Shown: positions 1-64,000 of the stretch, in pieces | Position numbering within the stretch: position 1 is the stretch's first letter | Layout: the number at the start of each line of letters is the position of its first letter | Source of the DNA: Candidatus Obscuribacterales bacterium | Lineage (GTDB): Bacteria; Cyanobacteriota; Vampirovibrionia; Obscuribacterales; Obscuribacteraceae | Reading direction: 5' to 3' | Assembly: GCA_020054205.1 (NCBI GenBank) | Contig: JAGVLS010000020.1 | Coordinates: forward strand, 157,223-221,222 | Length of the DNA: 64,000 nucleotides | Position numbers and translations under genes: made by a program | Notes under the pieces: generated by a model | What the model was told of the DNA's origin: nothing | Seen by the model: only the letters and a program-made list of their open reading frames with translations | Databases searched by the model: none

Positions 1-698
1 TCACCTTCAGCAACACCTTTTAAATAGGGCAAAGGCTTAGCTGGAAAAGCTCCAGTTTTAAAATCAGAAAAACAATTTTCAAAATTTTCTGTATGTCCAC
101 CAGCGTTTGCACTAAACATAGCTAAAATAGGTTTGTTTTCATAGGTCAAGATTTGTCCTTTGGTTACTTCCGTAATTTGTTTGGTTCTATTAATAGAATT
201 TTTGTGAGTCTGAAAAGCCTGGCAACATAGATATGAGCTACAAACTAAAAAACCATCTTGCCGATGATCCACACGTGGATTTAAAGCATAAGTGCGTACG
301 ATAATTGCCTGTGCTTTTTTTGCTTCAATGTTATAACCTTCTGGTAATTCAGAAGATAATACAAATTGTGTATAAGTCTCTAGATCCATAATTGCAATTG
401 CTGTTAATTGATTATTGACGCGGGAAATTTCAATATCGCCAACAAAAGAATAATTTGCATTTGTTTTTGATGATGAGCTAGTTAAGTTAAGATTGATTAT
501 AGAATTATGCGGATTTTTTATAGTAAGAGTTTTTTCAAAAATAGACGGTCCTTTGCCGGCAATAATAAATCTATTATTGGGCAATAGTTTTTCTTCTTTT
601 CTATCGTATTCAATAGTCAATTCATTTGTACTCAATATTTGCACTGAGCTGTGAAAACGATTGATAAGATCTGATTTTATGCCAAGACGAATTTTCAT
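1..698 (-). CDS. SpoIID/LytB-domain protein, C-terminus cut by window edge
   Basis: Reading the minus strand from the ATG at 698 gives an open frame that runs off the window start. About 230 residues are visible. After roughly 110 residues of beta-rich N-terminal sequence comes the SpoIID pattern: DLETYTQFVLSSELPEG, then an EAKKAQAIIVRTYAL segment with the family's conserved alanine-arginine stretch, then GQILTYENKPI and a SANAGGHTEN segment. SpoIID proteins are lytic transglycosylases that cut peptidoglycan; homologues occur in Cyanobacteria and other non-sporulating bacteria. No signal peptide is obvious at this start. A near-copy of the first 13 bases lies just upstream in another frame (ATG at 712), making a five-codon ORF whose TGA overlaps this ATG. 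No Shine-Dalgarno is clear, so the start is moderately certain. Confidence 0.8.
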   Translation of the reverse strand, partial: MKIRLGIKSDLINRFHSSVQILSTNELTIEYDRKEEKLLPNNRFIIAGKGPSIFEKTLTIKNPHNSIINLNLTSSSSKTNANYSFVGDIEISRVNNQLTAIAIMDLETYTQFVLSSELPEGYNIEAKKAQAIIVRTYALNPRVDHRQDGFLVCSSYLCCQAFQTHKNSINRTKQITEVTKGQILTYENKPILAMFSANAGGHTENFENCFSDFKTGAFPAKPLPYLKGVAEG

Positions 699-799
699 GG
701 ACGAATTTTCATAAATTTGCTGATAAAGTAATTCAATTCATATATGTTAAGGCATTAAGTAGATTGCTTTCCAGTAAGTGAATTTGACAAGGGGGATCA

Positions 800-1033
800 A
801 TGTCTGATGAATCAAGCCCAGATATAAAAACAATCAAACACCTTGCAAAGATGCGTTGTCCTAAATGCGGCGAAATATTGGATCAAATTGATGTATATGA
901 TATTCCCATCGAAAAATGTCCCAGTTGTCGGGGCATTTGGCTGGATGCGGGCGAATTGGAATTAATTGCTGAGCGGGGCAATACATCAGGCAATTGGTTG
1001 TCAAAATTATTTAAAAAGCTAAATTCTCAATAA
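800..1033 (+). CDS. zf-TFIIB-type zinc-ribbon protein, 77 aa
   Basis: A small soluble protein with one zinc ribbon: CPKCG near residue 20 and CPSCRGIWLD near residue 40. This CPxC...CPxCxGxWLD signature belongs to the bacterial zf-TFIIB domain family, whose biochemical role is mostly unknown. The start is well supported by AAGGGGG four bases before the ATG. The C-terminal 25 residues are basic and lack a recognisable motif. The gene stands alone, ending three bases before the convergent tRNA-Ser gene. Family assignment is secure; function cannot be stated. Confidence 0.85.
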   Translation: MSDESSPDIKTIKHLAKMRCPKCGEILDQIDVYDIPIEKCPSCRGIWLDAGELELIAERGNTSGNWLSKLFKKLNSQ

Positions 1034-1035
1034 TA

Positions 1036-1116
1036 CGGAGCAGGAGGGACTCGAACCCCCAACCCTTGCGGGCAGCCGCTTTCAAGGCGGTTTCCTCATC
1101 CAGCCGGGTCTGCTCC
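1036..1116 (-). tRNA. tRNA-Ser (anticodon UGA)
   Basis: The minus strand folds as a tRNA with a seven-base acceptor stem (GGAGCAG pairing with CTGCTCC, discriminator G) and a T-loop TTCGAGT. The anticodon loop reads CTTGAAA within a CCGC/GCGG stem, giving anticodon TGA for UCA/UCN serine codons. The extra arm with a CCC/GGG stem is typical of class II serine tRNAs. CCA is not encoded. Confidence 0.93.
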
Positions 1117-1152
1117 ACGACTACCTTTATTTTACGATAGAACCGCATTTAC

Positions 1153-1174
1153 AATCTACCGTAAATCTACCGTA
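1153..1174. repeat. Tandem 11-bp repeat upstream of tRNA-Ser
   Basis: Two exact head-to-tail copies of AATCTACCGTA lie between the divergent tRNA-Ser and tlyA genes. They sit 37 bases or more upstream of the tRNA 5' end, so they may touch its promoter region. No function is evident. Confidence 0.6.
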
Positions 1175-1220
1175 ATTTAACGATAATAAGTAATTGATGG
1201 TTCTAGTTTAAAACCTGCCT

Positions 1221-2075
1221 ATGTCCAAACGAAAAAGGTTAGATGCGTTAATAGTGGAGTTAGGAATTTTGCCAAATAGGCAAATTGCTCATTCTGCCAT
1301 TATGAATGGAGCTATATCAGTAAATGGTTTAGTAATAACCAAACCAGGAACAATGGTTTTGGATGATGCAACAATTGAATTAAACACTAAATGGCAAAGC
1401 AATAAATATGTTAGTCGTGGCGGCATTAAGCTTGAAGCAGCTTTAAATACATTCAACATTGATATGCAAAATCGAATTTGTTTAGATGTTGGTGCATCAA
1501 CTGGTGGCTTCACGGACTGCTTGTTGCAACATGGTGCAAGCAAAGTTTATGCAATTGATGTTGGTTATGGACAACTTGATTGGTCTTTGCGCAATAATCC
1601 AAAAGTGATTGTAAAAGAAAGAATAAATGCTAGAAATTTGTCTGTTGAATTGTTGTACGCGCCTGACGACGCAAAGGCAAATTTTTGTGTTATGGATGTT
1701 TCTTTTATTTCGCTCGTGAAAGTTTTACCAGCTGTGCTTTCTGTTTTAGATGCAAAACAAAAAGAATTAGTTTGTCTGATAAAACCACAATTTGAAATTG
1801 GAAAAGCGCTTATTGGAAAAGGTGGAGTAGTAAGAAATAAAGATCATCATATTGAAGTTATAGAGCAAGTATTAGATTCGGCTAGCAAAAATGAAGTTGT
1901 TGCTTATGACCTGACTTATTCTCCAATTACTGGACCTAAAGGCAATATTGAATTTTTTGTACATTGGTTAGATGTGCACTGTGCAAAATCTTCAATATTG
2001 AAACAAATTGATTCTCACTCAATAAAAAAAATTGTGAATGTTGCACATCAAAAGCTCAAAAGTATTGAGGAATAA
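1221..2075 (+). CDS. tlyA: TlyA-family rRNA 2'-O-methyltransferase
   Basis: The 284-residue product matches the TlyA/hemolysin A family in length and order. An S4 RNA-binding domain covers about residues 1-65 (LDALIVELGILPNRQIAHSA, then GAISVNG). A FtsJ-like Rossmann methyltransferase follows, with the SAM loop CLDVGASTGGFTDCLL near residue 87, DVGYGQLDW near 115 and the family's CLIKPQFE segment near 188. Family members methylate ribosomal RNA; the 'hemolysin' name is historical. The protein is cytoplasmic. No strong ribosome-binding site precedes the ATG, but the N-terminus begins exactly where family members do. A bidirectional hairpin terminator follows the stop. Confidence 0.92.
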   Translation: MSKRKRLDALIVELGILPNRQIAHSAIMNGAISVNGLVITKPGTMVLDDATIELNTKWQSNKYVSRGGIKLEAALNTFNIDMQNRICLDVGASTGGFTDCLLQHGASKVYAIDVGYGQLDWSLRNNPKVIVKERINARNLSVELLYAPDDAKANFCVMDVSFISLVKVLPAVLSVLDAKQKELVCLIKPQFEIGKALIGKGGVVRNKDHHIEVIEQVLDSASKNEVVAYDLTYSPITGPKGNIEFFVHWLDVHCAKSSILKQIDSHSIKKIVNVAHQKLKSIEE

Positions 2076-2083
2076 AAGCAAAA

Positions 2084-2111
2084 AAATAAAGGGCTAAAAA
2101 GCCCTTTATTT
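2084..2111. terminator. Bidirectional rho-independent terminator
   Basis: An 11-base perfect stem (AAATAAAGGGC with GCCCTTTATTT) encloses a six-base loop TAAAAA. It lies between convergent tlyA and the small exported-protein gene, and has A/T-rich flanks on both sides, so it can serve both. Confidence 0.8.
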
Positions 2112-2136
2112 GATTAAAGTACTAATTAGGCTGTGC

Positions 2137-2343
2137 TTAGCCTTTACCAACTAGCTTTTTAGCGCCACTACCAACCACTTGGCAGCCCTTCTTCAGTCCT
2201 TGCCCAATTTTTTTCGGACCCCACATTACGCCTCTTCCAACAGCTTTAGCACCGCTGACCAATCTATTATCATCAGCTAAAGCAGTGTTTGTGCTAGCCA
2301 AAATCGTGACTAGAAGCAATGCTACATACATACTCTTTTTCAT
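2137..2343 (-). CDS. Small exported glycine/lysine-rich protein
   Basis: A peptide of about 68 residues with a clear signal peptide: basic MKKS, a hydrophobic stretch and cleavage expected after NTALA. The mature part is short, basic and glycine-rich, with repeated GxGxK/GAKK patterns and a single cysteine (GCQVVG). Two ATGs are adjacent; GGAG sits three bases before the first (2346) and six before the second (2343), so the second is the likelier start. I recognise no family. The Gly-Lys pattern could mean association with membranes or anionic surfaces, but that is a guess. Confidence 0.7.
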   Translation of the reverse strand: MKKSMYVALLLVTILASTNTALADDNRLVSGAKAVGRGVMWGPKKIGQGLKKGCQVVGSGAKKLVGKG

Positions 2344-2502
2344 CATAAACTCCAATATCTAATTAATCTGACTCTCAAGGGAGAAAGAACAATTATTTAT
2401 AACATGACCTAACCAAAAAGAGTTGTCGTTAAATTTATATATATCAATGTTTGGCAGGGTATATATGGATTGAATTGTCCCATAAAGAAAGGCAATAAAG
2501 TA

Positions 2503-3492
2503 ATGGCATTATATGCAGATCTACATCGACATTTAGGTGGCGCGTTACATCCGCGTATAATCTACAAATTTCTCCAAAATAATGATCATCCTGTCCTTAA
2601 TTATTTCCCTGATTATGATGGATTTTATTCATGGTTTACTCGACCATGTAGAACACTAGAAGAATTTGTAAAAATACATACTTTAGTAGAAGAATTGCAA
2701 AGTTTGGAGCATCTTCCTTATTTTTGTCTTCGTCTTTGTCGAGGAGCTTATACTTTTGAGAATTTGCAATATATGGAAATTCGCTATAACCCATATTTTC
2801 GTACTGACAAAGAACTTTCTGTACAAAAAAGAATTGGTCAGATGAATGAAGTAGTAGAGACAATTGCAAGCAATGTCAGACCTTCTGAATATCCAATTAC
2901 AGTCAAACAAATCATATGTTTAGACAGACGTTTACCACAAAAAATAAATGAAGCAATACTTAAATGTGCTACAGATAATTTGGGACCTGTAGTAGGAATT
3001 GATTTAGCAGGACCAGAAATTGAACCTAATGTTTGGGAAATATGGGTGAAATTATTTACAAAGGCAAGATCGGCAGGTTTAAAAACAACTGCTCATTTGG
3101 GTGAAACAGGCATTGAAAATGTTCATCCTCAATTTTTTCCAGTTTTAGATCGAATTGGACATGGTATTCATATACCTCTTGTTAATCCCCCAATGCTCAA
3201 AGAATTAGCAAAGCGCCAAATCACTTTAGAAGTATGTCCTACTAGTTATAAACAGACAGGTGTGCTGCAAGATTTTCATAAATTGAAGCTGGTTTTTGAT
3301 CGATGTAAAAAAGCAGGTGTGGCGATAGCTGTTTGTACAGATAATCCAGGACGAAACCCCGCTCCTTGTACTTTACCTGGTGAGTATGAACGTTTAATAG
3401 ATCATGATGTAATTGATTTTTCTGAGTTAAAACAAGTTCAAAGCGAATCTTTTCGCTCGGCGTTTGGCTATGCAGGTATAACGCGGAAATAA
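2503..3492 (+). CDS. Adenosine-deaminase-family metallohydrolase
   Basis: A 329-residue TIM-barrel deaminase. Metal ligands are recognisable as the HxH pair at residues 8 and 10 (DLHRHLGG), the HLGET motif (His198, Glu201), the RIGHG histidine at 220 and Asp280 in CTDNPG. The family reaction is hydrolytic removal of the 6-amino group from a purine. Two places differ from classical adenosine deaminase: the usual TDDP reads TDNP, and the usual CPTSN reads CPTSYKQTG. The substrate may therefore be a related purine or another amine. I chose the ATG at 2503, with AAAGG upstream, because the open frame before it starts at a TTG without a ribosome-binding site and lacks homologous sequence. Confidence 0.82.
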   Translation: MALYADLHRHLGGALHPRIIYKFLQNNDHPVLNYFPDYDGFYSWFTRPCRTLEEFVKIHTLVEELQSLEHLPYFCLRLCRGAYTFENLQYMEIRYNPYFRTDKELSVQKRIGQMNEVVETIASNVRPSEYPITVKQIICLDRRLPQKINEAILKCATDNLGPVVGIDLAGPEIEPNVWEIWVKLFTKARSAGLKTTAHLGETGIENVHPQFFPVLDRIGHGIHIPLVNPPMLKELAKRQITLEVCPTSYKQTGVLQDFHKLKLVFDRCKKAGVAIAVCTDNPGRNPAPCTLPGEYERLIDHDVIDFSELKQVQSESFRSAFGYAGITRK

Positions 3493-3549
3493 AAACATTT
3501 ACTTTTGGCTTGTTGACTGAGTTCCATCGGAAATATGATGTGAATTCTG

Positions 3550-3577
3550 ATACCACATGTGATACTACATGTGGTAT
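3550..3577. repeat. Inverted repeat ATACCACATGT, 6-nt loop
   Basis: Perfect 11-base arms separated by GATACT, 58 bases after the deaminase stop codon. It could be an mRNA 3' hairpin or a protein-binding palindrome. Confidence 0.7.
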
Positions 3578-3629
3578 TAATATTGACTTGATTTTTTGCT
3601 TTTTTTGTTCTGTTTTGTAAAATTTTTTC

Positions 3630-3663
3630 AAACAAATAATTTTTTGCAAAAAATTATTTGTTT
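3630..3663. repeat. 34-bp near-perfect palindrome
   Basis: Sixteen-base perfect arms (AAACAAATAATTTTTT) meet at a two-base centre, GC. This is the longest inverted repeat I noticed in the window; it would extrude as a cruciform or bind a dimeric protein. The A/T content lowers its specificity. Confidence 0.75.
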
Positions 3664-4139
3664 CAGATTAGATTTTTAAGAAAAAATCTCGAAACTAACT
3701 CCTGAAATGGTGAACTGGTGGGCAATAAGAGGTTTTGATTTGGATTGCCAACTTTAAGCGTTAAATTTAGAGAATTGGAAACATTTTTTCCGAAAATTTT
3801 TGCGTCCTATAGCAATTATTTTTGATAGGCAGTCTTTGAAGATGCTCATGGATTCTAAATCGTAGCTCATATGCTTTGCGCGCAAAATATTCAAAATTTA
3901 GCGAAAGATGATTGAAAAAGACAAAAATTCTTGCAAAAAAATTTTTTTCCAACAAATTTTCAAAAAAATACTTGGTTGATTGCAAGGTAAGGTCGGAAAT
4001 AATTGGGGAGCCTTGTTTTGCGCTGATCTTTGCTTCTAACTTTTTTTTGCTGAAAAGTAAAAACAAAAAGATCTTTTTTCAATTAGCTATTGCAATTTAT
4101 TGCAATAAACAGTAATCTATTTTATGTGGTGTGATCAAA

Positions 4140-4163
4140 GAGAGTAAATAATCACATACTCTC
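4140..4163 (+). promoter_or_regulatory. Possible 5'-UTR hairpin before the histone-like gene
   Basis: GAGAGTA and TACTCTC pair across a ten-base loop, about 110 bases upstream of the lysine-rich ORF. It probably lies in that gene's leader if transcription starts further upstream. No T-run follows. Confidence 0.35.
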
Positions 4164-4273
4164 AAAGTGGTGGCATAGAGAATGATCCTTGTGAGGATTA
4201 ACAGCTCGGGTTTCTCATAAAATTATTCCTGAATTGAACTATGCGGCCACAACCTACTAGGAGGAACGAAAAA

Positions 4274-4402
4274 ATGAAGAAGAAGGCTAAACGTACAGCC
4301 AAGAAAGCAGCTCCTAAAAAGGCTGCAAAGAAAAAAGCAGCTAAGAGACCTGCTAAAAAATCTACTAAGAAATCAACTGCTAAGAAGAAAAAATCAAGGT
4401 AG
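4274..4402 (+). CDS. Lysine-rich histone-H1-like DNA-binding protein, 42 aa
   Basis: This 42-residue ORF has a strong ribosome-binding site (AGGAGGAAC) eight to ten bases before its ATG and a strong terminator just after it. It contains 20 lysines and 3 arginines, otherwise Ala, Thr, Ser and Pro, in repeats such as KKAAPKKAAKK and PAKKSTKKST. This resembles the C-terminal tail of eukaryotic histone H1 and bacterial H1-like proteins (Hc1/HctB, AlgP type). Such proteins bind and compact DNA through unstructured basic tails. No globular domain is present. The role in nucleoid compaction is inferred from composition only. Confidence 0.8.
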   Translation: MKKKAKRTAKKAAPKKAAKKKAAKRPAKKSTKKSTAKKKKSR

Positions 4403-4425
4403 TTGGCGAGTAGGACTGTCATACA

Positions 4426-4460
4426 AAAAGACTCAAACAATTTGTTTGAGTCTTTTTTTT
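4426..4460 (+). terminator. Rho-independent terminator
   Basis: AAAAGACTCAAACAA pairs with TTGTTTGAGTCTTTT and runs straight into a T-tract, 24 bases after the stop codon of the lysine-rich gene. This is the clearest terminator in this part of the window. Confidence 0.9.
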
Positions 4461-4796
4461 TAGTATTCTCTGCACGTATTTATGTATATATTCCTCAGCT
4501 AAATCTGTTAGTGTCCGATAAAGATCAAAGATTTGTTTGCTATTTAATCTATATCTCCCTTTAGTATTTCAACTCCAATAAAACTTCTTTTGCCTACATA
4601 TATATAGGTACATATAAACAGTATCAATTGACAACCTGTTGTTTTAGAATTTAACCTTTTTATTACGAACAAGGTTGCTTCCCTTAAATTAAGTGGTTTA
4701 GGATTGCAATTCTGTATCTTTATTAGGGATGTCATATGACTCTCTCATAAAGATTTTCCTGTTAGTTAACTAGTTAGAAAAATTAGGAGATCTAAA
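4461..4796. other. Leader/promoter region of the repeat-peptide operon
   Basis: These 336 bases hold no gene that I can support. The sequence is A/T-rich; a TTGACA near 4627 has no well-spaced -10 box, so I do not call a promoter. TAGTTAACTA near 4770 is a short palindrome. AGGAGA precedes the next start codon by six bases. The promoter of the peptide/MNIO operon must lie in this stretch, since a strong terminator ends the previous transcript. Confidence 0.5.
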
Positions 4797-5114
4797 ATGA
4801 CAAAAACACAATTGGCAGCAGCATTAGTTGCAGCATTAGGAATTGGTTTCAATGCGCCAGTATTTGCTGAAGATGCAAGCACAAGCAGCGAAACAACTGC
4901 TACTGAAACCACTACCAAAGTGAAAAAACATAAGCACAAAGATAATTGCAAGAAAGAAGAGTCTTGCAAAGGTAAAGAAGGATCTTGCAAAGGTAAAGAA
5001 GGATCTTGCAAAGGTAAAGAAGGATCTTGCAAAGGTAAAGAAGGATCTTGCAAAGGCAAAGAAGGATCTTGCAAAGGTAAAGAAGGATCCTGCAAAGGTA
5101 AAGAAAGTAACTAG
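4797..5114 (+). CDS. Exported Cys-repeat peptide; probable MNIO-modified RiPP precursor (bufferin-like)
   Basis: A 105-residue precursor. Residues 1-24 form a typical signal peptide ending APVFA. A Ser/Thr/Glu-rich spacer and a basic KKHKHK segment follow. From residue 51 there are eight cysteines: one in NCKKE, then seven in a strict seven-residue repeat CKGKEGS (Cys 57, 64, 71, 78, 85, 92, 99). The gene is directly followed by DUF692 and DUF2063 genes. In known bufferin loci this trio encodes an exported Cys-containing peptide whose cysteines are oxidatively modified by the DUF692 enzyme and which sequesters copper. Known bufferins carry EGKCG-like motifs; EGSCK here is a close variant. Role as a metal-binding RiPP is inferred from context, export and Cys/His/Lys content. 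The ATG has AGGAGA six bases upstream. Confidence 0.85.
   Translation: MTKTQLAAALVAALGIGFNAPVFAEDASTSSETTATETTTKVKKHKHKDNCKKEESCKGKEGSCKGKEGSCKGKEGSCKGKEGSCKGKEGSCKGKEGSCKGKESN
4962..5105 (+). repeat. Seven tandem 21-bp coding repeats
   Basis: Seven head-to-tail units encode SCKGKEG; the last is shortened by its SN ending. Units are nearly identical at DNA level. The differences seen, GGC for GGT in unit 5 and TCC for TCT in unit 7, are silent. This fits recent expansion plus selection on the peptide. Confidence 0.95.
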
Positions 5115-5140
5115 GATAAACCTGGATAACTTTCCTAGTT
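5109..5140 (+). promoter_or_regulatory. Intercistronic hairpin between precursor and MNIO gene
   Basis: AACTAGGA and TCCTAGTT pair across a 16-base loop. The left arm contains the precursor's stop codon, and the right arm ends before the MNIO start. No T-run follows, so it is more likely a partial attenuator or mRNA-stability element that favours precursor over enzyme expression. Confidence 0.45.
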
Positions 5141-5162
5141 GATTCTAACTTCTGGGCAAAAA

Positions 5163-6128
5163 ATGACTTGTTTTATTGATATCAAAAAAAAGTTACCTCT
5201 CTTGGGCGTAGGAATTGGTCTAAGAAGAGAAATTGCTCAGGATATTTTTGCCAATGACGGCAAAATTGATTGGTTAGAATTTACGCCAGAAAACTACATG
5301 GGATTAGGGGGAATGGCAAGAGAGCGTCTAGAACATGCTCATTCTTGCTTTCCCCTCTTGTCTCATGGAATAAATTTGTCTATTGGTGCAACTGATGATT
5401 TAAATGAAGACTATTTATATTCATTGAAAGTGCTCTTAGATAAGTTTGAGATACCTTGGTGGAGTGATCACTTATGCTTTACTTCATATGAAGGTATTTA
5501 TATGCATGATTTATTGCCATTGCCTTTTTCAAAAGAGGCAGTCAATCATGTCGTAAAACGTATAAAGCAGGCGCAAAACTTTATTGAAAGACCATTTCTC
5601 ATAGAAAACATTTCTTATTACATGCAAATGCCAATGAGTAGTTTGACTGAAGCTCAGTTTTTGTCTGAAGTGCTAGAAGGAGCTGATTGTGGTTTGCTGT
5701 TGGATATTAATAATGTTTATGTGAATTCTATTAATCATAGTTTTGATCCATATAAGTTTTTAGATCAAATTCCATTGGAGAGAACCGCACAAATTCATAT
5801 TGCTGGACATAAAAAAATTGATGATTATGTGATTGATACTCACGGGGCTGCTGTTAGTGAACCTGTATTTGATCTTTTACGTTATGTTTTGCAAAAAACA
5901 ACAGTAAATGCTGTTTTACTTGAACGTGATCAAAATTTTCCAGAATTTGAAGAATTGATGAATGAACTCAATGCAATTCAAATGATTTGTCAGGCTAATA
6001 ATAAAAATTTTGCTAATTTGAAAGAAAAAGCAAATGTGTCTAAATCTAACATAGCAAAAGTGCCAGAAAAAGATTTCTCTTCAATAAATGTAAAAGGGGG
6101 AAGAGATGTCCGAGCCCTCTCTGCGTGA
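5163..6128 (+). CDS. DUF692 multinuclear non-heme iron oxidative enzyme (MNIO; MbnB/TglH/BufB family)
   Basis: A 321-residue TIM-barrel enzyme that starts like other DUF692 proteins (LLGVGIGLRREIAQDI). Expected metal ligands are all visible: His68 (SHGI), His103 (SDHL), Glu148 (ENIS), Asp181/Asn183 (DINNVYVN), His212 and His216 (HIAGH), Asp225/His227 (DTHG) and Glu254 (LERD). The family uses a multi-iron centre and oxygen to remodel cysteines in precursor peptides, as in methanobactin, 3-thiaglutamate and bufferin synthesis. The probable substrate is the Cys-repeat peptide encoded 49 bases upstream. I prefer the ATG at 5163 over a TTG at 5139, since the latter lies on the hairpin arm; neither has a strong ribosome-binding site. 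The last 40-odd residues form a charged tail. It overlaps the next gene by 23 bases. Confidence 0.92.
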   Translation: MTCFIDIKKKLPLLGVGIGLRREIAQDIFANDGKIDWLEFTPENYMGLGGMARERLEHAHSCFPLLSHGINLSIGATDDLNEDYLYSLKVLLDKFEIPWWSDHLCFTSYEGIYMHDLLPLPFSKEAVNHVVKRIKQAQNFIERPFLIENISYYMQMPMSSLTEAQFLSEVLEGADCGLLLDINNVYVNSINHSFDPYKFLDQIPLERTAQIHIAGHKKIDDYVIDTHGAAVSEPVFDLLRYVLQKTTVNAVLLERDQNFPEFEELMNELNAIQMICQANNKNFANLKEKANVSKSNIAKVPEKDFSSINVKGGRDVRALSA

Positions 6129-6963
6129 TATAGAAAAAGCATTATCCACTCTTTGGATGAATCGTGATGTGCGCAATTGGTATTTAAGTGGTGCTAAGCG
6201 TGATCAAATGCCTAATGAGGGGAAATCACTGTCGAGATCTGTATTGGATACTTTGGATAAACGTGGGGTAGAACTCTATGGTAGCTTGCTCAGCTTTGGG
6301 CATCACGATGTCATGCTTTCTGTGTTTCCTTATTGTGCTCAAATTTTAGAGAAAAAATGGGATGAAATAGTTGATGATTATCTTAAATGCTTCCCCCCAG
6401 AACACTATAATTTCAATCGTCTTTGTTCACGTTTTCCAGAATATATGGCTATCAAAAAAGATTCTTTTGGTAAAAAAGGACAACTCTTAAGTGAGTTGAG
6501 TGACTTTGAATGGTTGGAGCTTGAAAAAATTGAGCAAGATATAAAAATCACGAGTCTTCCTTATGAATCACTTAAAGATCCTAGTCAGTTTGTTGAATGG
6601 GCGCCTGTATTAAATCCAAGCATCATGGTTAGGAAATATAATTATCCTCTTTTTGAGATAATTGAAAGGTTGCAGGAAAAAGGAAAATTACCTGCTAAAT
6701 TACCTGTAGAAACAACATATATAGCGTTTTATCGTCATCCATTGAGAAATACTTGTTGTTATTTTCAATTAGACAGGTTGGCTTTATTACTTGTGGAAAA
6801 ATGCCAAGCTGATAAATTGTCTTATCAAGATTTGCTAATTGCTTATATATCAGCAAGAAATGATATTTTGCCTACGCAAGCTGCAGAAGAATTTTTGTAC
6901 GCTATTGATGAATTACAAGAAAGCCAAGTATATATTGGATCTCTTAGCTGCAAATCGAGTTAG
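6106..6963 (+). CDS. DUF2063-type partner of the MNIO enzyme (BufC/MbnC-like)
   Basis: A 285-residue protein with a helical N-terminal domain carrying patterns typical of DUF2063/MbnC-like partners: SRFPEYM near residue 110 and LSDFEWLELE near 130. The partner binds the precursor leader or core and is required by many MNIO enzymes. AGGGGGAAG precedes the ATG at close spacing, and the start lies inside the MNIO gene, so the two are translationally coupled and probably made in equal amounts. The C-terminal half has no motif I recognise. It converges with aat, overlapping its end by four bases. No copper exporter or DoxX gene, present in some bufferin operons, follows. Confidence 0.82.
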   Translation: MSEPSLRDIEKALSTLWMNRDVRNWYLSGAKRDQMPNEGKSLSRSVLDTLDKRGVELYGSLLSFGHHDVMLSVFPYCAQILEKKWDEIVDDYLKCFPPEHYNFNRLCSRFPEYMAIKKDSFGKKGQLLSELSDFEWLELEKIEQDIKITSLPYESLKDPSQFVEWAPVLNPSIMVRKYNYPLFEIIERLQEKGKLPAKLPVETTYIAFYRHPLRNTCCYFQLDRLALLLVEKCQADKLSYQDLLIAYISARNDILPTQAAEEFLYAIDELQESQVYIGSLSCKSS

Positions 6964-7538
6964 TTAAATTTGCAATTTAGTTTTAAAGCTTCATTTAACA
7001 TTTGCAAGTATTTTTCCTGCGAAATATTTATAGCTCCAAATTGGGACAAATGACTAGTGATAAATTGGCAGTCGAGTAGTATGTAGCCATTTTGTTTTAG
7101 TCTTTCAACTAAATATACCAAACAAATTTTTGAAGCATCAGTCATTTTGTGAAACATTGATTCACCCATGAAAGCTCCTTTGAGGCTTACTCCATATAAG
7201 CCACCTACTAAATCATTGTTGTAAAATGCTTCAACGCTGTGTGCTAAGCCCAAATCATATAATTGGCTATAAGCATTAAGTATTTCTTGGTTGATCCAAG
7301 TTGGTTTACGATCGGCACATAATCTAACGATATCACTAAAGCTTGTATTTATTTTCAAATCAAAAGCCTTGCTACGATATGTGCGAGACAGTCTTTTGGA
7401 GATATGAAAATTATCTAGCTGGATAATGCAACGTGGATTTGGGCTATACCAACGTATTTGTCCAAAATCATCTCCCATGGGAAAAATACCTTTAGAATAA
7501 GCATTGATAATCAGCTCGGGACTTAGCTTCTCATGCAT
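6960..7538 (-). CDS. aat: Leucyl/phenylalanyl-tRNA--protein transferase
   Basis: The 192-residue product carries the Aat landmarks in order: AYSKGIFPMGDD with RWYSPNPRCII (residues 13-40), TWINQEILNAYSQLYDLGLAHSVE (75-100), GGLYGVSLKGAFMGESMF (110-128) and LLDCQFITSHLSQFGA (150-170). Aat moves Leu or Phe from charged tRNA onto proteins with N-terminal Arg or Lys, marking them for ClpS/ClpAP degradation. It is shorter than the E. coli enzyme, mostly at the C-terminus. It is the last gene of a minus-strand operon, one base after the cytochrome gene. Confidence 0.93.
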   Translation of the reverse strand: MHEKLSPELIINAYSKGIFPMGDDFGQIRWYSPNPRCIIQLDNFHISKRLSRTYRSKAFDLKINTSFSDIVRLCADRKPTWINQEILNAYSQLYDLGLAHSVEAFYNNDLVGGLYGVSLKGAFMGESMFHKMTDASKICLVYLVERLKQNGYILLDCQFITSHLSQFGAINISQEKYLQMLNEALKLNCKFN

Positions 7539-7539
7539 T

Positions 7540-7908
7540 TTATTTTAGAGAATTTTTTGATAGGCTACGAATATATGCAATTACGTCTGTCAGTTCTGTA
7601 TCGCTAAGTTTATCTTTTGCAAAAGACTGCATAGCAGTACCTTTAATGCCATTGCGAATAACTTTAACTAGAGCTTGGTCGTCGGGATAGCGCTTATTGA
7701 AATTTTTGCCGTATAAAGTCTTACTTGGATTTACGGCATTACCGCCACAAGGATGACAAAAACTGCAAGTTGCTTTCTCAAATAATTTTGCTCCACGATG
7801 AGCATTGCCTGGAGGATTGATAACTTTATATGATTTAGAAGTAAGCTCTTTTGCTGAAGCTGAAAAACACAAAAAAATAAACGCTAAAGCTAAAACAAGT
7901 CTATTCAA
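7540..7908 (-). CDS. Exported single-heme c-type cytochrome
   Basis: 122 residues with an N-terminal signal peptide ending in ASA and one heme site, CSFCH, near residue 50. The downstream NGIKGTAMQSFAKDKLSDTELTDVIAYI pattern supplies the distal methionine (AMQSF) and the final helix of small class I cytochromes, close to c6/c553. It should carry electrons in the periplasm. The ResB/CcsA pair encoded at 13-15 kb would attach its heme. Its start overlaps the end of folA by eight bases, an odd partner for a folate gene; the coupling may be only expression-level. Confidence 0.88.
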   Translation of the reverse strand: MNRLVLALAFIFLCFSASAKELTSKSYKVINPPGNAHRGAKLFEKATCSFCHPCGGNAVNPSKTLYGKNFNKRYPDDQALVKVIRNGIKGTAMQSFAKDKLSDTELTDVIAYIRSLSKNSLK

Positions 7909-8470
7909 TAGATCTTAAACCTGGTGCTGTCCTTTGAGATATTTCAGCAGGAACATATTTTTTAAATCTATATTCCAGTCCGTCTTCATCGATCAAATCG
8001 CCTGTTTCTGTAACGGCAAACTTATTTTCAAATTCCGGAAAAAATGTATCGCATAAAAACTCATCAAGAATTTCTGTAGCAAATATTGCAGTTAGGCTTT
8101 GATGTTCGAGTGCGTGCTTATATATTTCACCACCACCAATTACAAAACGATTTTCAATTTGAGGAGAGTCAGCTAAATCAAGTGCTTCGTCAAGGCTTGC
8201 TGCTTTTATGACTTGTGCTGGTAATTTGTATCCATTGTTTCTTGTTATAACTACATTTAAACGATCTTTTAACGGTCTAAATGTTTCAGGAATTGATTCC
8301 CATGTTTTTCTACCCATAATAACTGCATTGTGTTTGCTTTCGTCGTTACAAGTAGTTGTTAAAATACGAAAACGCTCCATATCAGCTTTAAGTTTCCAGG
8401 GAAGATCCTGGGCGCGACCGATTCCACGCTCACTATCAATAGCAACAATAATCGAAAAGCTTTTACTCAT
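7901..8470 (-). CDS. folA: Dihydrofolate reductase
   Basis: 189 residues with the DHFR core: SIIVAIDSERGIGRAQDLPWKL at the N-terminus, MERFR with the substrate-binding helix, VIMGRKTWESIP near residue 50, and NRFVIGGGEIYKHAL near 110. It reduces dihydrofolate made by thymidylate synthase, encoded 27 bases upstream. The pairing of thyA and folA in one operon is the usual arrangement. The C-terminus extends about 25 residues beyond the last conserved strand and ends inside the cytochrome gene. Confidence 0.95.
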   Translation of the reverse strand: MSKSFSIIVAIDSERGIGRAQDLPWKLKADMERFRILTTTCNDESKHNAVIMGRKTWESIPETFRPLKDRLNVVITRNNGYKLPAQVIKAASLDEALDLADSPQIENRFVIGGGEIYKHALEHQSLTAIFATEILDEFLCDTFFPEFENKFAVTETGDLIDEDGLEYRFKKYVPAEISQRTAPGLRSIE

Positions 8471-8497
8471 TTTTGGATTGATTTTCTCCGTGTTGTA

Positions 8498-9313
8498 TTA
8501 AACCGATATAGGGAACTTAATGAAGGGGTGGGGGTCGTAATTATGTAACTTAAAGTCATCATAAGTTAACTTAAATATTGATTTATTAGCTATCTCAACT
8601 GAGGGTAATGGACGGGGGCTACGAGCCAGTTGTTTGACTATTCCATCCATGTGATCGGAATAAATATGTGCATCCCCTAAGGTGTGGGTAAAAATACCAG
8701 GTGTTAGATTGCATTCTTTGCTTATCATCATCATTAAAAGTGCATAGCTTGCAATATTGAAAGGTACCCCAAGTGCCACGTCGGCTGAACGCTGATATAG
8801 TTGACAATCAAGTCTACCATTAATCACATAGAACTGAAACAATAAGTGACAGGGTGGTAACGCCATTTTATCAATATCAGATACATTCCATGCGCTGACA
8901 ATTAGGCGCCTAGAATCAGGGTTTTGCTTAATTTGATCGATTACGTTTTGTATCTGATCAATGCTTTCTTTCTTGTATAGACCAGTATTTTGGTCTTCAG
9001 TGTATTTTGCCCAATTTCGCCATTGATAGCCATATATTGGTCCTAATTCACCATTTTTGTCAGCCCATGCGTCCCATATTGGCGTGTGCTGTGTTAGATC
9101 ATCATTAATATTGGTTGAACCTTTTAAAAACCAGAGTAGCTCTCTTACAACGCTACTAAACAATACTTTTTTCGTTGTCAAAAGAGGAAAGCCCTCACGT
9201 AAATCATATTTTGTTTGCATGCCAAACAAAGAAATTGTGCCTGTGCCAGTTCTATCCAGGCGACGCTCCCCATTTTCGAGTATATTTTTTACTAGGTCAA
9301 GATATTGTTGCAA
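8498..9313 (-). CDS. thyA: Thymidylate synthase (ThyA type)
   Basis: 271 residues, close to the standard length. [10 protein letters not shown] and FGMQ mark the N-terminus; the catalytic cysteine lies in [10 protein letters not shown], and dUMP-binding [19 protein letters not shown] follows. It methylates dUMP using methylenetetrahydrofolate. It is the first gene of the thyA-folA-cytochrome-aat operon. Use of ThyA with DHFR, not flavin-dependent ThyX, is clear from sequence. Confidence 0.97.
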
Positions 9314-9544
9314 TGGTGACTATCTCAATAGGCCCTTCCCAGCTCTATTCTAAAGCCGTTCTAAGCTATGACTCAATGGCTCTAGTGATAATTTAAGTTA
9401 AAGGATAACTTACCTAAAAATAGCACAAATTGGCAAACTGAGCCCGATTCAAGTAATTACAATATAAATGTAAAATAAATAACTAGGTAACATATCTTTG
9501 TTATTGAAAATCGATAAGTCTTTTGGTGTCAGTGCTGTAAAGAA

Positions 9545-9567
9545 TAGGCATGAAGAAAATATGCCTA
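9545..9567 (+). promoter_or_regulatory. Leader hairpin before the P5C dehydrogenase gene
   Basis: TAGGCAT and ATGCCTA pair across nine bases, ending just before the AAGGAG ribosome-binding site. It could modulate translation start; no riboswitch class is recognised. Confidence 0.35.
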
Positions 9568-9587
9568 AAAATCAAGGAGAATTGTTC

Positions 9588-11186
9588 ATGTCAACTACTC
9601 TTGCTGATAAGGAAAAAACATTGCTACAAGTGAATGAATTTGTAAATGAGCCATTCACAGATTTCAGTCAGCCAGCCAATAAAAAGGCAATGGAAGAGGC
9701 AATAAAAACTGTGCGTTTGTCCTTGGGTAAAGAATACCCTTTAGTCATTGGTGGTAAAGATGTGAAGGTTGGTGGAGATAATTGGATTATCTCCACCAAT
9801 CCTAGTAAGCCTGATGAAGTGATTGCTAAATTTGCTAAAGCCGATCAAAAATTAGCAGAGGAAGCAATAAATGAAGCAAGCATAGCTTTTGAATCATGGA
9901 AAAAAGTTCCGTATACAGAAAGAGTGCAATATCTATTTAAAGCTGCTGAAATAATGCGCAAGCGAAAACATGAATTGTCAGCTTGGTTGATTTTAGAAAT
10001 TGGTAAGAGCTGGGCAGAAGCAGATGGAGATGTAGCTGAGGCAATTGATTTTTGTGAGTTTTATGGCAGAGAAATGTTGCGTTTGGGACAAGCTCAACCA
10101 CTAACTCCTTATGCAAATGAAAAGAATAAACTCCACTATATTCCTCTTGGTGTGGGCGTTGTAATTCCACCATGGAATTTTCCATTGGCTATTTTAGTTG
10201 GCATGACGACAGCATCAATAGTGGCAGGTAATACTATTGTATTGAAACCATCTAGTGATACCCCAGCTATTGCCTATCAATTTGTCAAAATTATGCAAGA
10301 GATAGGTTTGCCTAAAGGCGTAATCAATTTTTTACCTGGACCAGGGGCTTCCGTTGGAGACTATTTAGTTTCGCATCCTAAAACACGATATATAGCCTTT
10401 ACTGGTTCTAAAGAAGTTGGATTGAGAATCAATGAAATGGCTGCTAAGACACAGCCAAAACAAATTTGGATAAAACGACTAATTGCAGAAATGGGCGGCA
10501 AAGATGGCATAATTGTTGACAATGATGCTGATTTGGATTCTGCAGCTGAAGGCATTGTTGCTGCAGCTTTTGGTTTTCAGGGGCAAAAATGTTCTGCTTG
10601 CTCAAGAGCTATCATTCATCAAGATGTATATGACAAGACAGTTGAAAAAATAGTTGAGAAAGCAAAAAAATTAGTTGTTGGAGATCCTCAAGACAATAAT
10701 AATTTCATGGGTCCAGTAGCTTCTAAATCAGCTTATGAAAGTATTTTGAAATATATTGAGACTGGTAAAAAAGAAGGGCATTTGCTCTTAGGTGGTAATG
10801 CGATAAAGACAAATGCAAATGGATACTTTATTGAGCCAACAATAATTGCTGATGTAGATCCAAAAGCAAAAATTTCTCTTGAAGAAATTTTTGGGCCAGT
10901 ACTTTCTATAATCAAAGCCAAAGATTGGCAGCATGCTCTTGAAATTGCAAATAATACAGAATTTGGTTTAACAGGAGCAGTTTATACAAAAAATCGATCA
11001 CATCTTGATCAAGCAAGTAATGATTTCCATGTGGGCAATTTATATCTAAACCGTAAATGTACAGGTGCGTTAGTAGGAGTGCATCCATTTGGTGGTTTTA
11101 ATATGAGCGGTACTGATTCAAAAGCTGGTGGAAAAGATTATTTATTACTGTTTACTCAAGCAAAAACAGTAAGTGAAAAAGTCTAA
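9588..11186 (+). CDS. rocA: 1-pyrroline-5-carboxylate dehydrogenase (RocA/PruA-type ALDH)
   Basis: A 532-residue aldehyde dehydrogenase. Features include PWNFPLAI (cofactor entrance), AFTGSKEVG (NAD binding), general-base AEMGGKD and the nucleophile in FGFQGQKCSACSR, a sequence typical of the P5C dehydrogenase group. C-terminal EIFGPVL and HPFGGFNMSGTDSKAGG agree. It oxidises glutamate semialdehyde to glutamate, the second step of proline and arginine breakdown. The ATG at 9588, eight bases after AAGGAG, is preferred to in-frame upstream starts. No proline dehydrogenase lies nearby, so the first step must be encoded elsewhere or fed by arginine. Confidence 0.93.
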   Translation: MSTTLADKEKTLLQVNEFVNEPFTDFSQPANKKAMEEAIKTVRLSLGKEYPLVIGGKDVKVGGDNWIISTNPSKPDEVIAKFAKADQKLAEEAINEASIAFESWKKVPYTERVQYLFKAAEIMRKRKHELSAWLILEIGKSWAEADGDVAEAIDFCEFYGREMLRLGQAQPLTPYANEKNKLHYIPLGVGVVIPPWNFPLAILVGMTTASIVAGNTIVLKPSSDTPAIAYQFVKIMQEIGLPKGVINFLPGPGASVGDYLVSHPKTRYIAFTGSKEVGLRINEMAAKTQPKQIWIKRLIAEMGGKDGIIVDNDADLDSAAEGIVAAAFGFQGQKCSACSRAIIHQDVYDKTVEKIVEKAKKLVVGDPQDNNNFMGPVASKSAYESILKYIETGKKEGHLLLGGNAIKTNANGYFIEPTIIADVDPKAKISLEEIFGPVLSIIKAKDWQHALEIANNTEFGLTGAVYTKNRSHLDQASNDFHVGNLYLNRKCTGALVGVHPFGGFNMSGTDSKAGGKDYLLLFTQAKTVSEKV

Positions 11187-11320
11187 AAAATTCAGTAATC
11201 TAGCAAGCGATAGTTCTAAAGAGGAAGCGTGGTTTTAGTTCATAAACTAAAGCAAACAGCTTGTTAAGCGGTTGTCATTGTTACTCTTCTGCTAAACTAA
11301 TTACAATTACTGGAGGTCAA

Positions 11321-11758
11321 ATGGCTGAATCAATACAACTTACGCGACCAGTTGCAGTTAAAGCAATTGTTACTGAAAATTTTAAAACTCAAGTGGGCAG
11401 TGAAATCAATCGTAATTTGCAGCAAGTTGATGTTGAACTACAGCAATTGGAATTTAAAGCCAAGCGGGCGATTTCCGAAATAGAAAAACGTAGCATTCAA
11501 CCTTTGGCTCCTGAAGTAAAAGCACAAATCGATTCTATTCGTGGGCAAGTCGAAGCAGAAAAGAATAGACTGCTTAGTCTGAAAGCGGATATGGAAGAGC
11601 AAAGCAAAGCTTTAGCTGAACTTCCAATTGGTAGTGTTGTCACTCAGCTTACTGTAGAAAGTCCAGTTGAAGTTAGAATAGGCGAAAATCTTTTTCAAAG
11701 AATAGAGGGTGGCGAAATTCTTGTAAAAGATGGTGTGATACAAGAAATTCGCCTTTAA
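11321..11758 (+). CDS. ylqD: YlqD family coiled-coil protein
   Basis: A 145-residue protein starting after an ideal ribosome-binding site (GGAGG). The N-terminal TRPVAVKAIVTENFK strand is followed by a charged coiled coil (about residues 25-95) and a C-terminal small beta domain ending GEILVKDGVIQEIRL. This architecture is that of YlqD, found in Bacillus and widely in Cyanobacteria, of unknown function. The upstream in-frame extension lacks family resemblance and is excluded. Confidence 0.8.
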   Translation: MAESIQLTRPVAVKAIVTENFKTQVGSEINRNLQQVDVELQQLEFKAKRAISEIEKRSIQPLAPEVKAQIDSIRGQVEAEKNRLLSLKADMEEQSKALAELPIGSVVTQLTVESPVEVRIGENLFQRIEGGEILVKDGVIQEIRL

Positions 11759-11779
11759 AGCTCGACCTAATTAACGAAA

Positions 11780-12772
11780 TTATTGATCGAGATATTCTCT
11801 CAATTTATTGGTCAATTCAGATTGTCTTAAAGTACGTAATGCTTTAAGCTCAATTTGTCGTGTACGCTCACGCGTAATTCCGACAAGCTTACCGACTTGT
11901 TCTAAAGTTCTTGGTTTTCCATCATTTAAACCATAGCGCAGAACAATAATTTCTCTTTCTCGAGGCGTCAATTGAGAGAGCACTCCTCTTACATCTGAAG
12001 AAAGAAGCATTGCTTCGGTAGCAACTTCAGGGAGATGACTGTTTTCATCTTCTACCAAATTGAACAAGCTATTATCTTCATCGTCACCGTATGGTGTATC
12101 AAGAGAAACAGGCGTGCGATTAGCAGCAAGAATTTCTTTGACTCTTTCAACACTTACTTTCATAGCACGAGCAATATCTTCAATGGTTGGTCTGCGACCA
12201 AGATCTTGAGATAATTTGCGTGTAACTTTGCGTAAGTTGTTGATTGTCTCAACCATGTGCACAGGTACACGAATTGTACGTGATTTATCAGCAATGGCAC
12301 GAGTAATACCTTGTCTAATCCACCAAGTAGCATAAGTAGAAAACTTATATCCACGTTCTGGATCAAATTTTTCGGCGGCTCGAATTAGTCCAAGATTACC
12401 TTCTTGAATTAAGTCGAGAAAAGGCAAACCTCGACCTTGATATTTTTTTGCGACACTAACTACAAGTCGTAAATTGGCTTGTACGAGGCGCTTTTTAGCA
12501 AGCTTATCGCCTTGTGCTACGCGACGAGCTAATTCAATTTCTTCTTTTGCGTTTAATAACTTAACTTTGCCAATTGATTGTAAGTACAATTGCACAGAGT
12601 CCTCTGTAAGACGAACTTTGCGAGGAGGCTCTTCTGCAAATTCAGACTCTTCTCCTTCGAAATTCTCTTCGATAACGACAGGTGAAGACGGCTCAAAATT
12701 GTTTTGAGTGTAATTAGGCAAAAAGTCTTCAAGACTAATGTCTTCGGCAATGTAATTAAGATTTCTAGGCAT
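11780..12772 (-). CDS. sigA: RpoD/SigA-type RNA polymerase sigma factor
   Basis: 330 residues with region 1.2 ([16 protein letters not shown], residues 58-75), region 2 including [22 protein letters not shown] and the -10 recognition part [14 protein letters not shown], region 3, and region 4 with helix-turn-helix [20 protein letters not shown]. The N-terminal region 1.1 is short and acidic. This is the cyanobacterial group 1/2 style; the sequence alone cannot tell the primary factor from a close group 2 paralogue. A 14-bp palindrome lies just before the start codon and no Shine-Dalgarno is seen, so its translation may be controlled. Confidence 0.9.
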
Positions 12773-12779
12773 GGTAGTG

Positions 12780-12793
12780 GCGGTTTAAACCGC
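12780..12793. promoter_or_regulatory. Palindrome GCGGTTTAAACCGC at the sigma-factor leader
   Basis: A perfect 14-bp palindrome seven bases before the sigma-factor ATG. It occupies the place where a ribosome-binding site would be, and could be an operator or an occluding RNA hairpin. Confidence 0.5.
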
Positions 12794-12904
12794 TGTGAAA
12801 GTGTATTTAGGGTCAAACTGGATTCGTAAGACGACAACCATATTGTTGGCTGTTAATACTTATGTCGCCTGACTGATTTATTTGACGTTACTACTATTTA
12901 AATG

Positions 12905-12924
12905 TTCCAACATGAATGTTGGAA
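12905..12924. promoter_or_regulatory. Inverted repeat TTCCAACAT in ccsA-sigma gap
   Basis: Nine-base arms around a GA centre between ccsA and the sigma-factor gene. It may be an operator for the sigma gene or a weak 3' hairpin for ccsA; no T-run follows on the minus strand. Confidence 0.4.
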
Positions 12925-12959
12925 GGAGGTTAACCCTAGTTTTTCATTAAGTAAAATGA

Positions 12960-13952
12960 TTATTTAAACTTACCATAGCTATGTAAGCCGCCAAAACCAA
13001 GGCTGTTAAAGCCTAAATAGGTTAAAAGAGTAAGTAGCATATTTGCAATAGCTACTAATGAAAGCTTCTCAGCACTACATTCTTTATGTATGCGTAAATG
13101 AATATAAGCAGCGTTTCCTAGCCAGGCTACAAGTGCCATTGATTCTTTAGGGTCCCATGACCAATAAGTACCCCAGGCATGATTAGCCCACAAACCCCCT
13201 GTAATAATGCCGATTGTAAGCAATGGGAAACCAACCATAATGCTTCTATATTCGACTTCATCATATAAATCAGCTTTTTCACGATTTATAAATTTTTGAT
13301 TAATATGCTTAAGATTAAACAAAGCCATTAACATACCAATTAAGCTGCCACCAACAAATAATGCTTGCAGATAAAATGAGTTAATACTTGTATAAGTCCC
13401 TAATGCTACTGCTAATAATGATAAAACTACAGCTAAAGCAGAAAACAAAACAGAACGAATATGTCCTGATTGCCACAATTGTATGAAAGCTGATAGTCCA
13501 GATAGAAAAAACATAGCATAAGAAACTATCAGTGGTGGCACATGTATTTGGCGCCAATAGCTAACTAGTGCTGGCACCAAAGGAGTGATTTCATGCTGTC
13601 CTGCAGGAAGCCAACTACCATATAAAAACATTGTTGCAGCAGTTAAGCTTGCTAGCCAACCAAGTTGTTTTAAGTTATACATTTTTGCAAATAAGAGATA
13701 TGTACCCATAATTGCCCAGGCAAACCAAAGTAAAGACTCATAAAGATTAGCTAGAGGAAAACGCTCTGCTTCAATACCGCGAGCAACAATTGCAATAGTA
13801 AGTGATATAAATCCAACGATAATTCCTATTACACCAAGGCGAATTAAATTATTCTGCCAACGTTTGAATGCATTAGAACAGACAAAAACCCAAAAGGAAA
13901 TGACAGATGATATACCAGCGGTATTAGTTAGCGTGACTTGTAAGTCAGACAT
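12960..13952 (-). CDS. ccsA: Cytochrome c assembly protein CcsA/ResC (System II)
   Basis: A 330-residue polytopic membrane protein with about eight hydrophobic segments. The family's heme-handling tryptophan-rich WANHAWGTYWSWDPKES motif lies near residue 255, and conserved histidines flank it. With ResB it exports heme and joins it to apocytochromes outside the membrane. The ATG at 13952 has AGGAG six bases upstream and overlaps the end of resB by eight bases, so the two are coupled; the longer open frame upstream is a read-through of the overlap. The cytochrome at 7.5 kb is a likely client. Confidence 0.94.
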   Translation of the reverse strand: MSDLQVTLTNTAGISSVISFWVFVCSNAFKRWQNNLIRLGVIGIIVGFISLTIAIVARGIEAERFPLANLYESLLWFAWAIMGTYLLFAKMYNLKQLGWLASLTAATMFLYGSWLPAGQHEITPLVPALVSYWRQIHVPPLIVSYAMFFLSGLSAFIQLWQSGHIRSVLFSALAVVLSLLAVALGTYTSINSFYLQALFVGGSLIGMLMALFNLKHINQKFINREKADLYDEVEYRSIMVGFPLLTIGIITGGLWANHAWGTYWSWDPKESMALVAWLGNAAYIHLRIHKECSAEKLSLVAIANMLLTLLTYLGFNSLGFGGLHSYGKFK

Positions 13953-15345
13953 ATTGCTCCTTTTTCTTTTGGTCTTTATTTCCACCCTGCATTTGGCTAT
14001 CATTTGACTTAAACTTTGCATTTAAATCCATGACAATTTTTTCTATGCTTTTCTCAAAAGCATTTTTTGCTTTACGTGAAACACCACCAATGGTGAGTAC
14101 ATTTTTTTTAACATCAATGACCAAAACATGTGCCCATAATTGTCTATTTGGAATTGCTGCCAATAATACCCCTGAAATTATAAAGCCAAAGGCAATATAA
14201 GTAATAAGAAGCCCGGGATCGGACTTATACTGCAAACCAGTAACGGGTATTACTTTTATGTATGATAAATTCACATCCCCTAGCTTTACACTTTTGCCAA
14301 CTGTTATTTCAGATAATAGTCTGGGTGTTTGCCACTCGGGAATCTTTGCAAATACTCTTAATGGCTTAAATTGATCTTTTATAGAAAATATCAAGATAGT
14401 ATTTTCATTTAACGGAACAAAAGCAGCATATAATTTGCCCATGGGACGCAGGTTGAGTTTAACAACATTTTTGTTGAAAGCTATTGCTAATTGGTCTAAG
14501 CCCCAGCTAGATTGATATATATCTACACCTTTATATGTAAGCGGATTATTTACGGAAATTTCTTGTTGTTTTATAATTTTGCCATTTTCTTCAATGACAG
14601 AAAGATTGCTATACCATTGTTTGGGATCACCATTGTCATAATCTTCACGCTTAGTATCTTTGACATACACTTTCCATTTAGGTAATTGTCCAATCCATAA
14701 TTTGCTATGTTCTGAATCAGCAAATGACATGGTTTCGTCTAGTCTTACAGTTTGAAAACCATTGAATCCTGTCCAGGATGTTATAGTTACACCAGCCAAT
14801 AATGTAAGCAAACCAATGTGGGTAATGGTGGCAGCTAGTCTGGCATACTTGCCAAATTCTGCTGTTAATTTTTCATTGTTTATGTTTACTTTATAATTGT
14901 TTTTACTTAGCTTTTTGCCTAATGTCGAAATAATAATTTCTGGGCTTGCCTCTAATTCAACGCTTCTATTAAAAGCAATTTTTTTTATTTCGTTTGTACT
15001 TAAATATGGCAATGTTTTTCTTAAAGACTTTACTTTTGGGAAAACTCTTTGTACGCTGCAAGCAATCATATTTACTGTCAATAGCCCGATTAATCCTAAA
15101 AACCATGGCGTATGAAAAATATCAGCAATACCATACTTAATAAATTCATTGCCTAAGTTTGGTCCAAATTGTTCAATCACCTTTTCTTTACCAACTTGTG
15201 ATTCTTGAGGACACCAAGCACCAACAAGGACAGAAAAGGCTATGAGAACTAATAAAGTAATAGTTAGTTTTACAGATGCAAAAGATGACAACCTGAAAAT
15301 AGGAGGAAAACCAAATGTTTTGACTATGTGCTCTTTATTGCTCAT
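13945..15345 (-). CDS. resB: Cytochrome c biogenesis protein ResB/Ccs1
   Basis: 466 residues with three N-terminal membrane spans (about 25-45, 80-100, 170-190), a large extracytoplasmic domain, and a fourth span near 385-405 (ITYIAFGFIISGVLLA). Motifs include SSFASVKLTITLLVLIAF at the start and SVNNPLTYKGVDIYQSSW, typical of ResB. It partners CcsA in System II heme delivery. The start codon overlaps the previous gene's stop (ATGA). A basic C-terminal tail of about 60 residues is longer than usual. Confidence 0.93.
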   Translation of the reverse strand: MSNKEHIVKTFGFPPIFRLSSFASVKLTITLLVLIAFSVLVGAWCPQESQVGKEKVIEQFGPNLGNEFIKYGIADIFHTPWFLGLIGLLTVNMIACSVQRVFPKVKSLRKTLPYLSTNEIKKIAFNRSVELEASPEIIISTLGKKLSKNNYKVNINNEKLTAEFGKYARLAATITHIGLLTLLAGVTITSWTGFNGFQTVRLDETMSFADSEHSKLWIGQLPKWKVYVKDTKREDYDNGDPKQWYSNLSVIEENGKIIKQQEISVNNPLTYKGVDIYQSSWGLDQLAIAFNKNVVKLNLRPMGKLYAAFVPLNENTILIFSIKDQFKPLRVFAKIPEWQTPRLLSEITVGKSVKLGDVNLSYIKVIPVTGLQYKSDPGLLITYIAFGFIISGVLLAAIPNRQLWAHVLVIDVKKNVLTIGGVSRKAKNAFEKSIEKIVMDLNAKFKSNDSQMQGGNKDQKKKEQYV

Positions 15346-16088
15346 GTTGGCGTAATAAAATGCTCTGGCTCCAGTACTTCCGAAATAATATGTTGAACTA
15401 TAGATTTTGCTTCTTCAAAATTTTCACGACTGACAGCAGATATAAGTTCAGCTGAATCGTCAAGTCTATCTGAAACTTCTTTGAGTTTTTCGTCTTTGTC
15501 TTTTAATTTTGTTTGTATGGTAATTAACTCTTCTTTTACATATTCAAGAAATAATACGTAATTATCAAACTTACTTCCTAATGATGCTTCAATACGTCCA
15601 AGAAATGTTTTTGCTAAAGGATGAATTAAACCATCAAAAGATACGGATACATTTATTTTGCCTCGTTTGCGAAATGCTGGCACAATAAAATTTGCAGGCT
15701 TAAATGCATTGGCATATGTACCTGTGACACTTACCAATACATTATTTTTAATTGCTGCATCTACCACAATATTATTATCAGATGATTTGTTGTTTAAAGC
15801 AAAAACCAGAGCATATTCTTTATTAGCTATTTTTGTTTCTTCTTCACTGCCAAATTGTTTTTTGAAAATATGTATTTTTTCACCATGAGTAAGTAAAAGT
15901 TCTTGTATTTCGGCAATTACATGTGTGGCTATGATATGCACAATTGCGCCATAATCAATTAGTTTGGTTGTTTGTACTAAAGCTTCACGTCCTGCACCAA
16001 CAATTAAAACTAGTTCTCCTTTCAGTTTTAAACCAATAGGAAAGTAATTGGGTAAATGACGGTCTTTAGTGAGAGGTGTGGCAGACAT
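15342..16088 (-). CDS. Siroheme-synthase-type NAD-binding protein (CysG-N/precorrin-2 dehydrogenase-like)
   Basis: About 248 residues. The N-terminal Rossmann fold has GxGxxA in LIVGAGREALVQ, near residue 24. Next come ALNNKSSDNNIVVDAA and the central CysG-N pattern FIVPAFRKRGKINVSVSFDG. A helical, coiled-coil C-terminus with about 60 extra residues follows. Known members oxidise precorrin-2 and insert iron to make siroheme or an intermediate for heme d1. Sitting between polyprenyl synthase and resB, it may serve tetrapyrrole supply for respiration. The ATG immediately follows the previous stop codon; an in-frame TTG further upstream lies inside that gene and is rejected. Confidence 0.8.
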   Translation of the reverse strand: MSATPLTKDRHLPNYFPIGLKLKGELVLIVGAGREALVQTTKLIDYGAIVHIIATHVIAEIQELLLTHGEKIHIFKKQFGSEEETKIANKEYALVFALNNKSSDNNIVVDAAIKNNVLVSVTGTYANAFKPANFIVPAFRKRGKINVSVSFDGLIHPLAKTFLGRIEASLGSKFDNYVLFLEYVKEELITIQTKLKDKDEKLKEVSDRLDDSAELISAVSRENFEEAKSIVQHIISEVLEPEHFITPT

Positions 16089-16089
16089 T

Positions 16090-17121
16090 TTAATTGGTTC
16101 TTGCAAAAAGCCATTCAACTAAATTATCGAGCGAATCTTTATAATTTGAAGGTGGCAAAATACTAAGTGATTTGTGAGCCTTATCAGCATATTGACGGGC
16201 TAAACTAATTGTTGCTTCAACCCCACCATTTTGCCGAACTATGTTTAAAGCTTCGGCTATGCCATCGCTAGTACAGACGGCCCGGGTTTGAATTAATTCA
16301 TGCAATTTTTGAGATGCTGAACTTTTTTGTTGCAAGACGAATAATGCAGGCGCAGTAACTATGCCATGAGCTAGATCGCGTCCTGCTGGTTTGCCTAATT
16401 GGTTAGCGTCTCCGGTTATGTCTAGAAGATCATCTACTATTTGAAAACAAATACCCAAAGCTAAACCATATTCTTTTAAAGAACCAATGACAGTCTGAGA
16501 GCAATGATTAAGTATAGGGGCACTATGACAGCCGCCTGCAAATAATGAGGCTGTTTTCCAAATGGATTTTTGGATATATGAATCTAATTCTAGTGTGGCA
16601 ATAAATTGCTGTCTCATTTGCCTGATTTCGCCAGCGCATAAGTCTCCTATAACTTGTCCGAAAATTCCTACAACTTCCGGATTCATAAGACGAGAAAGAC
16701 ATACTGATGCTTGGGCAAAAAGCAAGTCGCCAATCAAAACAGCCAATTTATCATTCCATTTTCTATTTATTGTTTCTTGTCCACGTCTTGTTGTGGAGCC
16801 ATCAATTACATCATCGTGTACAAGCGAAGCTGTATGAATCAATTCAGTTAAGACAGCTAATATGATTTGTAGTCTTGATATGTCGCCTGTACCGCTATGA
16901 GTTGCCTTGGCAGACAATAGACATAATGCTGGGCGGATGCGTTTACCACCTGCTTTAAAAACTTGATTGAGAAGTTCGCTAATGAAAGGACTATTATCAA
17001 CTAAATTTGACCTAAGCCACTCTTCAACAAGCTCAAGCTCAGTCTGTACTGGTTCTAATAATTGAGCCAGTTCATAAGAAGGAACGATGGGTTGACCAAG
17101 GGAAGTTTGCGATATATTCAT
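16090..17121 (-). CDS. Polyprenyl diphosphate synthase (trans-isoprenyl type)
   Basis: 343 residues. The first aspartate-rich motif is LVHDDVIDGSTTRRG near residue 100 and the second QIVDDLLDITGD near 225; a GKRIRPALCLL segment binds IPP. These enzymes extend allylic diphosphates with IPP, here probably making the C30-C50 tail of a respiratory quinone. Chain length cannot be read with confidence. It heads a minus-strand operon with siroheme-type, resB and ccsA genes, all connected with respiration, which supports a quinone role. Confidence 0.93.
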   Translation of the reverse strand: MNISQTSLGQPIVPSYELAQLLEPVQTELELVEEWLRSNLVDNSPFISELLNQVFKAGGKRIRPALCLLSAKATHSGTGDISRLQIILAVLTELIHTASLVHDDVIDGSTTRRGQETINRKWNDKLAVLIGDLLFAQASVCLSRLMNPEVVGIFGQVIGDLCAGEIRQMRQQFIATLELDSYIQKSIWKTASLFAGGCHSAPILNHCSQTVIGSLKEYGLALGICFQIVDDLLDITGDANQLGKPAGRDLAHGIVTAPALFVLQQKSSASQKLHELIQTRAVCTSDGIAEALNIVRQNGGVEATISLARQYADKAHKSLSILPPSNYKDSLDNLVEWLFARTN

Positions 17122-17291
17122 TAGTTCTACATACTTTATTATCTATGTTAGCTTTTCATAGATCAGCCTTAGTAGTCAACAAAACAGCAGCTAATTTCAA
17201 TTAAATGAAATGTTTATGGACAAATGCTTTCGGCAAATGTTTTCAGGTGAGATATTTGCTTTAGAGATTGTTAATCTGAGGCTGTTTTAAG

Positions 17292-19025
17292 TTATTTGTT
17301 TTGCTGCCAAGCAACAAGTATATAGTTGCGTTCAGCATTAAGTATTTTGCAATTAGGAAGTGTTGCAAAATACTCTTTATTATTTGCTTTTGTCAAAATA
17401 TAAGCAGAGGGAATTGCTTTTAAACTTTCTACTAGTGTTTCTCTGCTGCTAGGTTGATTGACTTGTCTTAAACAATAAAAGGGTATAGACGGTTTGCGCA
17501 TATCAAAAACAAAAATAGGCCAATTCGACTGTCGAGCATAATTAGCGTATTGAGGCAAGGGTTCTTCCCAATAATAAGAGAGGGTATTAGCTGTACGATT
17601 AGCAAAATACAAAGTACATGATGTGGTAAGAACAAAAAACAAAGCAAAACTTGGCAAAGGTTTTTTAAACAACAAAACAATGCCGGCAACCATGAGTACA
17701 ATAAGCTCAAATGAGCTAAAACCTCTAATTGTTGTAAGCAATTCATGGGTTGGAAAATTTTTGGCTTTACTGGCTATAAAAGGAGCAATGCTATAAACAA
17801 TGGCACAAGTAAGCGCAAAAATAATGTAGGGATAGCTAAAGACAGATCTTTTATTCTCAGAAAATGCTTTATCAATATAATAACTTGTCAAAAATGCAAG
17901 TGCTGGGAAAGCAGGGACTGTGTATGAAATTAGTTTGGAGACACTAACGCTAAAAAAGATAAGGGTAATTATTGTCCATAATCCAGCAAAAATAATTAAT
18001 TGCTTATTTGTGTCCCAAATTACAATTGGTTCTTGCCACCAAAGTTTCAAAGCTTGCCTAATTCTTAGATTTGGTAATTTGAATTTATTTATTTTGGTAA
18101 CAGTTGATAAAAACTGTATGAGTCCGATGACACTAAAAATGGACCAAGGCAAAAATCCACCTAACATGGCAACAATGTGATACCACCATCCACCTTTGTG
18201 AGAATCTACCACACTAGTAAAACGCTCAAAGTTTTCTCTTACTAAAAATTCTTGATAATAAGCACCTTTGGTGATGATTATTTCAACAGCAAACCAAGGA
18301 ATAGCAATGGCTGCAATAATCAGCAAGCCATATATAGGCTTATAAAAGGCAATTGTTTTTTTGATATTACCTTGTATCACATGGAAGGAAGCCATAATTA
18401 GAGCTGGTAATAATATGCCGACAGGGCCTTTTGTCATTACAGAGAGCCCAACTAATACATAAGCTAAATAAAGCCATTTATTACTTTGTTGTTTGTAAGC
18501 ATGAAAAAAGCTCATTAAGCTGCCAGCAAAAAATAATGCTAGTGGCATATCTGTAATTGCCTCTCTTGCAACCCCAACATAGAGTGGTGCAGTGGTAAGC
18601 AATAAGGATGTAATTATTGCTTTTCTCCTAGAACTATATTTTTCAATAAATAAATAAGTAAATGCAACTAATAAAGCGCCACAAGTTGCACCAAAAAATC
18701 GTGCCGCAAATTCATTTACGCCAAACACTTTGTAGCTTAATGCCATTGCCCATATTACAAGTGGTGGTTTTGTAAAACGCACTTTGTAATTAAGCAAAGT
18801 AGTTATATATTCTCCCGTATCAAGCATTTCGCGAGCAGGCTCAGCATAAAGTGCTTCATCTGGGTTAAATAAAGGAAATTTACCTAAATTGGCAAATAAA
18901 ATAAAACAAGTAGCTAGAAATACAAGAGAAAAGGGAATGATTTTTTGCCAATGATAAATAGCCGAATTATCAAGTCGGCTATCATTTCTACTAGTCAATA
19001 TTTTAGTCTCTGTCAGGCTTTTCAT
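17292..19025 (-). CDS. GT39/ArnT-like membrane glycosyltransferase
   Basis: 577 residues with about ten to twelve hydrophobic segments and a C-terminal soluble region. The loop after the first span has the family's DEALYAEPAREMLDTGEY acidic motif, followed by RFTKPPLVIW. Such enzymes use polyprenyl-phosphate sugars to glycosylate lipid A, proteins or other envelope targets. The acceptor cannot be read from sequence. It stands alone, divergent from dapL. Confidence 0.87.
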   Translation of the reverse strand: MKSLTETKILTSRNDSRLDNSAIYHWQKIIPFSLVFLATCFILFANLGKFPLFNPDEALYAEPAREMLDTGEYITTLLNYKVRFTKPPLVIWAMALSYKVFGVNEFAARFFGATCGALLVAFTYLFIEKYSSRRKAIITSLLLTTAPLYVGVAREAITDMPLALFFAGSLMSFFHAYKQQSNKWLYLAYVLVGLSVMTKGPVGILLPALIMASFHVIQGNIKKTIAFYKPIYGLLIIAAIAIPWFAVEIIITKGAYYQEFLVRENFERFTSVVDSHKGGWWYHIVAMLGGFLPWSIFSVIGLIQFLSTVTKINKFKLPNLRIRQALKLWWQEPIVIWDTNKQLIIFAGLWTIITLIFFSVSVSKLISYTVPAFPALAFLTSYYIDKAFSENKRSVFSYPYIIFALTCAIVYSIAPFIASKAKNFPTHELLTTIRGFSSFELIVLMVAGIVLLFKKPLPSFALFFVLTTSCTLYFANRTANTLSYYWEEPLPQYANYARQSNWPIFVFDMRKPSIPFYCLRQVNQPSSRETLVESLKAIPSAYILTKANNKEYFATLPNCKILNAERNYILVAWQQNK

Positions 19026-19134
19026 TTGTATTACTTAGATACTGGCTATTCTCATTGATATCATGACTTGCTTGCCTGAAAGCATTTTCATCAAAGTCTT
19101 CTATAAACTCATATTAAGTTGAGAAAAACATTTA

Positions 19135-19162
19135 TTGAATTTGCTTTATCTTGAAGTATATT
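19135..19162 (+). promoter_or_regulatory. Candidate promoter of dapL
   Basis: TTGAAT, a 16-base spacer and TATATT lie 37 bases before the dapL ATG. The match to a sigma-70 promoter is fair, the position good. Confidence 0.4.
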
Positions 19163-19198
19163 TATGAGGTTAGTCAAAAATCAAGGTCATAAATTGTC

Positions 19199-20386
19199 AT
19201 GGAAATAGCTAAGCGTCTTAAATCAATACCTCCTTATGTGTTTGCTGAAATAGACAAAAAACGGCAAGCAGCAATAGCACGTGGTATTGATGTAATTAAC
19301 TTAGGAATAGGCGATCCTGATGAACCTACGCCAAAACATATTGTTGATGCTATGCATGAAGCTCTTAAAGATCCGATTAACCATCGTTATCCTCCATTTG
19401 GTGGCACGAAAGAATATAAAGAAGCGGCTACAAAATGGTGTAATAAACGTTTTGATATAAATATTGATGCAGGTAATGAAATTACTTCACTTATTGGATC
19501 AAAAGAAGGCATTCATAATGTGATTATGTCTTATGTTGATGCTGGGGACGTAGTTTTAATTCCAGATCCTGCTTATCCTGTTTATAAATCATCAACCATA
19601 TTGGCCGGTGGCACTCCGTATGCCATGCCGCTTACACCAGAAAATAATTTTGTTGCTAATTTAAAAGCAATACCAGATGATGTTGCACGCAAAGCAAAAG
19701 TTATGTTTCTCAACTATCCAAATAACCCAACAGCAGGTGTCACTGACTTAGCTTTTTTTGAAGAAGCTGTAGCATTTGCAAAAAAATACGATATTTTACT
19801 TTGTCATGATTTAGCTTATTCTGAAATGACATTTGACGGTTATGTAGCACCATCAATATTGCAAGTGCCTGGCGCTAAAGATATTGCCATTGAATTACAT
19901 AGTTTGTCCAAAACATATAACATGACTGGTTGGCGTATAGGCTTTGCAATTGGTAATGCGCCAGCAATTAAAGCCTTAGCACAACTCAAATCAAATATTG
20001 ATACTGATATTTTTAGAGCCATTCAAATGGCTGCAATTGCTGCTTTCAATGGACCACGTACTGATATTGATAAATGTAATGCTTTATATAAAGAACGTCG
20101 TGATTTAGCAATTTCAGCTTTAAGCCGTCTTGGTTGGCAAGTAAAGCCAAATAAAGCAACATTCTATATGTGGCTGCCTGTACCTAAAGGTATGACTTCC
20201 GCTGAGTTTAGTGGTCAAATGTTGGATGTAGCTGGTATTGTCGTGCCGCCAGGTACAGCATATGGCAATGTTGGTGAAGGTTTCTTTAGAATGTCTTTGT
20301 GTACAAATAAAGAAAGATTGAAAGAAGCTTTCGATCGCATGGAAAAACATTCCATAACTTTTGAAAAGGCAAAAGCAAAAGTTTAA
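19199..20386 (+). CDS. dapL: LL-diaminopimelate aminotransferase
   Basis: A 395-residue class I/II aminotransferase. The start PPYVFAEIDKKRQAAIARG and NLGIGDPDEPTP, NHRYPPFGGTKEYKEA are the DapL hallmarks. The PLP lysine lies in LHSLSKTYNMTGWRIGFA near residue 240, and NYPNNPTAG is the substrate/PLP asparagine region. It converts tetrahydrodipicolinate to LL-diaminopimelate in one step, for lysine and peptidoglycan. This route is used by Cyanobacteria, Chlamydiae and plants, and supports the proposed lineage. Confidence 0.93.
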   Translation: MEIAKRLKSIPPYVFAEIDKKRQAAIARGIDVINLGIGDPDEPTPKHIVDAMHEALKDPINHRYPPFGGTKEYKEAATKWCNKRFDINIDAGNEITSLIGSKEGIHNVIMSYVDAGDVVLIPDPAYPVYKSSTILAGGTPYAMPLTPENNFVANLKAIPDDVARKAKVMFLNYPNNPTAGVTDLAFFEEAVAFAKKYDILLCHDLAYSEMTFDGYVAPSILQVPGAKDIAIELHSLSKTYNMTGWRIGFAIGNAPAIKALAQLKSNIDTDIFRAIQMAAIAAFNGPRTDIDKCNALYKERRDLAISALSRLGWQVKPNKATFYMWLPVPKGMTSAEFSGQMLDVAGIVVPPGTAYGNVGEGFFRMSLCTNKERLKEAFDRMEKHSITFEKAKAKV

Positions 20387-20420
20387 GAATCATACAGGTC
20401 AAGAATAAGAGGCAATTTGA

Positions 20421-21206
20421 ATGAGTAATGCTGGTGCAAATGAGCCGAATTTTGTAAAGCAAATAGAGCAAATGCACTCTTTAGAAGGTATTGGTGGTAA
20501 ATTACCTGTTTTTATGGCAAGCCCTGATGATAGTTTAAAGCATCCAGCAGTAATTATTATCCATGAAATTTTTGGGCTGAATGATCATATTAAAGATATC
20601 GCTAGACGATTTGCTAGTTTAAATATAACAGCATTTGCCCCGGACTTATTTGCTTATGCTAGTGATTTGCCAGAAGATAAAAACGATTTGAATGCTATGC
20701 GTACAGTTTGGCAAAATATCGACGATAAACAATTGATAAAAGATTTACAAATAGTTTTTAATTTTGCTAAAAAATCTAATTGTGTATTACCAGATAAAAT
20801 AGGAAGTATTGGTTATTGTATGGGTGGAGCAATTGCTTTGATATTTGCTGCCTCTGAGCCTGAGATTGCCTGGATAGCTGATTATTATGGTAGAGTCCAG
20901 TATCCTAATTTAACTGAAAAAAAAACAAAACACCCAGTTGATTATATTGACACTTTAAAGTGTCCGTTTTTAGGTATATTTGCTGGAATTGATGAACTCA
21001 TACCAGACACACAAATTGCACTTTTGAAAGAACGTTTGTCTCAAAAGAAAATAAAATCACTAGTAAAACAATATCCAGGCGTAAAACATGCTTTTTTTAA
21101 TGATCGCCGTGAAAATTATGATAAAGATGCAGCTAATGATGCTTGGAAAATAACGCTTGAATTTATTGCTCAAGCCAATAATTTGACTCTCAATGCTAAG
21201 AGTTAG
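20421..21206 (+). CDS. Dienelactone hydrolase family protein
   Basis: A 261-residue alpha/beta hydrolase. The cysteine nucleophile lies in GSIGYCMGGAIAL near residue 137, the acid in GIDELIPDT near 192 and the histidine in PGVKHAFFND near 222, the complete Cys-Asp-His triad. IHEIFGLNDHI near residue 50 is also typical. Classical members open dienelactone rings; many relatives have unknown ester substrates. It overlaps the following methyltransferase gene by 14 bases, so the two may be co-expressed without an evident functional link. Confidence 0.9.
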   Translation: MSNAGANEPNFVKQIEQMHSLEGIGGKLPVFMASPDDSLKHPAVIIIHEIFGLNDHIKDIARRFASLNITAFAPDLFAYASDLPEDKNDLNAMRTVWQNIDDKQLIKDLQIVFNFAKKSNCVLPDKIGSIGYCMGGAIALIFAASEPEIAWIADYYGRVQYPNLTEKKTKHPVDYIDTLKCPFLGIFAGIDELIPDTQIALLKERLSQKKIKSLVKQYPGVKHAFFNDRRENYDKDAANDAWKITLEFIAQANNLTLNAKS

Positions 21207-23757
21207 TACTGATTCTAGGGCTAATTTATTTACACTTAAAAAAGAAGTGTTGAAATTAGTTGAAAATTGTAATTTTATTCAGCCTCCTGCTAGTGCTGTA
21301 AATTCTAATTCGGCTTTAAATACTAATGAAATAGCTTACCTATCTACATTACTTTTATTAGTAGGTGTAAAAATGCTTTCAATTAAGCCTACGTTTGAAA
21401 ATATTCTGAACTTATACGACCAACTATATAATTTGACACCATCATTATTTGCCCAAATTTTTAAACCTAGTGAAACTTTATTTGATGAATTATTGATTTC
21501 ATCAAACAAAATCTTGGCACTAACAAACTCGTTTGATACGTCTTTGCTTGGATATATATATCAATATTTTTGTTTGCCAATTAGAAAGCATTCTCAAAAA
21601 CATATTGAATTAGCCAACAAATCATTTAAATTAAGAGAAACAATAACATTTACTCAGCTATATACCCCGCCCTGGGTAATTGATTTTTTACTACAAAATA
21701 CAATCATGTCTCAATGGCAAGATAAAAAAAGCAAAATTAAAATTATTGATCCAGCATGTGGTTCTGGTCATTTTTTATTAAGAGCCTTTGATCTTTTATA
21801 TGAGCTCTATTTATTGGAGGGATATAGAAAAGAAGAAATAGGTCAATTAATTATAGGCAAAAACATTTATGGTGCAGATATTGATCCAATAGCTTTATTT
21901 GTTTCTGCTTTGTCTTTGTATGTAAAACTAATTTCTTCTATCTCCAATTCTTCTACATCTAATTCTTTTTTGACATCCAACTCTTTTTCCAGCGATTTAA
22001 AACTAAATTTAGCCTTAGCTCAAGAAGTAGTTGATATGGATGAACCTATGCTAGGCAGCCTTTATAAAAATTGGCCTAATGAGCATATACTAAGTAATAA
22101 ATACAATGTGGTAGTGACAAATCCTCCTTATATTGGACGAAAATTATTAGATAGACGCTTAAAACAAAAACTTAAAGAGACTTATCCAGATGCTCATCAA
22201 GATTTATGTGCTGCTTTTATCAAACGTGGGCTAGATTTGTTAGAAAATGATGGTAAATTAGGCTATATTGCTCAATCGTCATTATTGTTTTTGCCAACTT
22301 ACAAAAAATTGCGAGAAAATATAATTGAAGAAAATCATTTAGCTTGTGTTGTTGATGCAGGAACACAAGTATTTCCCCTTGAAGTTGGTGAAAAAATCAA
22401 TAGTGCTTTATTTGTTATTGGTAAGGGAAAAAAGAATGATAGCAATAACACATTATTTTTTGATATTTCAAACACTCTTGAAAAAGAAGAGAAATTATCT
22501 AAGCTGCTGTCTGGTACTAGTAATGTAGATAGACATACTAATATTTCTGCTGATGTTTATGAGCACTTACAAAGTAATTTTAAAGAATATCCAAATTTAG
22601 CGTTTAATTACAAATTCTCAAAAAAGTTTATTGAGCTATTTAACAAATTGCCAAAAATCGCCTCATGTATGGATGTAAAACAAGGACTGGCTACTACTGA
22701 TAATAAACGCTTTATTCGTTATTGGTGGGAAGTTGATAAAAATGAAATTGGTAAACGGTGGTTTCCTTACGCTAAAGGGGCTGGTAGTGAACGTTGGTAC
22801 GCTCCTATTGAAACAGTAGTTGATTGGGAAAATGATGGAGCTGCTATTAAAGAAACGGTGGCTAAAGCTTACCCGTATTTAAAAGGCAATATTGCTTGGG
22901 TAGTTAAAAATGAACAATATTATTTTAAAGAAGGACTGACATTTTCTTTTGTCAATACTAAGAATTTATCTGTTAGACGTCTGCCGGCTGGATGCATATT
23001 TGATGTGGGTGGTTCTGGTTTATTCGCGTTGAATTCATTGCCTGATTTTGGGCTTGATTTTTATATGGCTTATTTAAATTCAAGTGTAGCTGGTGTATTT
23101 GCTCAATTAATTAACCCGACTCTTAATTATCAAGTTGGCGATGTAAAACAAATTCCTATTTTGCCATTAGACAATACAACTAAAGAAAAGCTAGCAAATA
23201 TAGCTAAGAAATGTCTTGAATTAAAACAAAAACTTTTACGCTTTTCTCTCACAGCAATAAATGCAAATCAGCCTCAAGAACTAACAGCTATTATAAATGG
23301 TGGAAATAATGTAGATTTTAATAAAATATGGACTGATATTAGCTTAGAGCAAAGAAAATATTTGTTTGAATTAGAAAGTTTGGAAAGTCAAATAGATGAT
23401 TTGATTTTTGCTGCCATCCATAATAATTCTTTTTTTGATCTGGAAACTATCAATGAGTTAAAAGCATTAAGTCTAAAACAAGTAAGTAAGCGCATTTCTA
23501 GTCCAATATTTCCAGTTTCTAAAAAAGACTTTGCTAAGCTGGTTGTTTTTCACTGTTTGAAAAGCAAAATTGAGATGGAAATATCTAATACCATTGAGCT
23601 GGCTCTGGAAATGTGCATTGAGGGAGATTTAGAAATGTCCATTGAGCAAGCTTTAGAAATGCCAGTTGATAAATATATAGAAACTGAGCTAGATAAAGAC
23701 CAAAATAAATGGTTTTACAAATCACCAATGATAAAAAGTTCAAAGAAAAACAATTAA
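21193..23757 (+). CDS. PglX/Eco57I-like adenine-N6 DNA methyltransferase
   Basis: 854 residues. SAM motif I is DPACGSGHFLLRAFD near residue 190 and the catalytic motif IV is NPPY near 310. C-terminal features such as LPAGCIFDVGGSGLF resemble PglX of BREX systems and type IIG enzymes. The N-terminal 150 residues show no obvious nuclease motif, and no restriction subunit, BREX or phage-defence partners lie nearby, so it looks solitary. An odd Ser/Asn/Thr-rich insert (SSISNSSTSNSF... region, about residues 253-275) interrupts the methyltransferase domain. The C-terminus is acidic with repeats of the type LEMSIEQALEM. The start lies within the upstream hydrolase gene. Confidence 0.85.
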   Translation: MLRVSTDSRANLFTLKKEVLKLVENCNFIQPPASAVNSNSALNTNEIAYLSTLLLLVGVKMLSIKPTFENILNLYDQLYNLTPSLFAQIFKPSETLFDELLISSNKILALTNSFDTSLLGYIYQYFCLPIRKHSQKHIELANKSFKLRETITFTQLYTPPWVIDFLLQNTIMSQWQDKKSKIKIIDPACGSGHFLLRAFDLLYELYLLEGYRKEEIGQLIIGKNIYGADIDPIALFVSALSLYVKLISSISNSSTSNSFLTSNSFSSDLKLNLALAQEVVDMDEPMLGSLYKNWPNEHILSNKYNVVVTNPPYIGRKLLDRRLKQKLKETYPDAHQDLCAAFIKRGLDLLENDGKLGYIAQSSLLFLPTYKKLRENIIEENHLACVVDAGTQVFPLEVGEKINSALFVIGKGKKNDSNNTLFFDISNTLEKEEKLSKLLSGTSNVDRHTNISADVYEHLQSNFKEYPNLAFNYKFSKKFIELFNKLPKIASCMDVKQGLATTDNKRFIRYWWEVDKNEIGKRWFPYAKGAGSERWYAPIETVVDWENDGAAIKETVAKAYPYLKGNIAWVVKNEQYYFKEGLTFSFVNTKNLSVRRLPAGCIFDVGGSGLFALNSLPDFGLDFYMAYLNSSVAGVFAQLINPTLNYQVGDVKQIPILPLDNTTKEKLANIAKKCLELKQKLLRFSLTAINANQPQELTAIINGGNNVDFNKIWTDISLEQRKYLFELESLESQIDDLIFAAIHNNSFFDLETINELKALSLKQVSKRISSPIFPVSKKDFAKLVVFHCLKSKIEMEISNTIELALEMCIEGDLEMSIEQALEMPVDKYIETELDKDQNKWFYKSPMIKSSKKNN

Positions 23758-23807
23758 ATTTCAAAATTAATATAGCAGTTCTGCTAAGTCTTTTCAGCGC
23801 TAGCAAA

Positions 23808-23840
23808 AAGGTCAGAAAAATTACAATTTTTCTGACCTTT
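23808..23840 (+). terminator. Rho-independent terminator after methyltransferase gene
   Basis: AAAGGTCAGAAAAA pairs with TTTTTCTGACCTTT across a six-base loop and continues with T's. A/T content at both ends makes it usable in both directions. Confidence 0.8.
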
Positions 23841-23891
23841 TCCTTATGTGTGCAATTCCAGCTTGATGGCTAGTCGTTGTTGTATTGTTTT

Positions 23892-23922
23892 GTCAGAATT
23901 TTGTTTGTTTTTCTGACCTTTT
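23892..23922 (+). terminator. Second, related hairpin with T-run
   Basis: GTCAGAA pairs with TTCTGAC across 12 bases and runs into CTTTTT. Its arms copy part of the terminator 80 bases upstream, suggesting duplication. Confidence 0.55.
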
Positions 23923-24000
23923 TACGATTGTTAGAAAGTAGTCCGGACTAGATTTAAATTGGAGAGTAGATATAAATTGGATTGTAAAGAAGCGGTGATT

Positions 24001-24690
24001 TTAATAGTCTTCTTTAACTTTCTCATAGTCATTTTTTATCCAGCTATAACCAGCGTCAATATTAGTGCCTGCTATATAGTCTGCTTCAAAGCCTACTTGT
24101 TGCCTTTCAGATTTGCTAGGAAATGTTAGTCCAGGATTTCCATTTAAACCTTCAATAGCTGAAATTATTGTGCGATTAAATTCACCACCACCAGTGGTGC
24201 TTATCACTTGAGCATCAATTGTCCGATTGCGAGTGACAACAATGCGTATAGTTGCACGGCCGGGAGTACGTGCATTTTCAGACCAATTATCATAAATTGC
24301 TTTTGATAATTGTTTGTGCCAACGTTCCCAAGCCAACACTAATTCACGTGAACTACGTTCTGCACCTAAATCAAAATTCTTTGGTAATTGTGAAAAATCA
24401 TTTGAGCTTACCATGCCACCTAATGCTGGTTTACCAGGCATACTTTGCAACGAGGGACTAAAGGCATTTGTATCTATGACATTGCCTTTTAATGGACCAC
24501 TATTTCTTGATATACGAGGAGGAGCTATTTGTGGAACATTTGGATTTAAACGTGTGCTTGGTTGCAAACGTAAATTTTCTTCTAATACATAACCTTGTAA
24601 AACTTCTGCAGAGCTAGGAAGATTAGTAGTAGCAAGCCAAGTTATTGCTATCAATATTGTTGTTATTAAAGCTGTTAAGTGAGTATTCAT
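24001..24690 (-). CDS. TonB-like C-terminal domain protein
   Basis: A 229-residue exported or membrane-anchored protein. A hydrophobic N-terminal segment (about residues 5-28, ending SSAEV) is followed by a Pro/Asn-rich linker. The C-terminal domain contains WERWHKQLSKAIYDNW and RATIRIVVTRNRTIDAQVISTTGGGEFN, the TonB/TolA C-terminal fold pattern. No ExbB/ExbD partners lie nearby. The TPR/glycine-zipper gene upstream ends 27 bases before it; the pair may act together at the envelope. The ATG at 24690 is preferred over a TTG at 24717. Confidence 0.78.
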   Translation of the reverse strand: MNTHLTALITTILIAITWLATTNLPSSAEVLQGYVLEENLRLQPSTRLNPNVPQIAPPRISRNSGPLKGNVIDTNAFSPSLQSMPGKPALGGMVSSNDFSQLPKNFDLGAERSSRELVLAWERWHKQLSKAIYDNWSENARTPGRATIRIVVTRNRTIDAQVISTTGGGEFNRTIISAIEGLNGNPGLTFPSKSERQQVGFEADYIAGTNIDAGYSWIKNDYEKVKEDY

Positions 24691-24717
24691 AGTTTTTCTC
24701 GTGTTTAAATTCTCCAA

Positions 24718-25920
24718 TTAGAAGCCTGTGAATAGTCCAATTAAACTACCGTAAAGAGCACCTCTTAAAGCATTAGACTTCACTCCACCGGCTGTGCCAC
24801 GTCCTGTCAATGCACCAATGGCTGCTCCTGTTAAACCACCTATTGCTGCCCGTTTAATTCGTGAGCTGCCATTTCCACCGCCACCAAAACCAAATCTTTC
24901 AGCAATGCTTGAACTAGAATTGTTTTGTGTAAATGGTGTTATTTCTCCAACAGGAGAATTATCGACATAAGGCGAATTTGAATTGGAGTTGGAATTAAAT
25001 TGATCAGATGGAGTAAATGGTATAGGTGGAGCATTTTGTGGCATATTGCCAGCAATAGCGTTGCCTTTAGACAAAGCAGAATCAATGGTATGTAGACTTG
25101 ATTTATATAATTGATTTTCAGGCGCTAATTGAGTTGCTCTGACTAAATAATATCTTGCTTTATCATTATTGCCTTTAGCACGCCATGCTTGGCCTAGAGC
25201 ATAATAAACACTTGGATCGCTTTGACTTTGTGCTTCTATTTGTTCTAAATTATTTATTGCAAAATCATAATTACCGCTTTTATAAGCAGATGATGCAGCA
25301 TTTGCTAATTGTTTAAAATGGGCTGCTTGACGTTCTTGAATAATGGCTGTGTGTTCATTCTTCAATTTTTGATCAATAGCCATAAAGGCTTCTTTAATTT
25401 CCATATCATTTGGATTTATGGACAATGCTTTTTGATAATAGTTAAAGGCTTTATTTAAGTCACCTCTTTGCTCAGCAATTGCACCTAAATTGAAATTGAC
25501 GTCTATATTATTTGGGTCTGTTTTTAAAGCTTTCAGCAAAAGACTTTCTGCTTGATTGGTTTGACCACTAGCATATTTTTGTAAAGCATCGCGGACTAAA
25601 TTATTAACGCCATTATTACTGGAATTACTGTTACTGGAATTATTATTACTGGAACTATTTGTGGCAATATTAGATGTGTCATTAGAATAATTATTAGATT
25701 GATTATCTGAATAAGAAAATGGAGAAATACCAGGTGCTTCCAAAGTAGATTTATTTATATATGAAGTATCCAATTGGGGAGCAATTGGTGGTAAAAATTT
25801 AGACGAAGTATTAGAGTTATCAATTGTTGCAGCAAAAACTGAGATTTGTGTTTGGGCAACAAACGATAAAGCTATAAATAGAACAATAATCAACCTATAA
25901 GAGGCTGTCCAAGCAAACAT
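24718..25920 (-). CDS. Exported TPR protein with C-terminal glycine zipper
   Basis: 400 residues. A signal peptide (about 1-30, ending VFA) is followed by a Ser/Asn-rich low-complexity stretch, then TPR repeats at about 110-275, including PNNIDVNFNLGAIAEQRGDL and KAFNYYQKALSINPND. The C-terminus is a glycine-zipper (GGLTGAAIGALTG...ALYGSLIGLFTGF), of a type that inserts in membranes. The likely location is the periplasm or outer membrane. It precedes the TonB-like gene by 27 bases. The precise function is unknown. Confidence 0.82.
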   Translation of the reverse strand: MFAWTASYRLIIVLFIALSFVAQTQISVFAATIDNSNTSSKFLPPIAPQLDTSYINKSTLEAPGISPFSYSDNQSNNYSNDTSNIATNSSSNNNSSNSNSSNNGVNNLVRDALQKYASGQTNQAESLLLKALKTDPNNIDVNFNLGAIAEQRGDLNKAFNYYQKALSINPNDMEIKEAFMAIDQKLKNEHTAIIQERQAAHFKQLANAASSAYKSGNYDFAINNLEQIEAQSQSDPSVYYALGQAWRAKGNNDKARYYLVRATQLAPENQLYKSSLHTIDSALSKGNAIAGNMPQNAPPIPFTPSDQFNSNSNSNSPYVDNSPVGEITPFTQNNSSSSIAERFGFGGGGNGSSRIKRAAIGGLTGAAIGALTGRGTAGGVKSNALRGALYGSLIGLFTGF

Positions 25921-26099
25921 CTCCCTATTCCTCGATTTACTAATTTGATGGAAACTTGTGGCTAGGTTTCCAATTGAAATGTGAGACGCTAAGCCTTCTC
26001 ATCTGTTCCTGTATAAGCTCTAAAAATTGATAAATTTAAGTAAAATGGCTATTTAATGACAATATTATGTTTTATTCAGGACAATAATGTGTTTGTTAT

Positions 26100-27293
26100 T
26101 TAGACCAATATATTTTCGCCACTGGCGACATAACGTTTTAAAAGAAGAGCTGGTCTAAATCTTTCACCATATATTTCAAATAATTGTTCTATTTGAGCTA
26201 GGCATTTATCAAATCCAATTTCTGAGGCTAAGGCAAGTGGTCCTTTGCGCATACTAAGTCCTGCCATTAAAGCTGGATCTAAATCTTTGACAGTACAAAT
26301 TTTTTCTTGTAGTGCTAAAAATGCTTCGTTTATCATTGGTAAAAAAAGCCTTTCTGGACAAAAAGGAGCTGTCTTTTGTGTTTTTATAAATTTGATTTTG
26401 GCTAAAAGAGAAGTGATTTCTGGGTTTGTAGCAATAGCTTTTTTTGTTTCTTTGTCATACAAATAAAATCCTGAACCGGTTTTTTGTCCAAGCATATTTT
26501 CTTTTACCATTTCTTCTATAATTTGAGGGACTCTAAATCTTTCACCGTATTCTTGATAATTAAAGCGAGCTACAGCTAGTCCAATATCTGCTCCATTCAT
26601 ATCGCGCAAAGCAAGTGGACCTATGGGCATAGCAAAGTCCCGAGCGGCTTTATCTATTTCATCAACACTAGCGATGCCTTCTTGTAAGCACCATAATGAT
26701 TCATTCATATAGCGCCCTAATAAGCGATTAACTAAAAATGATGGACATTCTTCTACACGGACAGCTAATTTATCTAGTGACTTGCCAAAGGCAATTGCAG
26801 CTTCAATAGTTTCGTTTGTCGTTTTAAGTCCAGCGATTACTTCCACTAATTTCATGATGTGGGCAGGATTGAAAAAGTGTAGTCCGACAACTTTGCCGGG
26901 ACGCTTTGTAAAAGAAGCGATTTTTGTAATGGAAAGAGATGACGTATTAGTAGCTAAAATAGTATGAGGTGGACAAATTGCATCTAATTCTTCAAACACA
27001 ATTTTTTTGATGTCTATATTTTCTGAAACAGCTTCAATAACTAAATCAATATTATTGAAAGCAGTATAATCGGTGCTAGTGGAAAGCAAGTTTTTTGCTG
27101 CTTGGGCATCACTTTCGCCCAAGCCTCTTTTTACAAGCGTTGCTAAAAATCTATCAATTTTAGCGATACCAGTTTGTATGAACTCTTGATTTACATCTTT
27201 AAGTACGACAGTAAACTTATGAACAATAAGACAAGCGGCAATTGCAGCTCCCATAGTTCCAGCTCCAATTACAGCCACCTTTTCTATGTGCAT
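26100..27293 (-). CDS. 3-hydroxyacyl-CoA dehydrogenase
   Basis: 397 residues. The NAD-binding motif is VIGAGTMGAAIAA at the N-terminus. LATNTSSLSIT and GLHFFNPAHIMKLVEVI give the catalytic region with the conserved histidine. Two C-terminal dimerisation domains follow: residues near 180-280, with SFLVNRLLGRYMNE, and a second copy near 310-395. It oxidises 3-hydroxyacyl-CoA in beta-oxidation or related routes. It lacks the hydratase domain of FadB, so it is a free-standing enzyme. No other beta-oxidation gene is adjacent. Confidence 0.9.
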   Translation of the reverse strand: MHIEKVAVIGAGTMGAAIAACLIVHKFTVVLKDVNQEFIQTGIAKIDRFLATLVKRGLGESDAQAAKNLLSTSTDYTAFNNIDLVIEAVSENIDIKKIVFEELDAICPPHTILATNTSSLSITKIASFTKRPGKVVGLHFFNPAHIMKLVEVIAGLKTTNETIEAAIAFGKSLDKLAVRVEECPSFLVNRLLGRYMNESLWCLQEGIASVDEIDKAARDFAMPIGPLALRDMNGADIGLAVARFNYQEYGERFRVPQIIEEMVKENMLGQKTGSGFYLYDKETKKAIATNPEITSLLAKIKFIKTQKTAPFCPERLFLPMINEAFLALQEKICTVKDLDPALMAGLSMRKGPLALASEIGFDKCLAQIEQLFEIYGERFRPALLLKRYVASGENILV

Positions 27294-27418
27294 ATAGTCC
27301 CCAATTTGTTTAGTTGGTCATAAAAACTTGACAGCAAATGTCTACGCCAGCCTTCCTTTTATTATCCGTTATTGACGGCAGAATCATACGAGATTTCTAT
27401 AAGGGTAGATTTAACCTC

Positions 27419-27448
27419 TTGACTTCTTTCTAATCATTAAAATACTAT
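27419..27448 (+). promoter_or_regulatory. Candidate sigma-70 promoter
   Basis: TTGACT, 18-base spacer, TACTAT, upstream of the small membrane protein gene at 27578. The leader would be over 100 bases. Confidence 0.4.
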
Positions 27449-27577
27449 GGATTTTCACTAACACTTCGTTATCATAGCGGCAGGTTGTTTGTGCATTTTT
27501 GAACTATAACAAAAAAGATTCCGAGTGGGGATCTCTAATTCCATGTGTTTAGAGCGGAGGACGCAGGACATTGTCCT

Positions 27578-28063
27578 ATGCGTTTAAAGAATATGTATAT
27601 TTACATACTCATAGCTTTAGAACTAGCTGTTTTGTACACAGTATTTTGGTACTTGTACATACGTAAGCCAAGTCATAGAGAAAGGATTGTTGGTAATCCT
27701 TGGGGATTATATGAAGGCGTGGATACAGATTCTAAGCATTTTGAAAAAATGACTTTTGGCGGTATCCATGATGACAGCCTTTCTTGGCTACCAACTGATT
27801 ATGATGAAATTCATTATGATGGTTTAAATCAGGACTTCTATCACAAATTCAATAATCGTGAGCTCCATCAAATTAAGATGATGGAACATGCTTATTTAAA
27901 TAATGATTTGCAGCAAGTATTGCCTGAAGATATTGAATTGATTTTTGATCACAAGACAAATAGTTATAAACTAGCTAAACAAGCTATTGAAGGTAAGTCT
28001 TTGCTAGTAAAATTTGCCTTGCTTTTAGATCGAAAATTAAGCAAGCTGAATGTAAAGCCATAG
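27578..28063 (+). CDS. Small single-span membrane protein, unknown
   Basis: About 161 residues. One membrane span near residues 6-26 (MYIYILIALELAVLYTVFWY) is followed by a polar C-terminal domain rich in Asp, His and Tyr: YEGVDTDSKHFEKM, PTDYDEIHYDGLNQDF. I recognise no family. GGAGG lies 17 bases before the ATG at 27578; other possible starts are the GTG at 27545 and the ATG at 27593. The ABC-transporter ATPase follows after 61 bases, so they may share a transcript. Confidence 0.65.
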   Translation: MRLKNMYIYILIALELAVLYTVFWYLYIRKPSHRERIVGNPWGLYEGVDTDSKHFEKMTFGGIHDDSLSWLPTDYDEIHYDGLNQDFYHKFNNRELHQIKMMEHAYLNNDLQQVLPEDIELIFDHKTNSYKLAKQAIEGKSLLVKFALLLDRKLSKLNVKP

Positions 28064-28124
28064 TCTTGGTGAAATAGCGTTTCAATTATTACCTTACTTT
28101 ATGAACATAAGGTAAAATGCAAGC

Positions 28125-29123
28125 ATGGAAAATAAACAAATTATTGTTGACATCAAAGGGCTAAGAAAATACTTTCCAATTAAAAAAGGATTTTTCAATA
28201 AAGAAATTGGACAGGTAAGAGCTTTAGATGGTGTTGATCTAAAAGTATATGATGGTGAAACAATTGGGCTGGTTGGTGAATCAGGCTGTGGTAAATCAAC
28301 ATTAGGTAGGGTAATGCTTAGGCTGTTACCAGCTACTTCTGGCACAGTGGATGTGCTTGGCAAAAATGTTCATTCATTGAATTCTAAAGAAATGAAAGAA
28401 TTACGTCGTCATATGCAAATTGTTTTTCAAAATCCACATGCGAGCCTTGATCCACGTATGACTGTTGGACAAAGTATTGCTGAGCCATTGGAAGTACATA
28501 AAATATGTTCTGGTATTGCTTTAAGACAAAAAGTTGTGCAATTAATGGATTTAGTTGGACTAGCTTCTAGTATGTATGATCGTTATCCACATGAATTTTC
28601 TGGTGGACAAAGACAACGGGTTGGGATTGCACGAGCAATTGCTCTTAATCCACGTATTATTATTGCTGATGAGCCAGTATCAGCATTGGATGTTAGTGTA
28701 CAAGCACAAATTTTAAATTTATTTGCTGATTTAAAAAAAGAATTCAATCTTACATATATTTTCATTGCTCATAATCTTGATGTTGTGCGCTATATAAGCG
28801 ATCGTATTGCTGTTATGTATTTGGGCAAAATTGTAGAAATTGGTAAATGTATTGATGTTTATGAGAATCCACTTCATCCTTATTCTAAAGCTTTGATTAG
28901 TGCTGCTCCTATTCCTGATCCAGCTTTTGATCGCAGCAAGCGCATTATTTTACAAGGTGATTTGCCTAGTCCGTCAGATCCGCCGCCTGGCTGTTCTTTC
29001 CATACACGTTGTCCAATGGTGGAAGATAAATGTAGAATAGAAGAGCCAGATTTAAGAGAAATTGTCCCTGGTCGCTTTTCTGCCTGCCATTTTGCTGAAT
29101 CATTATTGGTAAAGCAAAACTAG
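28125..29123 (+). CDS. Oligopeptide/dipeptide ABC transporter ATPase (OppF/DppF-type)
   Basis: A 332-residue ATPase with Walker A GESGCGKST, Q-loop FQNPHASLDP, signature FSGGQRQRVGIARAI and Walker B IIADEPVSALD. The C-terminal oligopeptide-transport extension has PPPGCSFHTRCPMVEDKC cysteines, marking the OppF/DppF group. It powers uptake of peptides or nickel-like solutes with a second ATPase, two permeases and a binding protein, none of which are encoded here. It is probably recruited from elsewhere in the genome. Confidence 0.92.
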   Translation: MENKQIIVDIKGLRKYFPIKKGFFNKEIGQVRALDGVDLKVYDGETIGLVGESGCGKSTLGRVMLRLLPATSGTVDVLGKNVHSLNSKEMKELRRHMQIVFQNPHASLDPRMTVGQSIAEPLEVHKICSGIALRQKVVQLMDLVGLASSMYDRYPHEFSGGQRQRVGIARAIALNPRIIIADEPVSALDVSVQAQILNLFADLKKEFNLTYIFIAHNLDVVRYISDRIAVMYLGKIVEIGKCIDVYENPLHPYSKALISAAPIPDPAFDRSKRIILQGDLPSPSDPPPGCSFHTRCPMVEDKCRIEEPDLREIVPGRFSACHFAESLLVKQN

Positions 29124-29222
29124 TTTTATAAGACAAATTACCTAAATTTTGTTTGAACATTTGATTAATATCTCAATTAGACGGGGAATATTAGTTTCAA
29201 CATGCTTTAAGGAGGGTTTTTA

Positions 29223-30101
29223 ATGAAGTGCTGGCAATGCTTAGCATCGCTCGTTACAGCCTTTATATGCTGTTTCCTCCTAACATTAGAAGCTCGGTGC
29301 CAAGGTAAAGGGTGGGCTTTATTCCAAACTTCCCAACAAGGAGATATGTATATTTATTGCAGCAAAAATGGACTAGCCGCAGTAAATAAAAAGGTTGGAT
29401 GTACTTTAGTAACTCGAGCACCAAAATGGAATGTAATTTTATACAACGACAAAACCAAAGTTTATTATTCAGCTACTCTTAAAGAATGGATGGGAGAAGC
29501 AGAACATAAGGCACAAGCCAAAGATAAAGTTCAACCCAAAAAAGATAATAGTGTGCCCCCTAGAAAAGTAGGCAGTGGTAGCATTGCTGGTATAAGAGCA
29601 GTGCAATATATTGTCAACAATCCGGATGCATTTCCTGATGCGAAACGAACAGAATTGTGGATGAGCAATGATATGGAAGTGCCTAATCAACTAACACAAA
29701 TTTTAGGACGTGCTTATGGTGTTAATTTAGGCAATATCTCAGGTTTTCCACTTAGATTCTCATATATTGATTTTAAAGGGAAACGTACTGTGTTGTTGAA
29801 TACGCTTAAAACCCAAGCACAAGTTATACCAAGCGTTTCATTTAATTATCCAGCGCATTATAAACGTGTGGAGAATGAGTTGTTAGTGGTAATGGATGAA
29901 AATAATAAAGAAACTCTCAATAGTTTTTTAAATGATCCAGCATCGCAACGAGAAATAACACGTCTATTAGATAGTGAAAATATTACTGTTAATACTAAAA
30001 GTGTTAGAACAAAAACAGCGTCATCAAATAAAAAATTAAATACTAGTGACGCTGAATTACAAAAATATATGGATTTATTCAAAAGTCTTCAACAAAAATA
30101 A
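29223..30101 (+). CDS. Exported protein of unknown function, 292 aa
   Basis: A strong ribosome-binding site (AAGGAGG) precedes the ATG. Residues 1-26 are a signal peptide. The mature protein has an early cysteine pair (YCSKNGLAAVNKKVGC), a Lys-rich linker and a domain around residues 110-225 with alternating strands. The C-terminus (ITRLLDSE...LQKYMDLFKSLQQ) is charged and helical. I recognise no family. It may be an envelope protein with an outer-membrane-lipoprotein-sorting-like fold (LolA/DUF4412 type), but I would not name it on this evidence. Confidence 0.8.
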   Translation: MKCWQCLASLVTAFICCFLLTLEARCQGKGWALFQTSQQGDMYIYCSKNGLAAVNKKVGCTLVTRAPKWNVILYNDKTKVYYSATLKEWMGEAEHKAQAKDKVQPKKDNSVPPRKVGSGSIAGIRAVQYIVNNPDAFPDAKRTELWMSNDMEVPNQLTQILGRAYGVNLGNISGFPLRFSYIDFKGKRTVLLNTLKTQAQVIPSVSFNYPAHYKRVENELLVVMDENNKETLNSFLNDPASQREITRLLDSENITVNTKSVRTKTASSNKKLNTSDAELQKYMDLFKSLQQK

Positions 30102-30192
30102 ATGTTACAAATAAGCGTTTCTTAATTACTTCTTTCCTAATTCTTAACCCAATTGTCGGAAGATGTAATTAGTAGTGTTTGGAGTAAAACTT

Positions 30193-30306
30193 ATGGGATT
30201 TATCGAAGGTATTTTGGTAATCGTAAGTGCCACAGCTATTGCTGTTTGGATTAATGATAATTTTTCCGTTGGTGATTATGAATTTGACGGCTTTGCTGAA
30301 AAATAG
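30193..30306 (+). CDS. 37-aa small membrane protein
   Basis: An ORF of 37 codons with GGAG eight bases before the ATG. Residues 3-21 form one hydrophobic span (FIEGILVIVSATAIAVWI), followed by an acidic tail with YEFDGF. It is too short for common gene callers. It lies between the exported protein gene and the convergent Replic_Relax gene. Real expression is plausible given the spacing, but its role is unknown. Confidence 0.6.
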   Translation: MGFIEGILVIVSATAIAVWINDNFSVGDYEFDGFAEK

Positions 30307-30314
30307 AAGGCATT

Positions 30315-31130
30315 TTATACATTAGTTTTAGGGCGTAAATTAGTGATGCTGCCGTCGGTGCGATACCATGTGGCACCAAATACACCTTTTTCAATAATTT
30401 CATCATAAATACTAAAAACACATTTACCTGGACCTACACCAGCTTCATCTAAAAGTGGTTGAGTCCATTTTCTAAGGGTTAAAATTCTAGTTTCATTACC
30501 GGTTACAACCCAAATTGGACAACCAGTTTTAAGGAAAGAACGTATTTTTGGATCCCAATGTCTTGTTTGGCGAAAATTTCCTGTATCCATTTCTAGAAGT
30601 ACTTTAATTGGCTCACCGCCCGGATAATTAAAAGTGATTGTGGCATCAGCTTGTTGTTGACTTGAGTCATTATCTGAGGATAATTCTTGCCAAAACTCTT
30701 TGCCTGTAGCCCAAGAAAGATTGTTTATAATATTTTGTTGTTCTGATGACAAAAGAGAAAGCCTGATATCTACTAAGCGTAAAAAATGTTCTTTATGATA
30801 TGAGTGTGGTGGTCCGGTTGGAATTGTTTCCCATGATATTCCATGATGTTGCTCAAGAGCACGTGCACCAGCTGTAGTCAAAAAATATATTAATTCCGGA
30901 CGACCTCTGCCTTCCATGCGTCCACTTGAACTAGCCCCAGTAAAGCCACCTTGTTGAATACGTCTTAAACGTTTGCGAGCAGTTTCATAACTTATTTCCG
31001 GGAAGCAAAGGGCTGCTAATTGACTAGAACTTATTGCTCTGTGCAAATACAATTGCACTAAAGAAGTAATGTCCCTATCTGTTAGGACGAGATTGTGTTT
31101 TTTGGATTTTACAAATAGTTTTTCAGTCAT
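30315..31130 (-). CDS. Replic_Relax family protein
   Basis: 271 residues. The N-terminal winged-helix region reads LTDRDITSLVQLYLHRAISSSQLAALCFP, followed by ARKRLRRIQQGGF and the RPELIYFLTTAGARAL segment, together the signature of the 'replication-relaxation' family. Members occur on plasmids and integrative elements near conjugation genes; some are DNA-binding regulators or replication factors. The middle (LLEMDTGNFRQTRHWDPK) resembles a nuclease-like fold, but catalytic residues are not certain. It is the last gene of the secretion locus, 83 bases after the TraG gene. Confidence 0.78.
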   Translation of the reverse strand: MTEKLFVKSKKHNLVLTDRDITSLVQLYLHRAISSSQLAALCFPEISYETARKRLRRIQQGGFTGASSSGRMEGRGRPELIYFLTTAGARALEQHHGISWETIPTGPPHSYHKEHFLRLVDIRLSLLSSEQQNIINNLSWATGKEFWQELSSDNDSSQQQADATITFNYPGGEPIKVLLEMDTGNFRQTRHWDPKIRSFLKTGCPIWVVTGNETRILTLRKWTQPLLDEAGVGPGKCVFSIYDEIIEKGVFGATWYRTDGSITNLRPKTNV

Positions 31131-31203
31131 GGGATGTGCGAAGATGCCTACCCAATAATATACCCCAAAAATTGCTAATTTTGCATCAAATTAGCTAATT
31201 ATA

Positions 31204-31217
31204 TTAAGCTAGCTAAA
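31204..31217. repeat. 14-bp element, second copy at 45882
   Basis: TTAAGCTAGCTAAA with a palindromic AGCTAGCT core overlaps the TraG stop codon region. An exact copy lies at 45882-45895. Related TTAGCTAA elements surround it. Confidence 0.5.
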
Positions 31218-34200
31218 ACTCTATATTGTTTTGTGTTGTTGATTTAGTCTCATTATTAGCAAGACCAAACTTACTCAAGTCAGGGGTAAGGCTTGTAACT
31301 GGCGGTTTGCTAGCTCCTGATTTAGGCTGGCTTATTTCATCGGCTGCTGCCATGATGCTTTCAGCCATACTATTAATTTGATTAGCATACGGAAATGGTG
31401 GCTTTTGATTAGTATCACCATCATCTACTTTTGTTGAAGCCGGGCCAAACATAGCTGCTATTGAAGCTTGGGCTTCATTGCTCATTGGTGCTAAATTTTC
31501 TGATTTGTTTTCAGTTTTATTAACTGAATTTTGATGAGCTTCAAAAAAATCAACATTATTTGGAATTTTATGATTGCTGGATAATTTATTTTCAGAAGAA
31601 ATTGCTTGTGTATTTACTTCTGTTGTTTGTCCAATAAATTTGCCACACTCAATACAAAAACGTCCTTTGCCAGCAATTTGTTTGCAATGAGGACAAGTGC
31701 GTTTATTAGGATCAGCACTATAATTTGCATTTTGATTCATGGCTGGCATAGATGCCATTCCTGGTAGTGATTGAACTTGCATGAAGGCTGCTAATGCGGA
31801 ATCACCTGCTATGTTAGCTTGTTCATCTGCTGGTGGAGATACATTTATATTTCCACTTTCAGGTATGTTTTCAGATTCTGGCTCTGATGGCATTGGAGCA
31901 TCATTTAAATTTGAATTTAAATGACTATCAAATGTTAGTGATGGACCAGAAGCAAAACCAGGTGGAATATCAGGTGTATTTGGATCTGGTGGAGTTGGAC
32001 GTCCAGCCACATTGTGCAATAAATGCAATCTGGCAATTTCTTCAATACCACGCAAGTCACACATGAAAGGTTTATTTTCACCAAATTCAGGGTCCCCAGC
32101 TGGTGCCATATAAACTAGGGCATGATGTTTTTCCATACGTTTAATAGAATCAGTATCAACGCGTGAAACTACTTGCTGAGAGTGAATTCTGTTCCAACTG
32201 GTTGGGAATATACCAAAACCATTAGATTCATAGTGATCAGAAATACCAGGAACTACAATGGCGTGTTTACCAATTTCATCCGCGAAGAATTTTGCTGTTG
32301 TTTCGTCTGCGTTGTGCAAACAAATGCGTAAAGCTGAGTTTGAGAATATGGTTTTTAATTCTGAAGTACCACTTGAGGCTGGATCGCTGCCGGAAGTGTT
32401 GCGAGAAATTTGGCTTATATTTTGTAGAATTACTGTTAGACCGCCATTTGCACCGCGGACAATCGCTGATAATCTACCAGCTAAGTCTATATTTAAAGTT
32501 TGATATTCATCAAAAAATGCAAATAATGGTAGTACTGATGCAGTACCATAACGAGTATGCAAGGCTTGTTGTAATTGATAAACGAAGCAGCTGGCTAGCG
32601 ACTCAGCATCTGGTCCTAAACTGGCTGGTGCACCAAATATCAAAACAGTTGCTTTGTGCATTGATCCTCTTAGATCAACATTTGATTGTTCTGTACATCT
32701 AAGAACATTTGGGTTCTTAAACATTCTCAAGCGACCACGTACACCTTGGATATTTTTATCCCAATCTGTATCAGTCCTGATAATAGAGGACAACATTTGC
32801 GTTAATTCAGTAAGTTCAGCTGGATCAACATCAGGATTTGTTTTAAGTCTTCTTATAGATTCAACTATATTGCGGCGATTATTTACCAGACGCATTAAGC
32901 CACGTGGGTTACATGGTAATTCATGCACTTCAGCTGGTTGACCATTCTCATCTTCACCAGCAACCATGACTGCTCCCCATTTAAGCAATGTAGATAGTCC
33001 GTAGATATAACCATGATCTCTTTCTGCCCAGTGTTGCTCTTCTGGTGGCAATGAATTAACATCTTGTACAATTGATGAGGCAAATTCTACTGGGGATATG
33101 TCTAATGGATTCCAGTGAATAGAGTCTTGATCTAATGGGTTGAAATATAAAGTTTCAAAACCAGCTTGGCTGGCTTCTGGCAAAATAGTATATTTAAAGC
33201 CTTCTTTCCTTTCATCCAAGTTAGGATCATTGGCTTTAGCTTCTAAAGCAATGATAACGCAAGGCTTTGCTAATAATGCTTTCATTACTGCACGCATCAA
33301 TGTTGTTTTACCTGAACCAGATGGAGCAACAATGAACATGTTTTTATTAGGTAGTCGACCAAGTGGAATTGTAATTGGTAGATGTGTTCTAGCTAAAAAG
33401 CCAAATGGAATTACAATACCATCAGCGTCCCCCCAAGTAGCTTCAGGATTACGTTTACCAAGTCGTCCATGTCGCCTTAAATTAGGTGGACAAACAAAAG
33501 ATCTTTCATAATCACGTGGTGTCATGAGACCTGATGGAGGATTGAATGTACGAATTGTTTGCCAGGGAAATAATCTTTTCTTGTGTGCAGCTGCAATAAT
33601 TAAGGCTAATAACACTAAAGTTGGCAATAATATAGCAATAGAAGTTGCATCTAAAAATCCATGTGTTCTATAGCCAACAGAAGATGTATTTTGATGTCTA
33701 GGTATACCTTCCATACGAAGATTTTTACCTTGCACACCCATACTAGAAGGTGCTTGACCAGTATCAGAACTTGGTGCTTGACCTAATGCAATTTGACTAG
33801 AACTAGATGTTGCTTGACCAGGCAATTGTGGGTTAGCCGCACTTGTTTGCTGGTCATTGTTTAAAATTTGTGCTCCTGGTTGTATCAAAGGATTGTTTTG
33901 CATATTAGCAGAAGATGCATTTGGCAATGTATTTGGTAATGCATTTTGCATTTGTGCATCTGGATAAGTACTCATGCCACTCATTGGCATAGGAGATTGA
34001 TTCTGTGAATTCAATGGTTGTTGGCTAGCCATATTACTGTATGATGGCTGTTGTGGTTGAGCACTATTTAAAACAGTATTAGGCATAGCACTAGAATTAG
34101 CATATGGACTATATGGCGCTGAATTATAAGATGAAGAAGGAGCAGATTGCATTTGTGGCAGACGATTTTGTCCAGGCGCCATTACGTATTGCCCTTGTTG

Positions 34201-34308
34201 TGTCATCAAGCGACGTTCATATTCTTTGGCGCTAATCACTTCACCCGTATCAGAATCTTTATAACGGGTGACTACACCATGATCATCAATTTGTGCTCTG
34301 TAAGGCAT
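31213..34308 (-). CDS. VirD4/TraG-type coupling ATPase with C-terminal zinc ribbon
   Basis: 1031 residues. The first 210 are low-complexity Gln/Asn/Pro/Ser/Met after a short conserved start. A membrane span lies near residues 213-237 (TSIAILLPTLVLLALIIAA). Walker A is APSGSGKTT near 329 and the Walker B region is FAFFDEYQTLN near 600, followed by the usual ILQNISQISR. A zinc ribbon, CPHCK...CIECG, lies near residue 860. Coupling proteins bring substrates to type IV secretion channels. The long disordered N-terminus and zinc ribbon are unusual and may bind the substrate. It comes 17 bases after the VirB8-like gene. Confidence 0.88.
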   Translation of the reverse strand: MPYRAQIDDHGVVTRYKDSDTGEVISAKEYERRLMTQQGQYVMAPGQNRLPQMQSAPSSSYNSAPYSPYANSSAMPNTVLNSAQPQQPSYSNMASQQPLNSQNQSPMPMSGMSTYPDAQMQNALPNTLPNASSANMQNNPLIQPGAQILNNDQQTSAANPQLPGQATSSSSQIALGQAPSSDTGQAPSSMGVQGKNLRMEGIPRHQNTSSVGYRTHGFLDATSIAILLPTLVLLALIIAAAHKKRLFPWQTIRTFNPPSGLMTPRDYERSFVCPPNLRRHGRLGKRNPEATWGDADGIVIPFGFLARTHLPITIPLGRLPNKNMFIVAPSGSGKTTLMRAVMKALLAKPCVIIALEAKANDPNLDERKEGFKYTILPEASQAGFETLYFNPLDQDSIHWNPLDISPVEFASSIVQDVNSLPPEEQHWAERDHGYIYGLSTLLKWGAVMVAGEDENGQPAEVHELPCNPRGLMRLVNNRRNIVESIRRLKTNPDVDPAELTELTQMLSSIIRTDTDWDKNIQGVRGRLRMFKNPNVLRCTEQSNVDLRGSMHKATVLIFGAPASLGPDAESLASCFVYQLQQALHTRYGTASVLPLFAFFDEYQTLNIDLAGRLSAIVRGANGGLTVILQNISQISRNTSGSDPASSGTSELKTIFSNSALRICLHNADETTAKFFADEIGKHAIVVPGISDHYESNGFGIFPTSWNRIHSQQVVSRVDTDSIKRMEKHHALVYMAPAGDPEFGENKPFMCDLRGIEEIARLHLLHNVAGRPTPPDPNTPDIPPGFASGPSLTFDSHLNSNLNDAPMPSEPESENIPESGNINVSPPADEQANIAGDSALAAFMQVQSLPGMASMPAMNQNANYSADPNKRTCPHCKQIAGKGRFCIECGKFIGQTTEVNTQAISSENKLSSNHKIPNNVDFFEAHQNSVNKTENKSENLAPMSNEAQASIAAMFGPASTKVDDGDTNQKPPFPYANQINSMAESIMAAADEISQPKSGASKPPVTSLTPDLSKFGLANNETKSTTQNNIEF

Positions 34309-34325
34309 TTTTTAAAATTGCTCCT

Positions 34326-34943
34326 TTAGCGCCTTGTATCCGCGCCGCTTTCAGTGAAAGAAGCGATGCGCATGCCATCTGTTGTTTGAATAATTAAATA
34401 TTCTAGGCTAACATTGCGATTGCGACTACCTCGACCAGGTACGCCTAATGTTTGCGTTCCTTTAACTAATACATTTACAGAACCATCAGACATTACTTCA
34501 CCTACACTAATTTGAGTAGGGATAAATGAACTTTTAATGCCAGATTGATCTATTTGTTGACTTAATTCTTCTGTCCAAATATTTTTGCGATAAGCAATTG
34601 CACATTCAGGAGTCATAAGAGACATAGCTCTATCTTGAGATGATTTAGCAGTGCCTGCACTTAAGTCCCAAGCTAAAGGCAACCAATTGTCTATTAGAGT
34701 TTTAGCTTGATATGGATCTACCACAGCTACTGCCGACTGAGATGGCGTTGCTTGAGCAGAGCCATTTGCTGTTCTCATTCCAGTTACATCAGGATCAGTT
34801 AAATGTTTTGCTGTAGCACGACGCTTAGGAGCTTCTGGTGGTGGCATGATAATGAATGAAAAGAATAAGCCAGCTAATAAACCAGCTATGGCAACCATAA
34901 CTAGGGTTAATTTATATTTTTCTCCGGCTTGATAATCAAACAT
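34326..34943 (-). CDS. VirB8-like inner-membrane channel protein
   Basis: 205 residues with one N-terminal membrane span (about 12-32, LTLVMVAIAGLLAGLFFSFI), a Pro/Ala/Ser-rich linker and a C-terminal domain of about 130 residues. The domain pattern (helices followed by ISVGEVMSDGSVNVLVKGTQTLG and LEYLIIQTTDGMRIASF) fits the NTF2-like fold of VirB8/TraC-type proteins. These form the inner-membrane assembly platform of type IV secretion systems. Similarity is by architecture, span and position between VirB4 and VirD4; sequence identity is probably low. Confidence 0.65.
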   Translation of the reverse strand: MFDYQAGEKYKLTLVMVAIAGLLAGLFFSFIIMPPPEAPKRRATAKHLTDPDVTGMRTANGSAQATPSQSAVAVVDPYQAKTLIDNWLPLAWDLSAGTAKSSQDRAMSLMTPECAIAYRKNIWTEELSQQIDQSGIKSSFIPTQISVGEVMSDGSVNVLVKGTQTLGVPGRGSRNRNVSLEYLIIQTTDGMRIASFTESGADTRR

Positions 34944-34965
34944 TGTTTTTATCCTGCATAATTTT

Positions 34966-37794
34966 TCACCCTGTTTTTAACATTTCTGGACTAAAAGTAT
35001 CTGGTGTAACACCATTAGATAAAAGATGGCAAGCCCAACGTGCATCTCCATTGCATAGTTCGATCATGCGTGTTCTTAACGGTTGGTCATGGTTTGGTTC
35101 AGTTGTTGCTACCCAATACATAAAGCGGGGCACTAATAGTTTTACAACTCCACGAGACATTTTGTGATAGATAAGAAATGCTTCTGAATATTCTCTGTTT
35201 TTACGAGTTAAATGTCCAATTGATGACATTTCTTGAGGAGTTAAACCGCAAGCATCTCTAATCAAGTCAAAATTACTTGGGTCATTACCAAGAATGATTT
35301 TAATAGCGCTATTACTGGCAAGATTGCGTGCCCGATCGTCACGTAATAAATCACCTAATTCTTGTGATATACCAATGAATAATAAACCTAAGTGGCGGCT
35401 GGTTCTTGAAGCATCTTCAACTAGTGTTTTACCGCCTTCATATCTAAGCAGTCTCCACAACTCATCTATACAAAAAACAAAACGTGCTGGCTTTCCTTTT
35501 GCTAATTGTTCCATTTTGTGTTGAGCAGCGCGTCTTAACACAAAATCGGAAACGAATAATGTTACTACTGCTTCTAAGGTTTTATCATGGGATAAATCAG
35601 ATGTATCAAATACAAGTATTTGTGCATCTTTAGCAATGGAAGTTGGACCGTCAAATAATCTACCAAAAATTGCTCCTTTGCAATAAAGGCTGAGGCGATT
35701 AGCTAAGTCTTCACAAACTTCTCCACGGCGGCTACCTTTAGAATTAATAGATTCTTGTGTTAGCCAAGCAACTAAGTCTGATTCAATAGGCAAAGTATTT
35801 TTGCTTGCTGCTTCGCGATAAATAGCTTGAATACCTTGCATTAATACAGGCTTTTCATCTTTTGTCATTGATTGTTCACCACGCTCACCGAGCATCACTG
35901 AGTGAAAATTCAATATTTTGATAATGTGTGATTCAGGCGGATTAGCTGGATCAATTGGTTTTTCATTTGGTCCCACTGGTGGCAAATCATATAAATTGAT
36001 ACAAACAGATCCATCAGGGCCTAATTTGATATATGAAACATCATCGTATACTTCTGTGAGCATTTTGTAACTGCCAGATCTATCAACAATTACTACTTTG
36101 GCGCCAGCTAAAGCTTTCAATTGAATTATTTGTTGAGCAACCATGGATTTACCTTCACCAGGTTGACCAAAAACTATACATAATGCATTTGGTAGTTTTT
36201 CATCATAAGGATTAAGAAAAACAGGTTCTAATGTTTCTTTAGAAAAACCAATCCAATCTCCTGATTCTGAGCCAAGTTTGGCATGAACAAATGGGAATGA
36301 ATTACGCAACGTAGGAGTTCTTACTGCTTTACCACGACGTGTAACATCAATACCAAGTCCAGGTAAAGAGCCAATAAATAATTGTTTTTGTTCATGAAAA
36401 CCAACCACAAAGCGAGCACCACGGCATTGTGGTGCAGCAGATCGCATTAATTCAGTATTGCGATTTAAATCTTCAAAATTATCAGCCGAAACAGTAAAAT
36501 AAATGGCGTAATTAAATACTTCCAAGTTGGATGTATATAATTCAGATCCAATGCTTGCTGCTTCTTGTGCTTTTTCTGCTTCTTCTTGATTTGGAGCAGA
36601 ACGTGGTCCAAGGAAACCTTGATAAGTATTAGCAGTTGATTGTGATTGTTTACGTTGCATGCGCTTACGAAATAATTCTTTGTCTAATTTATGAGCATAA
36701 ATATTCATGCGCCATTCACAATTTAGGCGCAAAATTGGCAAAAGCCAAAGCGGACCAGTGCGTTCTGGTAAACGATTCATATATAAAGTACGATAATATT
36801 TGCTTTTAGTTTCGCCAGTTTCTTCGTTAATTTGGCTAATATCATTTATAACTATATAATCTGAATTGTGAAAGTCATACAAAGACTCTGTTAACTGTTG
36901 CCTTATTGTAGCTGGTTCCATATCTGGAAAAACTTTTCTTACTGTGGGAGGTAATGGTTGAGTTTTTGGTCTTATTGGAATTGGCAATTCATTACTTTTA
37001 TTTTCAGCTGCAATTGGATTTAAATCACGATAAAGCATTTGAAAATATTCAAGTGCATTAATAGGTCTAGCGATCATGCCGCAACCAGCTAACTGCGCCA
37101 CATGTCCTTGAGCTCTTTGCACTAATGTGGATACATTTTTTGTGTGATGACCAGCTGTTTGTCTAGCTGCTTGGTTTGTAAAAACATCAATAATATGATT
37201 GATTTTGCTTTCCATCCAGTTTTGATTGGCTGGCTTTTCTCTTGGTGGGCGATAGCAAAATGTCACATAAAATTTAAGCTCTGGTATGAAGTTTTTGGAA
37301 AGTAAAAATGCTTCATCGTTTTCTACTGTCTGAGCTACATATTTAAGAAATTGGTCATCTTCTTTTACTTCTACTGGATGCCTAGAAAAATATTCTCTTT
37401 TACTTATATTGTGGCAAACAATGGTTAATTGAACAGATGTATCAATGCTATTTAAAAAGCCAGTAAATTGATTCATAAGTGAACCAAGCCTAACTTCATC
37501 AAATCCACTAACGTGGACACCTTCAACTTCATAACAACATCTATAAGAGCCATCTTTAAGAACAATCACACCAAGCTGACTGGCAGTATCTTCAAATAAG
37601 TCCCATATTGGTACTATGCCAGCTGCTGAATTATGTGGTCTTGGTACAGAAGATGATGGAAGACGTGATAAACCAATAGACTGAGCAGTATCAGCTGTAG
37701 TTTTTTTAAAAAATTGAGCAATGCTACCTAAATGATTTTTATTAGCATTAGCACTATTGCTTTCTTTTATGTAATTTCTACTGAAGGATGTCAT
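34966..37794 (-). CDS. VirB4-family type IV secretion ATPase
   Basis: 942 residues. The N-terminal half is the VirB4 platform domain (including CYEVEGVHVSGFDE). Walker A is GQPGEGKS near residue 548 and Walker B FVFCIDELWRLL near 773, with LVFDTSDLSHDKT between. FIGISQELGDLL then leads to the C-terminal helices. VirB4 powers pilus assembly and transport and is the most conserved type IV secretion component, so its presence is the firmest evidence for the system. Acidic and Gln-rich segments near residues 380-410 are not in typical members. It lies three bases after the VirB3-like gene. Confidence 0.93.
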   Translation of the reverse strand: MTSFSRNYIKESNSANANKNHLGSIAQFFKKTTADTAQSIGLSRLPSSSVPRPHNSAAGIVPIWDLFEDTASQLGVIVLKDGSYRCCYEVEGVHVSGFDEVRLGSLMNQFTGFLNSIDTSVQLTIVCHNISKREYFSRHPVEVKEDDQFLKYVAQTVENDEAFLLSKNFIPELKFYVTFCYRPPREKPANQNWMESKINHIIDVFTNQAARQTAGHHTKNVSTLVQRAQGHVAQLAGCGMIARPINALEYFQMLYRDLNPIAAENKSNELPIPIRPKTQPLPPTVRKVFPDMEPATIRQQLTESLYDFHNSDYIVINDISQINEETGETKSKYYRTLYMNRLPERTGPLWLLPILRLNCEWRMNIYAHKLDKELFRKRMQRKQSQSTANTYQGFLGPRSAPNQEEAEKAQEAASIGSELYTSNLEVFNYAIYFTVSADNFEDLNRNTELMRSAAPQCRGARFVVGFHEQKQLFIGSLPGLGIDVTRRGKAVRTPTLRNSFPFVHAKLGSESGDWIGFSKETLEPVFLNPYDEKLPNALCIVFGQPGEGKSMVAQQIIQLKALAGAKVVIVDRSGSYKMLTEVYDDVSYIKLGPDGSVCINLYDLPPVGPNEKPIDPANPPESHIIKILNFHSVMLGERGEQSMTKDEKPVLMQGIQAIYREAASKNTLPIESDLVAWLTQESINSKGSRRGEVCEDLANRLSLYCKGAIFGRLFDGPTSIAKDAQILVFDTSDLSHDKTLEAVVTLFVSDFVLRRAAQHKMEQLAKGKPARFVFCIDELWRLLRYEGGKTLVEDASRTSRHLGLLFIGISQELGDLLRDDRARNLASNSAIKIILGNDPSNFDLIRDACGLTPQEMSSIGHLTRKNREYSEAFLIYHKMSRGVVKLLVPRFMYWVATTEPNHDQPLRTRMIELCNGDARWACHLLSNGVTPDTFSPEMLKTG

Positions 37795-37797
37795 AAT

Positions 37798-38136
37798 TTA
37801 CTCGCAAAATTCTAGTAGTTCTTCGTCAACTAAAAATCGGGTAGGATTCGGGTCTGGTCCAGGAATATATATTTGGGAAGCAAAATAGTAGTTAATTAAA
37901 TTACCCCAGCGTGATTGAGTTTCATGCATGGTGAGTAAGCAATATAACGGTCCAATCATAAAGACTAATATGGAAAAATCAAGGCGTAAATCTTGACCAG
38001 CAAAAGGAATTGGGCTTAACCAAGAATATATTTGGGTGGATAAGATTAAGCAACCAAGAATGACTATGAGCTGGTCATAGCGCAAGCCAAATAATTTTGG
38101 TTGGTCTTCTAAGTTAAGGGGCGTAATATCTTCCAT
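37798..38136 (-). CDS. VirB3-like inner-membrane protein
   Basis: 112 residues with two adjacent hydrophobic spans (about residues 22-42 and 54-72), the VirB3/PrgI-type layout. The position immediately before VirB4 (three-base gap) is the conserved order in type IV secretion operons. It would help anchor the VirB4 ATPase to the membrane. An in-frame start at 38136 follows two TGGG-N6-CCCA palindromes, which suggests a regulated internal promoter. Confidence 0.75.
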   Translation of the reverse strand: MEDITPLNLEDQPKLFGLRYDQLIVILGCLILSTQIYSWLSPIPFAGQDLRLDFSILVFMIGPLYCLLTMHETQSRWGNLINYYFASQIYIPGPDPNPTRFLVDEELLEFCE

Positions 38137-38174
38137 AATGTAATAGATTATTTCTTGTTGTGCTAAGGGTAAAT

Positions 38175-38208
38175 TGGGGGAAATCCCATAAGAGTGGGGG
38201 AATGCCCA
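38175..38208. promoter_or_regulatory. Two TGGG-N6-CCCA palindromes, 20 bp apart
   Basis: TGGGGGAAATCCCA (38175-38188) and TGGGGGAATGCCCA (38195-38208) are 14-mers whose starts are exactly 20 bases apart, on the same DNA face. They lie 39-72 bases upstream of the VirB3-like start. Confidence 0.6.
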
Positions 38209-38247
38209 TAAAAATTAATCTTGGCGGAAAAATGTTTGAAATATGAG

Positions 38248-39270
38248 CTAATTGGCTTTACTAAAACCTGTCCAGCCTGGCTGATATGAATAATTGAGGA
38301 AATTTTCTACTTGATTAATAGCTTGTGTATAATCTGGCACTATTATTTTAGGTTTTGCTTTATGTATGTGAGAGTGACTATCTAAGCCGTCAATAATAAG
38401 CTCAGGAAATTTGTCATTTTTTGTCTCAACTTTTATTGTTTTAGATTTATTTGAATTTTGAGCAATTTCAGGCTCTATGTAATACGCATCTGGGTTCATA
38501 GCCTCAGAAAAATACATTTGAGTTTGAGCAACCTGAGCAACTTGTATATTCTCTTCTCTTATTACAATTGGCTCTTCTTCTATTTGCAATAATTGAGGAT
38601 CAAAGTTAAGTGTATCTTCAGGGAATAATTGGCTAACTAAATATGTTGGCAATGCTGTGGCTGAGCTTACATTTTTAGAGGCTAAATACATTTGATGATT
38701 GACTAATTCCGGTAGCATAGAATTATCAGCTAAAGCTAATTTATATTCGTAAATAGCTTTATCAAATACTTTTAGCTGACGCCAAATTTCAGCCATAACT
38801 AAATGTGTATAACCATCTATAAGTTCTGCATTCTCATTAAATGCTCTTTGATGTTCGTGTGCTGCTAATTCCAACCATAACTCATCTGTTTGCCCAGCTT
38901 CACGCGCGCACCAAGTACCATTTAATGCTAAAAAGGCTAAATCAAGAGCATGGAGATTTTTATTGCGACCACTTTTAATAGCAAGAGCATATTTTTTAGC
39001 TGGATCAATTTCTTTTTCCTTCAGTAAAAATTCTGGTTTTATTTTGCATTTGCCAAAAGTAGTTTTCCAAGCGGCATAATTACATTCAGGACAAACAGCA
39101 ATCATAGCGGAACGTATTGAAATAGGTAATACTCGGTGTAAATCAGCTTCTATTACATCATGAGGAGTAATTGCTGGCATGGCAACAAGTAAATTAGTAG
39201 CAAAAGCTAGCCCACAATCTGGGCAAATTATTGATATATCAGCTAGGGAATATTCTTGGATTTCTTGCAT
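38248..39270 (-). CDS. DUF2225-like double-CxxC protein
   Basis: 340 residues. Two zinc-finger pairs, CPDCG near residue 16 and CPECNY near 60, and a following helical region with TPR-like repeats (ALAIKSGRNKNLHALDLAFLALNGTWC and EIWRQLKVFDKAIYEYKLAL) fit the DUF2225 family. The C-terminal 130 residues are acidic and not conserved. It lacks a signal peptide and appears cytoplasmic. It sits between VirB6 and VirB3 genes; DUF2225 proteins are not a standard part of type IV secretion, so it may be a lineage-specific accessory or regulator. Confidence 0.65.
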   Translation of the reverse strand: MQEIQEYSLADISIICPDCGLAFATNLLVAMPAITPHDVIEADLHRVLPISIRSAMIAVCPECNYAAWKTTFGKCKIKPEFLLKEKEIDPAKKYALAIKSGRNKNLHALDLAFLALNGTWCAREAGQTDELWLELAAHEHQRAFNENAELIDGYTHLVMAEIWRQLKVFDKAIYEYKLALADNSMLPELVNHQMYLASKNVSSATALPTYLVSQLFPEDTLNFDPQLLQIEEEPIVIREENIQVAQVAQTQMYFSEAMNPDAYYIEPEIAQNSNKSKTIKVETKNDKFPELIIDGLDSHSHIHKAKPKIIVPDYTQAINQVENFLNYSYQPGWTGFSKAN

Positions 39271-39366
39271 AATATAAGATTAAAACTTGATATTCTCGTC
39301 GTAAATGGGAAATACACGATATTAGTCGTATTTGCCCTAATGCATTAGCAAAAACTTTTTATTGCT

Positions 39367-42300
39367 TTATCTATTTGGTCTTTCTCTAGGTAGAGATAAT
39401 CTATCCCAAAGACCTGGATCCATAGGTGGACCTTGTGAGGGACTATTTGGTGTAAATCGCGGATCTTGCAATAACATAGATACATTTCTAGGAGTAGCAT
39501 GGACAGCTTGTCTATCTTCTTGGCGATCCCAATTGTCATAACTATTTGATTTGATAATAGCTTCAGCAGCTGAATAAGCTTGAGGTCCTTGTTGAATAGC
39601 CTGATAAGGAGTATAGCCATTTTGCAACATATCTGTATAAACTTCAATATATTCAGTTCTGTTTTGTGCCACACTGCTTGCGCCATGTACACGTGTGCCA
39701 ACAGCTAAACATTGCAATGTGACAACATTATCTGCAGGCTGTGAATCGTTTTTAAAACCTTCTTCAATAGCCATTTGACAAATAGTTTTATCTTGTAATT
39801 GACGATCTGTAAATCCACCCGATCTTTGTACATCTATAACTGCTTGGCTTAAAAGATCAGGCGGTAAATCACTTAATCCTGTACCTGAAATAGCTTCAGC
39901 AGCAACGTTAAATATAGCACTAGCATCACTAGCGTTGCGTGCTACACCACTTTCTATAAGACGAACAGTAGCAGTAACATTAGATGCACTTACATTACCA
40001 GAGCCAGCATATTCAATTGCTCCTACACGTAAAGTATTTTGATTGACATTTACATTTGCTTGTTTTAATTGAGAAACTACTGGCAAATCTTGAGCTTGAA
40101 TAAAACTATTACCTTGCCATTCTTGAGCAACTTGTACTACTGTTTCCATAGCAGGCATGGTTCTATTATGACGATTAGCATCAGCTTGTAAGCGAATGTA
40201 TGATTCGACCATATGTTCTGTTGGTGCTGTACCGCTATCCATAATTTTTTCAGAAACAAGAATTCTTTGTGCTGAAAGTTGTCCAATATTGCCACCATTA
40301 TTTAAATATTGATAAGTAGCATTAGCACGATTGGCATTGAAGCCTACTGAGCCAAGTTGTTTCATAGTGGCACCAGCTGCTTGTAATACCATTTGTCCTT
40401 GTGGTTGGTCGATATTTGCTAATCCACCTTGTGTGGAATCTTCTATATATGAATATAAACTACTGGAAGCGCCTGGATCCATAAGTTGTCTCATTGGTAT
40501 GCCATTGGCATTAAAGGCCCGGGCCACATCAACTGTATGTTCCATCACTTGTGCATATGCTTGTTCTCTTGTTTCACCAGCACTTGGAATTATATGAGCA
40601 GCTAATGAATCTAAATTAGTGACACCAGCTGGTACTGGATTATTTACAGCAACACCATTAACAACAGATGTACCAAATTTTCCTAAAGATTGAGCTACCA
40701 TTGGGGCTCCTTGCACTAGTCCTCTATAAGCCAAACTAGTTTCATTTGGATTCAGTCCAGCAGCTAATGATATTTGTGCTCCATAATGAGCATTGGTTAA
40801 ATTCAAGTCAGCTCCAGCTGATACCGGATCAACTGCTATTGCCCATTCAACTTCACCTGATGATAATCCACGTGCTAATTCACCATGTACATGTTTTTGA
40901 ATTGAAGCTGTATTTGGATCCTTTGGGTCTAAATCTTTACACATATCTTTTGCTGTATCAAATGTAGCTTTTAACACAGATGGAATAGCTAATTTACGTC
41001 TAGCTGGATGCATGGCCATAATAGATGGATTTTGAGCAGCACCACGAGTCTCTGGCGATATGGAAAAACCACCACTGATTAAGGCATCAGTAGCTGGTCC
41101 AATTGCTCTATTCCAAGGAGATTCTGTTGACTCAGGATCGGTAAGAATAAAAGTAGCAACGGCATCATTATCTGCTGTCCAATCACCAAAACGACTTTTT
41201 AAATAACCAGTATAAGCATTACCCTCTTTACCATTTACATAATCCATAGAGCCTTTTGCTGCTTCTTGATATAAAGCTTTACCAAAACGTTCTTTAGCGC
41301 GACCTGTTTGTTTAAAACTGGAGCCTGTATAAGCTAACCAATTAGCTCCTACATTTTCCATAAGTCCTTTTGGAGCATCAGCTCCAGCCTCAATTGCGGA
41401 TTGCCTTGCAGCTTCATGTCCTTGAGGATCATGAACACTATTGGCAAAGGCACCAGCCATCATTGTATGGGCTATTTCTGTATCGCTAGCATTTTTACCT
41501 AAGAACATACGTGAAGTACCATTACGTCCATCACCAACAATGTATGATTTATCTGTTTCGCCATAACGAGCACTTAGTCCTTGTAAACTAGTTAATTGAG
41601 CAATAGCAAAACGAGCTGGTACATATTTAAAATATTTTTCGTCCCAATCTTTAACACCATAACGAGGTAATTGATATTGTTCTTTCATTTCACCATCGCT
41701 GCCAGTTTCAAGTGGTTGGTTAGTATTAGGACTAGCACCAGTGGCAGCTCCAGAGCCTGCTGCCGCTGCCCCAGCGCCAGCTGCTAATGCTGCTCCAGTG
41801 GCTAATGTTTTAGCTGCATCTTTAGCAGTTGGAGTTTTAAGTGTTGTTTTACCAGCAGGTGCTGTTGCAGTTGGTGTACCTGTATTTGTGTTTGGTTGAG
41901 TTTGAGTTTTGCTAGCAGGAGTACTAGTACCAGTTGCTAAATTAGCTCCAGCTGCACTTGTTGCAGCTGGGTTGGCACTAGTTGGATTGGCTCCAGTATT
42001 AACATCTTTACCTTGATTAGATTGTTCAGTTGCTAAATTGGCTTCTTCTTGTTCTTTTTCTTTTTGTTTTTGTGCTTGTTTTTCTTTAGCAGTTAAAGGT
42101 ACTTTTAATGCTTGTCCATTTGGATCGGTTGGTGTTTTTGGTAGTGGTGTAGCTACTGTTCCTTTATGAGCGCGAGCTTCTGAAGTTTTTTTAGATAATG
42201 TATTCAATAATTCTGGTGATTCTTGTTTACCAGCCATAGAAGAAGTATCTGCTGAAGATGTGTTAGATATGCCACGAGCACCATATTTTTGATTGAAATT

Positions 42301-43923
42301 ATAATCAACAGCTTGACCAATACGATTGCGTGCAGTTGAGCCCATCCAACCTAACATTTTTAATAAGCCACCAGTGACAAGTCCAGCAGAAATAAAATCA
42401 GACATTGGACTAATTTGAGCACGAGCTAAAAATGATGGCACTTGAATCATCATTTGTAATATGCCAATAGCCATTAAGATTTTTCCCCAAGGGTTAAAAT
42501 CAGAGGCTAATATGATTACCATTAGCTTTAATAAGCCTACCCAAACAAATGTCCATAAGCTAGTTTCAACAAATGATTTGACATAACCAGTAGCAACATT
42601 TTCTGTATCAGGTGTAGCAAAAAAGACAAGGAAAATTGGACCAAACATATATTGAGCAGTAAGCAAAGCTGTTTGGATAGCTTTTAAAATTAAAATATAG
42701 ACTAATTCAGCAATTAAAATACCACCTAAAATCAAGAAAGTAACTAAGCCAAAAAAGCCAATTACTTCACCAACTGTACCAGCAGCAATACCACCGGCGG
42801 CACCACCAATAATTGGAGCAAATGCACTCATTACTCCACCTAGACCTGCTAAAAGACCACCTTTTACAGCAGAAGCTAATGCAGCATCAAGGGCGATAAT
42901 TTCTGAGGCGGAATTGAAATAAATTGCTTTAATCATTTCATTTGTTATTTGTACTTCAAAAGCAAATAAAGTTGGCCAAGCAAGTATTAAGCCAGCAGTA
43001 AATATTAGTCTGCCAACTGCACCCATTAAATTGCCACCGCCACGCCAAGATGCTTCAGCCCAATATTTCCAAATTGCTAAAATAAAGAGCAAAAGCAATA
43101 AGTCAACAGCAATACCATACATTATGTCTGCTGCTTGTCTTACTTTTGGAGAAATTTGATCATCGCTAGATCCATTTAAGCCATTGATAGCAATATTAGG
43201 ATTTAAAACAAATATGCGTAATACTTTTGCTAAAAACTGCACAGTATCAGCTATCCAGCCATTAATCAATTCTTGAATCCATTTACCAATTAATTGTCCA
43301 ACTTGAGCAAATAATCTACCAACTATGTCATCTTTATAAAATTGATGTAAGCCTCGATATGTTTCATTTACTGAACCAAGGCTAGCATTAAGTATATTAC
43401 CTACATCATCTAAAACTCCACTTGAACCTTGTTCTGCTGCTTGATAAACAAGTGAAGTACGTTCGCCTACTAAAATGTCGCTGACATTTCTTCTAGCTAA
43501 ATCCGTATTGATTTGAGCAGCTTGATTTACTTGTGGAACTTGTGCTTTGGCATTAACATATGGATTGGGGACTGTATCATCCGTACCCCTTGCTTGCCCT
43601 TCTGGCTGCAGCGATTCATTGCTATTAGTCATAGCTGCTGGTGGCTCTAATGTTTGAGCAAAGGCTAATGGCAATAAAGAAGCTTGGCTTAAATATAATA
43701 ATAAACAAAAAAGTAAAAGAGATGATTTAAATACAGATGGTTTTTTTGCTGTATTTTCAGTAATTTGTCTAGTCTTGTTTTTACTTTGGATAATTACTTG
43801 GCTTAGTAAAATATTTTTTTGGCGATTAAAATTTAAGCGCTTGGCGTTTTGAGCGCTTTTGACAGGCATTGTGTTATTGCCAATATTTACAAGTATTTCG
43901 AAGTCCGACACTGTTTTACTCAT
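39367..43923 (-). CDS. Giant VirB6/TrbL-like membrane protein, 1518 aa
   Basis: A hydrophobic signal-like segment lies at residues 65-90 (ending LAFAQ). Multiple membrane spans follow between about 255 and 535 (MYGIAVDLLLLLFILAIW; GAVGRLIFTAGLILAW; FFGLVTFLILGGILIAELVYILIL), the VirB6/TrbL core. Residues 570-740 form an Ala/Thr/Pro/Gln linker. A long C-terminal part (750-1518) without spans has alanine-rich helices and repeated motifs around Met, Gln and Asn. VirB6 proteins form the inner-membrane channel; extended versions occur in Rickettsiales. The C-terminal 770 residues could be a periplasmic or surface module. It is the largest gene in the locus and is preceded by a strong hairpin, which may lower its expression relative to the pilin-like gene. 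Confidence 0.78.
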   Translation of the reverse strand: MSKTVSDFEILVNIGNNTMPVKSAQNAKRLNFNRQKNILLSQVIIQSKNKTRQITENTAKKPSVFKSSLLLFCLLLYLSQASLLPLAFAQTLEPPAAMTNSNESLQPEGQARGTDDTVPNPYVNAKAQVPQVNQAAQINTDLARRNVSDILVGERTSLVYQAAEQGSSGVLDDVGNILNASLGSVNETYRGLHQFYKDDIVGRLFAQVGQLIGKWIQELINGWIADTVQFLAKVLRIFVLNPNIAINGLNGSSDDQISPKVRQAADIMYGIAVDLLLLLFILAIWKYWAEASWRGGGNLMGAVGRLIFTAGLILAWPTLFAFEVQITNEMIKAIYFNSASEIIALDAALASAVKGGLLAGLGGVMSAFAPIIGGAAGGIAAGTVGEVIGFFGLVTFLILGGILIAELVYILILKAIQTALLTAQYMFGPIFLVFFATPDTENVATGYVKSFVETSLWTFVWVGLLKLMVIILASDFNPWGKILMAIGILQMMIQVPSFLARAQISPMSDFISAGLVTGGLLKMLGWMGSTARNRIGQAVDYNFNQKYGARGISNTSSADTSSMAGKQESPELLNTLSKKTSEARAHKGTVATPLPKTPTDPNGQALKVPLTAKEKQAQKQKEKEQEEANLATEQSNQGKDVNTGANPTSANPAATSAAGANLATGTSTPASKTQTQPNTNTGTPTATAPAGKTTLKTPTAKDAAKTLATGAALAAGAGAAAAGSGAATGASPNTNQPLETGSDGEMKEQYQLPRYGVKDWDEKYFKYVPARFAIAQLTSLQGLSARYGETDKSYIVGDGRNGTSRMFLGKNASDTEIAHTMMAGAFANSVHDPQGHEAARQSAIEAGADAPKGLMENVGANWLAYTGSSFKQTGRAKERFGKALYQEAAKGSMDYVNGKEGNAYTGYLKSRFGDWTADNDAVATFILTDPESTESPWNRAIGPATDALISGGFSISPETRGAAQNPSIMAMHPARRKLAIPSVLKATFDTAKDMCKDLDPKDPNTASIQKHVHGELARGLSSGEVEWAIAVDPVSAGADLNLTNAHYGAQISLAAGLNPNETSLAYRGLVQGAPMVAQSLGKFGTSVVNGVAVNNPVPAGVTNLDSLAAHIIPSAGETREQAYAQVMEHTVDVARAFNANGIPMRQLMDPGASSSLYSYIEDSTQGGLANIDQPQGQMVLQAAGATMKQLGSVGFNANRANATYQYLNNGGNIGQLSAQRILVSEKIMDSGTAPTEHMVESYIRLQADANRHNRTMPAMETVVQVAQEWQGNSFIQAQDLPVVSQLKQANVNVNQNTLRVGAIEYAGSGNVSASNVTATVRLIESGVARNASDASAIFNVAAEAISGTGLSDLPPDLLSQAVIDVQRSGGFTDRQLQDKTICQMAIEEGFKNDSQPADNVVTLQCLAVGTRVHGASSVAQNRTEYIEVYTDMLQNGYTPYQAIQQGPQAYSAAEAIIKSNSYDNWDRQEDRQAVHATPRNVSMLLQDPRFTPNSPSQGPPMDPGLWDRLSLPRERPNR

Positions 43924-43954
43924 AATCTGTCTTGGGATGACTAATGGACTTCAG

Positions 43955-43968
43955 TGGGAAAAACCGCT
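43955..43968. promoter_or_regulatory. Half-conserved TGGG-N6 element before VirB6
   Basis: TGGGAAAAACCGCT keeps one half of the TGGG-N6-CCCA motif. The surrounding 15-mer (43953-43967) is the exact reverse complement of 47737-47751. It lies 32-45 bases upstream of the VirB6-like start. Confidence 0.45.
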
Positions 43969-43976
43969 ATAAGAAT

Positions 43977-44004
43977 ACGGGCCGGTATATTATTACCGGC
44001 CCGT
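43977..44004 (-). terminator. Strong GC-rich hairpin after pilin-like gene
   Basis: Eleven-base perfect arms (ACGGGCCGGTA/TACCGGCCCGT) with loop TATTAT lie 12 bases after the pilin-like stop. An outer pairing CTATAAGAA/TTCTTATAG encloses it. No direct U-run follows the hairpin in the minus direction, apart from TTTTTCCC about 15 bases on. It may be a partial terminator or an mRNA-stabilising 3' structure. Confidence 0.7.
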
Positions 44005-44015
44005 GCAGTTTTTTC

Positions 44016-44447
44016 TTATAGACCGCCGCCTAATCCACCGAAGTTATTGATAGCGAATGTACCAATTAAGTGGACAGCAGTTGGTCCGCCGAAGCCGACG
44101 CCAAGTCCTTTTGCTACGTTCATAGCGGACTCACCACCGTCTCTTTGACCGAATGCTATTTTCATTCCTGCCAAAGATGAAGGTACTGTGGATAAGGCTG
44201 TAACAACGCGGCTTATGTCACGTGCGCAGTCATATCCATAATCGGCTAATTGACCTACTTCGTTTGATTGCCCAAAGCGGGGGTCTACTGGAGCACCCAC
44301 CAGCCCCTGGGCATGTGCTACTTGATCGTAAACACCTATGGCCATCAGGACCAGTTGAGGAGCCAGGAGAATGCCCATTCGGCAAGCAACCTTGAAGGCA
44401 ACAGAAGAAAGAACTTTCTTCTTGATTGATGTGATCTTGGTTACCAT
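44016..44447 (-). CDS. Candidate VirB2-like pilin
   Basis: 143 residues. An AGGAGG ribosome-binding site lies close to the ATG. A long basic N-region and hydrophobic core form a signal peptide ending AHA, near residue 46. The mature peptide, about 97 residues, has GLVGAPVDPRFG, one cysteine, a moderately hydrophobic segment (VVTALSTVPSSLAGMKIAF) and a Gly-rich end (FGGLGGGL). Size, export, position next to VirB6 and signs of strong expression fit a pilus subunit, though the mature hydrophobicity is lower than in classical VirB2. Alternatives are a surface adhesin or another secreted subunit. Confidence 0.6.
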   Translation of the reverse strand: MVTKITSIKKKVLSSVAFKVACRMGILLAPQLVLMAIGVYDQVAHAQGLVGAPVDPRFGQSNEVGQLADYGYDCARDISRVVTALSTVPSSLAGMKIAFGQRDGGESAMNVAKGLGVGFGGPTAVHLIGTFAINNFGGLGGGL

Positions 44448-44497
44448 ATGAACCTCCTGTTCGTTAGGTTTTGTTTGTGAGTTGGTCAGTAAAATTA

Positions 44498-45163
44498 TCA
44501 TTTGTGTAGAAGCCTTCCTCGTACTTCAGCTCGTGCATTTGCACCGCTGGTACTGGTTGTAGGTAAGTAAGGACCAGGAACGTATCCAAAATTTTTGCCA
44601 TAATTTGCAATAGCAGGTGTAGCCCGCTCAGCAATGGCTGGACTTGTGTGACGCTTCAATAGTTTGCCATTTACGTTTGTATTGGTACGTAGATGTTTTG
44701 CTTTTGAAGCAGGAAAAATTGGTTTGTGAGCTATAGGTGATATAGCTTTAGATTGTGCTTGTGCTGGTTGAATATTTGGTATAGCTACATGAGGCAAAGA
44801 TGCCATTTGTGGTCGACCAAATGCTGGATTGAAACTAGCTTGTGCTTGTGGTGTGCTTATTTGAGGAGCTACTGTATTTATAATTGGACGAGCAGCAACT
44901 TGTTGTTGTACTACTGGCACGGGTGGCTTAGCCAACATTTGTGGATCAACACCTAAGAAATTTGCATTTTTAGGAACTGAACCATTGCGATTATGTGCAG
45001 GACTATTATAGTCAGAAGGCATTTTATTTCTTTCCACTTTCCATTGATTAGGAGCAAATGAAAATCTTGCACCACGACTTTCTTGAGCAGAACTTGATTG
45101 AGCGGCAATTAAGTTAGCTGCTACTGTAAGACTTATTAATGCTAGTGATGTTTTGATTTTCAT
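44498..45163 (-). CDS. Exported Pro/Ala/Gln-rich protein of the secretion locus
   Basis: 221 residues. The signal peptide spans about 1-26 and ends SSAQ. The rest is low in predicted structure: Asn, Pro, Ala, Gln and Ser-rich, with repeated PQ/PV motifs (TVAPQISTPQAQ, IPNIQPAQAQ), then a basic region (HLRTNTNVNGKLLKRH) and a Tyr/Gly/Pro end. I recognise no domain. It lies two bases after the 215-residue gene, so co-translation is likely. A stalk or periplasm-spanning role is possible but unproven. Confidence 0.75.
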   Translation of the reverse strand: MKIKTSLALISLTVAANLIAAQSSSAQESRGARFSFAPNQWKVERNKMPSDYNSPAHNRNGSVPKNANFLGVDPQMLAKPPVPVVQQQVAARPIINTVAPQISTPQAQASFNPAFGRPQMASLPHVAIPNIQPAQAQSKAISPIAHKPIFPASKAKHLRTNTNVNGKLLKRHTSPAIAERATPAIANYGKNFGYVPGPYLPTTSTSGANARAEVRGRLLHK

Positions 45164-45165
45164 AA

Positions 45166-45813
45166 TTAAAACCTAAATCCGTTGCGGACACCGAAACCGG
45201 TCATAGTTAAACCAAATATTCCTAAACCGACAGGGGCATATTGTGGTCTCATTAAATAAGCACTGGTGAGAGCACCAGCACCAAAACCTGCTAAAGCAGA
45301 TAATGTATTAGTGACACCACTTCTACGTATATCTTTTGTTACTGGTTTGTACTTGACACCACCGGTTAAAGTTTGTGATTGAGCTGGTTGATTTGATGCC
45401 AATGCATTACTTGCTGGATATGAATTCTCCATATTGCCTTGTTGTGCTCTCCACTGAGGTGTAAGCACTTGTGGATTAAGTTCACCTTGTCCATAAAGGG
45501 AATTGAAAGCAGATTGGCGAAAATCTTTTGCTGTTTGCATTCCATTTAAATCATTCATTACCATGCCAGGAGTATTGTTATCATCTATAGCTGACATTTG
45601 GTTAGAACTAGAATTAGCACTAGTGCTAGTAGTAATTGGATCTAAAGGTACAATTTCTGGTGGCAATAAAGATTCTTCACTAATAGTTGTGTCTGTTTGC
45701 TGAGCCAAAACTATTTGTATCGCACCAAAAGAAGTTGTAATTGACGATAAGAAAATAGCCAAAGCTAACTTTGTGCGATTATTATTTAGATTTAGTTGCT
45801 TAACTAGATTCAT
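45166..45813 (-). CDS. Exported protein with C-terminal hydrophobic module
   Basis: 215 residues. A signal peptide (about 15-38, ending VLAQ) is followed by a Ser/Asn/Thr/Pro-rich region. Near the C-terminus are TLSALAGFGAGALTSAYL and GLGIFGLTMTGFGVRNGF, two Gly-rich hydrophobic segments that could be membrane spans. Unlike its neighbour it may be anchored in a membrane through its C-terminus. No known family recognised. Operon order and spacing place it with the secretion locus. The region 137 bases upstream contains the 14-bp palindrome and AGCTAGCT element. Confidence 0.75.
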   Translation of the reverse strand: MNLVKQLNLNNNRTKLALAIFLSSITTSFGAIQIVLAQQTDTTISEESLLPPEIVPLDPITTSTSANSSSNQMSAIDDNNTPGMVMNDLNGMQTAKDFRQSAFNSLYGQGELNPQVLTPQWRAQQGNMENSYPASNALASNQPAQSQTLTGGVKYKPVTKDIRRSGVTNTLSALAGFGAGALTSAYLMRPQYAPVGLGIFGLTMTGFGVRNGFRF

Positions 45814-45881
45814 ATCTTTTCCTTGATATTTCCCTTGGGGGGCATTTCTTTTAAAGCTACCTAGCTAGGGCATATTACGAT

Positions 45882-45895
45882 TTAAGCTAGCTAAA
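45882..45895. repeat. Second copy of TTAAGCTAGCTAAA
   Basis: Exact copy of the element at 31204, here in the gap before the 215-residue gene. A further AGCTACCTAGCT is 20 bases away. Confidence 0.5.
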
Positions 45896-45921
45896 TGAAA
45901 GACGGGTAATTCCCAAAAGTA

Positions 45922-45935
45922 TGGGAATATTCCCA
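45922..45935. promoter_or_regulatory. Perfect palindrome TGGGAATATTCCCA
   Basis: A 14-bp perfect palindrome of the TGGG-N6-CCCA type, overlapping the hairpin ATTCCCA...TGGGAAT at 45909-45928. It lies between two exported-protein genes, 109 bases before the next start. Confidence 0.6.
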
Positions 45936-45949
45936 CTGACCGTAAACCC

Positions 45950-46909
45950 TTAGAAATTGGTGATTACAGCCGTTGGTAGAAGCAATTGATCCATTTTTTG
46001 TGGATTTGTATTACAAGGAGCAAATTGGGCATACGGGAAACCAAAATCTGATGTTTTATTTGTAAATCTTGGCATGCGACGTCTACCTTGACCAAATTCA
46101 AAAGATTGATTACCGTCCAAAGCACCAATTGGATTATTGCGCATAGAACTTAAACCAAAATCTTGAACAGTAGAGCCAGTAGATATTCTGTTGCCACCAA
46201 CAGCAAATCTTTGTCCACCACCTAAATCAAGAGAATTATTTCTTAGTCCATTACCAGTGGCTACCCCAAATGGTACACCCCAACCAGCCATAGGTCCTAA
46301 TAATTCAACTTGATCTTGACTTCCGTCTCCTGGGAAAATGTTTCCAAGCGAGCTATTGCGTCCTCTTAATTCCCATTGATGAGTTTGTTGCCCACCGCGT
46401 CTTACAGTTGGAATAGTAGTTAAAAAACCACCAGTACCAGGAATACCGCCTGTAGGAATAATAGGTATTTCTTGTGATGGATTAAATGATCCCATTGGTG
46501 CAGTTAAACTACCTGGGTCCATACCTGGTGTAGATGGAGGAGCAGGAATTACTGGTGTAAGTAATGGACCTAATACTCCTGGTGGCATCTCGACAGCAGG
46601 ATTTACAGGTAATGGTATACCTGATGTTTGTCTATCGATTTGATTTGATGGAATGGATGGTATCCATGGCAAAAGTGTAGGTGGTCCACCATGCCCAGGC
46701 AATACTGGCGATGGTGACATACCATCACCACAAGCTGGTGATTGTCCTTCCGGTGGTGAGACAAATGGTGGGGCGCTTGATGAGCCAGAAATTAATGGTG
46801 TGCGCAGTGTTGAATTTGGTGCACCAATAAAACCAGCTTGCGCAAATGTTGTTTGCGGGATGGCAAAACTTATAGCGATTGCGATAAATAATGTTTGCTT
46901 GACGTTCAT
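45950..46909 (-). CDS. Exported Pro/Gly-rich protein, paralogue A
   Basis: 319 residues. Signal peptide 1-24 (ending TFAQ). The mature start AGFIGAPNSTLRTP leads to a long Pro-rich region (PPSTPGMDPGS etc.) with a CGDG motif near 62. The C-terminal half has repeated [D/E]-F-G units (VQDFGLSS, FEFGQG, SDFGFPY). It is clearly homologous to the next gene, indicating tandem duplication. The predicted mature form is extracellular or outer-membrane associated. No named domain is recognised. A role as a tip or surface component of the secretion apparatus is inferred only from position. Confidence 0.75.
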   Translation of the reverse strand: MNVKQTLFIAIAISFAIPQTTFAQAGFIGAPNSTLRTPLISGSSSAPPFVSPPEGQSPACGDGMSPSPVLPGHGGPPTLLPWIPSIPSNQIDRQTSGIPLPVNPAVEMPPGVLGPLLTPVIPAPPSTPGMDPGSLTAPMGSFNPSQEIPIIPTGGIPGTGGFLTTIPTVRRGGQQTHQWELRGRNSSLGNIFPGDGSQDQVELLGPMAGWGVPFGVATGNGLRNNSLDLGGGQRFAVGGNRISTGSTVQDFGLSSMRNNPIGALDGNQSFEFGQGRRRMPRFTNKTSDFGFPYAQFAPCNTNPQKMDQLLLPTAVITNF

Positions 46910-46933
46910 TTTTGGAGGCCTCCGGAAGCCTAA

Positions 46934-47623
46934 TTAATAAGGGGCAATTGTCATAATTGAAGAAGAATTATTTTCATGATTTTGGCGGCTGCCGTATAAA
47001 TCATATGTAGGTGTTCCTTGGTAGCGATTTTGCCAAGGACCATCTTGAGAGGTAGAACCAAATGCTTTTTGTCCAAAATCAAATGATCTTGTGCCATGGT
47101 ATTTATAACGGCCAAAATCACGTGATGTTTGTCCACCCCAACGTGTAGTTGGAGCAAATCCAGCAATTCCTCCACCAGGCATGACAGTACCAATAGAGGC
47201 TGGTGGTGGGTAAAAGTCGCGCGGATGAGTAATAATTCCTGGATCAAAACCAGGTGTAGATGGCGGGGGCGGGGCATATATTGAAGGACCTAATTGTCCA
47301 GGCAATGAAACTGTAGCTGGCGAAAAAGGAACTACATAAGAAGGATTTTGAATATCATTAGATGGTGTTGTCGGTACATAGGGTAGTAGTGTAGGTGGTC
47401 CAGGCATACCAATTGTGACAGGAGCTGGAATTGCACCATCCCCACAGGCCGGGGGTTGACCAACTGGTGCTGAAACTAAAGGGGGAGCAGATGATGCACC
47501 AGGAATTAATGGATTGCGTAATGTGTTAGTTGGTGAGCCAGCAAATTGAGCGTGAGCAATACCAACTGTGAAAGATGAATACACAGCAATTAAGGTTGTA
47601 GCAATAGTTTTGTTAATCTGCAC
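46934..47623 (-). CDS. Exported Pro/Gly-rich protein, paralogue B
   Basis: 229 residues. A signal peptide ends near AHAQ, followed by FAGSPTNTLRNP, SSAPPLVSAPVGQPPACGDG and GPPTLLPYVPT, all matching paralogue A in order. The C-terminal region has QTSRDFGRYKYHG and RSFDFGQKAF, again a D-F-G repeat. Paralogue A continues with about 90 extra residues. This is the first gene of the minus-strand locus. No good ribosome-binding site is visible except weak AAGAAG; the upstream gap contains the shared GCGGTTTTTCCCACT element. Confidence 0.75.
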   Translation of the reverse strand: MQINKTIATTLIAVYSSFTVGIAHAQFAGSPTNTLRNPLIPGASSAPPLVSAPVGQPPACGDGAIPAPVTIGMPGPPTLLPYVPTTPSNDIQNPSYVVPFSPATVSLPGQLGPSIYAPPPPSTPGFDPGIITHPRDFYPPPASIGTVMPGGGIAGFAPTTRWGGQTSRDFGRYKYHGTRSFDFGQKAFGSTSQDGPWQNRYQGTPTYDLYGSRQNHENNSSSIMTIAPY

Positions 47624-47735
47624 TTCTTTACCCTAATTTTGGTTCTAAAACTGGCATTGCCGAGGCGGCTTTCACCAGGAATTAAACATTAGCCTCCTTG
47701 TAAAGGCTTGTCTTTAGGGTAGATACGCAAATGTG

Positions 47736-47749
47736 TGCGGTTTTTCCCA
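47736..47749. promoter_or_regulatory. TGGG-N6-CCCA-like site before the locus
   Basis: TGCGGTTTTTCCCA matches one half of the motif and lies between the divergent paralogue B and coiled-coil genes, 113-126 bases from the former and about 143 from the latter. Confidence 0.45.
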
Positions 47750-47891
47750 CTTATACTCAAATATGGCGGTTCATTTTTTTTCAATAACGCTTGACAGGCA
47801 CCATATTTGGTGAAGAAAACTACACTTCATTTAAAAATGATTTGTTAAATTTGTAAGTTGCGCTATGATATCGCCTAGGAAGGAGAACTTT

Positions 47892-48506
47892 ATGAATACT
47901 CATAAGGTACAAATGAGCCAAACTAATAATAATTTTGACTTGCCGCTTGGACATAGCGACGCTATTAATACAGACGGACTAGAAGATTTATTTGCTTGGG
48001 CACAAGATATGGTGTCTGACGAACAAGATTTTAAATTGCTCAAATCAAAAGAAAAACGCATCCGCAAGCAAGTGCTTGAACTTATTCAATTGAATAAAGA
48101 AAAAGAAATTGAAAATAAGTATATTGCTGAAAATAGTTATCTGCAAAGACGCGTAATGGCCCTTCTGCAAGCAATACAAGAAAAACAAGAAGAAAATTCC
48201 GCTCTTAAACAAACAATGCTTCGGCAACAATTTTCATTGCAAAAACTGTCTGAACTAGAACAAGAAGTCAAGCATTTGAGGGCAATGACTTGGTATAGAG
48301 AAGAAGCTGAAGCTGAAAGAAAAGAATTATTGTCTGCATTATCAAAAATCAAAAGAGAACGAGATATGTTAGACGAATTGTTGCTTGTCAATGAGGGCGA
48401 AAATGTTCGCTTGTTCAAACTTTATAGTGAGACAAATTTAGAACTGCAAAAATTGAAATCCCGTACTTGGTGGCAAGTATTAGTCTCTTTATTTAAAAAG
48501 GGCTAA
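47892..48506 (+). CDS. Coiled-coil protein, unknown
   Basis: 204 residues, mostly predicted coiled coil from about residue 30 to 195 (FKLLKSKEKRIRKQVLELIQL, ENSALKQTMLRQQFSLQKL, LQKLKSR). GGAGA precedes the ATG at 47892. The N-terminal 30 residues are polar. It has no signal peptide and no recognisable domain. It is divergent from the secretion locus and shares the GCGGTTTTTCCCACT upstream element with the VirB6-like gene, so co-regulation is possible. Confidence 0.75.
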   Translation: MNTHKVQMSQTNNNFDLPLGHSDAINTDGLEDLFAWAQDMVSDEQDFKLLKSKEKRIRKQVLELIQLNKEKEIENKYIAENSYLQRRVMALLQAIQEKQEENSALKQTMLRQQFSLQKLSELEQEVKHLRAMTWYREEAEAERKELLSALSKIKRERDMLDELLLVNEGENVRLFKLYSETNLELQKLKSRTWWQVLVSLFKKG

Positions 48507-49498
48507 GTAGAATTAGTTTTTAGAACAATTTCTAGTTTTTCTAAGACTTCAGCCAGCATAATTCTGTGCATACAATCGCCAGGATCTTCAGGTAAAACAA
48601 ATTGGCAGCTCATTTGATCCTTGCAACGGCAGTCAGAGTTTTGATTGAGAACCAAATCATTAAAACCATAGGGTCCTCTTTCAATGGGATTTGTTGGTCC
48701 ATAAAGTCCAATTACTGGCACACCAATACATACAGATAAGTGTGCAAATAAACTATCGCAAGCAATTGTCGCTAGTGAAGCTTTGATTATGGCTGATGAT
48801 TGTAATAAGTCAGTTTTGCCAGCAATATTTACTGCCGATGATTCATTGTTTTTTATTAATTTTCGACAAAATTCAGCATCGTTTTCACTGCCCATAATAA
48901 TTGGAGTGAATTTCCTTTCAGCAATTAAATGTTCAAGTAAATATGTCCAACCATCTTCCAACCAAGCGCGACTTGGATAGTCTTTAGGAACAGATGGTGC
49001 AAGTACAATGAAAGGCTTAGTCCGTAAATCTTTTGTTGGAATTAACTCAGCTATTGCCGATTTAGCAAGAAAATCTGGATAAATGGTTGGGAAAAGCTTA
49101 GGGGGTAATTTGGGACAAAATGGCATTATTGTAGATAAATATGTTTCTACAACATGTTTTTTAGACAATATTTTTTTTGGTAGCGTATAAACTTTAACAT
49201 TTTTGGGAATAACAAAAGACTGACTTTCTTTAGATAAGGTCAAATCAATTAAAATATTGGCGCCAAATAATTTAATTGATTCAGATTTATTGCGCATTGA
49301 TGTATATGGATCATATTCTACTGTTTCATCAATATAAGGACTTGATGAAAGCAATAATGGACATAAGTCATTTTGAGTCCAGTAAATAATATGTGAATTG
49401 GGATAATTAGCTTTTAGCGTTAAAGCTACGGGCGTGCTGAGGAAAATATCGCCTTCAGGCAAAGGGCTTAATACAACAATATTGGCATTATCTTGCAT
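48503..49498 (-). CDS. GT9-family glycosyltransferase (heptosyltransferase-like)
   Basis: 331 residues with two Rossmann-like domains. LSPLPEGDIFLSTPVALTLKANYP at the start and CDSLFAHLSVCIGVPVIGLYGPTNPIERGPYG near residues 235-270 are hallmarks of LPS heptosyltransferase-type GT9 enzymes. A Cys-containing C-terminus (CRCKDQMSC) is unusual. It adds ADP-activated sugars to lipopolysaccharide-like lipids at the inner face of the membrane. It follows rarA by three bases and closes the radA-uvrC operon, without obvious functional relation. Confidence 0.88.
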   Translation of the reverse strand: MQDNANIVVLSPLPEGDIFLSTPVALTLKANYPNSHIIYWTQNDLCPLLLSSSPYIDETVEYDPYTSMRNKSESIKLFGANILIDLTLSKESQSFVIPKNVKVYTLPKKILSKKHVVETYLSTIMPFCPKLPPKLFPTIYPDFLAKSAIAELIPTKDLRTKPFIVLAPSVPKDYPSRAWLEDGWTYLLEHLIAERKFTPIIMGSENDAEFCRKLIKNNESSAVNIAGKTDLLQSSAIIKASLATIACDSLFAHLSVCIGVPVIGLYGPTNPIERGPYGFNDLVLNQNSDCRCKDQMSCQFVLPEDPGDCMHRIMLAEVLEKLEIVLKTNST

Positions 49499-49501
49499 GT
49501 C

Positions 49502-50767
49502 TTAAGTATTTTGTTTTAATTTAGCTTCAAAGCCTCTATTGGTTGGCTTATAGTATTTTCGACCTTTAAGTTCATCAGGCAAACATTGCATATCTGTTTT
49601 TGCATCAGCATAATCATGTGCATATTTATAGCCTTTGCTATAACCAAGATTTTTCATAAGTGAGGTTGGGGCATTTCGTAAGTGTAAAGGAACAGGATGT
49701 TGTAATGTATTGAGTGCATCTTGCGCTGCATTGCTATAAGCTGCATAAATAGCATTAGATTTTGGTGCTAAAGCAAGATAAACCACAGCTTGAGCTAGTG
49801 CTAAGGCACCCTCCGGCATGCCAATAAAGTCAACTGCTTGCATGGCTGCCATTGCTTGAGGTAAAGCGTTTGGATGAGCTAAACCAATATCTTCTGAGGC
49901 AAATCGCACTACACGACGGGCAATATATAAAGGATCTTCGCCAGCTTCAAGCATGCGAGCCAACCAATACAAACTAGCATCCGGATCGGAATTACGCATG
50001 GACTTGTGTAGAGCAGAAATAATATTGTAATGATTTTCGCCGTCTTTATCGTATTTCAAAATGGTTTGTTGAACAGCTTGTTTTATATCTTCTTCTGACA
50101 CTTGCTTTTGTGATTTATTTCTCAATTTAGCTAAAAGCTCAAGACTATTTAAAGCATGGCGGGCGTCTCCAGAGGCATATGTAGAAAGAACTTTTAATTG
50201 TTCGTCGGTGATATCGATTGAATTAGCTAATCCTTTTTCTTTATCATTTATTGCTTTCCTTAGTATTGTCACCAAATTATCTAGACTAAGTTCTTCCATG
50301 ATAAATACTTTCATTCTAGATAATAAAGCTGAATTCAATTCAAAAGAAGGATTTTCAGTGGTGGCACCAATTAATAGAATATGACCTTTTTCAACATAGG
50401 GTAAAAAAGCATCTTGTTGAGCCTTATTAAAACGATGAATTTCATCTACAAACAAAATGGTCCTTAGTTGTTGAAAATTAAAGAAAGCTTCTGCTTCGGA
50501 CATAACTGCTTTGATTTCTTTTATGCCTGATACAACAGCAGAAAATTCAATCCATTTACTTTTAGTTTTGTGAGCAATAATTTTAGCTAAAGTAGTCTTT
50601 CCAACTCCTGGCGGTCCCCAAAGAATAAATGAAGATAATTGGTCACCTTCAATCATTCTTCTTAGAATACTATTTTGACCTAATAACTTTTCTTGACCAA
50701 CAAAATCATCCAAAATATTTGGACGCATGCGTTGGGCTAAAGGAACTTCAGAGCTAATTTTATTCAT
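49502..50767 (-). CDS. rarA: Replication-associated recombination ATPase RarA/MgsA
   Basis: 421 residues beginning [16 protein letters not shown]. Walker A is [11 protein letters not shown] near residue 46, Walker B FVDEIHRF near 100. [20 protein letters not shown], and the C-terminal [22 protein letters not shown] with the tetramerisation region, define the RarA/MgsA/Mgs1 family. It acts at stalled replication forks. The ATG overlaps the stop of the GNAT gene by eight bases, so it is chosen over the longer frame. Confidence 0.93.
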
Positions 50768-51332
50768 ATATAATTCCCTTAGATGTCCAAGCATGATTAG
50801 TAAGAGAGGTTAGCACATGATCTTGCCACATTCCTTGTAAATACAAATAATCTTTTGCAATTCCCTCTTTAGTAAAACCAAGCTTTTCTAATAATTTGCC
50901 ACTACGGGCATTATCTAGTAAATAATTAGCCATAATACGATGAATGTTGTGCTTGTTAAACATATATTCAATTGCTTTGACCAATGCTTCTTTCATTAAG
51001 CCTTGTCCTTGTTTGTCTAGTGCAATGCCATACCCAAGATAACAGAAATGGGCTGCACCACGCAAAATACCACTAAAATTGATGAAACCAATTACAGCGT
51101 TATCGGCAAATAAGAATAAACGAACAGATCTGTCTTGTTCGAATTCGGTTAAATCATCCTTAATACGTTTTTGCCAATACAAATCAGTATAAAAATCTGA
51201 GGCTAATAAAGGACTTGTTGATGCTAAATGATCTTCGTTTTTTTGATAAAAACTAAGGATGCTTCCAATGTCATCAGTTTTTGCCAGACGCAGAAGAAGC
51301 CTTTGTGTTTTTAATTCAGGAAATTTGGTCAT
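50760..51332 (-). CDS. RimJ/RimL-type N-acetyltransferase
   Basis: 190 residues starting [16 protein letters not shown], a canonical RimJ/RimL opening. The acetyl-CoA loop is [20 protein letters not shown] near residue 100; [26 protein letters not shown]-type sequence follows. Such enzymes acetylate ribosomal protein N-termini or other amines. The ATG at 51332 overlaps the stop of a 33-residue ORF as ATGA; an open frame further upstream is shared with that ORF and is not supported. Confidence 0.87.
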
Positions 51333-51430
51333 TGAACCAAGACAAATAATGAAGGAATTAAAGTAGCAGCAAAAGTAAGTATCATTAGCCATATGATTTT
51401 TTGTTGATGACGACGAAAGAAATCCATCAT
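51329..51430 (-). CDS. 33-aa single-span membrane ORF in the uvrC operon
   Basis: Thirty-three codons: MMDFFRRHQQKIIWLMI... to FVLVQ. A basic N-terminus precedes one hydrophobic span (residues 12-31). It starts on ATGA with the uvrC stop and ends on ATGA with the acetyltransferase start, so it fits exactly into an overlap chain. The N-terminus resembles the anchor of PpiD/SurA-like chaperones, suggesting either a tiny real membrane protein or a remnant of one. No expression evidence is available here. Confidence 0.55.
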   Translation of the reverse strand: MMDFFRRHQQKIIWLMILTFAATLIPSLFVLVQ

Positions 51431-53280
51431 ATTATTTGTAAAGCCTCGTATATTTTTGTGGCAATTTTAGTAGGTAGACCAGGTACAGACTTAATTTCAT
51501 CAAGTGTTGCTTCCTTTAAATTATCGTAGGAGCCAAAATGATCAAGTAAGATCTTACGCCTTTTTACTGAAACATTAGGCAGTGTGTCAAGCTTAGAACT
51601 TAGTGCTCGTTTTGCCCGTAGTTTACGATGATATGTTATAGCAAATCTATGGGCTTCATTACGAATTTGTTGTAATAGATGTAGTGCTTGACTGCGCCTA
51701 TTAAGTAAAATGGGTCGCGCTTTATGTGGCAAATATATTTCTTCTTGCTTCTTGGCAAGACCAATTATATCTATGTCCTTTAAGTCTATATCTTGCAAAG
51801 CAGACAGTGCTGCACTTAATTGCCCTTTGCCGCCATCAATAACAATTAAATCTGGTAGATTTTTGCCTTCTTTTTTTAAACGTTCATATCTTCTATTTAT
51901 CACTTCATACATAGATTTAAAATCATCAGGTTTTCCTTCAACAGATCTGATTTTAAAATGCCTATAGTCTGTTTTTTTGCTTTTGCCATATTCAAAGACA
52001 ACCATACTGGCTACATTATCTGTACCTTGAATATTTGATATGTCAAAGCATTCAATTCTTTTTGGCAATTGTTTTAATTGCAATTCTTTTTGTAGACTAT
52101 CCAATGATTCCTGAGCTTTTTCGTTTGTTGCAATCAGCTCTTGAGATAAATTTTCTAAAGCTGATTGAGCATTTTTCATGCACATTTCAATTAGCTTTAA
52201 TTTGTCGCCTTTTTGAGGAATTGAAACTTTAATATTATGATGTGCTCTTTGTTCTAATACATCTTGCAAAATTTTGGCATCTTCAAAATTTGAAGAAAGC
52301 AAAATTTCTCTTGGTAAAACAATATCTAAGCATTGTAAATAATACTGACAAACGAAGCTATTGAATGCCTCATAGGGAGTTGTCTTTTCCACAAGAGGTA
52401 AATCAAATAATTCTGAATCAACTAATTTACCTTCGCGTATACGCATAAGACAAATAATGATTGTTTTATCGTTGCTTGCAAAAGCAATGATATCGCTACT
52501 TATTTTTGCATCAGCAAAAAATACTTGTTGTTTTTCTACTACTGATTTAAGAGCATAAATACGATCTCTTAGTTTTGCAGCATCTTCAAAATTCATTAAT
52601 TGGGAAGCTTCTTCCATAGATTTATTCATTTCTTGAATAGCTTCATTTTGTCTGCCAGACAAAAACAATTCTACTTGTGAGACCATTTTATTGTAAAAAC
52701 TTTCTTCTACTAAATTTTGACATGGACCAAGACAAAGTCCGATGTAATAATTCATGCATGGTCTGTTTTTAAATAAAGGAGTTTTTCTTTGTCGCATAGG
52801 AAAAGCTTTACGCAAAGTTTTTACTGTTTGCCACATTGCTCCAGCTTCAACATAAGGACCAAATAATTTAGCTTTTGGATTATCTTTACGATATCTTGCT
52901 GGATCACGAACCATAATTAGTCTGGGAAAGCTTTCGTCATAAGTAATTGCTAACCAAGGATAACGCTTACCATCTTTCAAAGTAACGTTATAGCGAGGCA
53001 TATGTTTTCTTATTAGTGTGGATTCAAGAATTAATGCTTCTTTTTCGGAATTAGTAATTATTGTCTCAAGGTTAATTACTTTAGGCATCATCACAGCAAG
53101 TTTGGGTCTTTCTCGCCAAGCATTCTGACTAAAGTAAGAACGCACGCGAGATTTTAAGCTATTTGCCTTACCTATATATACAGTTGTCCCGAGCTCATCT
53201 TTAAATATATAAACACCAGGAGCATGAGGTAAAGATGCTATTTGGTTGGCTAAATCTATTTTTGGTTTTATAACATCCAT
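51427..53280 (-). CDS. uvrC: Excinuclease ABC subunit C
   Basis: 617 residues. The GIY-YIG nuclease domain (APGVYIFKDELGTTVYIGKA, residues 17-36) and the Cys-containing MNYYIGLCLGPC follow the usual order. The UVR helix pair near residues 205-240 (NFEDAAKLRDRIYALK), the RNase-H-like nuclease region (FDISNIQGTDNVASMVVFE and LIVIDGGKGQL) and a C-terminal helix-hairpin-helix (SYDNLKEATLDEIKSVPGL) complete it. It makes the two cuts in nucleotide excision repair. It follows radA by 24 bases, in a DNA-repair operon. Confidence 0.97.
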   Translation of the reverse strand: MDVIKPKIDLANQIASLPHAPGVYIFKDELGTTVYIGKANSLKSRVRSYFSQNAWRERPKLAVMMPKVINLETIITNSEKEALILESTLIRKHMPRYNVTLKDGKRYPWLAITYDESFPRLIMVRDPARYRKDNPKAKLFGPYVEAGAMWQTVKTLRKAFPMRQRKTPLFKNRPCMNYYIGLCLGPCQNLVEESFYNKMVSQVELFLSGRQNEAIQEMNKSMEEASQLMNFEDAAKLRDRIYALKSVVEKQQVFFADAKISSDIIAFASNDKTIIICLMRIREGKLVDSELFDLPLVEKTTPYEAFNSFVCQYYLQCLDIVLPREILLSSNFEDAKILQDVLEQRAHHNIKVSIPQKGDKLKLIEMCMKNAQSALENLSQELIATNEKAQESLDSLQKELQLKQLPKRIECFDISNIQGTDNVASMVVFEYGKSKKTDYRHFKIRSVEGKPDDFKSMYEVINRRYERLKKEGKNLPDLIVIDGGKGQLSAALSALQDIDLKDIDIIGLAKKQEEIYLPHKARPILLNRRSQALHLLQQIRNEAHRFAITYHRKLRAKRALSSKLDTLPNVSVKRRKILLDHFGSYDNLKEATLDEIKSVPGLPTKIATKIYEALQII

Positions 53281-53304
53281 GTTTTAACAATAATGACAAA
53301 GAAG

Positions 53305-54789
53305 TTAACGATTGCCGACATTACTATTGTCTATGATATTAAATTGACTGGAAGTGTGGTCTGATGATGATTGCTTTTGTAAAGTTCTGTTGGACTCCAA
53401 ATTAGGCATAGCAATATGTAATGCTTCAGTTAAGTATTCAATGCCAACAATTTCTAGTCCATTAAATTTACCTTGAGTCGGTAAATTTCCTTTAGGGACA
53501 ACAGCTTTTTTAAAGCCCATGGATTGGGCTTCTTTTAGGCGCTTTTCAATAAGGCTAACGGGTCTAATTTCACCAGTCAATCCAATTTCACCAATAAAGA
53601 CAACAAATGGATCTAGAGAGCGATCAAAATGAGAAGTGGCGATAGCAATACTTACTCCTAAGTCGCCTCCCGGATCAGAAAATTCAAATCCACCAACAAC
53701 ATTTATATAAACATCTTGTCTGGCTAATGGTAACCCAATTCTTTTTTCCAGCACAGCTAGAATTAATTGTAGTCTGTTAACATCAAAACCATTTGCAACG
53801 CGTCTTGGGCTAGTAAGAGCACTAATGCCAGATAATGACTGTACTTCAACTAAAAATGACTTATTGCCTTCAGCTATCGATAAAATAGCACAACCGGATG
53901 GCACTCTTAGACTTGTCTTACCGGCTAAACGATCGCCAATAAATAACGAGCTTGGATTATCTACTTCTTTTAGTCCATTTTCTGACATAGCTAAAATGGA
54001 AATTTCATTTGTTGAACCAAAGCGATTTTTCTTCGATCTTAAAATTCTCAATTGCCTTGATTTATCACCTTCGAAATACAGCACAACATCAACCATGTGT
54101 TCCAATACTCTTGGTCCGGCAATGGAGCCATCTTTTGTCACGTGTCCAACTATAATTGTGGCAATGCCTTTTGTTTTTGCAGTTGTAACTAAAAAACTAG
54201 CACATTCTCTTACTTGGCTTACTGAGCCTGGCGCACTATTTATGAGTGGATGATACATCGATTGGATACTATCTACGATAAGAAATTGAACATCATGTTG
54301 ATTGAGTAATTTTTCTAAAGCTAAAACATTTTGTTGAGAATCTACAAAAATATTTTTTGAGTCTAATTTCAATCTTTTTGAACGTAAACAAACTTGTTGT
54401 TTTGATTCTTCTGCTGATAAATATAAAACTTGATTTTTGTAAGATAAATTATGAGCTATTTGTGTAAGCATTGTCGACTTTCCAATGCCTGGATCTCCAG
54501 CTAATAAAATAACGGAGCCAGAAACTATACCGCCACCGAAAACTTCATCTGTTTGTTTTAGCCCAGTTGTGTAGCGAGTCTCTGTTTCATTAAGAGTGAT
54601 ATCACTTAATAAAGATGCTTCTATATCTTTTGGTTCATTTATTGTCCTTAAAGGATTGCTTTCTTTCAATTCAAAATCAATTTCTTCAACCAATGAATTC
54701 CAAGAATTACATTCAGTACATTTGCCCAAATATCTTGACGACTTAAAGCCGCACTCTTGGCAAATATAATGGCTTTTAACGCGTGACAT
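53305..54789 (-). CDS. radA: DNA repair protein RadA
   Basis: 494 residues. A Cys4 zinc finger lies at the N-terminus (CQECG, CTEC, residues 10-27). Walker A is GDPGIGKSTM near 97, the KNRFG motif near 255, and a Lon-like C-terminal domain covers about 320-460 (VNVVGGFEFSDPGGDLGVSIAI). It promotes branch migration in recombination. It is the first gene of the operon radA-uvrC-ORF-acetyltransferase-rarA-GT9. The last 35 residues are Ser/Asn-rich and not conserved. Confidence 0.96.
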   Translation of the reverse strand: MSRVKSHYICQECGFKSSRYLGKCTECNSWNSLVEEIDFELKESNPLRTINEPKDIEASLLSDITLNETETRYTTGLKQTDEVFGGGIVSGSVILLAGDPGIGKSTMLTQIAHNLSYKNQVLYLSAEESKQQVCLRSKRLKLDSKNIFVDSQQNVLALEKLLNQHDVQFLIVDSIQSMYHPLINSAPGSVSQVRECASFLVTTAKTKGIATIIVGHVTKDGSIAGPRVLEHMVDVVLYFEGDKSRQLRILRSKKNRFGSTNEISILAMSENGLKEVDNPSSLFIGDRLAGKTSLRVPSGCAILSIAEGNKSFLVEVQSLSGISALTSPRRVANGFDVNRLQLILAVLEKRIGLPLARQDVYINVVGGFEFSDPGGDLGVSIAIATSHFDRSLDPFVVFIGEIGLTGEIRPVSLIEKRLKEAQSMGFKKAVVPKGNLPTQGKFNGLEIVGIEYLTEALHIAMPNLESNRTLQKQSSSDHTSSQFNIIDNSNVGNR

Positions 54790-54955
54790 GCCTTTATCCT
54801 ATAGAACCCTATATATATAGATGTATATAAGTGTGAGTGAATTTTTAGCTTTTCTAGCTAAATTCATTTGACTGTCTCATTGCTCTCCAGCAAATAATAG
54901 TATGTACGATTTAGTTTGTGTTCTCAAATAATATTTTGCCAAGTACTAAATAATT

Positions 54956-55231
54956 ATGACTATTTTTGTTTTACTTTTAAGTGTTTCAACTTTAATAAAC
55001 CTGGACTTTGCCTACCAGTCCCCGATACAAAATTCTAAGGGGCCAAATGCAATGCAAATAATTGCCCAGCAATATGGTGCAGATGATCCTCATGGAGAAG
55101 ATCCCCATGGTTTAGATCCACATGATGAATATAATGATGATAAATTGCCAGCAAATGAAGCAAAGGACAAATATACAGCACCTACTAATGTATATGGATC
55201 TGATGTCACAAATACCAAAGCACCCTATTAA
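54956..55231 (+). CDS. Small exported Asp/His-rich protein
   Basis: 91 residues. The N-terminus is hydrophobic (residues 2-19) and could be a signal peptide or anchor. The mature part has DDPHGEDPHGLDPHDE, three DPH units that would suit divalent metal binding, followed by an acidic-to-polar tail. No ribosome-binding site is clear, so the gene itself is moderately supported; the repeated coding pattern is the main reason to keep it. It precedes lgt by 48 bases. Confidence 0.55.
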   Translation: MTIFVLLLSVSTLINLDFAYQSPIQNSKGPNAMQIIAQQYGADDPHGEDPHGLDPHDEYNDDKLPANEAKDKYTAPTNVYGSDVTNTKAPY

Positions 55232-55279
55232 TTGATATGATAATCTTGCTTATGGAATTGATTTAAGCGGGAAAAAACT

Positions 55280-56107
55280 TTGCCTTCAATTATTTTTCAG
55301 TCACCAGGAGCAGTCCTTTTTTCATTAGGGACTTTTACTGTGCGTTGGTACGGCATTATGATTGCAATTGGGTTTTTGATTGCACTTCATTTTGGTCAGC
55401 GGCTGGCTAGTAAATATAAGATTGCCGAAGAACAATTTTTAAATTTGTGTCTAGTTACTTTTATCTCAGGTGTGCTTGGGGCAAGACTTTATTTTGTATT
55501 TTTAAATTGGCATATATTTGCTTTGCGTCCTCAAGATATTTTAGCGACCTGGCAAGGTGGTTTATCAATTCATGGTGGAATTGTAGGAGGATTGATAGCT
55601 GGGTTTATTTTTTGTTCTGTCTATAAATTGCCTTTTTTAGCTCTATCAGATATTTGGGGTGCAACATTACCTCTTGGACAAGCAATAGGAAGATGGGGTA
55701 ATTTTTTTAATTCGGAGGCATATGGACATCCGGTGGCAACTGATGCTTTTTTGAAAGTTTATATTCCTATTGCTGAAAGACCAATGCCATATATACATGA
55801 CTCGTTTTTTCAACCTACTTTTTTTTATGAGTCAGTCTGGGATTTTTCTATATTTCTTTTGCTTTATTTTTATTTGTTCAAAAAATTACGTGCGTATCCC
55901 GGTACTACTTTTCTTGTTTATTTAATAGCATATTCAATTGGACGTTTAATTATCGAGCCAATGCGCCTTGATAGCATTATGTTTCATGGTATGGCAGTAC
56001 CTTCTTTAGTTAGTGCTATCACTTTGCTCTTATCTTGTTTAGGACTTATGTATATTATTTTGACTTGTCGTGAAAATCCGCCAAATAAACAAAATAACAA
56101 ATCATAA
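55280..56107 (+). CDS. lgt: Prolipoprotein diacylglyceryl transferase
   Basis: 275 residues, seven membrane spans. The Lgt signature GRWGNFFNSEAYG lies near residue 136, HGGIVGG near 95 and a late YSIGRLIIEPMRLDS near 215. It transfers diacylglycerol from phosphatidylglycerol to the cysteine of prolipoproteins, the first step of lipoprotein maturation. The start is TTG, consistent with the conserved N-terminus SIIFQSPGAVLFSLG; no ATG fits. Its 3' end overlaps the convergent GT87-like gene by 53 bases. Confidence 0.95.
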   Translation: MPSIIFQSPGAVLFSLGTFTVRWYGIMIAIGFLIALHFGQRLASKYKIAEEQFLNLCLVTFISGVLGARLYFVFLNWHIFALRPQDILATWQGGLSIHGGIVGGLIAGFIFCSVYKLPFLALSDIWGATLPLGQAIGRWGNFFNSEAYGHPVATDAFLKVYIPIAERPMPYIHDSFFQPTFFYESVWDFSIFLLLYFYLFKKLRAYPGTTFLVYLIAYSIGRLIIEPMRLDSIMFHGMAVPSLVSAITLLLSCLGLMYIILTCRENPPNKQNNKS

Positions 56108-57335
56108 TTAAAACTAATGCCCAGACGAAAAATGGTTGTATATAAAACAATTGTATTTGATCTTTGAATATATAAAATACCCAACTTAAAAATGGATAAA
56201 AAACAATGAGAATAGTGGCTATATTAATAACTGTATTTTGTTTGTTTTTTTGATTAGAAAACAAATTATAAAGCCATAAACAAGGCAATAAGGTTAGTAA
56301 ATAGTCTTGAATATGAGTGTGTGGACTTGATACGAGCAATAGTAGTGTTGTACAGGCAGCTAGTGCTTCAAATAATTTATTGTCGGTTTTAACTAATTGA
56401 TAATTTTTTAGCCAGATAATGCCTGCCACAATGATAGATATTGCTAAAAAAGCAATACTTGCATAATGTCCTATAGGAGAATCTCCACCCATAATTAGAC
56501 TTATAACGCCACGCAAATTTTGCATGTCTTCAGGAGACACACCAATTATTTTAGTGCCTGTCTCTCCTGATATTAATGCATTTGGATAAGCTAATACATT
56601 TGCTGGACCAACCGTGACTAAAGCAAGAATAATTAAGAGTGCAAGTCCTAACGCAAAACCTAATGCAAAATTTAGTCTACCCAAAATTATGCCAATTACT
56701 AATATAAAAGGAGTATATTGCAATTTAATAGCCATGAGCGAGCTAATTAGCCCAGCTTTAAACGGTTTATTATTTTTCAATAAAAGCCAATAAGCACTAA
56801 ATAATGGCAATAATAAGAGGGAAGTTTGTCCTAACTCAAAACTAAGCCAAGTTGGAAAAGCACAAAAGGCGCCAGCATAAATAAAAGCTTTTTTTACATT
56901 ACTGTAATTAGTATTTTGCAAATTGTTTTTTACTGTTATAAACAATAAAAAGGCACCTAATAAAAACCAAAATACCCAAGCAAAAGACATGGACATTAGT
57001 GAAAGAGGCAACATTAACGAAAAAAAGTAAGGAGGATATTGAAGGTAAAAAGGAAGTTCAGGTTTTACTGGAGCAATTAATTGTTGGACAGATTGGCTCT
57101 GGATAAGCGGATCATAAATATTAATTGGGTGAGACAAACACTCTTTAGCTAAAATGGCAGCATTATATACATTTACAAAATCAAGCACATAAGGTCTGCC
57201 GTTAATTACGCGTGCAAAAAGAAAATTGGTAGCTAAATATTTTCCTAACTCAAAATAACTGCAAATACTCCAAAGAAAGAGTGCTGCTAAATAAGCAAAC
57301 CAGATTAGTCTTTGATGATGATTGCTTATTTGCAT
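56055..57335 (-). CDS. GT87-like polyprenol-dependent membrane glycosyltransferase
   Basis: 426 residues with about nine to ten membrane spans. The first extracytoplasmic loop has VLDFVNVYNAA and PLIQSQ, followed by QYPPYFFSLMLPLSL, a layout of the GT87/DUF2029 family (PimE-type mannosyltransferases). These use polyprenyl-phosphate mannose on the outer membrane face. The acceptor is not visible. It overlaps the end of lgt and the hydroxyacid dehydrogenase gene upstream (ten bases). Confidence 0.8.
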   Translation of the reverse strand: MQISNHHQRLIWFAYLAALFLWSICSYFELGKYLATNFLFARVINGRPYVLDFVNVYNAAILAKECLSHPINIYDPLIQSQSVQQLIAPVKPELPFYLQYPPYFFSLMLPLSLMSMSFAWVFWFLLGAFLLFITVKNNLQNTNYSNVKKAFIYAGAFCAFPTWLSFELGQTSLLLLPLFSAYWLLLKNNKPFKAGLISSLMAIKLQYTPFILVIGIILGRLNFALGFALGLALLIILALVTVGPANVLAYPNALISGETGTKIIGVSPEDMQNLRGVISLIMGGDSPIGHYASIAFLAISIIVAGIIWLKNYQLVKTDNKLFEALAACTTLLLLVSSPHTHIQDYLLTLLPCLWLYNLFSNQKNKQNTVINIATILIVFYPFLSWVFYIFKDQIQLFYIQPFFVWALVLIMICYFVYLADFHDKSK

Positions 57336-58345
57336 TTGACGTTACCTGTGATTCTGTTTTTGAAATTAGGCCAATATTTGGCATTAACTATATTCACTGG
57401 CATATTGCCTGCAAAAGCTTGGATTAAACCATTGACAGCACTTTGTGCCATTTTAGTGCGAGTTTCTAGAGTGGCACTTCCTATATGTGGTGTCAAAACA
57501 ACATTGGGTAAATTCTTAAGCTCATCTGGAATTTTAGGTTCGTTTTCAAATACATCCAAACCCGCACCTTTTATTTTTCCTGTTTTAAGAATAGTGATTA
57601 ATGCTTTTTGATCAATTATGGCACCACGAGCAGTATTAACAAGAATTGCAGAAGGTTTCATCAAAGAAAGTTCTTTTGTTCCTAATAAGTGAAATGTATT
57701 TTTGTTTAGTGGACAATGAATGCTGACAAAATCTGAATCAGACAATAATTGTTCTAGGCTTACATATTTGGCTTTTAGTTGACTCTCAATTTCTGCTTCT
57801 GCTTTATTGCGTTGAAAGTATGATATTTCCATATCAAAACCATTTGCTCTTTTTGCCATGCATTGTCCTATTTGACCTAGTCCAATAATGCCTAATTTTT
57901 TACCCCAAACATCTGAGCCTAACATAAAATCAAAAGACCATTTATCCCATTTGTTATCTAATATATAGATGTAGCTTTCAACTACACGTCGAGCCACTGC
58001 TAACATGAGGGCAAATGCTAAATCAGCAGTTGTATTTTCTAAAACATTTGGTGTATTTAAAACTAATATGTTTCTTTCAGATGCTGCTTCTATATCTATG
58101 TTGTCTGTACCAACAGCAACATTTGCTATTAATTTCAAATTGGGACAAGCATCCATTAATTGAGCTGTAATTTGACTAGATATAAGACAAACAAAAGCAT
58201 CTTTACTTTTAAGTGATTTGCTTAATTCGTCCGTTGATAATTCATAGTTGTTTGGACTTAAGCTAAGTGAACAATGTTGAGATAAGGTATCAAGGACTTC
58301 TTTTGGTAATTTTGAATCGGCAAATACATTGATAGAACTAGTCAT
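57326..58345 (-). CDS. D-2-hydroxyacid dehydrogenase (glyoxylate/hydroxypyruvate reductase-like)
   Basis: 339 residues. The NAD(P)-binding loop is GIIGLGQIGQCMAKRA near residue 150. LVNTARGAIIDQKALI near 235, GLDVFENEP near 258 and TPHIGSATLETR near 285 give the Arg-Glu-His catalytic set. It interconverts 2-oxo acids and D-2-hydroxy acids; glyoxylate or hydroxypyruvate are the likely substrates. It overlaps the end of glpD by four bases, suggesting a shared route for glycerate or glycerol. Confidence 0.92.
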   Translation of the reverse strand: MTSSINVFADSKLPKEVLDTLSQHCSLSLSPNNYELSTDELSKSLKSKDAFVCLISSQITAQLMDACPNLKLIANVAVGTDNIDIEAASERNILVLNTPNVLENTTADLAFALMLAVARRVVESYIYILDNKWDKWSFDFMLGSDVWGKKLGIIGLGQIGQCMAKRANGFDMEISYFQRNKAEAEIESQLKAKYVSLEQLLSDSDFVSIHCPLNKNTFHLLGTKELSLMKPSAILVNTARGAIIDQKALITILKTGKIKGAGLDVFENEPKIPDELKNLPNVVLTPHIGSATLETRTKMAQSAVNGLIQAFAGNMPVNIVNAKYWPNFKNRITGNVKCK

Positions 58346-60000
58346 TTTGTAAATGGCTCCATAAGCTCAGAAATATATTCATTTAAAGAATTTATTTCTG
58401 CTTGTACTCTGTTTTCATCCCAATTCAATAGCGGTTGCATTAAGTAAGCAATTTTTGGTGCAGCTTCAAGGCATTGTTTGAAGTGCAACATACCAAGGCG
58501 CAGGCGTCGAAATAATAAATCTTGCAATGAGATTGTCATTTCACGTGTAACAGAAAAAGGTATTTCTGCCATAATAAATGGGAAATCCGCACAAATTTTT
58601 TCTTTTAAAAGAGGATTTGTTTCAGCAATTTCTATAACTAATTGAGCATCGCTACCATAATTGGCAATTAAATGATCGATTGTTCTTGGCTCTAAATCAA
58701 TTTTCAAAGCCTTTGTTCTAATGATATTACATTTTGTTATGAAATCTTCTTTGTTTGTAAAACCACCAAGCATAATTTCTTTAGTGATGTCAGCTTTCAT
58801 TGTTTTATGCGGCAATTTTTGAAAAGTTTTTTCCATTATTTCTTCAGCCATTAATCGATAACTAGTTAATTTTCCTCCAGCTACACAAATTAATTCGCCT
58901 GGGGCCTCAAATATAATATGCTCGCGCGACATTGATGAAGTGTTATTGTGATTAGAATTGGAGTTGTGAGCAGAAAAATTTACTAAAGGTCTAAGCCCAG
59001 CAAAAGTAGCAGTTATATCTGTACGTGTTAAAGGTCTATTTTCTGCGTATTTATTCACAACAGATAACAAATAATCTATTTCATTATCTTGGGCTATTGG
59101 CTTCATAAGATCGCCAGTATAGGGACTATCTGTAGTGCCAATCATTACATACTGATGCCATGGAATTACAAAAACCCATCGATTATCTTCTGTGGGTAAA
59201 AATAGTCCAGTTGTGGTATTAAAAGCTGAAGGTGAAACTAATATGTGAATTCCTTTGGAAGCAGTAATGCGCTTTTGCCACTTAGGTATAACTAAACGAC
59301 AAATATCATCTGACCAAACTCCAGTAGCATTAATACATACTTCGCCATGAAATGAATAATCGTCGCCTGTCAAATAATCATGGCATACAACTCCTTTTAC
59401 TTTATCTGACTCGCGAAGCATAGAAATTGCTTTCATATAATTAATGGCTATTGCACCATTTTCGCATGCTGACTGAATGACTGCTAAAACAATGCGAGAG
59501 TCATCTGTTTGACAGTCGATAAAACTAATTGCGCCATTGATATTATTACTTGTTATAGCAGGGGCAATCTGAAAAGTTTCGTTTGCATTTATTACTTTAT
59601 GGTGATGTGGAGCAGATGATGCTAATGAGAGAAGATCATAAACTGATAATCCTAACCTTGCCTTTAAATTGAAAAAATGGTTTTCTTTTTCCAAAGGCAA
59701 AATAAAGTCAATTTCTTTGACTAAATGAGGAGCTATTTGTGATAACAATGCTCTTTCTTGGCATAATTCAGTTGTGAGCTTAAATTCAAATTGTTCTAAA
59801 TAACGCAAACCGCCATGAATTAGTTTTGTTGTGCGACTAGAGGTGCCTGAGGCAAAGTCATTTTGGTCTATAAGAAGTGTAGAGAGTCCATGTAAGGCAG
59901 CATTCTGTGCAATTCCAGCACCGGTTATGCCACCACCAATGATGATAAGGTCAAACTTTTTACTTTGGGCAATTTCAAGCGATTCTGTTCTGGATTTCAT
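58342..60000 (-). CDS. glpD: Aerobic glycerol-3-phosphate dehydrogenase
   Basis: 552 residues. FAD-binding is IIGGGITGAGIAQNAALHGL at the N-terminus, then SRTTKLIHGGLRYL near 55-70, and WVFVIPWHQYVMIGTTDSPY near 270. The C-terminal DAO_C helical domain is present. It feeds electrons from glycerol-3-phosphate to quinone at the membrane, which matches the quinone-synthase and cytochrome genes here. It stands first in a two- to three-gene minus-strand operon. Confidence 0.95.
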   Translation of the reverse strand: MKSRTESLEIAQSKKFDLIIIGGGITGAGIAQNAALHGLSTLLIDQNDFASGTSSRTTKLIHGGLRYLEQFEFKLTTELCQERALLSQIAPHLVKEIDFILPLEKENHFFNLKARLGLSVYDLLSLASSAPHHHKVINANETFQIAPAITSNNINGAISFIDCQTDDSRIVLAVIQSACENGAIAINYMKAISMLRESDKVKGVVCHDYLTGDDYSFHGEVCINATGVWSDDICRLVIPKWQKRITASKGIHILVSPSAFNTTTGLFLPTEDNRWVFVIPWHQYVMIGTTDSPYTGDLMKPIAQDNEIDYLLSVVNKYAENRPLTRTDITATFAGLRPLVNFSAHNSNSNHNNTSSMSREHIIFEAPGELICVAGGKLTSYRLMAEEIMEKTFQKLPHKTMKADITKEIMLGGFTNKEDFITKCNIIRTKALKIDLEPRTIDHLIANYGSDAQLVIEIAETNPLLKEKICADFPFIMAEIPFSVTREMTISLQDLLFRRLRLGMLHFKQCLEAAPKIAYLMQPLLNWDENRVQAEINSLNEYISELMEPFTK

Positions 60001-60284
60001 ATCATTATTTTAGTGCTTATTGGAGATATATAATAAATTGCAATCTTAAAGTGACAAATAATGCTCATAAATTCATGTTATCTAACGTTGGCAACCTTAA
60101 GATTTGGACATGATTATTGATCAATGAGCATATTACTAGGAGAATGATAAGCATTAATCTATAAGTAATAGATCTAAGCATATAAAATGCTTGAATTTGA
60201 TAAGTAAGCTCATTTCAAATTTTTTTGGAAACTTACTTAAAACTCAAGTTATATTGGCAGCTCATTGAGCTAAAGAAAAGGATA

Positions 60285-63182
60285 ATGCGAAATCAAATTC
60301 TCAAACTTCTCACTGTTTTAATTGTAATTATTTTTGTTGTTCAAAATTTTGAATCTCTTGCAGCAGAACAACCTAAGGCACCAAGCGGCAAAGCAAAGAT
60401 TGATGAAAATGTTTTGCAACAGATATTTGCCTTGACTGAAAGACCTGCCACTCCTGAAGCTATTGACAAGATGCTCAAAACTGAGGAAGAAGCAGCCAAA
60501 TTTAAAAATAACAATGAAATTGATAAAGCCCTAGTCAAATTTCAAGAGGTATATGGGCTATCTAAAGAAATCAAAAATGGTGATGGTGAAGGACGGGCTC
60601 TAACTAATATGAGCCAAATTTATTATGAAAAAGGTCAATTAATCAGAGCTAAAGAATTAGCTGAAAATGCAGTTGAAGTATTAGCAGGTTCTAGAGACAA
60701 AAAATCTTTAGGTAAAGCCAACATTGTTTTATCCCAAATTTATTTTGCTCTTGATAATACGCTGGGATCAATTACTCAGTTGGATAATGCTCTTAAATGT
60801 TTTACGGATTTAACTGCCAAAGATAGTGCTGAAACAGCCAGAATTATGATTATTGCTGGTAGCCTAGCCTCTAGTTTAGGAAATCACAAACAAACAGCAT
60901 TATTTCTCAAAGGAGCTTCTGCTTGTTATGGACAAGCCAATGATACTCAGCAGCAATTGAATGTACAAATCTCTTTAGCTAGAGGCTTAGTAGATTGTGG
61001 ATTATTTACAGTTGCTCTGGAAGAAGCTAATCAAGCTTTATATGCTGCAAATAATTCTAAAAAACCTGAATTAGTTGCTATAGCAAAAACAACAGTTGGT
61101 AATTGTGAATACGCATTAGGTGAATATGCTAAAGCATTAAAAACCTTTGAAGAAGCCTTAAGTATAAAAGTGCCTGGGCAAACACCGGCAGTAAGAGCTA
61201 GCATGGAAGTAGGGTATGTGCTGGTTTTGTCTGCTATTGGAGATTTAGATCAAGCAAAAACTATTGCTGAAAGAATATTGCCTACTGTTAAAGCTCATTG
61301 CAATGCCCTTGATCATGTTTGTCTGCTAAATGCATTAGGTGTGATTGAATCACAAAAAGGAAATTATGCTAAAGCACTACCGCTATTTAAAGATGCTTTG
61401 GATTTGCAATCAATACTTAAACCTAGAAGAGATAGGCTTGCTATTATCATTATGCAAAATCAAGCAACAGCAGAATCTCATATTGGAGAAAATCGCAATG
61501 CTAAAGAACATCTGGCTACAGCTGTCGGTGCTTTAACTGCGCACAAATATCGTAATCCACAGCTTTTAGGACAAACTTATGCTGCATTAGCAGAAGTTTC
61601 TTATAACTTAAAAGAAATTCCACAAGCGCAAGAATATATTGCAAAAAGCATAGAGGCTAGTACCAAAATTAGTGATGATGCAACGCTTTGGAGAGACTAT
61701 ACAAATTTAGCCCGTATTCAAAACATACAAGGCGAAGAAAATGCTGAATCTTTAAAAAGTGCCATTTCATTTTTTAGATCTCCGCAAGCGGGTTATTTCC
61801 CTGCTCCTGATCGATCTGGTTTTCCGCTTAGTCGAGAAGAATTAGGGCAAGAATTAGTATTTCTATTAATTGACAAAGGTATGGTGGAAGAAGCTATTTT
61901 AGTTGCTGAACAGCTAAAAGAAGATTTTTTTATTACAGAATGGTTAAAGCATGGTGGCGAAGTGAAGCCTACCGATCGCGAAATTTATCATGATTTAGCT
62001 AACGAACGTATGCATTTGCATATAGCTGAAATTACAACTACTCCTGATAAACTAACTGAAGGTTGGCAAAACTGGCTGAAAAGATTTCGACAATTAGCAG
62101 CTGAAAATCAGTCGTTGGCAAGTTTAATAGCCCCTGTTCCGCTTTCAATTTCTGAAACAGTAAAATTAGTACAACAAAGTAATAAAACCGTAATTGATTA
62201 TTTAGTAGGAAGCAATGCTATAGCTGCATTTGCTATAGATAGTAAAGGCACATTGTATGGCACTCGTATTCCAATTGGAAAACAAGAATTACAAAACCAA
62301 GTACAAGTTTTAATATCGCAACAAAATAAAAATCGTGATAATGCTGGTGAAGCCAACAGACAACTTTCAGATAAACGACTTTTACAGCTTTTATATAATG
62401 AATTATTGCCTGAGCAATATCAAACTATTTTACCTAATAATCCAGATCAAACAATTGTAATTGTGCCTGATTCTGTTTTGTTTAATTTGCCGTTTGCTGC
62501 TCTAGTAGGCACTAATGGAAAATATTTAGTTGAAGATCATACATTAACTATGACAAGTTCATTAAGGAGCTTATTAAATAGCCCAACAGTTTATGGGGCA
62601 GAAATGTCTGTACTTATAGCAGGTGGTAGTGGTGCCAGTGAATCGCGTGCTAATCAAGAGACAACAATGATTTCTAATGTGTATGAGCCAGACCAAATTA
62701 TTAAATTGATTGGCAAAGATGCAGAGATAAACAATTTGCAAGAACAAGCAAAAAATAAAGTCGTATTTCATATTGCTGAAAGCATTTCTTTTGCTGACAC
62801 TAATCCATTTAAATCACGTTTATCGTTTTTATCCAGTGGCGAAGATCGTAGTCCAGTAATGATTAACCATTTATTTGGTTTAGCTTTACCTAGCAGCTTA
62901 GCTGTTTTGAGCGGTACATCCATTAATACTAAGGATAGTTCTGGCAGAGGAGTTAATTTATTTAGCCGAGGGCTAAATTATGCAGGTATTCGTAATGTCC
63001 TTATGAGTCTTTGGCTAGAGCCAGAACCAGATCGCACTGATGAGCTTTTAGAATTTTATCGTGGGCGCCAACAAGGGCTAAATCAAGCGCAGTCTTTACG
63101 AAAAGCGCAATTGCTTGCCCTTTCTAAAGATTCCTCAGTGCATAATTGGGCAGCATTTCAGTTGATTGGCCCTGGTAATTAA
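60285..63182 (+). CDS. Exported TPR-CHAT protein lacking the catalytic pair
   Basis: 965 residues from the ATG at 60285, with AAAAGGA upstream. A signal peptide occupies about 1-27 (ending LAA). TPR repeats span about 50-480 (FKNNNEIDKALVKFQEVYGLS, LGEYAKALKTFEEALSIK, KGNYAKALPLFKDALDLQ). The C-terminal CHAT domain, about 640-965, has VIVPDSVLFNLPFAALV and VEDHTLTMTSSLRSLL. In active CHAT proteases the histidine lies in an ATHG-like motif and the cysteine in SAC; here these read HIAES (near 828) and LSGTS (near 875). It is therefore probably a non-catalytic pseudoprotease acting as a periplasmic scaffold or sensor. Extracytoplasmic location is inferred from the signal peptide. Confidence 0.88.
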   Translation: MRNQILKLLTVLIVIIFVVQNFESLAAEQPKAPSGKAKIDENVLQQIFALTERPATPEAIDKMLKTEEEAAKFKNNNEIDKALVKFQEVYGLSKEIKNGDGEGRALTNMSQIYYEKGQLIRAKELAENAVEVLAGSRDKKSLGKANIVLSQIYFALDNTLGSITQLDNALKCFTDLTAKDSAETARIMIIAGSLASSLGNHKQTALFLKGASACYGQANDTQQQLNVQISLARGLVDCGLFTVALEEANQALYAANNSKKPELVAIAKTTVGNCEYALGEYAKALKTFEEALSIKVPGQTPAVRASMEVGYVLVLSAIGDLDQAKTIAERILPTVKAHCNALDHVCLLNALGVIESQKGNYAKALPLFKDALDLQSILKPRRDRLAIIIMQNQATAESHIGENRNAKEHLATAVGALTAHKYRNPQLLGQTYAALAEVSYNLKEIPQAQEYIAKSIEASTKISDDATLWRDYTNLARIQNIQGEENAESLKSAISFFRSPQAGYFPAPDRSGFPLSREELGQELVFLLIDKGMVEEAILVAEQLKEDFFITEWLKHGGEVKPTDREIYHDLANERMHLHIAEITTTPDKLTEGWQNWLKRFRQLAAENQSLASLIAPVPLSISETVKLVQQSNKTVIDYLVGSNAIAAFAIDSKGTLYGTRIPIGKQELQNQVQVLISQQNKNRDNAGEANRQLSDKRLLQLLYNELLPEQYQTILPNNPDQTIVIVPDSVLFNLPFAALVGTNGKYLVEDHTLTMTSSLRSLLNSPTVYGAEMSVLIAGGSGASESRANQETTMISNVYEPDQIIKLIGKDAEINNLQEQAKNKVVFHIAESISFADTNPFKSRLSFLSSGEDRSPVMINHLFGLALPSSLAVLSGTSINTKDSSGRGVNLFSRGLNYAGIRNVLMSLWLEPEPDRTDELLEFYRGRQQGLNQAQSLRKAQLLALSKDSSVHNWAAFQLIGPGN

Positions 63183-63268
63183 GCTTAAGTGCACAGGAAT
63201 TAATAAGCTAATAAATGGTTTTAGTTGTATAACTATTGGTTATCAGATCATTTTTGCTAATGTGATAC

Positions 63269-63290
63269 GGCTAGTCCATTACAACTAGCC
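63269..63290. repeat. Hairpin GGCTAGT/ACTAGCC
   Basis: Seven-base arms with an eight-base loop lie in the 232-base gap between two exported-protein genes. No T-run follows, so termination is uncertain. Confidence 0.4.
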
Positions 63291-63414
63291 AATGAATGTC
63301 TTGATATCGCTTGGCAATTCCAGGGAAGATGTTGAGGAGTTTAGTTTTTCTGTGCCGGGTATAAAAAAATAGTCATCGTATAAATAAAATGGTTGTAAAT
63401 GGAGAATTGGAGTT

Positions 63415-64000
63415 ATGGCAGTAAATAGAGTGAAAAAGGCAAAACGGTTTCAACTATCAAGCATTAGTAAAACATTAGTAATTTGTTTGTCTTTAAGTTT
63501 GGTCAGCCAACCAGGCTTTAGCCAATCTTCAACCATTACAAATAAAAGTTTGCCTATATCTCAAACAAGCATAAGAATTGCACAAAAAAATATAAAACTG
63601 GAAGAACCAGTAGTAATGACATTGCGCAATGCTAGTGGTGATGAAAACGCTGCTCCAACTCCTCAGGCAGCTGAAATTGTTCAAGAAGCTGTATTAGAAC
63701 AACCAAAAGAAACAGCAGATGCTGCTGTGCTTGATCAAGAACCTGAATCAAAAGCTGATAAGGCAGATGTTGCTATGTTAGCAGCTCCAGTTCCAGGTGC
63801 TGCAGCCAAACCTAATGTTGTACCTGAAGCTGGCGATGAAGTTGTATTTGAAAGTGGCGGACCAATAGTAATTGATAATGATGAAATTGCTGAAGTAGAA
63901 GAAACAATTAAATACGAAGAATTACCTACTGATGAAGGTAAAACGAAAGTTAAAACAGGTGCTAAATTCCCAGTAGTAGCAAATTGTGAAATTACAAGTA
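63415..64000 (+). CDS. Exported acidic Ala/Glu-rich protein, C-terminus cut by window edge
   Basis: The frame is open from the ATG at 63415 to the window end, giving 195 residues. A basic start (MAVNRVKKAKRF) and a hydrophobic stretch (about 15-34) ending GFSQS form a signal peptide. The remainder so far is Ala/Pro/Glu/Val-rich and acidic (EAVLEQPKETADAAVLDQEP), resembling a disordered linker. A possible domain begins near KVKTGAKFPVVANCEITS. GGAG lies at 63401 and 63409, the first at good spacing. No family can be named from this part. Confidence 0.75.
   Translation, partial: MAVNRVKKAKRFQLSSISKTLVICLSLSLVSQPGFSQSSTITNKSLPISQTSIRIAQKNIKLEEPVVMTLRNASGDENAAPTPQAAEIVQEAVLEQPKETADAAVLDQEPESKADKADVAMLAAPVPGAAAKPNVVPEAGDEVVFESGGPIVIDNDEIAEVEETIKYEELPTDEGKTKVKTGAKFPVVANCEITS

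Follow-up and report, generated by a model that had tools for sequence, protein, structure and literature searches.

What product does a bacterium make from a short exported peptide whose cysteines recur in near-identical repeats and whose gene stands directly before that of a DUF692 enzyme? This question is raised by a locus of a Candidatus Obscuribacterales bacterium (GCA_020054205.1), which we analysed within a window of 64,000 nucleotides, meaning the whole stretch of DNA under study (contig JAGVLS010000020.1, positions 157,223 to 221,222). A preliminary description had called an exported peptide with CKGKEGS repeats and eight cysteines at the head of an operon at 4797-6963, and both its coordinates and its gene calls proved right (Table 1).

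Table 1 Features of the operon and its upstream region (positions within the window).
Feature	Position	Strand	Basis and remarks
Terminator-like hairpin with T-run, 3' of the upstream Lys-rich gene (4274-4402)	4425-4457	+	15-pair stem, pattern match only
Upstream block TTTAAC-N6-ATTAC-N17-TTAAA-N10-TAGGAT	4650-4704	+	Comparison of 30 upstream regions
Precursor peptide, 105 aa	4797-5114	+	ORF; Sec-type signal at about 4797-4868, then a Lys/Thr/Glu/His linker and cysteine repeats
Tandem array of 21-bp units encoding CKGKEGS, with seven SCKGKE cysteines	4953-5105	+	Tandem Repeats Finder
MNIO (DUF692) maturase, 321 aa from ATG	5163-6128	+	PF05114; alternative TTG start at 5139
DUF2063 (HvfC/PME1-type) partner, 285 aa	6106-6963	+	PF09836; 23-nt overlap with the MNIO gene

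The operon and its upstream region

The genes run in the order precursor, MNIO and DUF2063 partner, which is the order of captophorin operons. Because this arrangement recurs across the bacterial order, the operon is not a chance grouping. The terminator-like hairpin behind the Lys-rich gene splits the operon off from the DNA upstream, which suggests that it is a transcription unit of its own. No copper gene adjoining the operon was identified. A hairpin between the precursor and MNIO genes was considered as an expression valve and rejected, as it folds no better than shuffled sequences (z -1.0).

The upstream block combines TTAC, repeated at a distance of 11 bp, with a TTAAW element and a TAGGAT that resembles a -10 box; it ends 92 nt 5' of the precursor ATG. 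Its consensus in relatives, TTTWAC-N6-ATWAC-N17-TTAAW-N10-TASNAT, lies mostly 64-117 nt 5' of the precursor start. Exactly one exact match occurs in each of 25 of the 53 genomes of the order, with none for the reversed control; 21 of these matches precede a CK precursor and two a Cys-less homologue, while the contig ends too early in the remaining two. The block in Table 1 is the sole exact match in its own genome and the sole match in the window even when two mismatches are allowed, and 100 shuffles gave none. The TTAC repeat with its 11-bp spacing presumably resembles the sites of OmpR/PhoB-type regulators, a putative likeness.

Spurious low-complexity repeats do occur, and the precursor might be a functionless ORF of this kind beside an unrelated enzyme. 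We regard the chance of such an artefact as close to nil, since frame, signal, repeat motif, promoter and gene order are kept across many genera.

A repeat precursor outside the described classes

The N-terminus of the precursor is signal-like (MTKTQLAAALVAALGIGFNAPVFA, followed by ED). Its eight cysteines occupy residues 51, 57, 64, 71, 78, 85, 92 and 99. Each of them is followed by Lys, and seven stand in the SCKGKE context. The first cysteine, in NCKK, is encoded at 4947-4949, just 5' of the tandem array. With 7.3 copies of 21 bp, 96% matches and a score of 278, the array is the top-scoring tandem repeat of the window in Tandem Repeats Finder, and it holds six exact matches to CKGKEGxCK. 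The AlphaFold2 model has a mean pLDDT of 46, by which the precursor is predicted to be disordered. A beta-helix, as proposed for EGKCG proteins, was rejected for the precursor because no fold appears at this pLDDT.

Three classes of captophorin precursor have been described, namely DUF2282, Lys-Cys (EGKCG) and Cys-Lys (BufA2) (PMC12668002). No NCBIfam family matched the window precursor above its cut-off. The BufA2 model NF050166 gave 10 bits against a cut-off of 60, and the pattern of 6 or 12 cysteines is not found in a peptide with eight cysteines in a uniform repeat. Neither Pfam nor NCBIfam detected a DUF2282 domain (BufA1) in it. The EGKCG repeat of oxazolin/HvfA is absent, the motif being EGSCK with its Lys after every cysteine. 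Judged by these comparisons, the precursor fits none of the three classes; it has Glu at -3 as in EGKCG and Cys-Lys as in BufA2. The earlier proposal of a distinct precursor class was borne out, in that no family model matched and the type is confined to the lineage as far as tested.

Oxazolin, fontiphorin and gonophorin (HvfABC, FonABC, NgoABC) share with the window operon a Sec-exported repeat precursor before the MNIO and DUF2063 genes. Further likenesses to the EGKCG captophorins are the Glu at -3, often a Gly at -2, and two N-terminal Arg residues in the MNIO. The window peptide differs from them by Ser at -1 and Lys at +1 (EGSCK) within a 7-residue unit and by its predicted disorder in place of a beta-helix, and its operon has no DoxX gene. 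Bufferin 2 (BufA2, Buf_6/12Cys) is likewise Sec-exported, encoded with an MNIO and a DUF2063 protein, and has Cys followed by Lys-Gly; however, it has 6 or 12 fixed cysteines and no Glu at -3, whereas the window precursor is a uniform repeat of varying copy number. Bufferin 1 (BufA1, DUF2282) is also an exported precursor of an MNIO/DUF2063 operon, with four cysteines where the window precursor has repeats. Many relatives have a second precursor, of CGKGSCGTDEKGA type, next to the CK precursor as a tandem pair; a search of the window genome gave no such gene (best E 0.38).

The MNIO and its DUF2063 partner

The MNIO matches PF05114 over the full-length domain (338.7 bits, cut-off 25, 2.7e-101) and the solved structure 3BWW with 215 bits; TglHI and MbnB are also among its solved relatives. 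It is the sole MNIO of its 3.3-Mb genome. The metal ligands expected of a DUF692 enzyme, noted in the preliminary description, are in place. Residues H68, H103, E148, N184, H212, H216, D225, H227, E254 and D256 are invariant in 28 relatives and form a candidate iron-site and catalytic set. By alignment, D225 and H227 appear to correspond to D242 and H244 of HvfB, whose activity is abolished on loss of either of these residues or of N175 (PMC13419390). N184 is probably the counterpart of N175.

The overlapping partner is a DUF2063 protein as had been stated, with 29.8 bits against the PF09836 cut-off of 27.2, and scores under the HvfC cut-off. Its AlphaFold2 model has a pLDDT of 94.9. The best Foldseek match of this model is 8hi7_A, a chain of the TglHI holoenzyme (E 9.6e-7, TM 0.65), and the protein profile weakly matches 3DEE (NGO1945 of N. 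gonorrhoeae, E 0.0076). The pair is thus an MNIO with a PME1-type partner.

Methanobactin (MbnABC) shares with the window operon the MNIO superfamily, cysteine modification and a copper theme. However, MbnB belongs to a different MNIO clade and has no PME1/DUF2063 gene nearby (PMC12668002), whereas the window MNIO has such a partner. The window MNIO also scores far under the cut-off of the MbnB model TIGR04159 (51.9 bits versus 325). The DUF692/DUF2063 pairing in the preliminary description thus stands for systems of the bufferin and oxazolin kind and has to be dropped for methanobactin. From its gene content and sequence, the operon is assigned to the MNIO/DUF2063 RiPPs of captophorin type (bufferins, oxazolin), not to the methanobactin type.

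All characterised MNIO/DUF2063 pairs install 5-thiooxazoles, and their products bind Cu (PMC12668002). The window MNIO lies inside this group, all its catalytic residues are kept, and a Cys-Lys class (BufA2) exists in the group. These points argue against another chemistry by the same enzyme pair, in which the Lys after Cys would lead, for example, to an oxazolone/thioamide or to oxidation of a neighbouring residue. In favour of such a chemistry, members of the MNIO family catalyse several different reactions. The top-scoring NCBIfam model for the window MNIO is HvfB, and the enzyme is just below the cut-offs of both HvfB NF003818 (311.2 bits versus 360) and BufB NF050167 (301.7 bits versus 310), two models matched by all 28 MNIO relatives tested. 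FonBC, an EGKCG enzyme, leaves substrates with a charged residue after Cys unprocessed, NACKG included (PMC12668002). A 5-thiooxazole on SCK is therefore an extrapolation and cannot be assumed by homology. On balance we consider a different chemistry unlikely, and 5-thiooxazole formation remains the preferred reading.

Residues that may recognise the repeat

In FonB, Arg15 and Arg16 adjoin the substrate Glu, and Phe250, which follows the catalytic Asp249, contacts the residues around Cys; Cys-Lys enzymes have Asp at the Phe250 position (PMC12668002). Alignment places Arg21/Arg22, Asp256 and Gln257 of the window MNIO at FonB Arg15/Arg16, Asp249 and Phe250. Gln therefore replaces the Phe that EGKCG enzymes have after the ERD aspartate, and this ERD differs from the EWD often found in BufA2 MNIOs. 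Gln257 and Arg21 are invariant and Arg22 is nearly invariant in the 28 relatives.

We compared these residues with the precursor at 89 loci where the precursor could be classified. Among them, the 29 clade members with CK precursors all have Gln at 257 and Arg or Lys at the Arg22 position (FonB Arg16). Phe at the 257 position occurs only with xCG precursors (11/11), and FonB Arg16 is mostly lost in BufA2/DUF2282 enzymes. At least one locus (L025) is a counter-example, with a Gln enzyme beside an xCG precursor. The tree shows no more than two changes of Gln257, and common descent therefore accounts equally well for its link with Cys-Lys, and an independent-pairs test of this association cannot reach significance. 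We gave up a statistical proof of Cys-Lys/Gln257 covariation, as the independent changes are too few and come essentially from one clade. The pattern of residues and precursors fits a hybrid recognition code, in which Arg21/22 and Gln257 may act. The repeat would be recognised via Glu at -3, contacting Arg21/Arg22, and Lys at +1 would be tolerated because Gln257 stands for the Phe of EGKCG enzymes.

Distribution and coupling of repeats and maturases

Of the 53 genomes of the order, 33 contain the exact CKGKEGxCK coding pattern. In a sample of 386 genomes from the phylum, the window's own was the sole match, and the other 385 had none. The repeat motif was not found in viral contigs, and PHROGs gave no match. 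Relatives have a homologous precursor ahead of the MNIO orthologue; it contains 2 to 9 cysteines, mostly in [E/D]x[S/A]CKGK repeats. The signal MxKxQLAAALVAxLG and the [ED]xSCKGK repeats are kept in 24 relatives. Of the 154 precursor cysteines counted in this clade, 147 are followed by Lys, 124 are preceded by Ser, and 143 have Glu or Asp at -3. The same order also contains BufA2-like operons (L136, L139, L140, L143), and MNIOs of the BufA2 type branch elsewhere in the tree than the window MNIO.

The cysteines might stay unmodified, as in a metallothionein, with the MNIO acting elsewhere. Near a minority of related MNIOs (L015/L036, L037, L117, L118) no precursor could be recognised, and some CKGKEGS precursors lie far from any MNIO, as this explanation would allow. 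However, the precursor stands immediately 5' of the MNIO in 29 clade members, and stand-alone precursors are also known for bufferins (PMC12452194).

Two further loci bear on the same point. In G003 (L213) and G014 (L216), the promoter block precedes a Cys-less peptide with the same signal and Lys/Thr/Glu linker. The MNIO and DUF2063 genes are absent there, and the next gene is tlyA on the opposite strand; at L033, tlyA lies beyond MNIO-DUF2063-YceI. Neither genome contains CKGKEGxCK, and both have MNIOs elsewhere beside other precursors. The preliminary description had counted homologous loci without the peptide against its reading. Such loci do occur in a minority, yet at these two the absence of the cysteine repeats coincides with that of both maturases, an argument for their coupling. 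A joint absence is what one would predict for repeats that serve as MNIO substrate, although two cases are few. With promoter and leader kept in both genomes, we think it quite improbable that the cysteines remain unmodified, and we continue to regard them as putative MNIO substrates.

Stand-alone precursors in a stress cluster

CKGKEG arrays far from any MNIO were found at nine loci; at eight of these a precursor ORF could be recognised, with 14 CKG units at most. MsrAB (PMSR + SelR, lipoprotein-like), an ECF sigma factor and a zf-HC2 anti-sigma factor are encoded at eight of the nine loci, the exception being L182. At L125, genes for an MNIO, a precursor, DUF1223, anti-sigma, ECF and MsrAB are found together. 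The upstream regions of the stand-alone precursors have GGAATAAA in common, with a CGTTT/CGGTTT element further down. In Caulobacter, DUF692/DUF2063/DUF2282 operons belong to an ECF regulon, that of sigF, and are controlled by it under heavy-metal stress (PMC3511200); this ECF control of bufferin 1 parallels the stand-alone precursors of the window's relatives, whereas the window promoter is not ECF-like. The ECF-type motif GGGAATAAA...CGTTT is absent from the window operon and the window genome, and no MsrAB/ECF arrangement with a stand-alone precursor was found in that genome. The MsrAB query gave no match in viral contigs.

The MsrAB and sigma factor neighbourhood, including L125, would also suit a device that serves mainly against oxidative stress, with modified or plain thiols as a sacrificial redox buffer of the envelope and metal binding incidental. 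However, heavy metals including copper damage envelope proteins too, so the Msr link fits both readings. Since the window genome has no such arrangement, a connection with oxidative or metal stress applies to the relatives and is only suggestive for the window, whose own promoter block is of another kind. We rate the oxidative-stress device as rather improbable, and favour metal buffering.

Proposed maturation, function and meaning

Taken together, the operon probably encodes a captophorin-type RiPP whose repeat cysteines are converted to 5-thiooxazoles and which is exported and buffers a Cu(I)-like metal in the periplasm. For the repeat peptide, we infer the chemistry, the number of sites and the metal. 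The precursor would be made with a Sec signal and delivered in the cytoplasm to the MNIO by the DUF2063 partner. The iron cluster of the MNIO would then oxidise the cysteines of the [E/D]xSCKGK repeats. The most likely products are 5-thiooxazoles, each giving -4 Da, and one chain could carry as many as seven or eight of them. After export, this disordered peptide with its many thiols, Lys and Glu residues might act in the periplasm as a buffer for Cu(I) or a soft metal like it.

A wider proposal, to which we give a little less than an even chance, is that these peptides form a fourth captophorin class. Its Glu(-3)-x-Ser-Cys-Lys code would be read by double-Arg/Gln257 MNIOs and its operons would have a dedicated promoter. 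The amplified stand-alone copies, with up to 14 repeats, in the MsrAB/ECF envelope-stress cluster would be matured in trans by the enzymes of the operon, and the resulting multi-site metal or redox buffers would evolve by repeat number.

The operon belongs to an already known family, the captophorin-type RiPPs, within which its precursor forms a lineage-specific class. Table S2 of PMC12452194 gives hundreds of small exported ORFs with 1-18 cysteines before MNIO genes; they are not grouped into families there, and the CKGKEG group may therefore stand in that supplement. The present analysis defines the family, the motif, the promoter and the distribution of a single group. Judged by titles and abstracts, none of the papers found with EGSCK/CKGKE-type strings deals with MNIOs, though the supplements of PMC12668002 and PMC12452194 may list such motifs.

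If the proposed modification is right, the precursor would break the published FonBC substrate rule that no charged residue follows Cys, and the change of Phe to Gln would be a natural enzyme variant for probing Cys selectivity. The range of 2 to 14 repeats, the stress-cluster copies and the loci missing both repeats and maturases would make the system a good one in which to ask what number of modified cysteines is required, and for which function. Captophorins would also be extended to a non-photosynthetic order of the cyanobacterial group. The named relatives of the window genome are Candidatus Melainabacteria.

Precursors and accompanying peptides

Precursors with CKGKEGS repeats, or CKGKEGS arrays, of up to 14 repeats also lie distant from any MNIO gene at the related loci L177-L181 and L183-L185. 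These stand-alone precursors adjoin genes for MsrAB, an ECF sigma factor and a zf-HC2 anti-sigma factor, and their upstream regions have in common GGAATAAA and a CGTTT/CGGTTT element. At L125, genes for an MNIO, a mixed xCG/CK precursor (Cys followed by Gly or by Lys), DUF1223, zf-HC2 anti-sigma, ECF sigma and MsrAB form a single cluster.

At L213 and L216, which are without MNIO and DUF2063 genes, a promoter block of the window type drives a Cys-less homologue of the precursor. Such homologues may be relics; alternatively, the exported peptide, rich in Lys, Thr and Glu, may serve a second function.

In several relatives a second exported peptide with a CGKGSCGTDEKGAKAA-type motif and two to a few cysteines is encoded in tandem, upstream of the CK precursor; no such peptide was found in the window genome. 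The tiny histone H1-like gene of the window is followed on its 3' side by a strong terminator-like hairpin, and L034 likewise has a Lys/Ala-rich gene near the operon.

Features and their positions in the window and in related loci
Feature	Locus	Position	Remark
Promoter block	L213	369-423	ORF directly downstream
Promoter block	L216	402-456	ORF directly downstream
Tiny Lys/Ala-rich histone H1-like protein	window	4274-4402	MKKKAKRTAKKAAPKK...
CGKGSCGTDEKGAKAA-type peptide before CK precursor	L004, L006, L009, L012, L013, L014, L017, L018, L028, L033-L035
MNIO, DUF2063 and C-terminal methyltransferase-like region, one protein	L126	1406-3895	Pfam-confirmed
As above	L127	2922-5471	Pfam-confirmed
As above	L132	2936-5356

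MNIO fusions and other MNIO genes

The triple-fusion proteins are 807-850 aa long, and no precursor was recognised near their genes. At the start of L026 and at L114, MNIO-DUF2063 fusion genes are preceded by reading frames that consist of PPEQRCKGRPPVERCNSNPPERTCKG or ETPSTRCKVEIPGNKCK repeats and are truncated by the contig ends; these frames possibly represent another CK precursor type.

The MNIO-DUF2063 pair of L015/L036, a near relative of the window pair (64%), has no recognisable precursor upstream; the genome concerned, G004, also carries a complete CK operon. L146-L151 form a distant MNIO group (32-36%), most of whose members are preceded by membrane-like proteins of about 300 aa with C-terminal CGGGCGG runs, putatively resembling the TIGR04222 proteins described with MNIOs.
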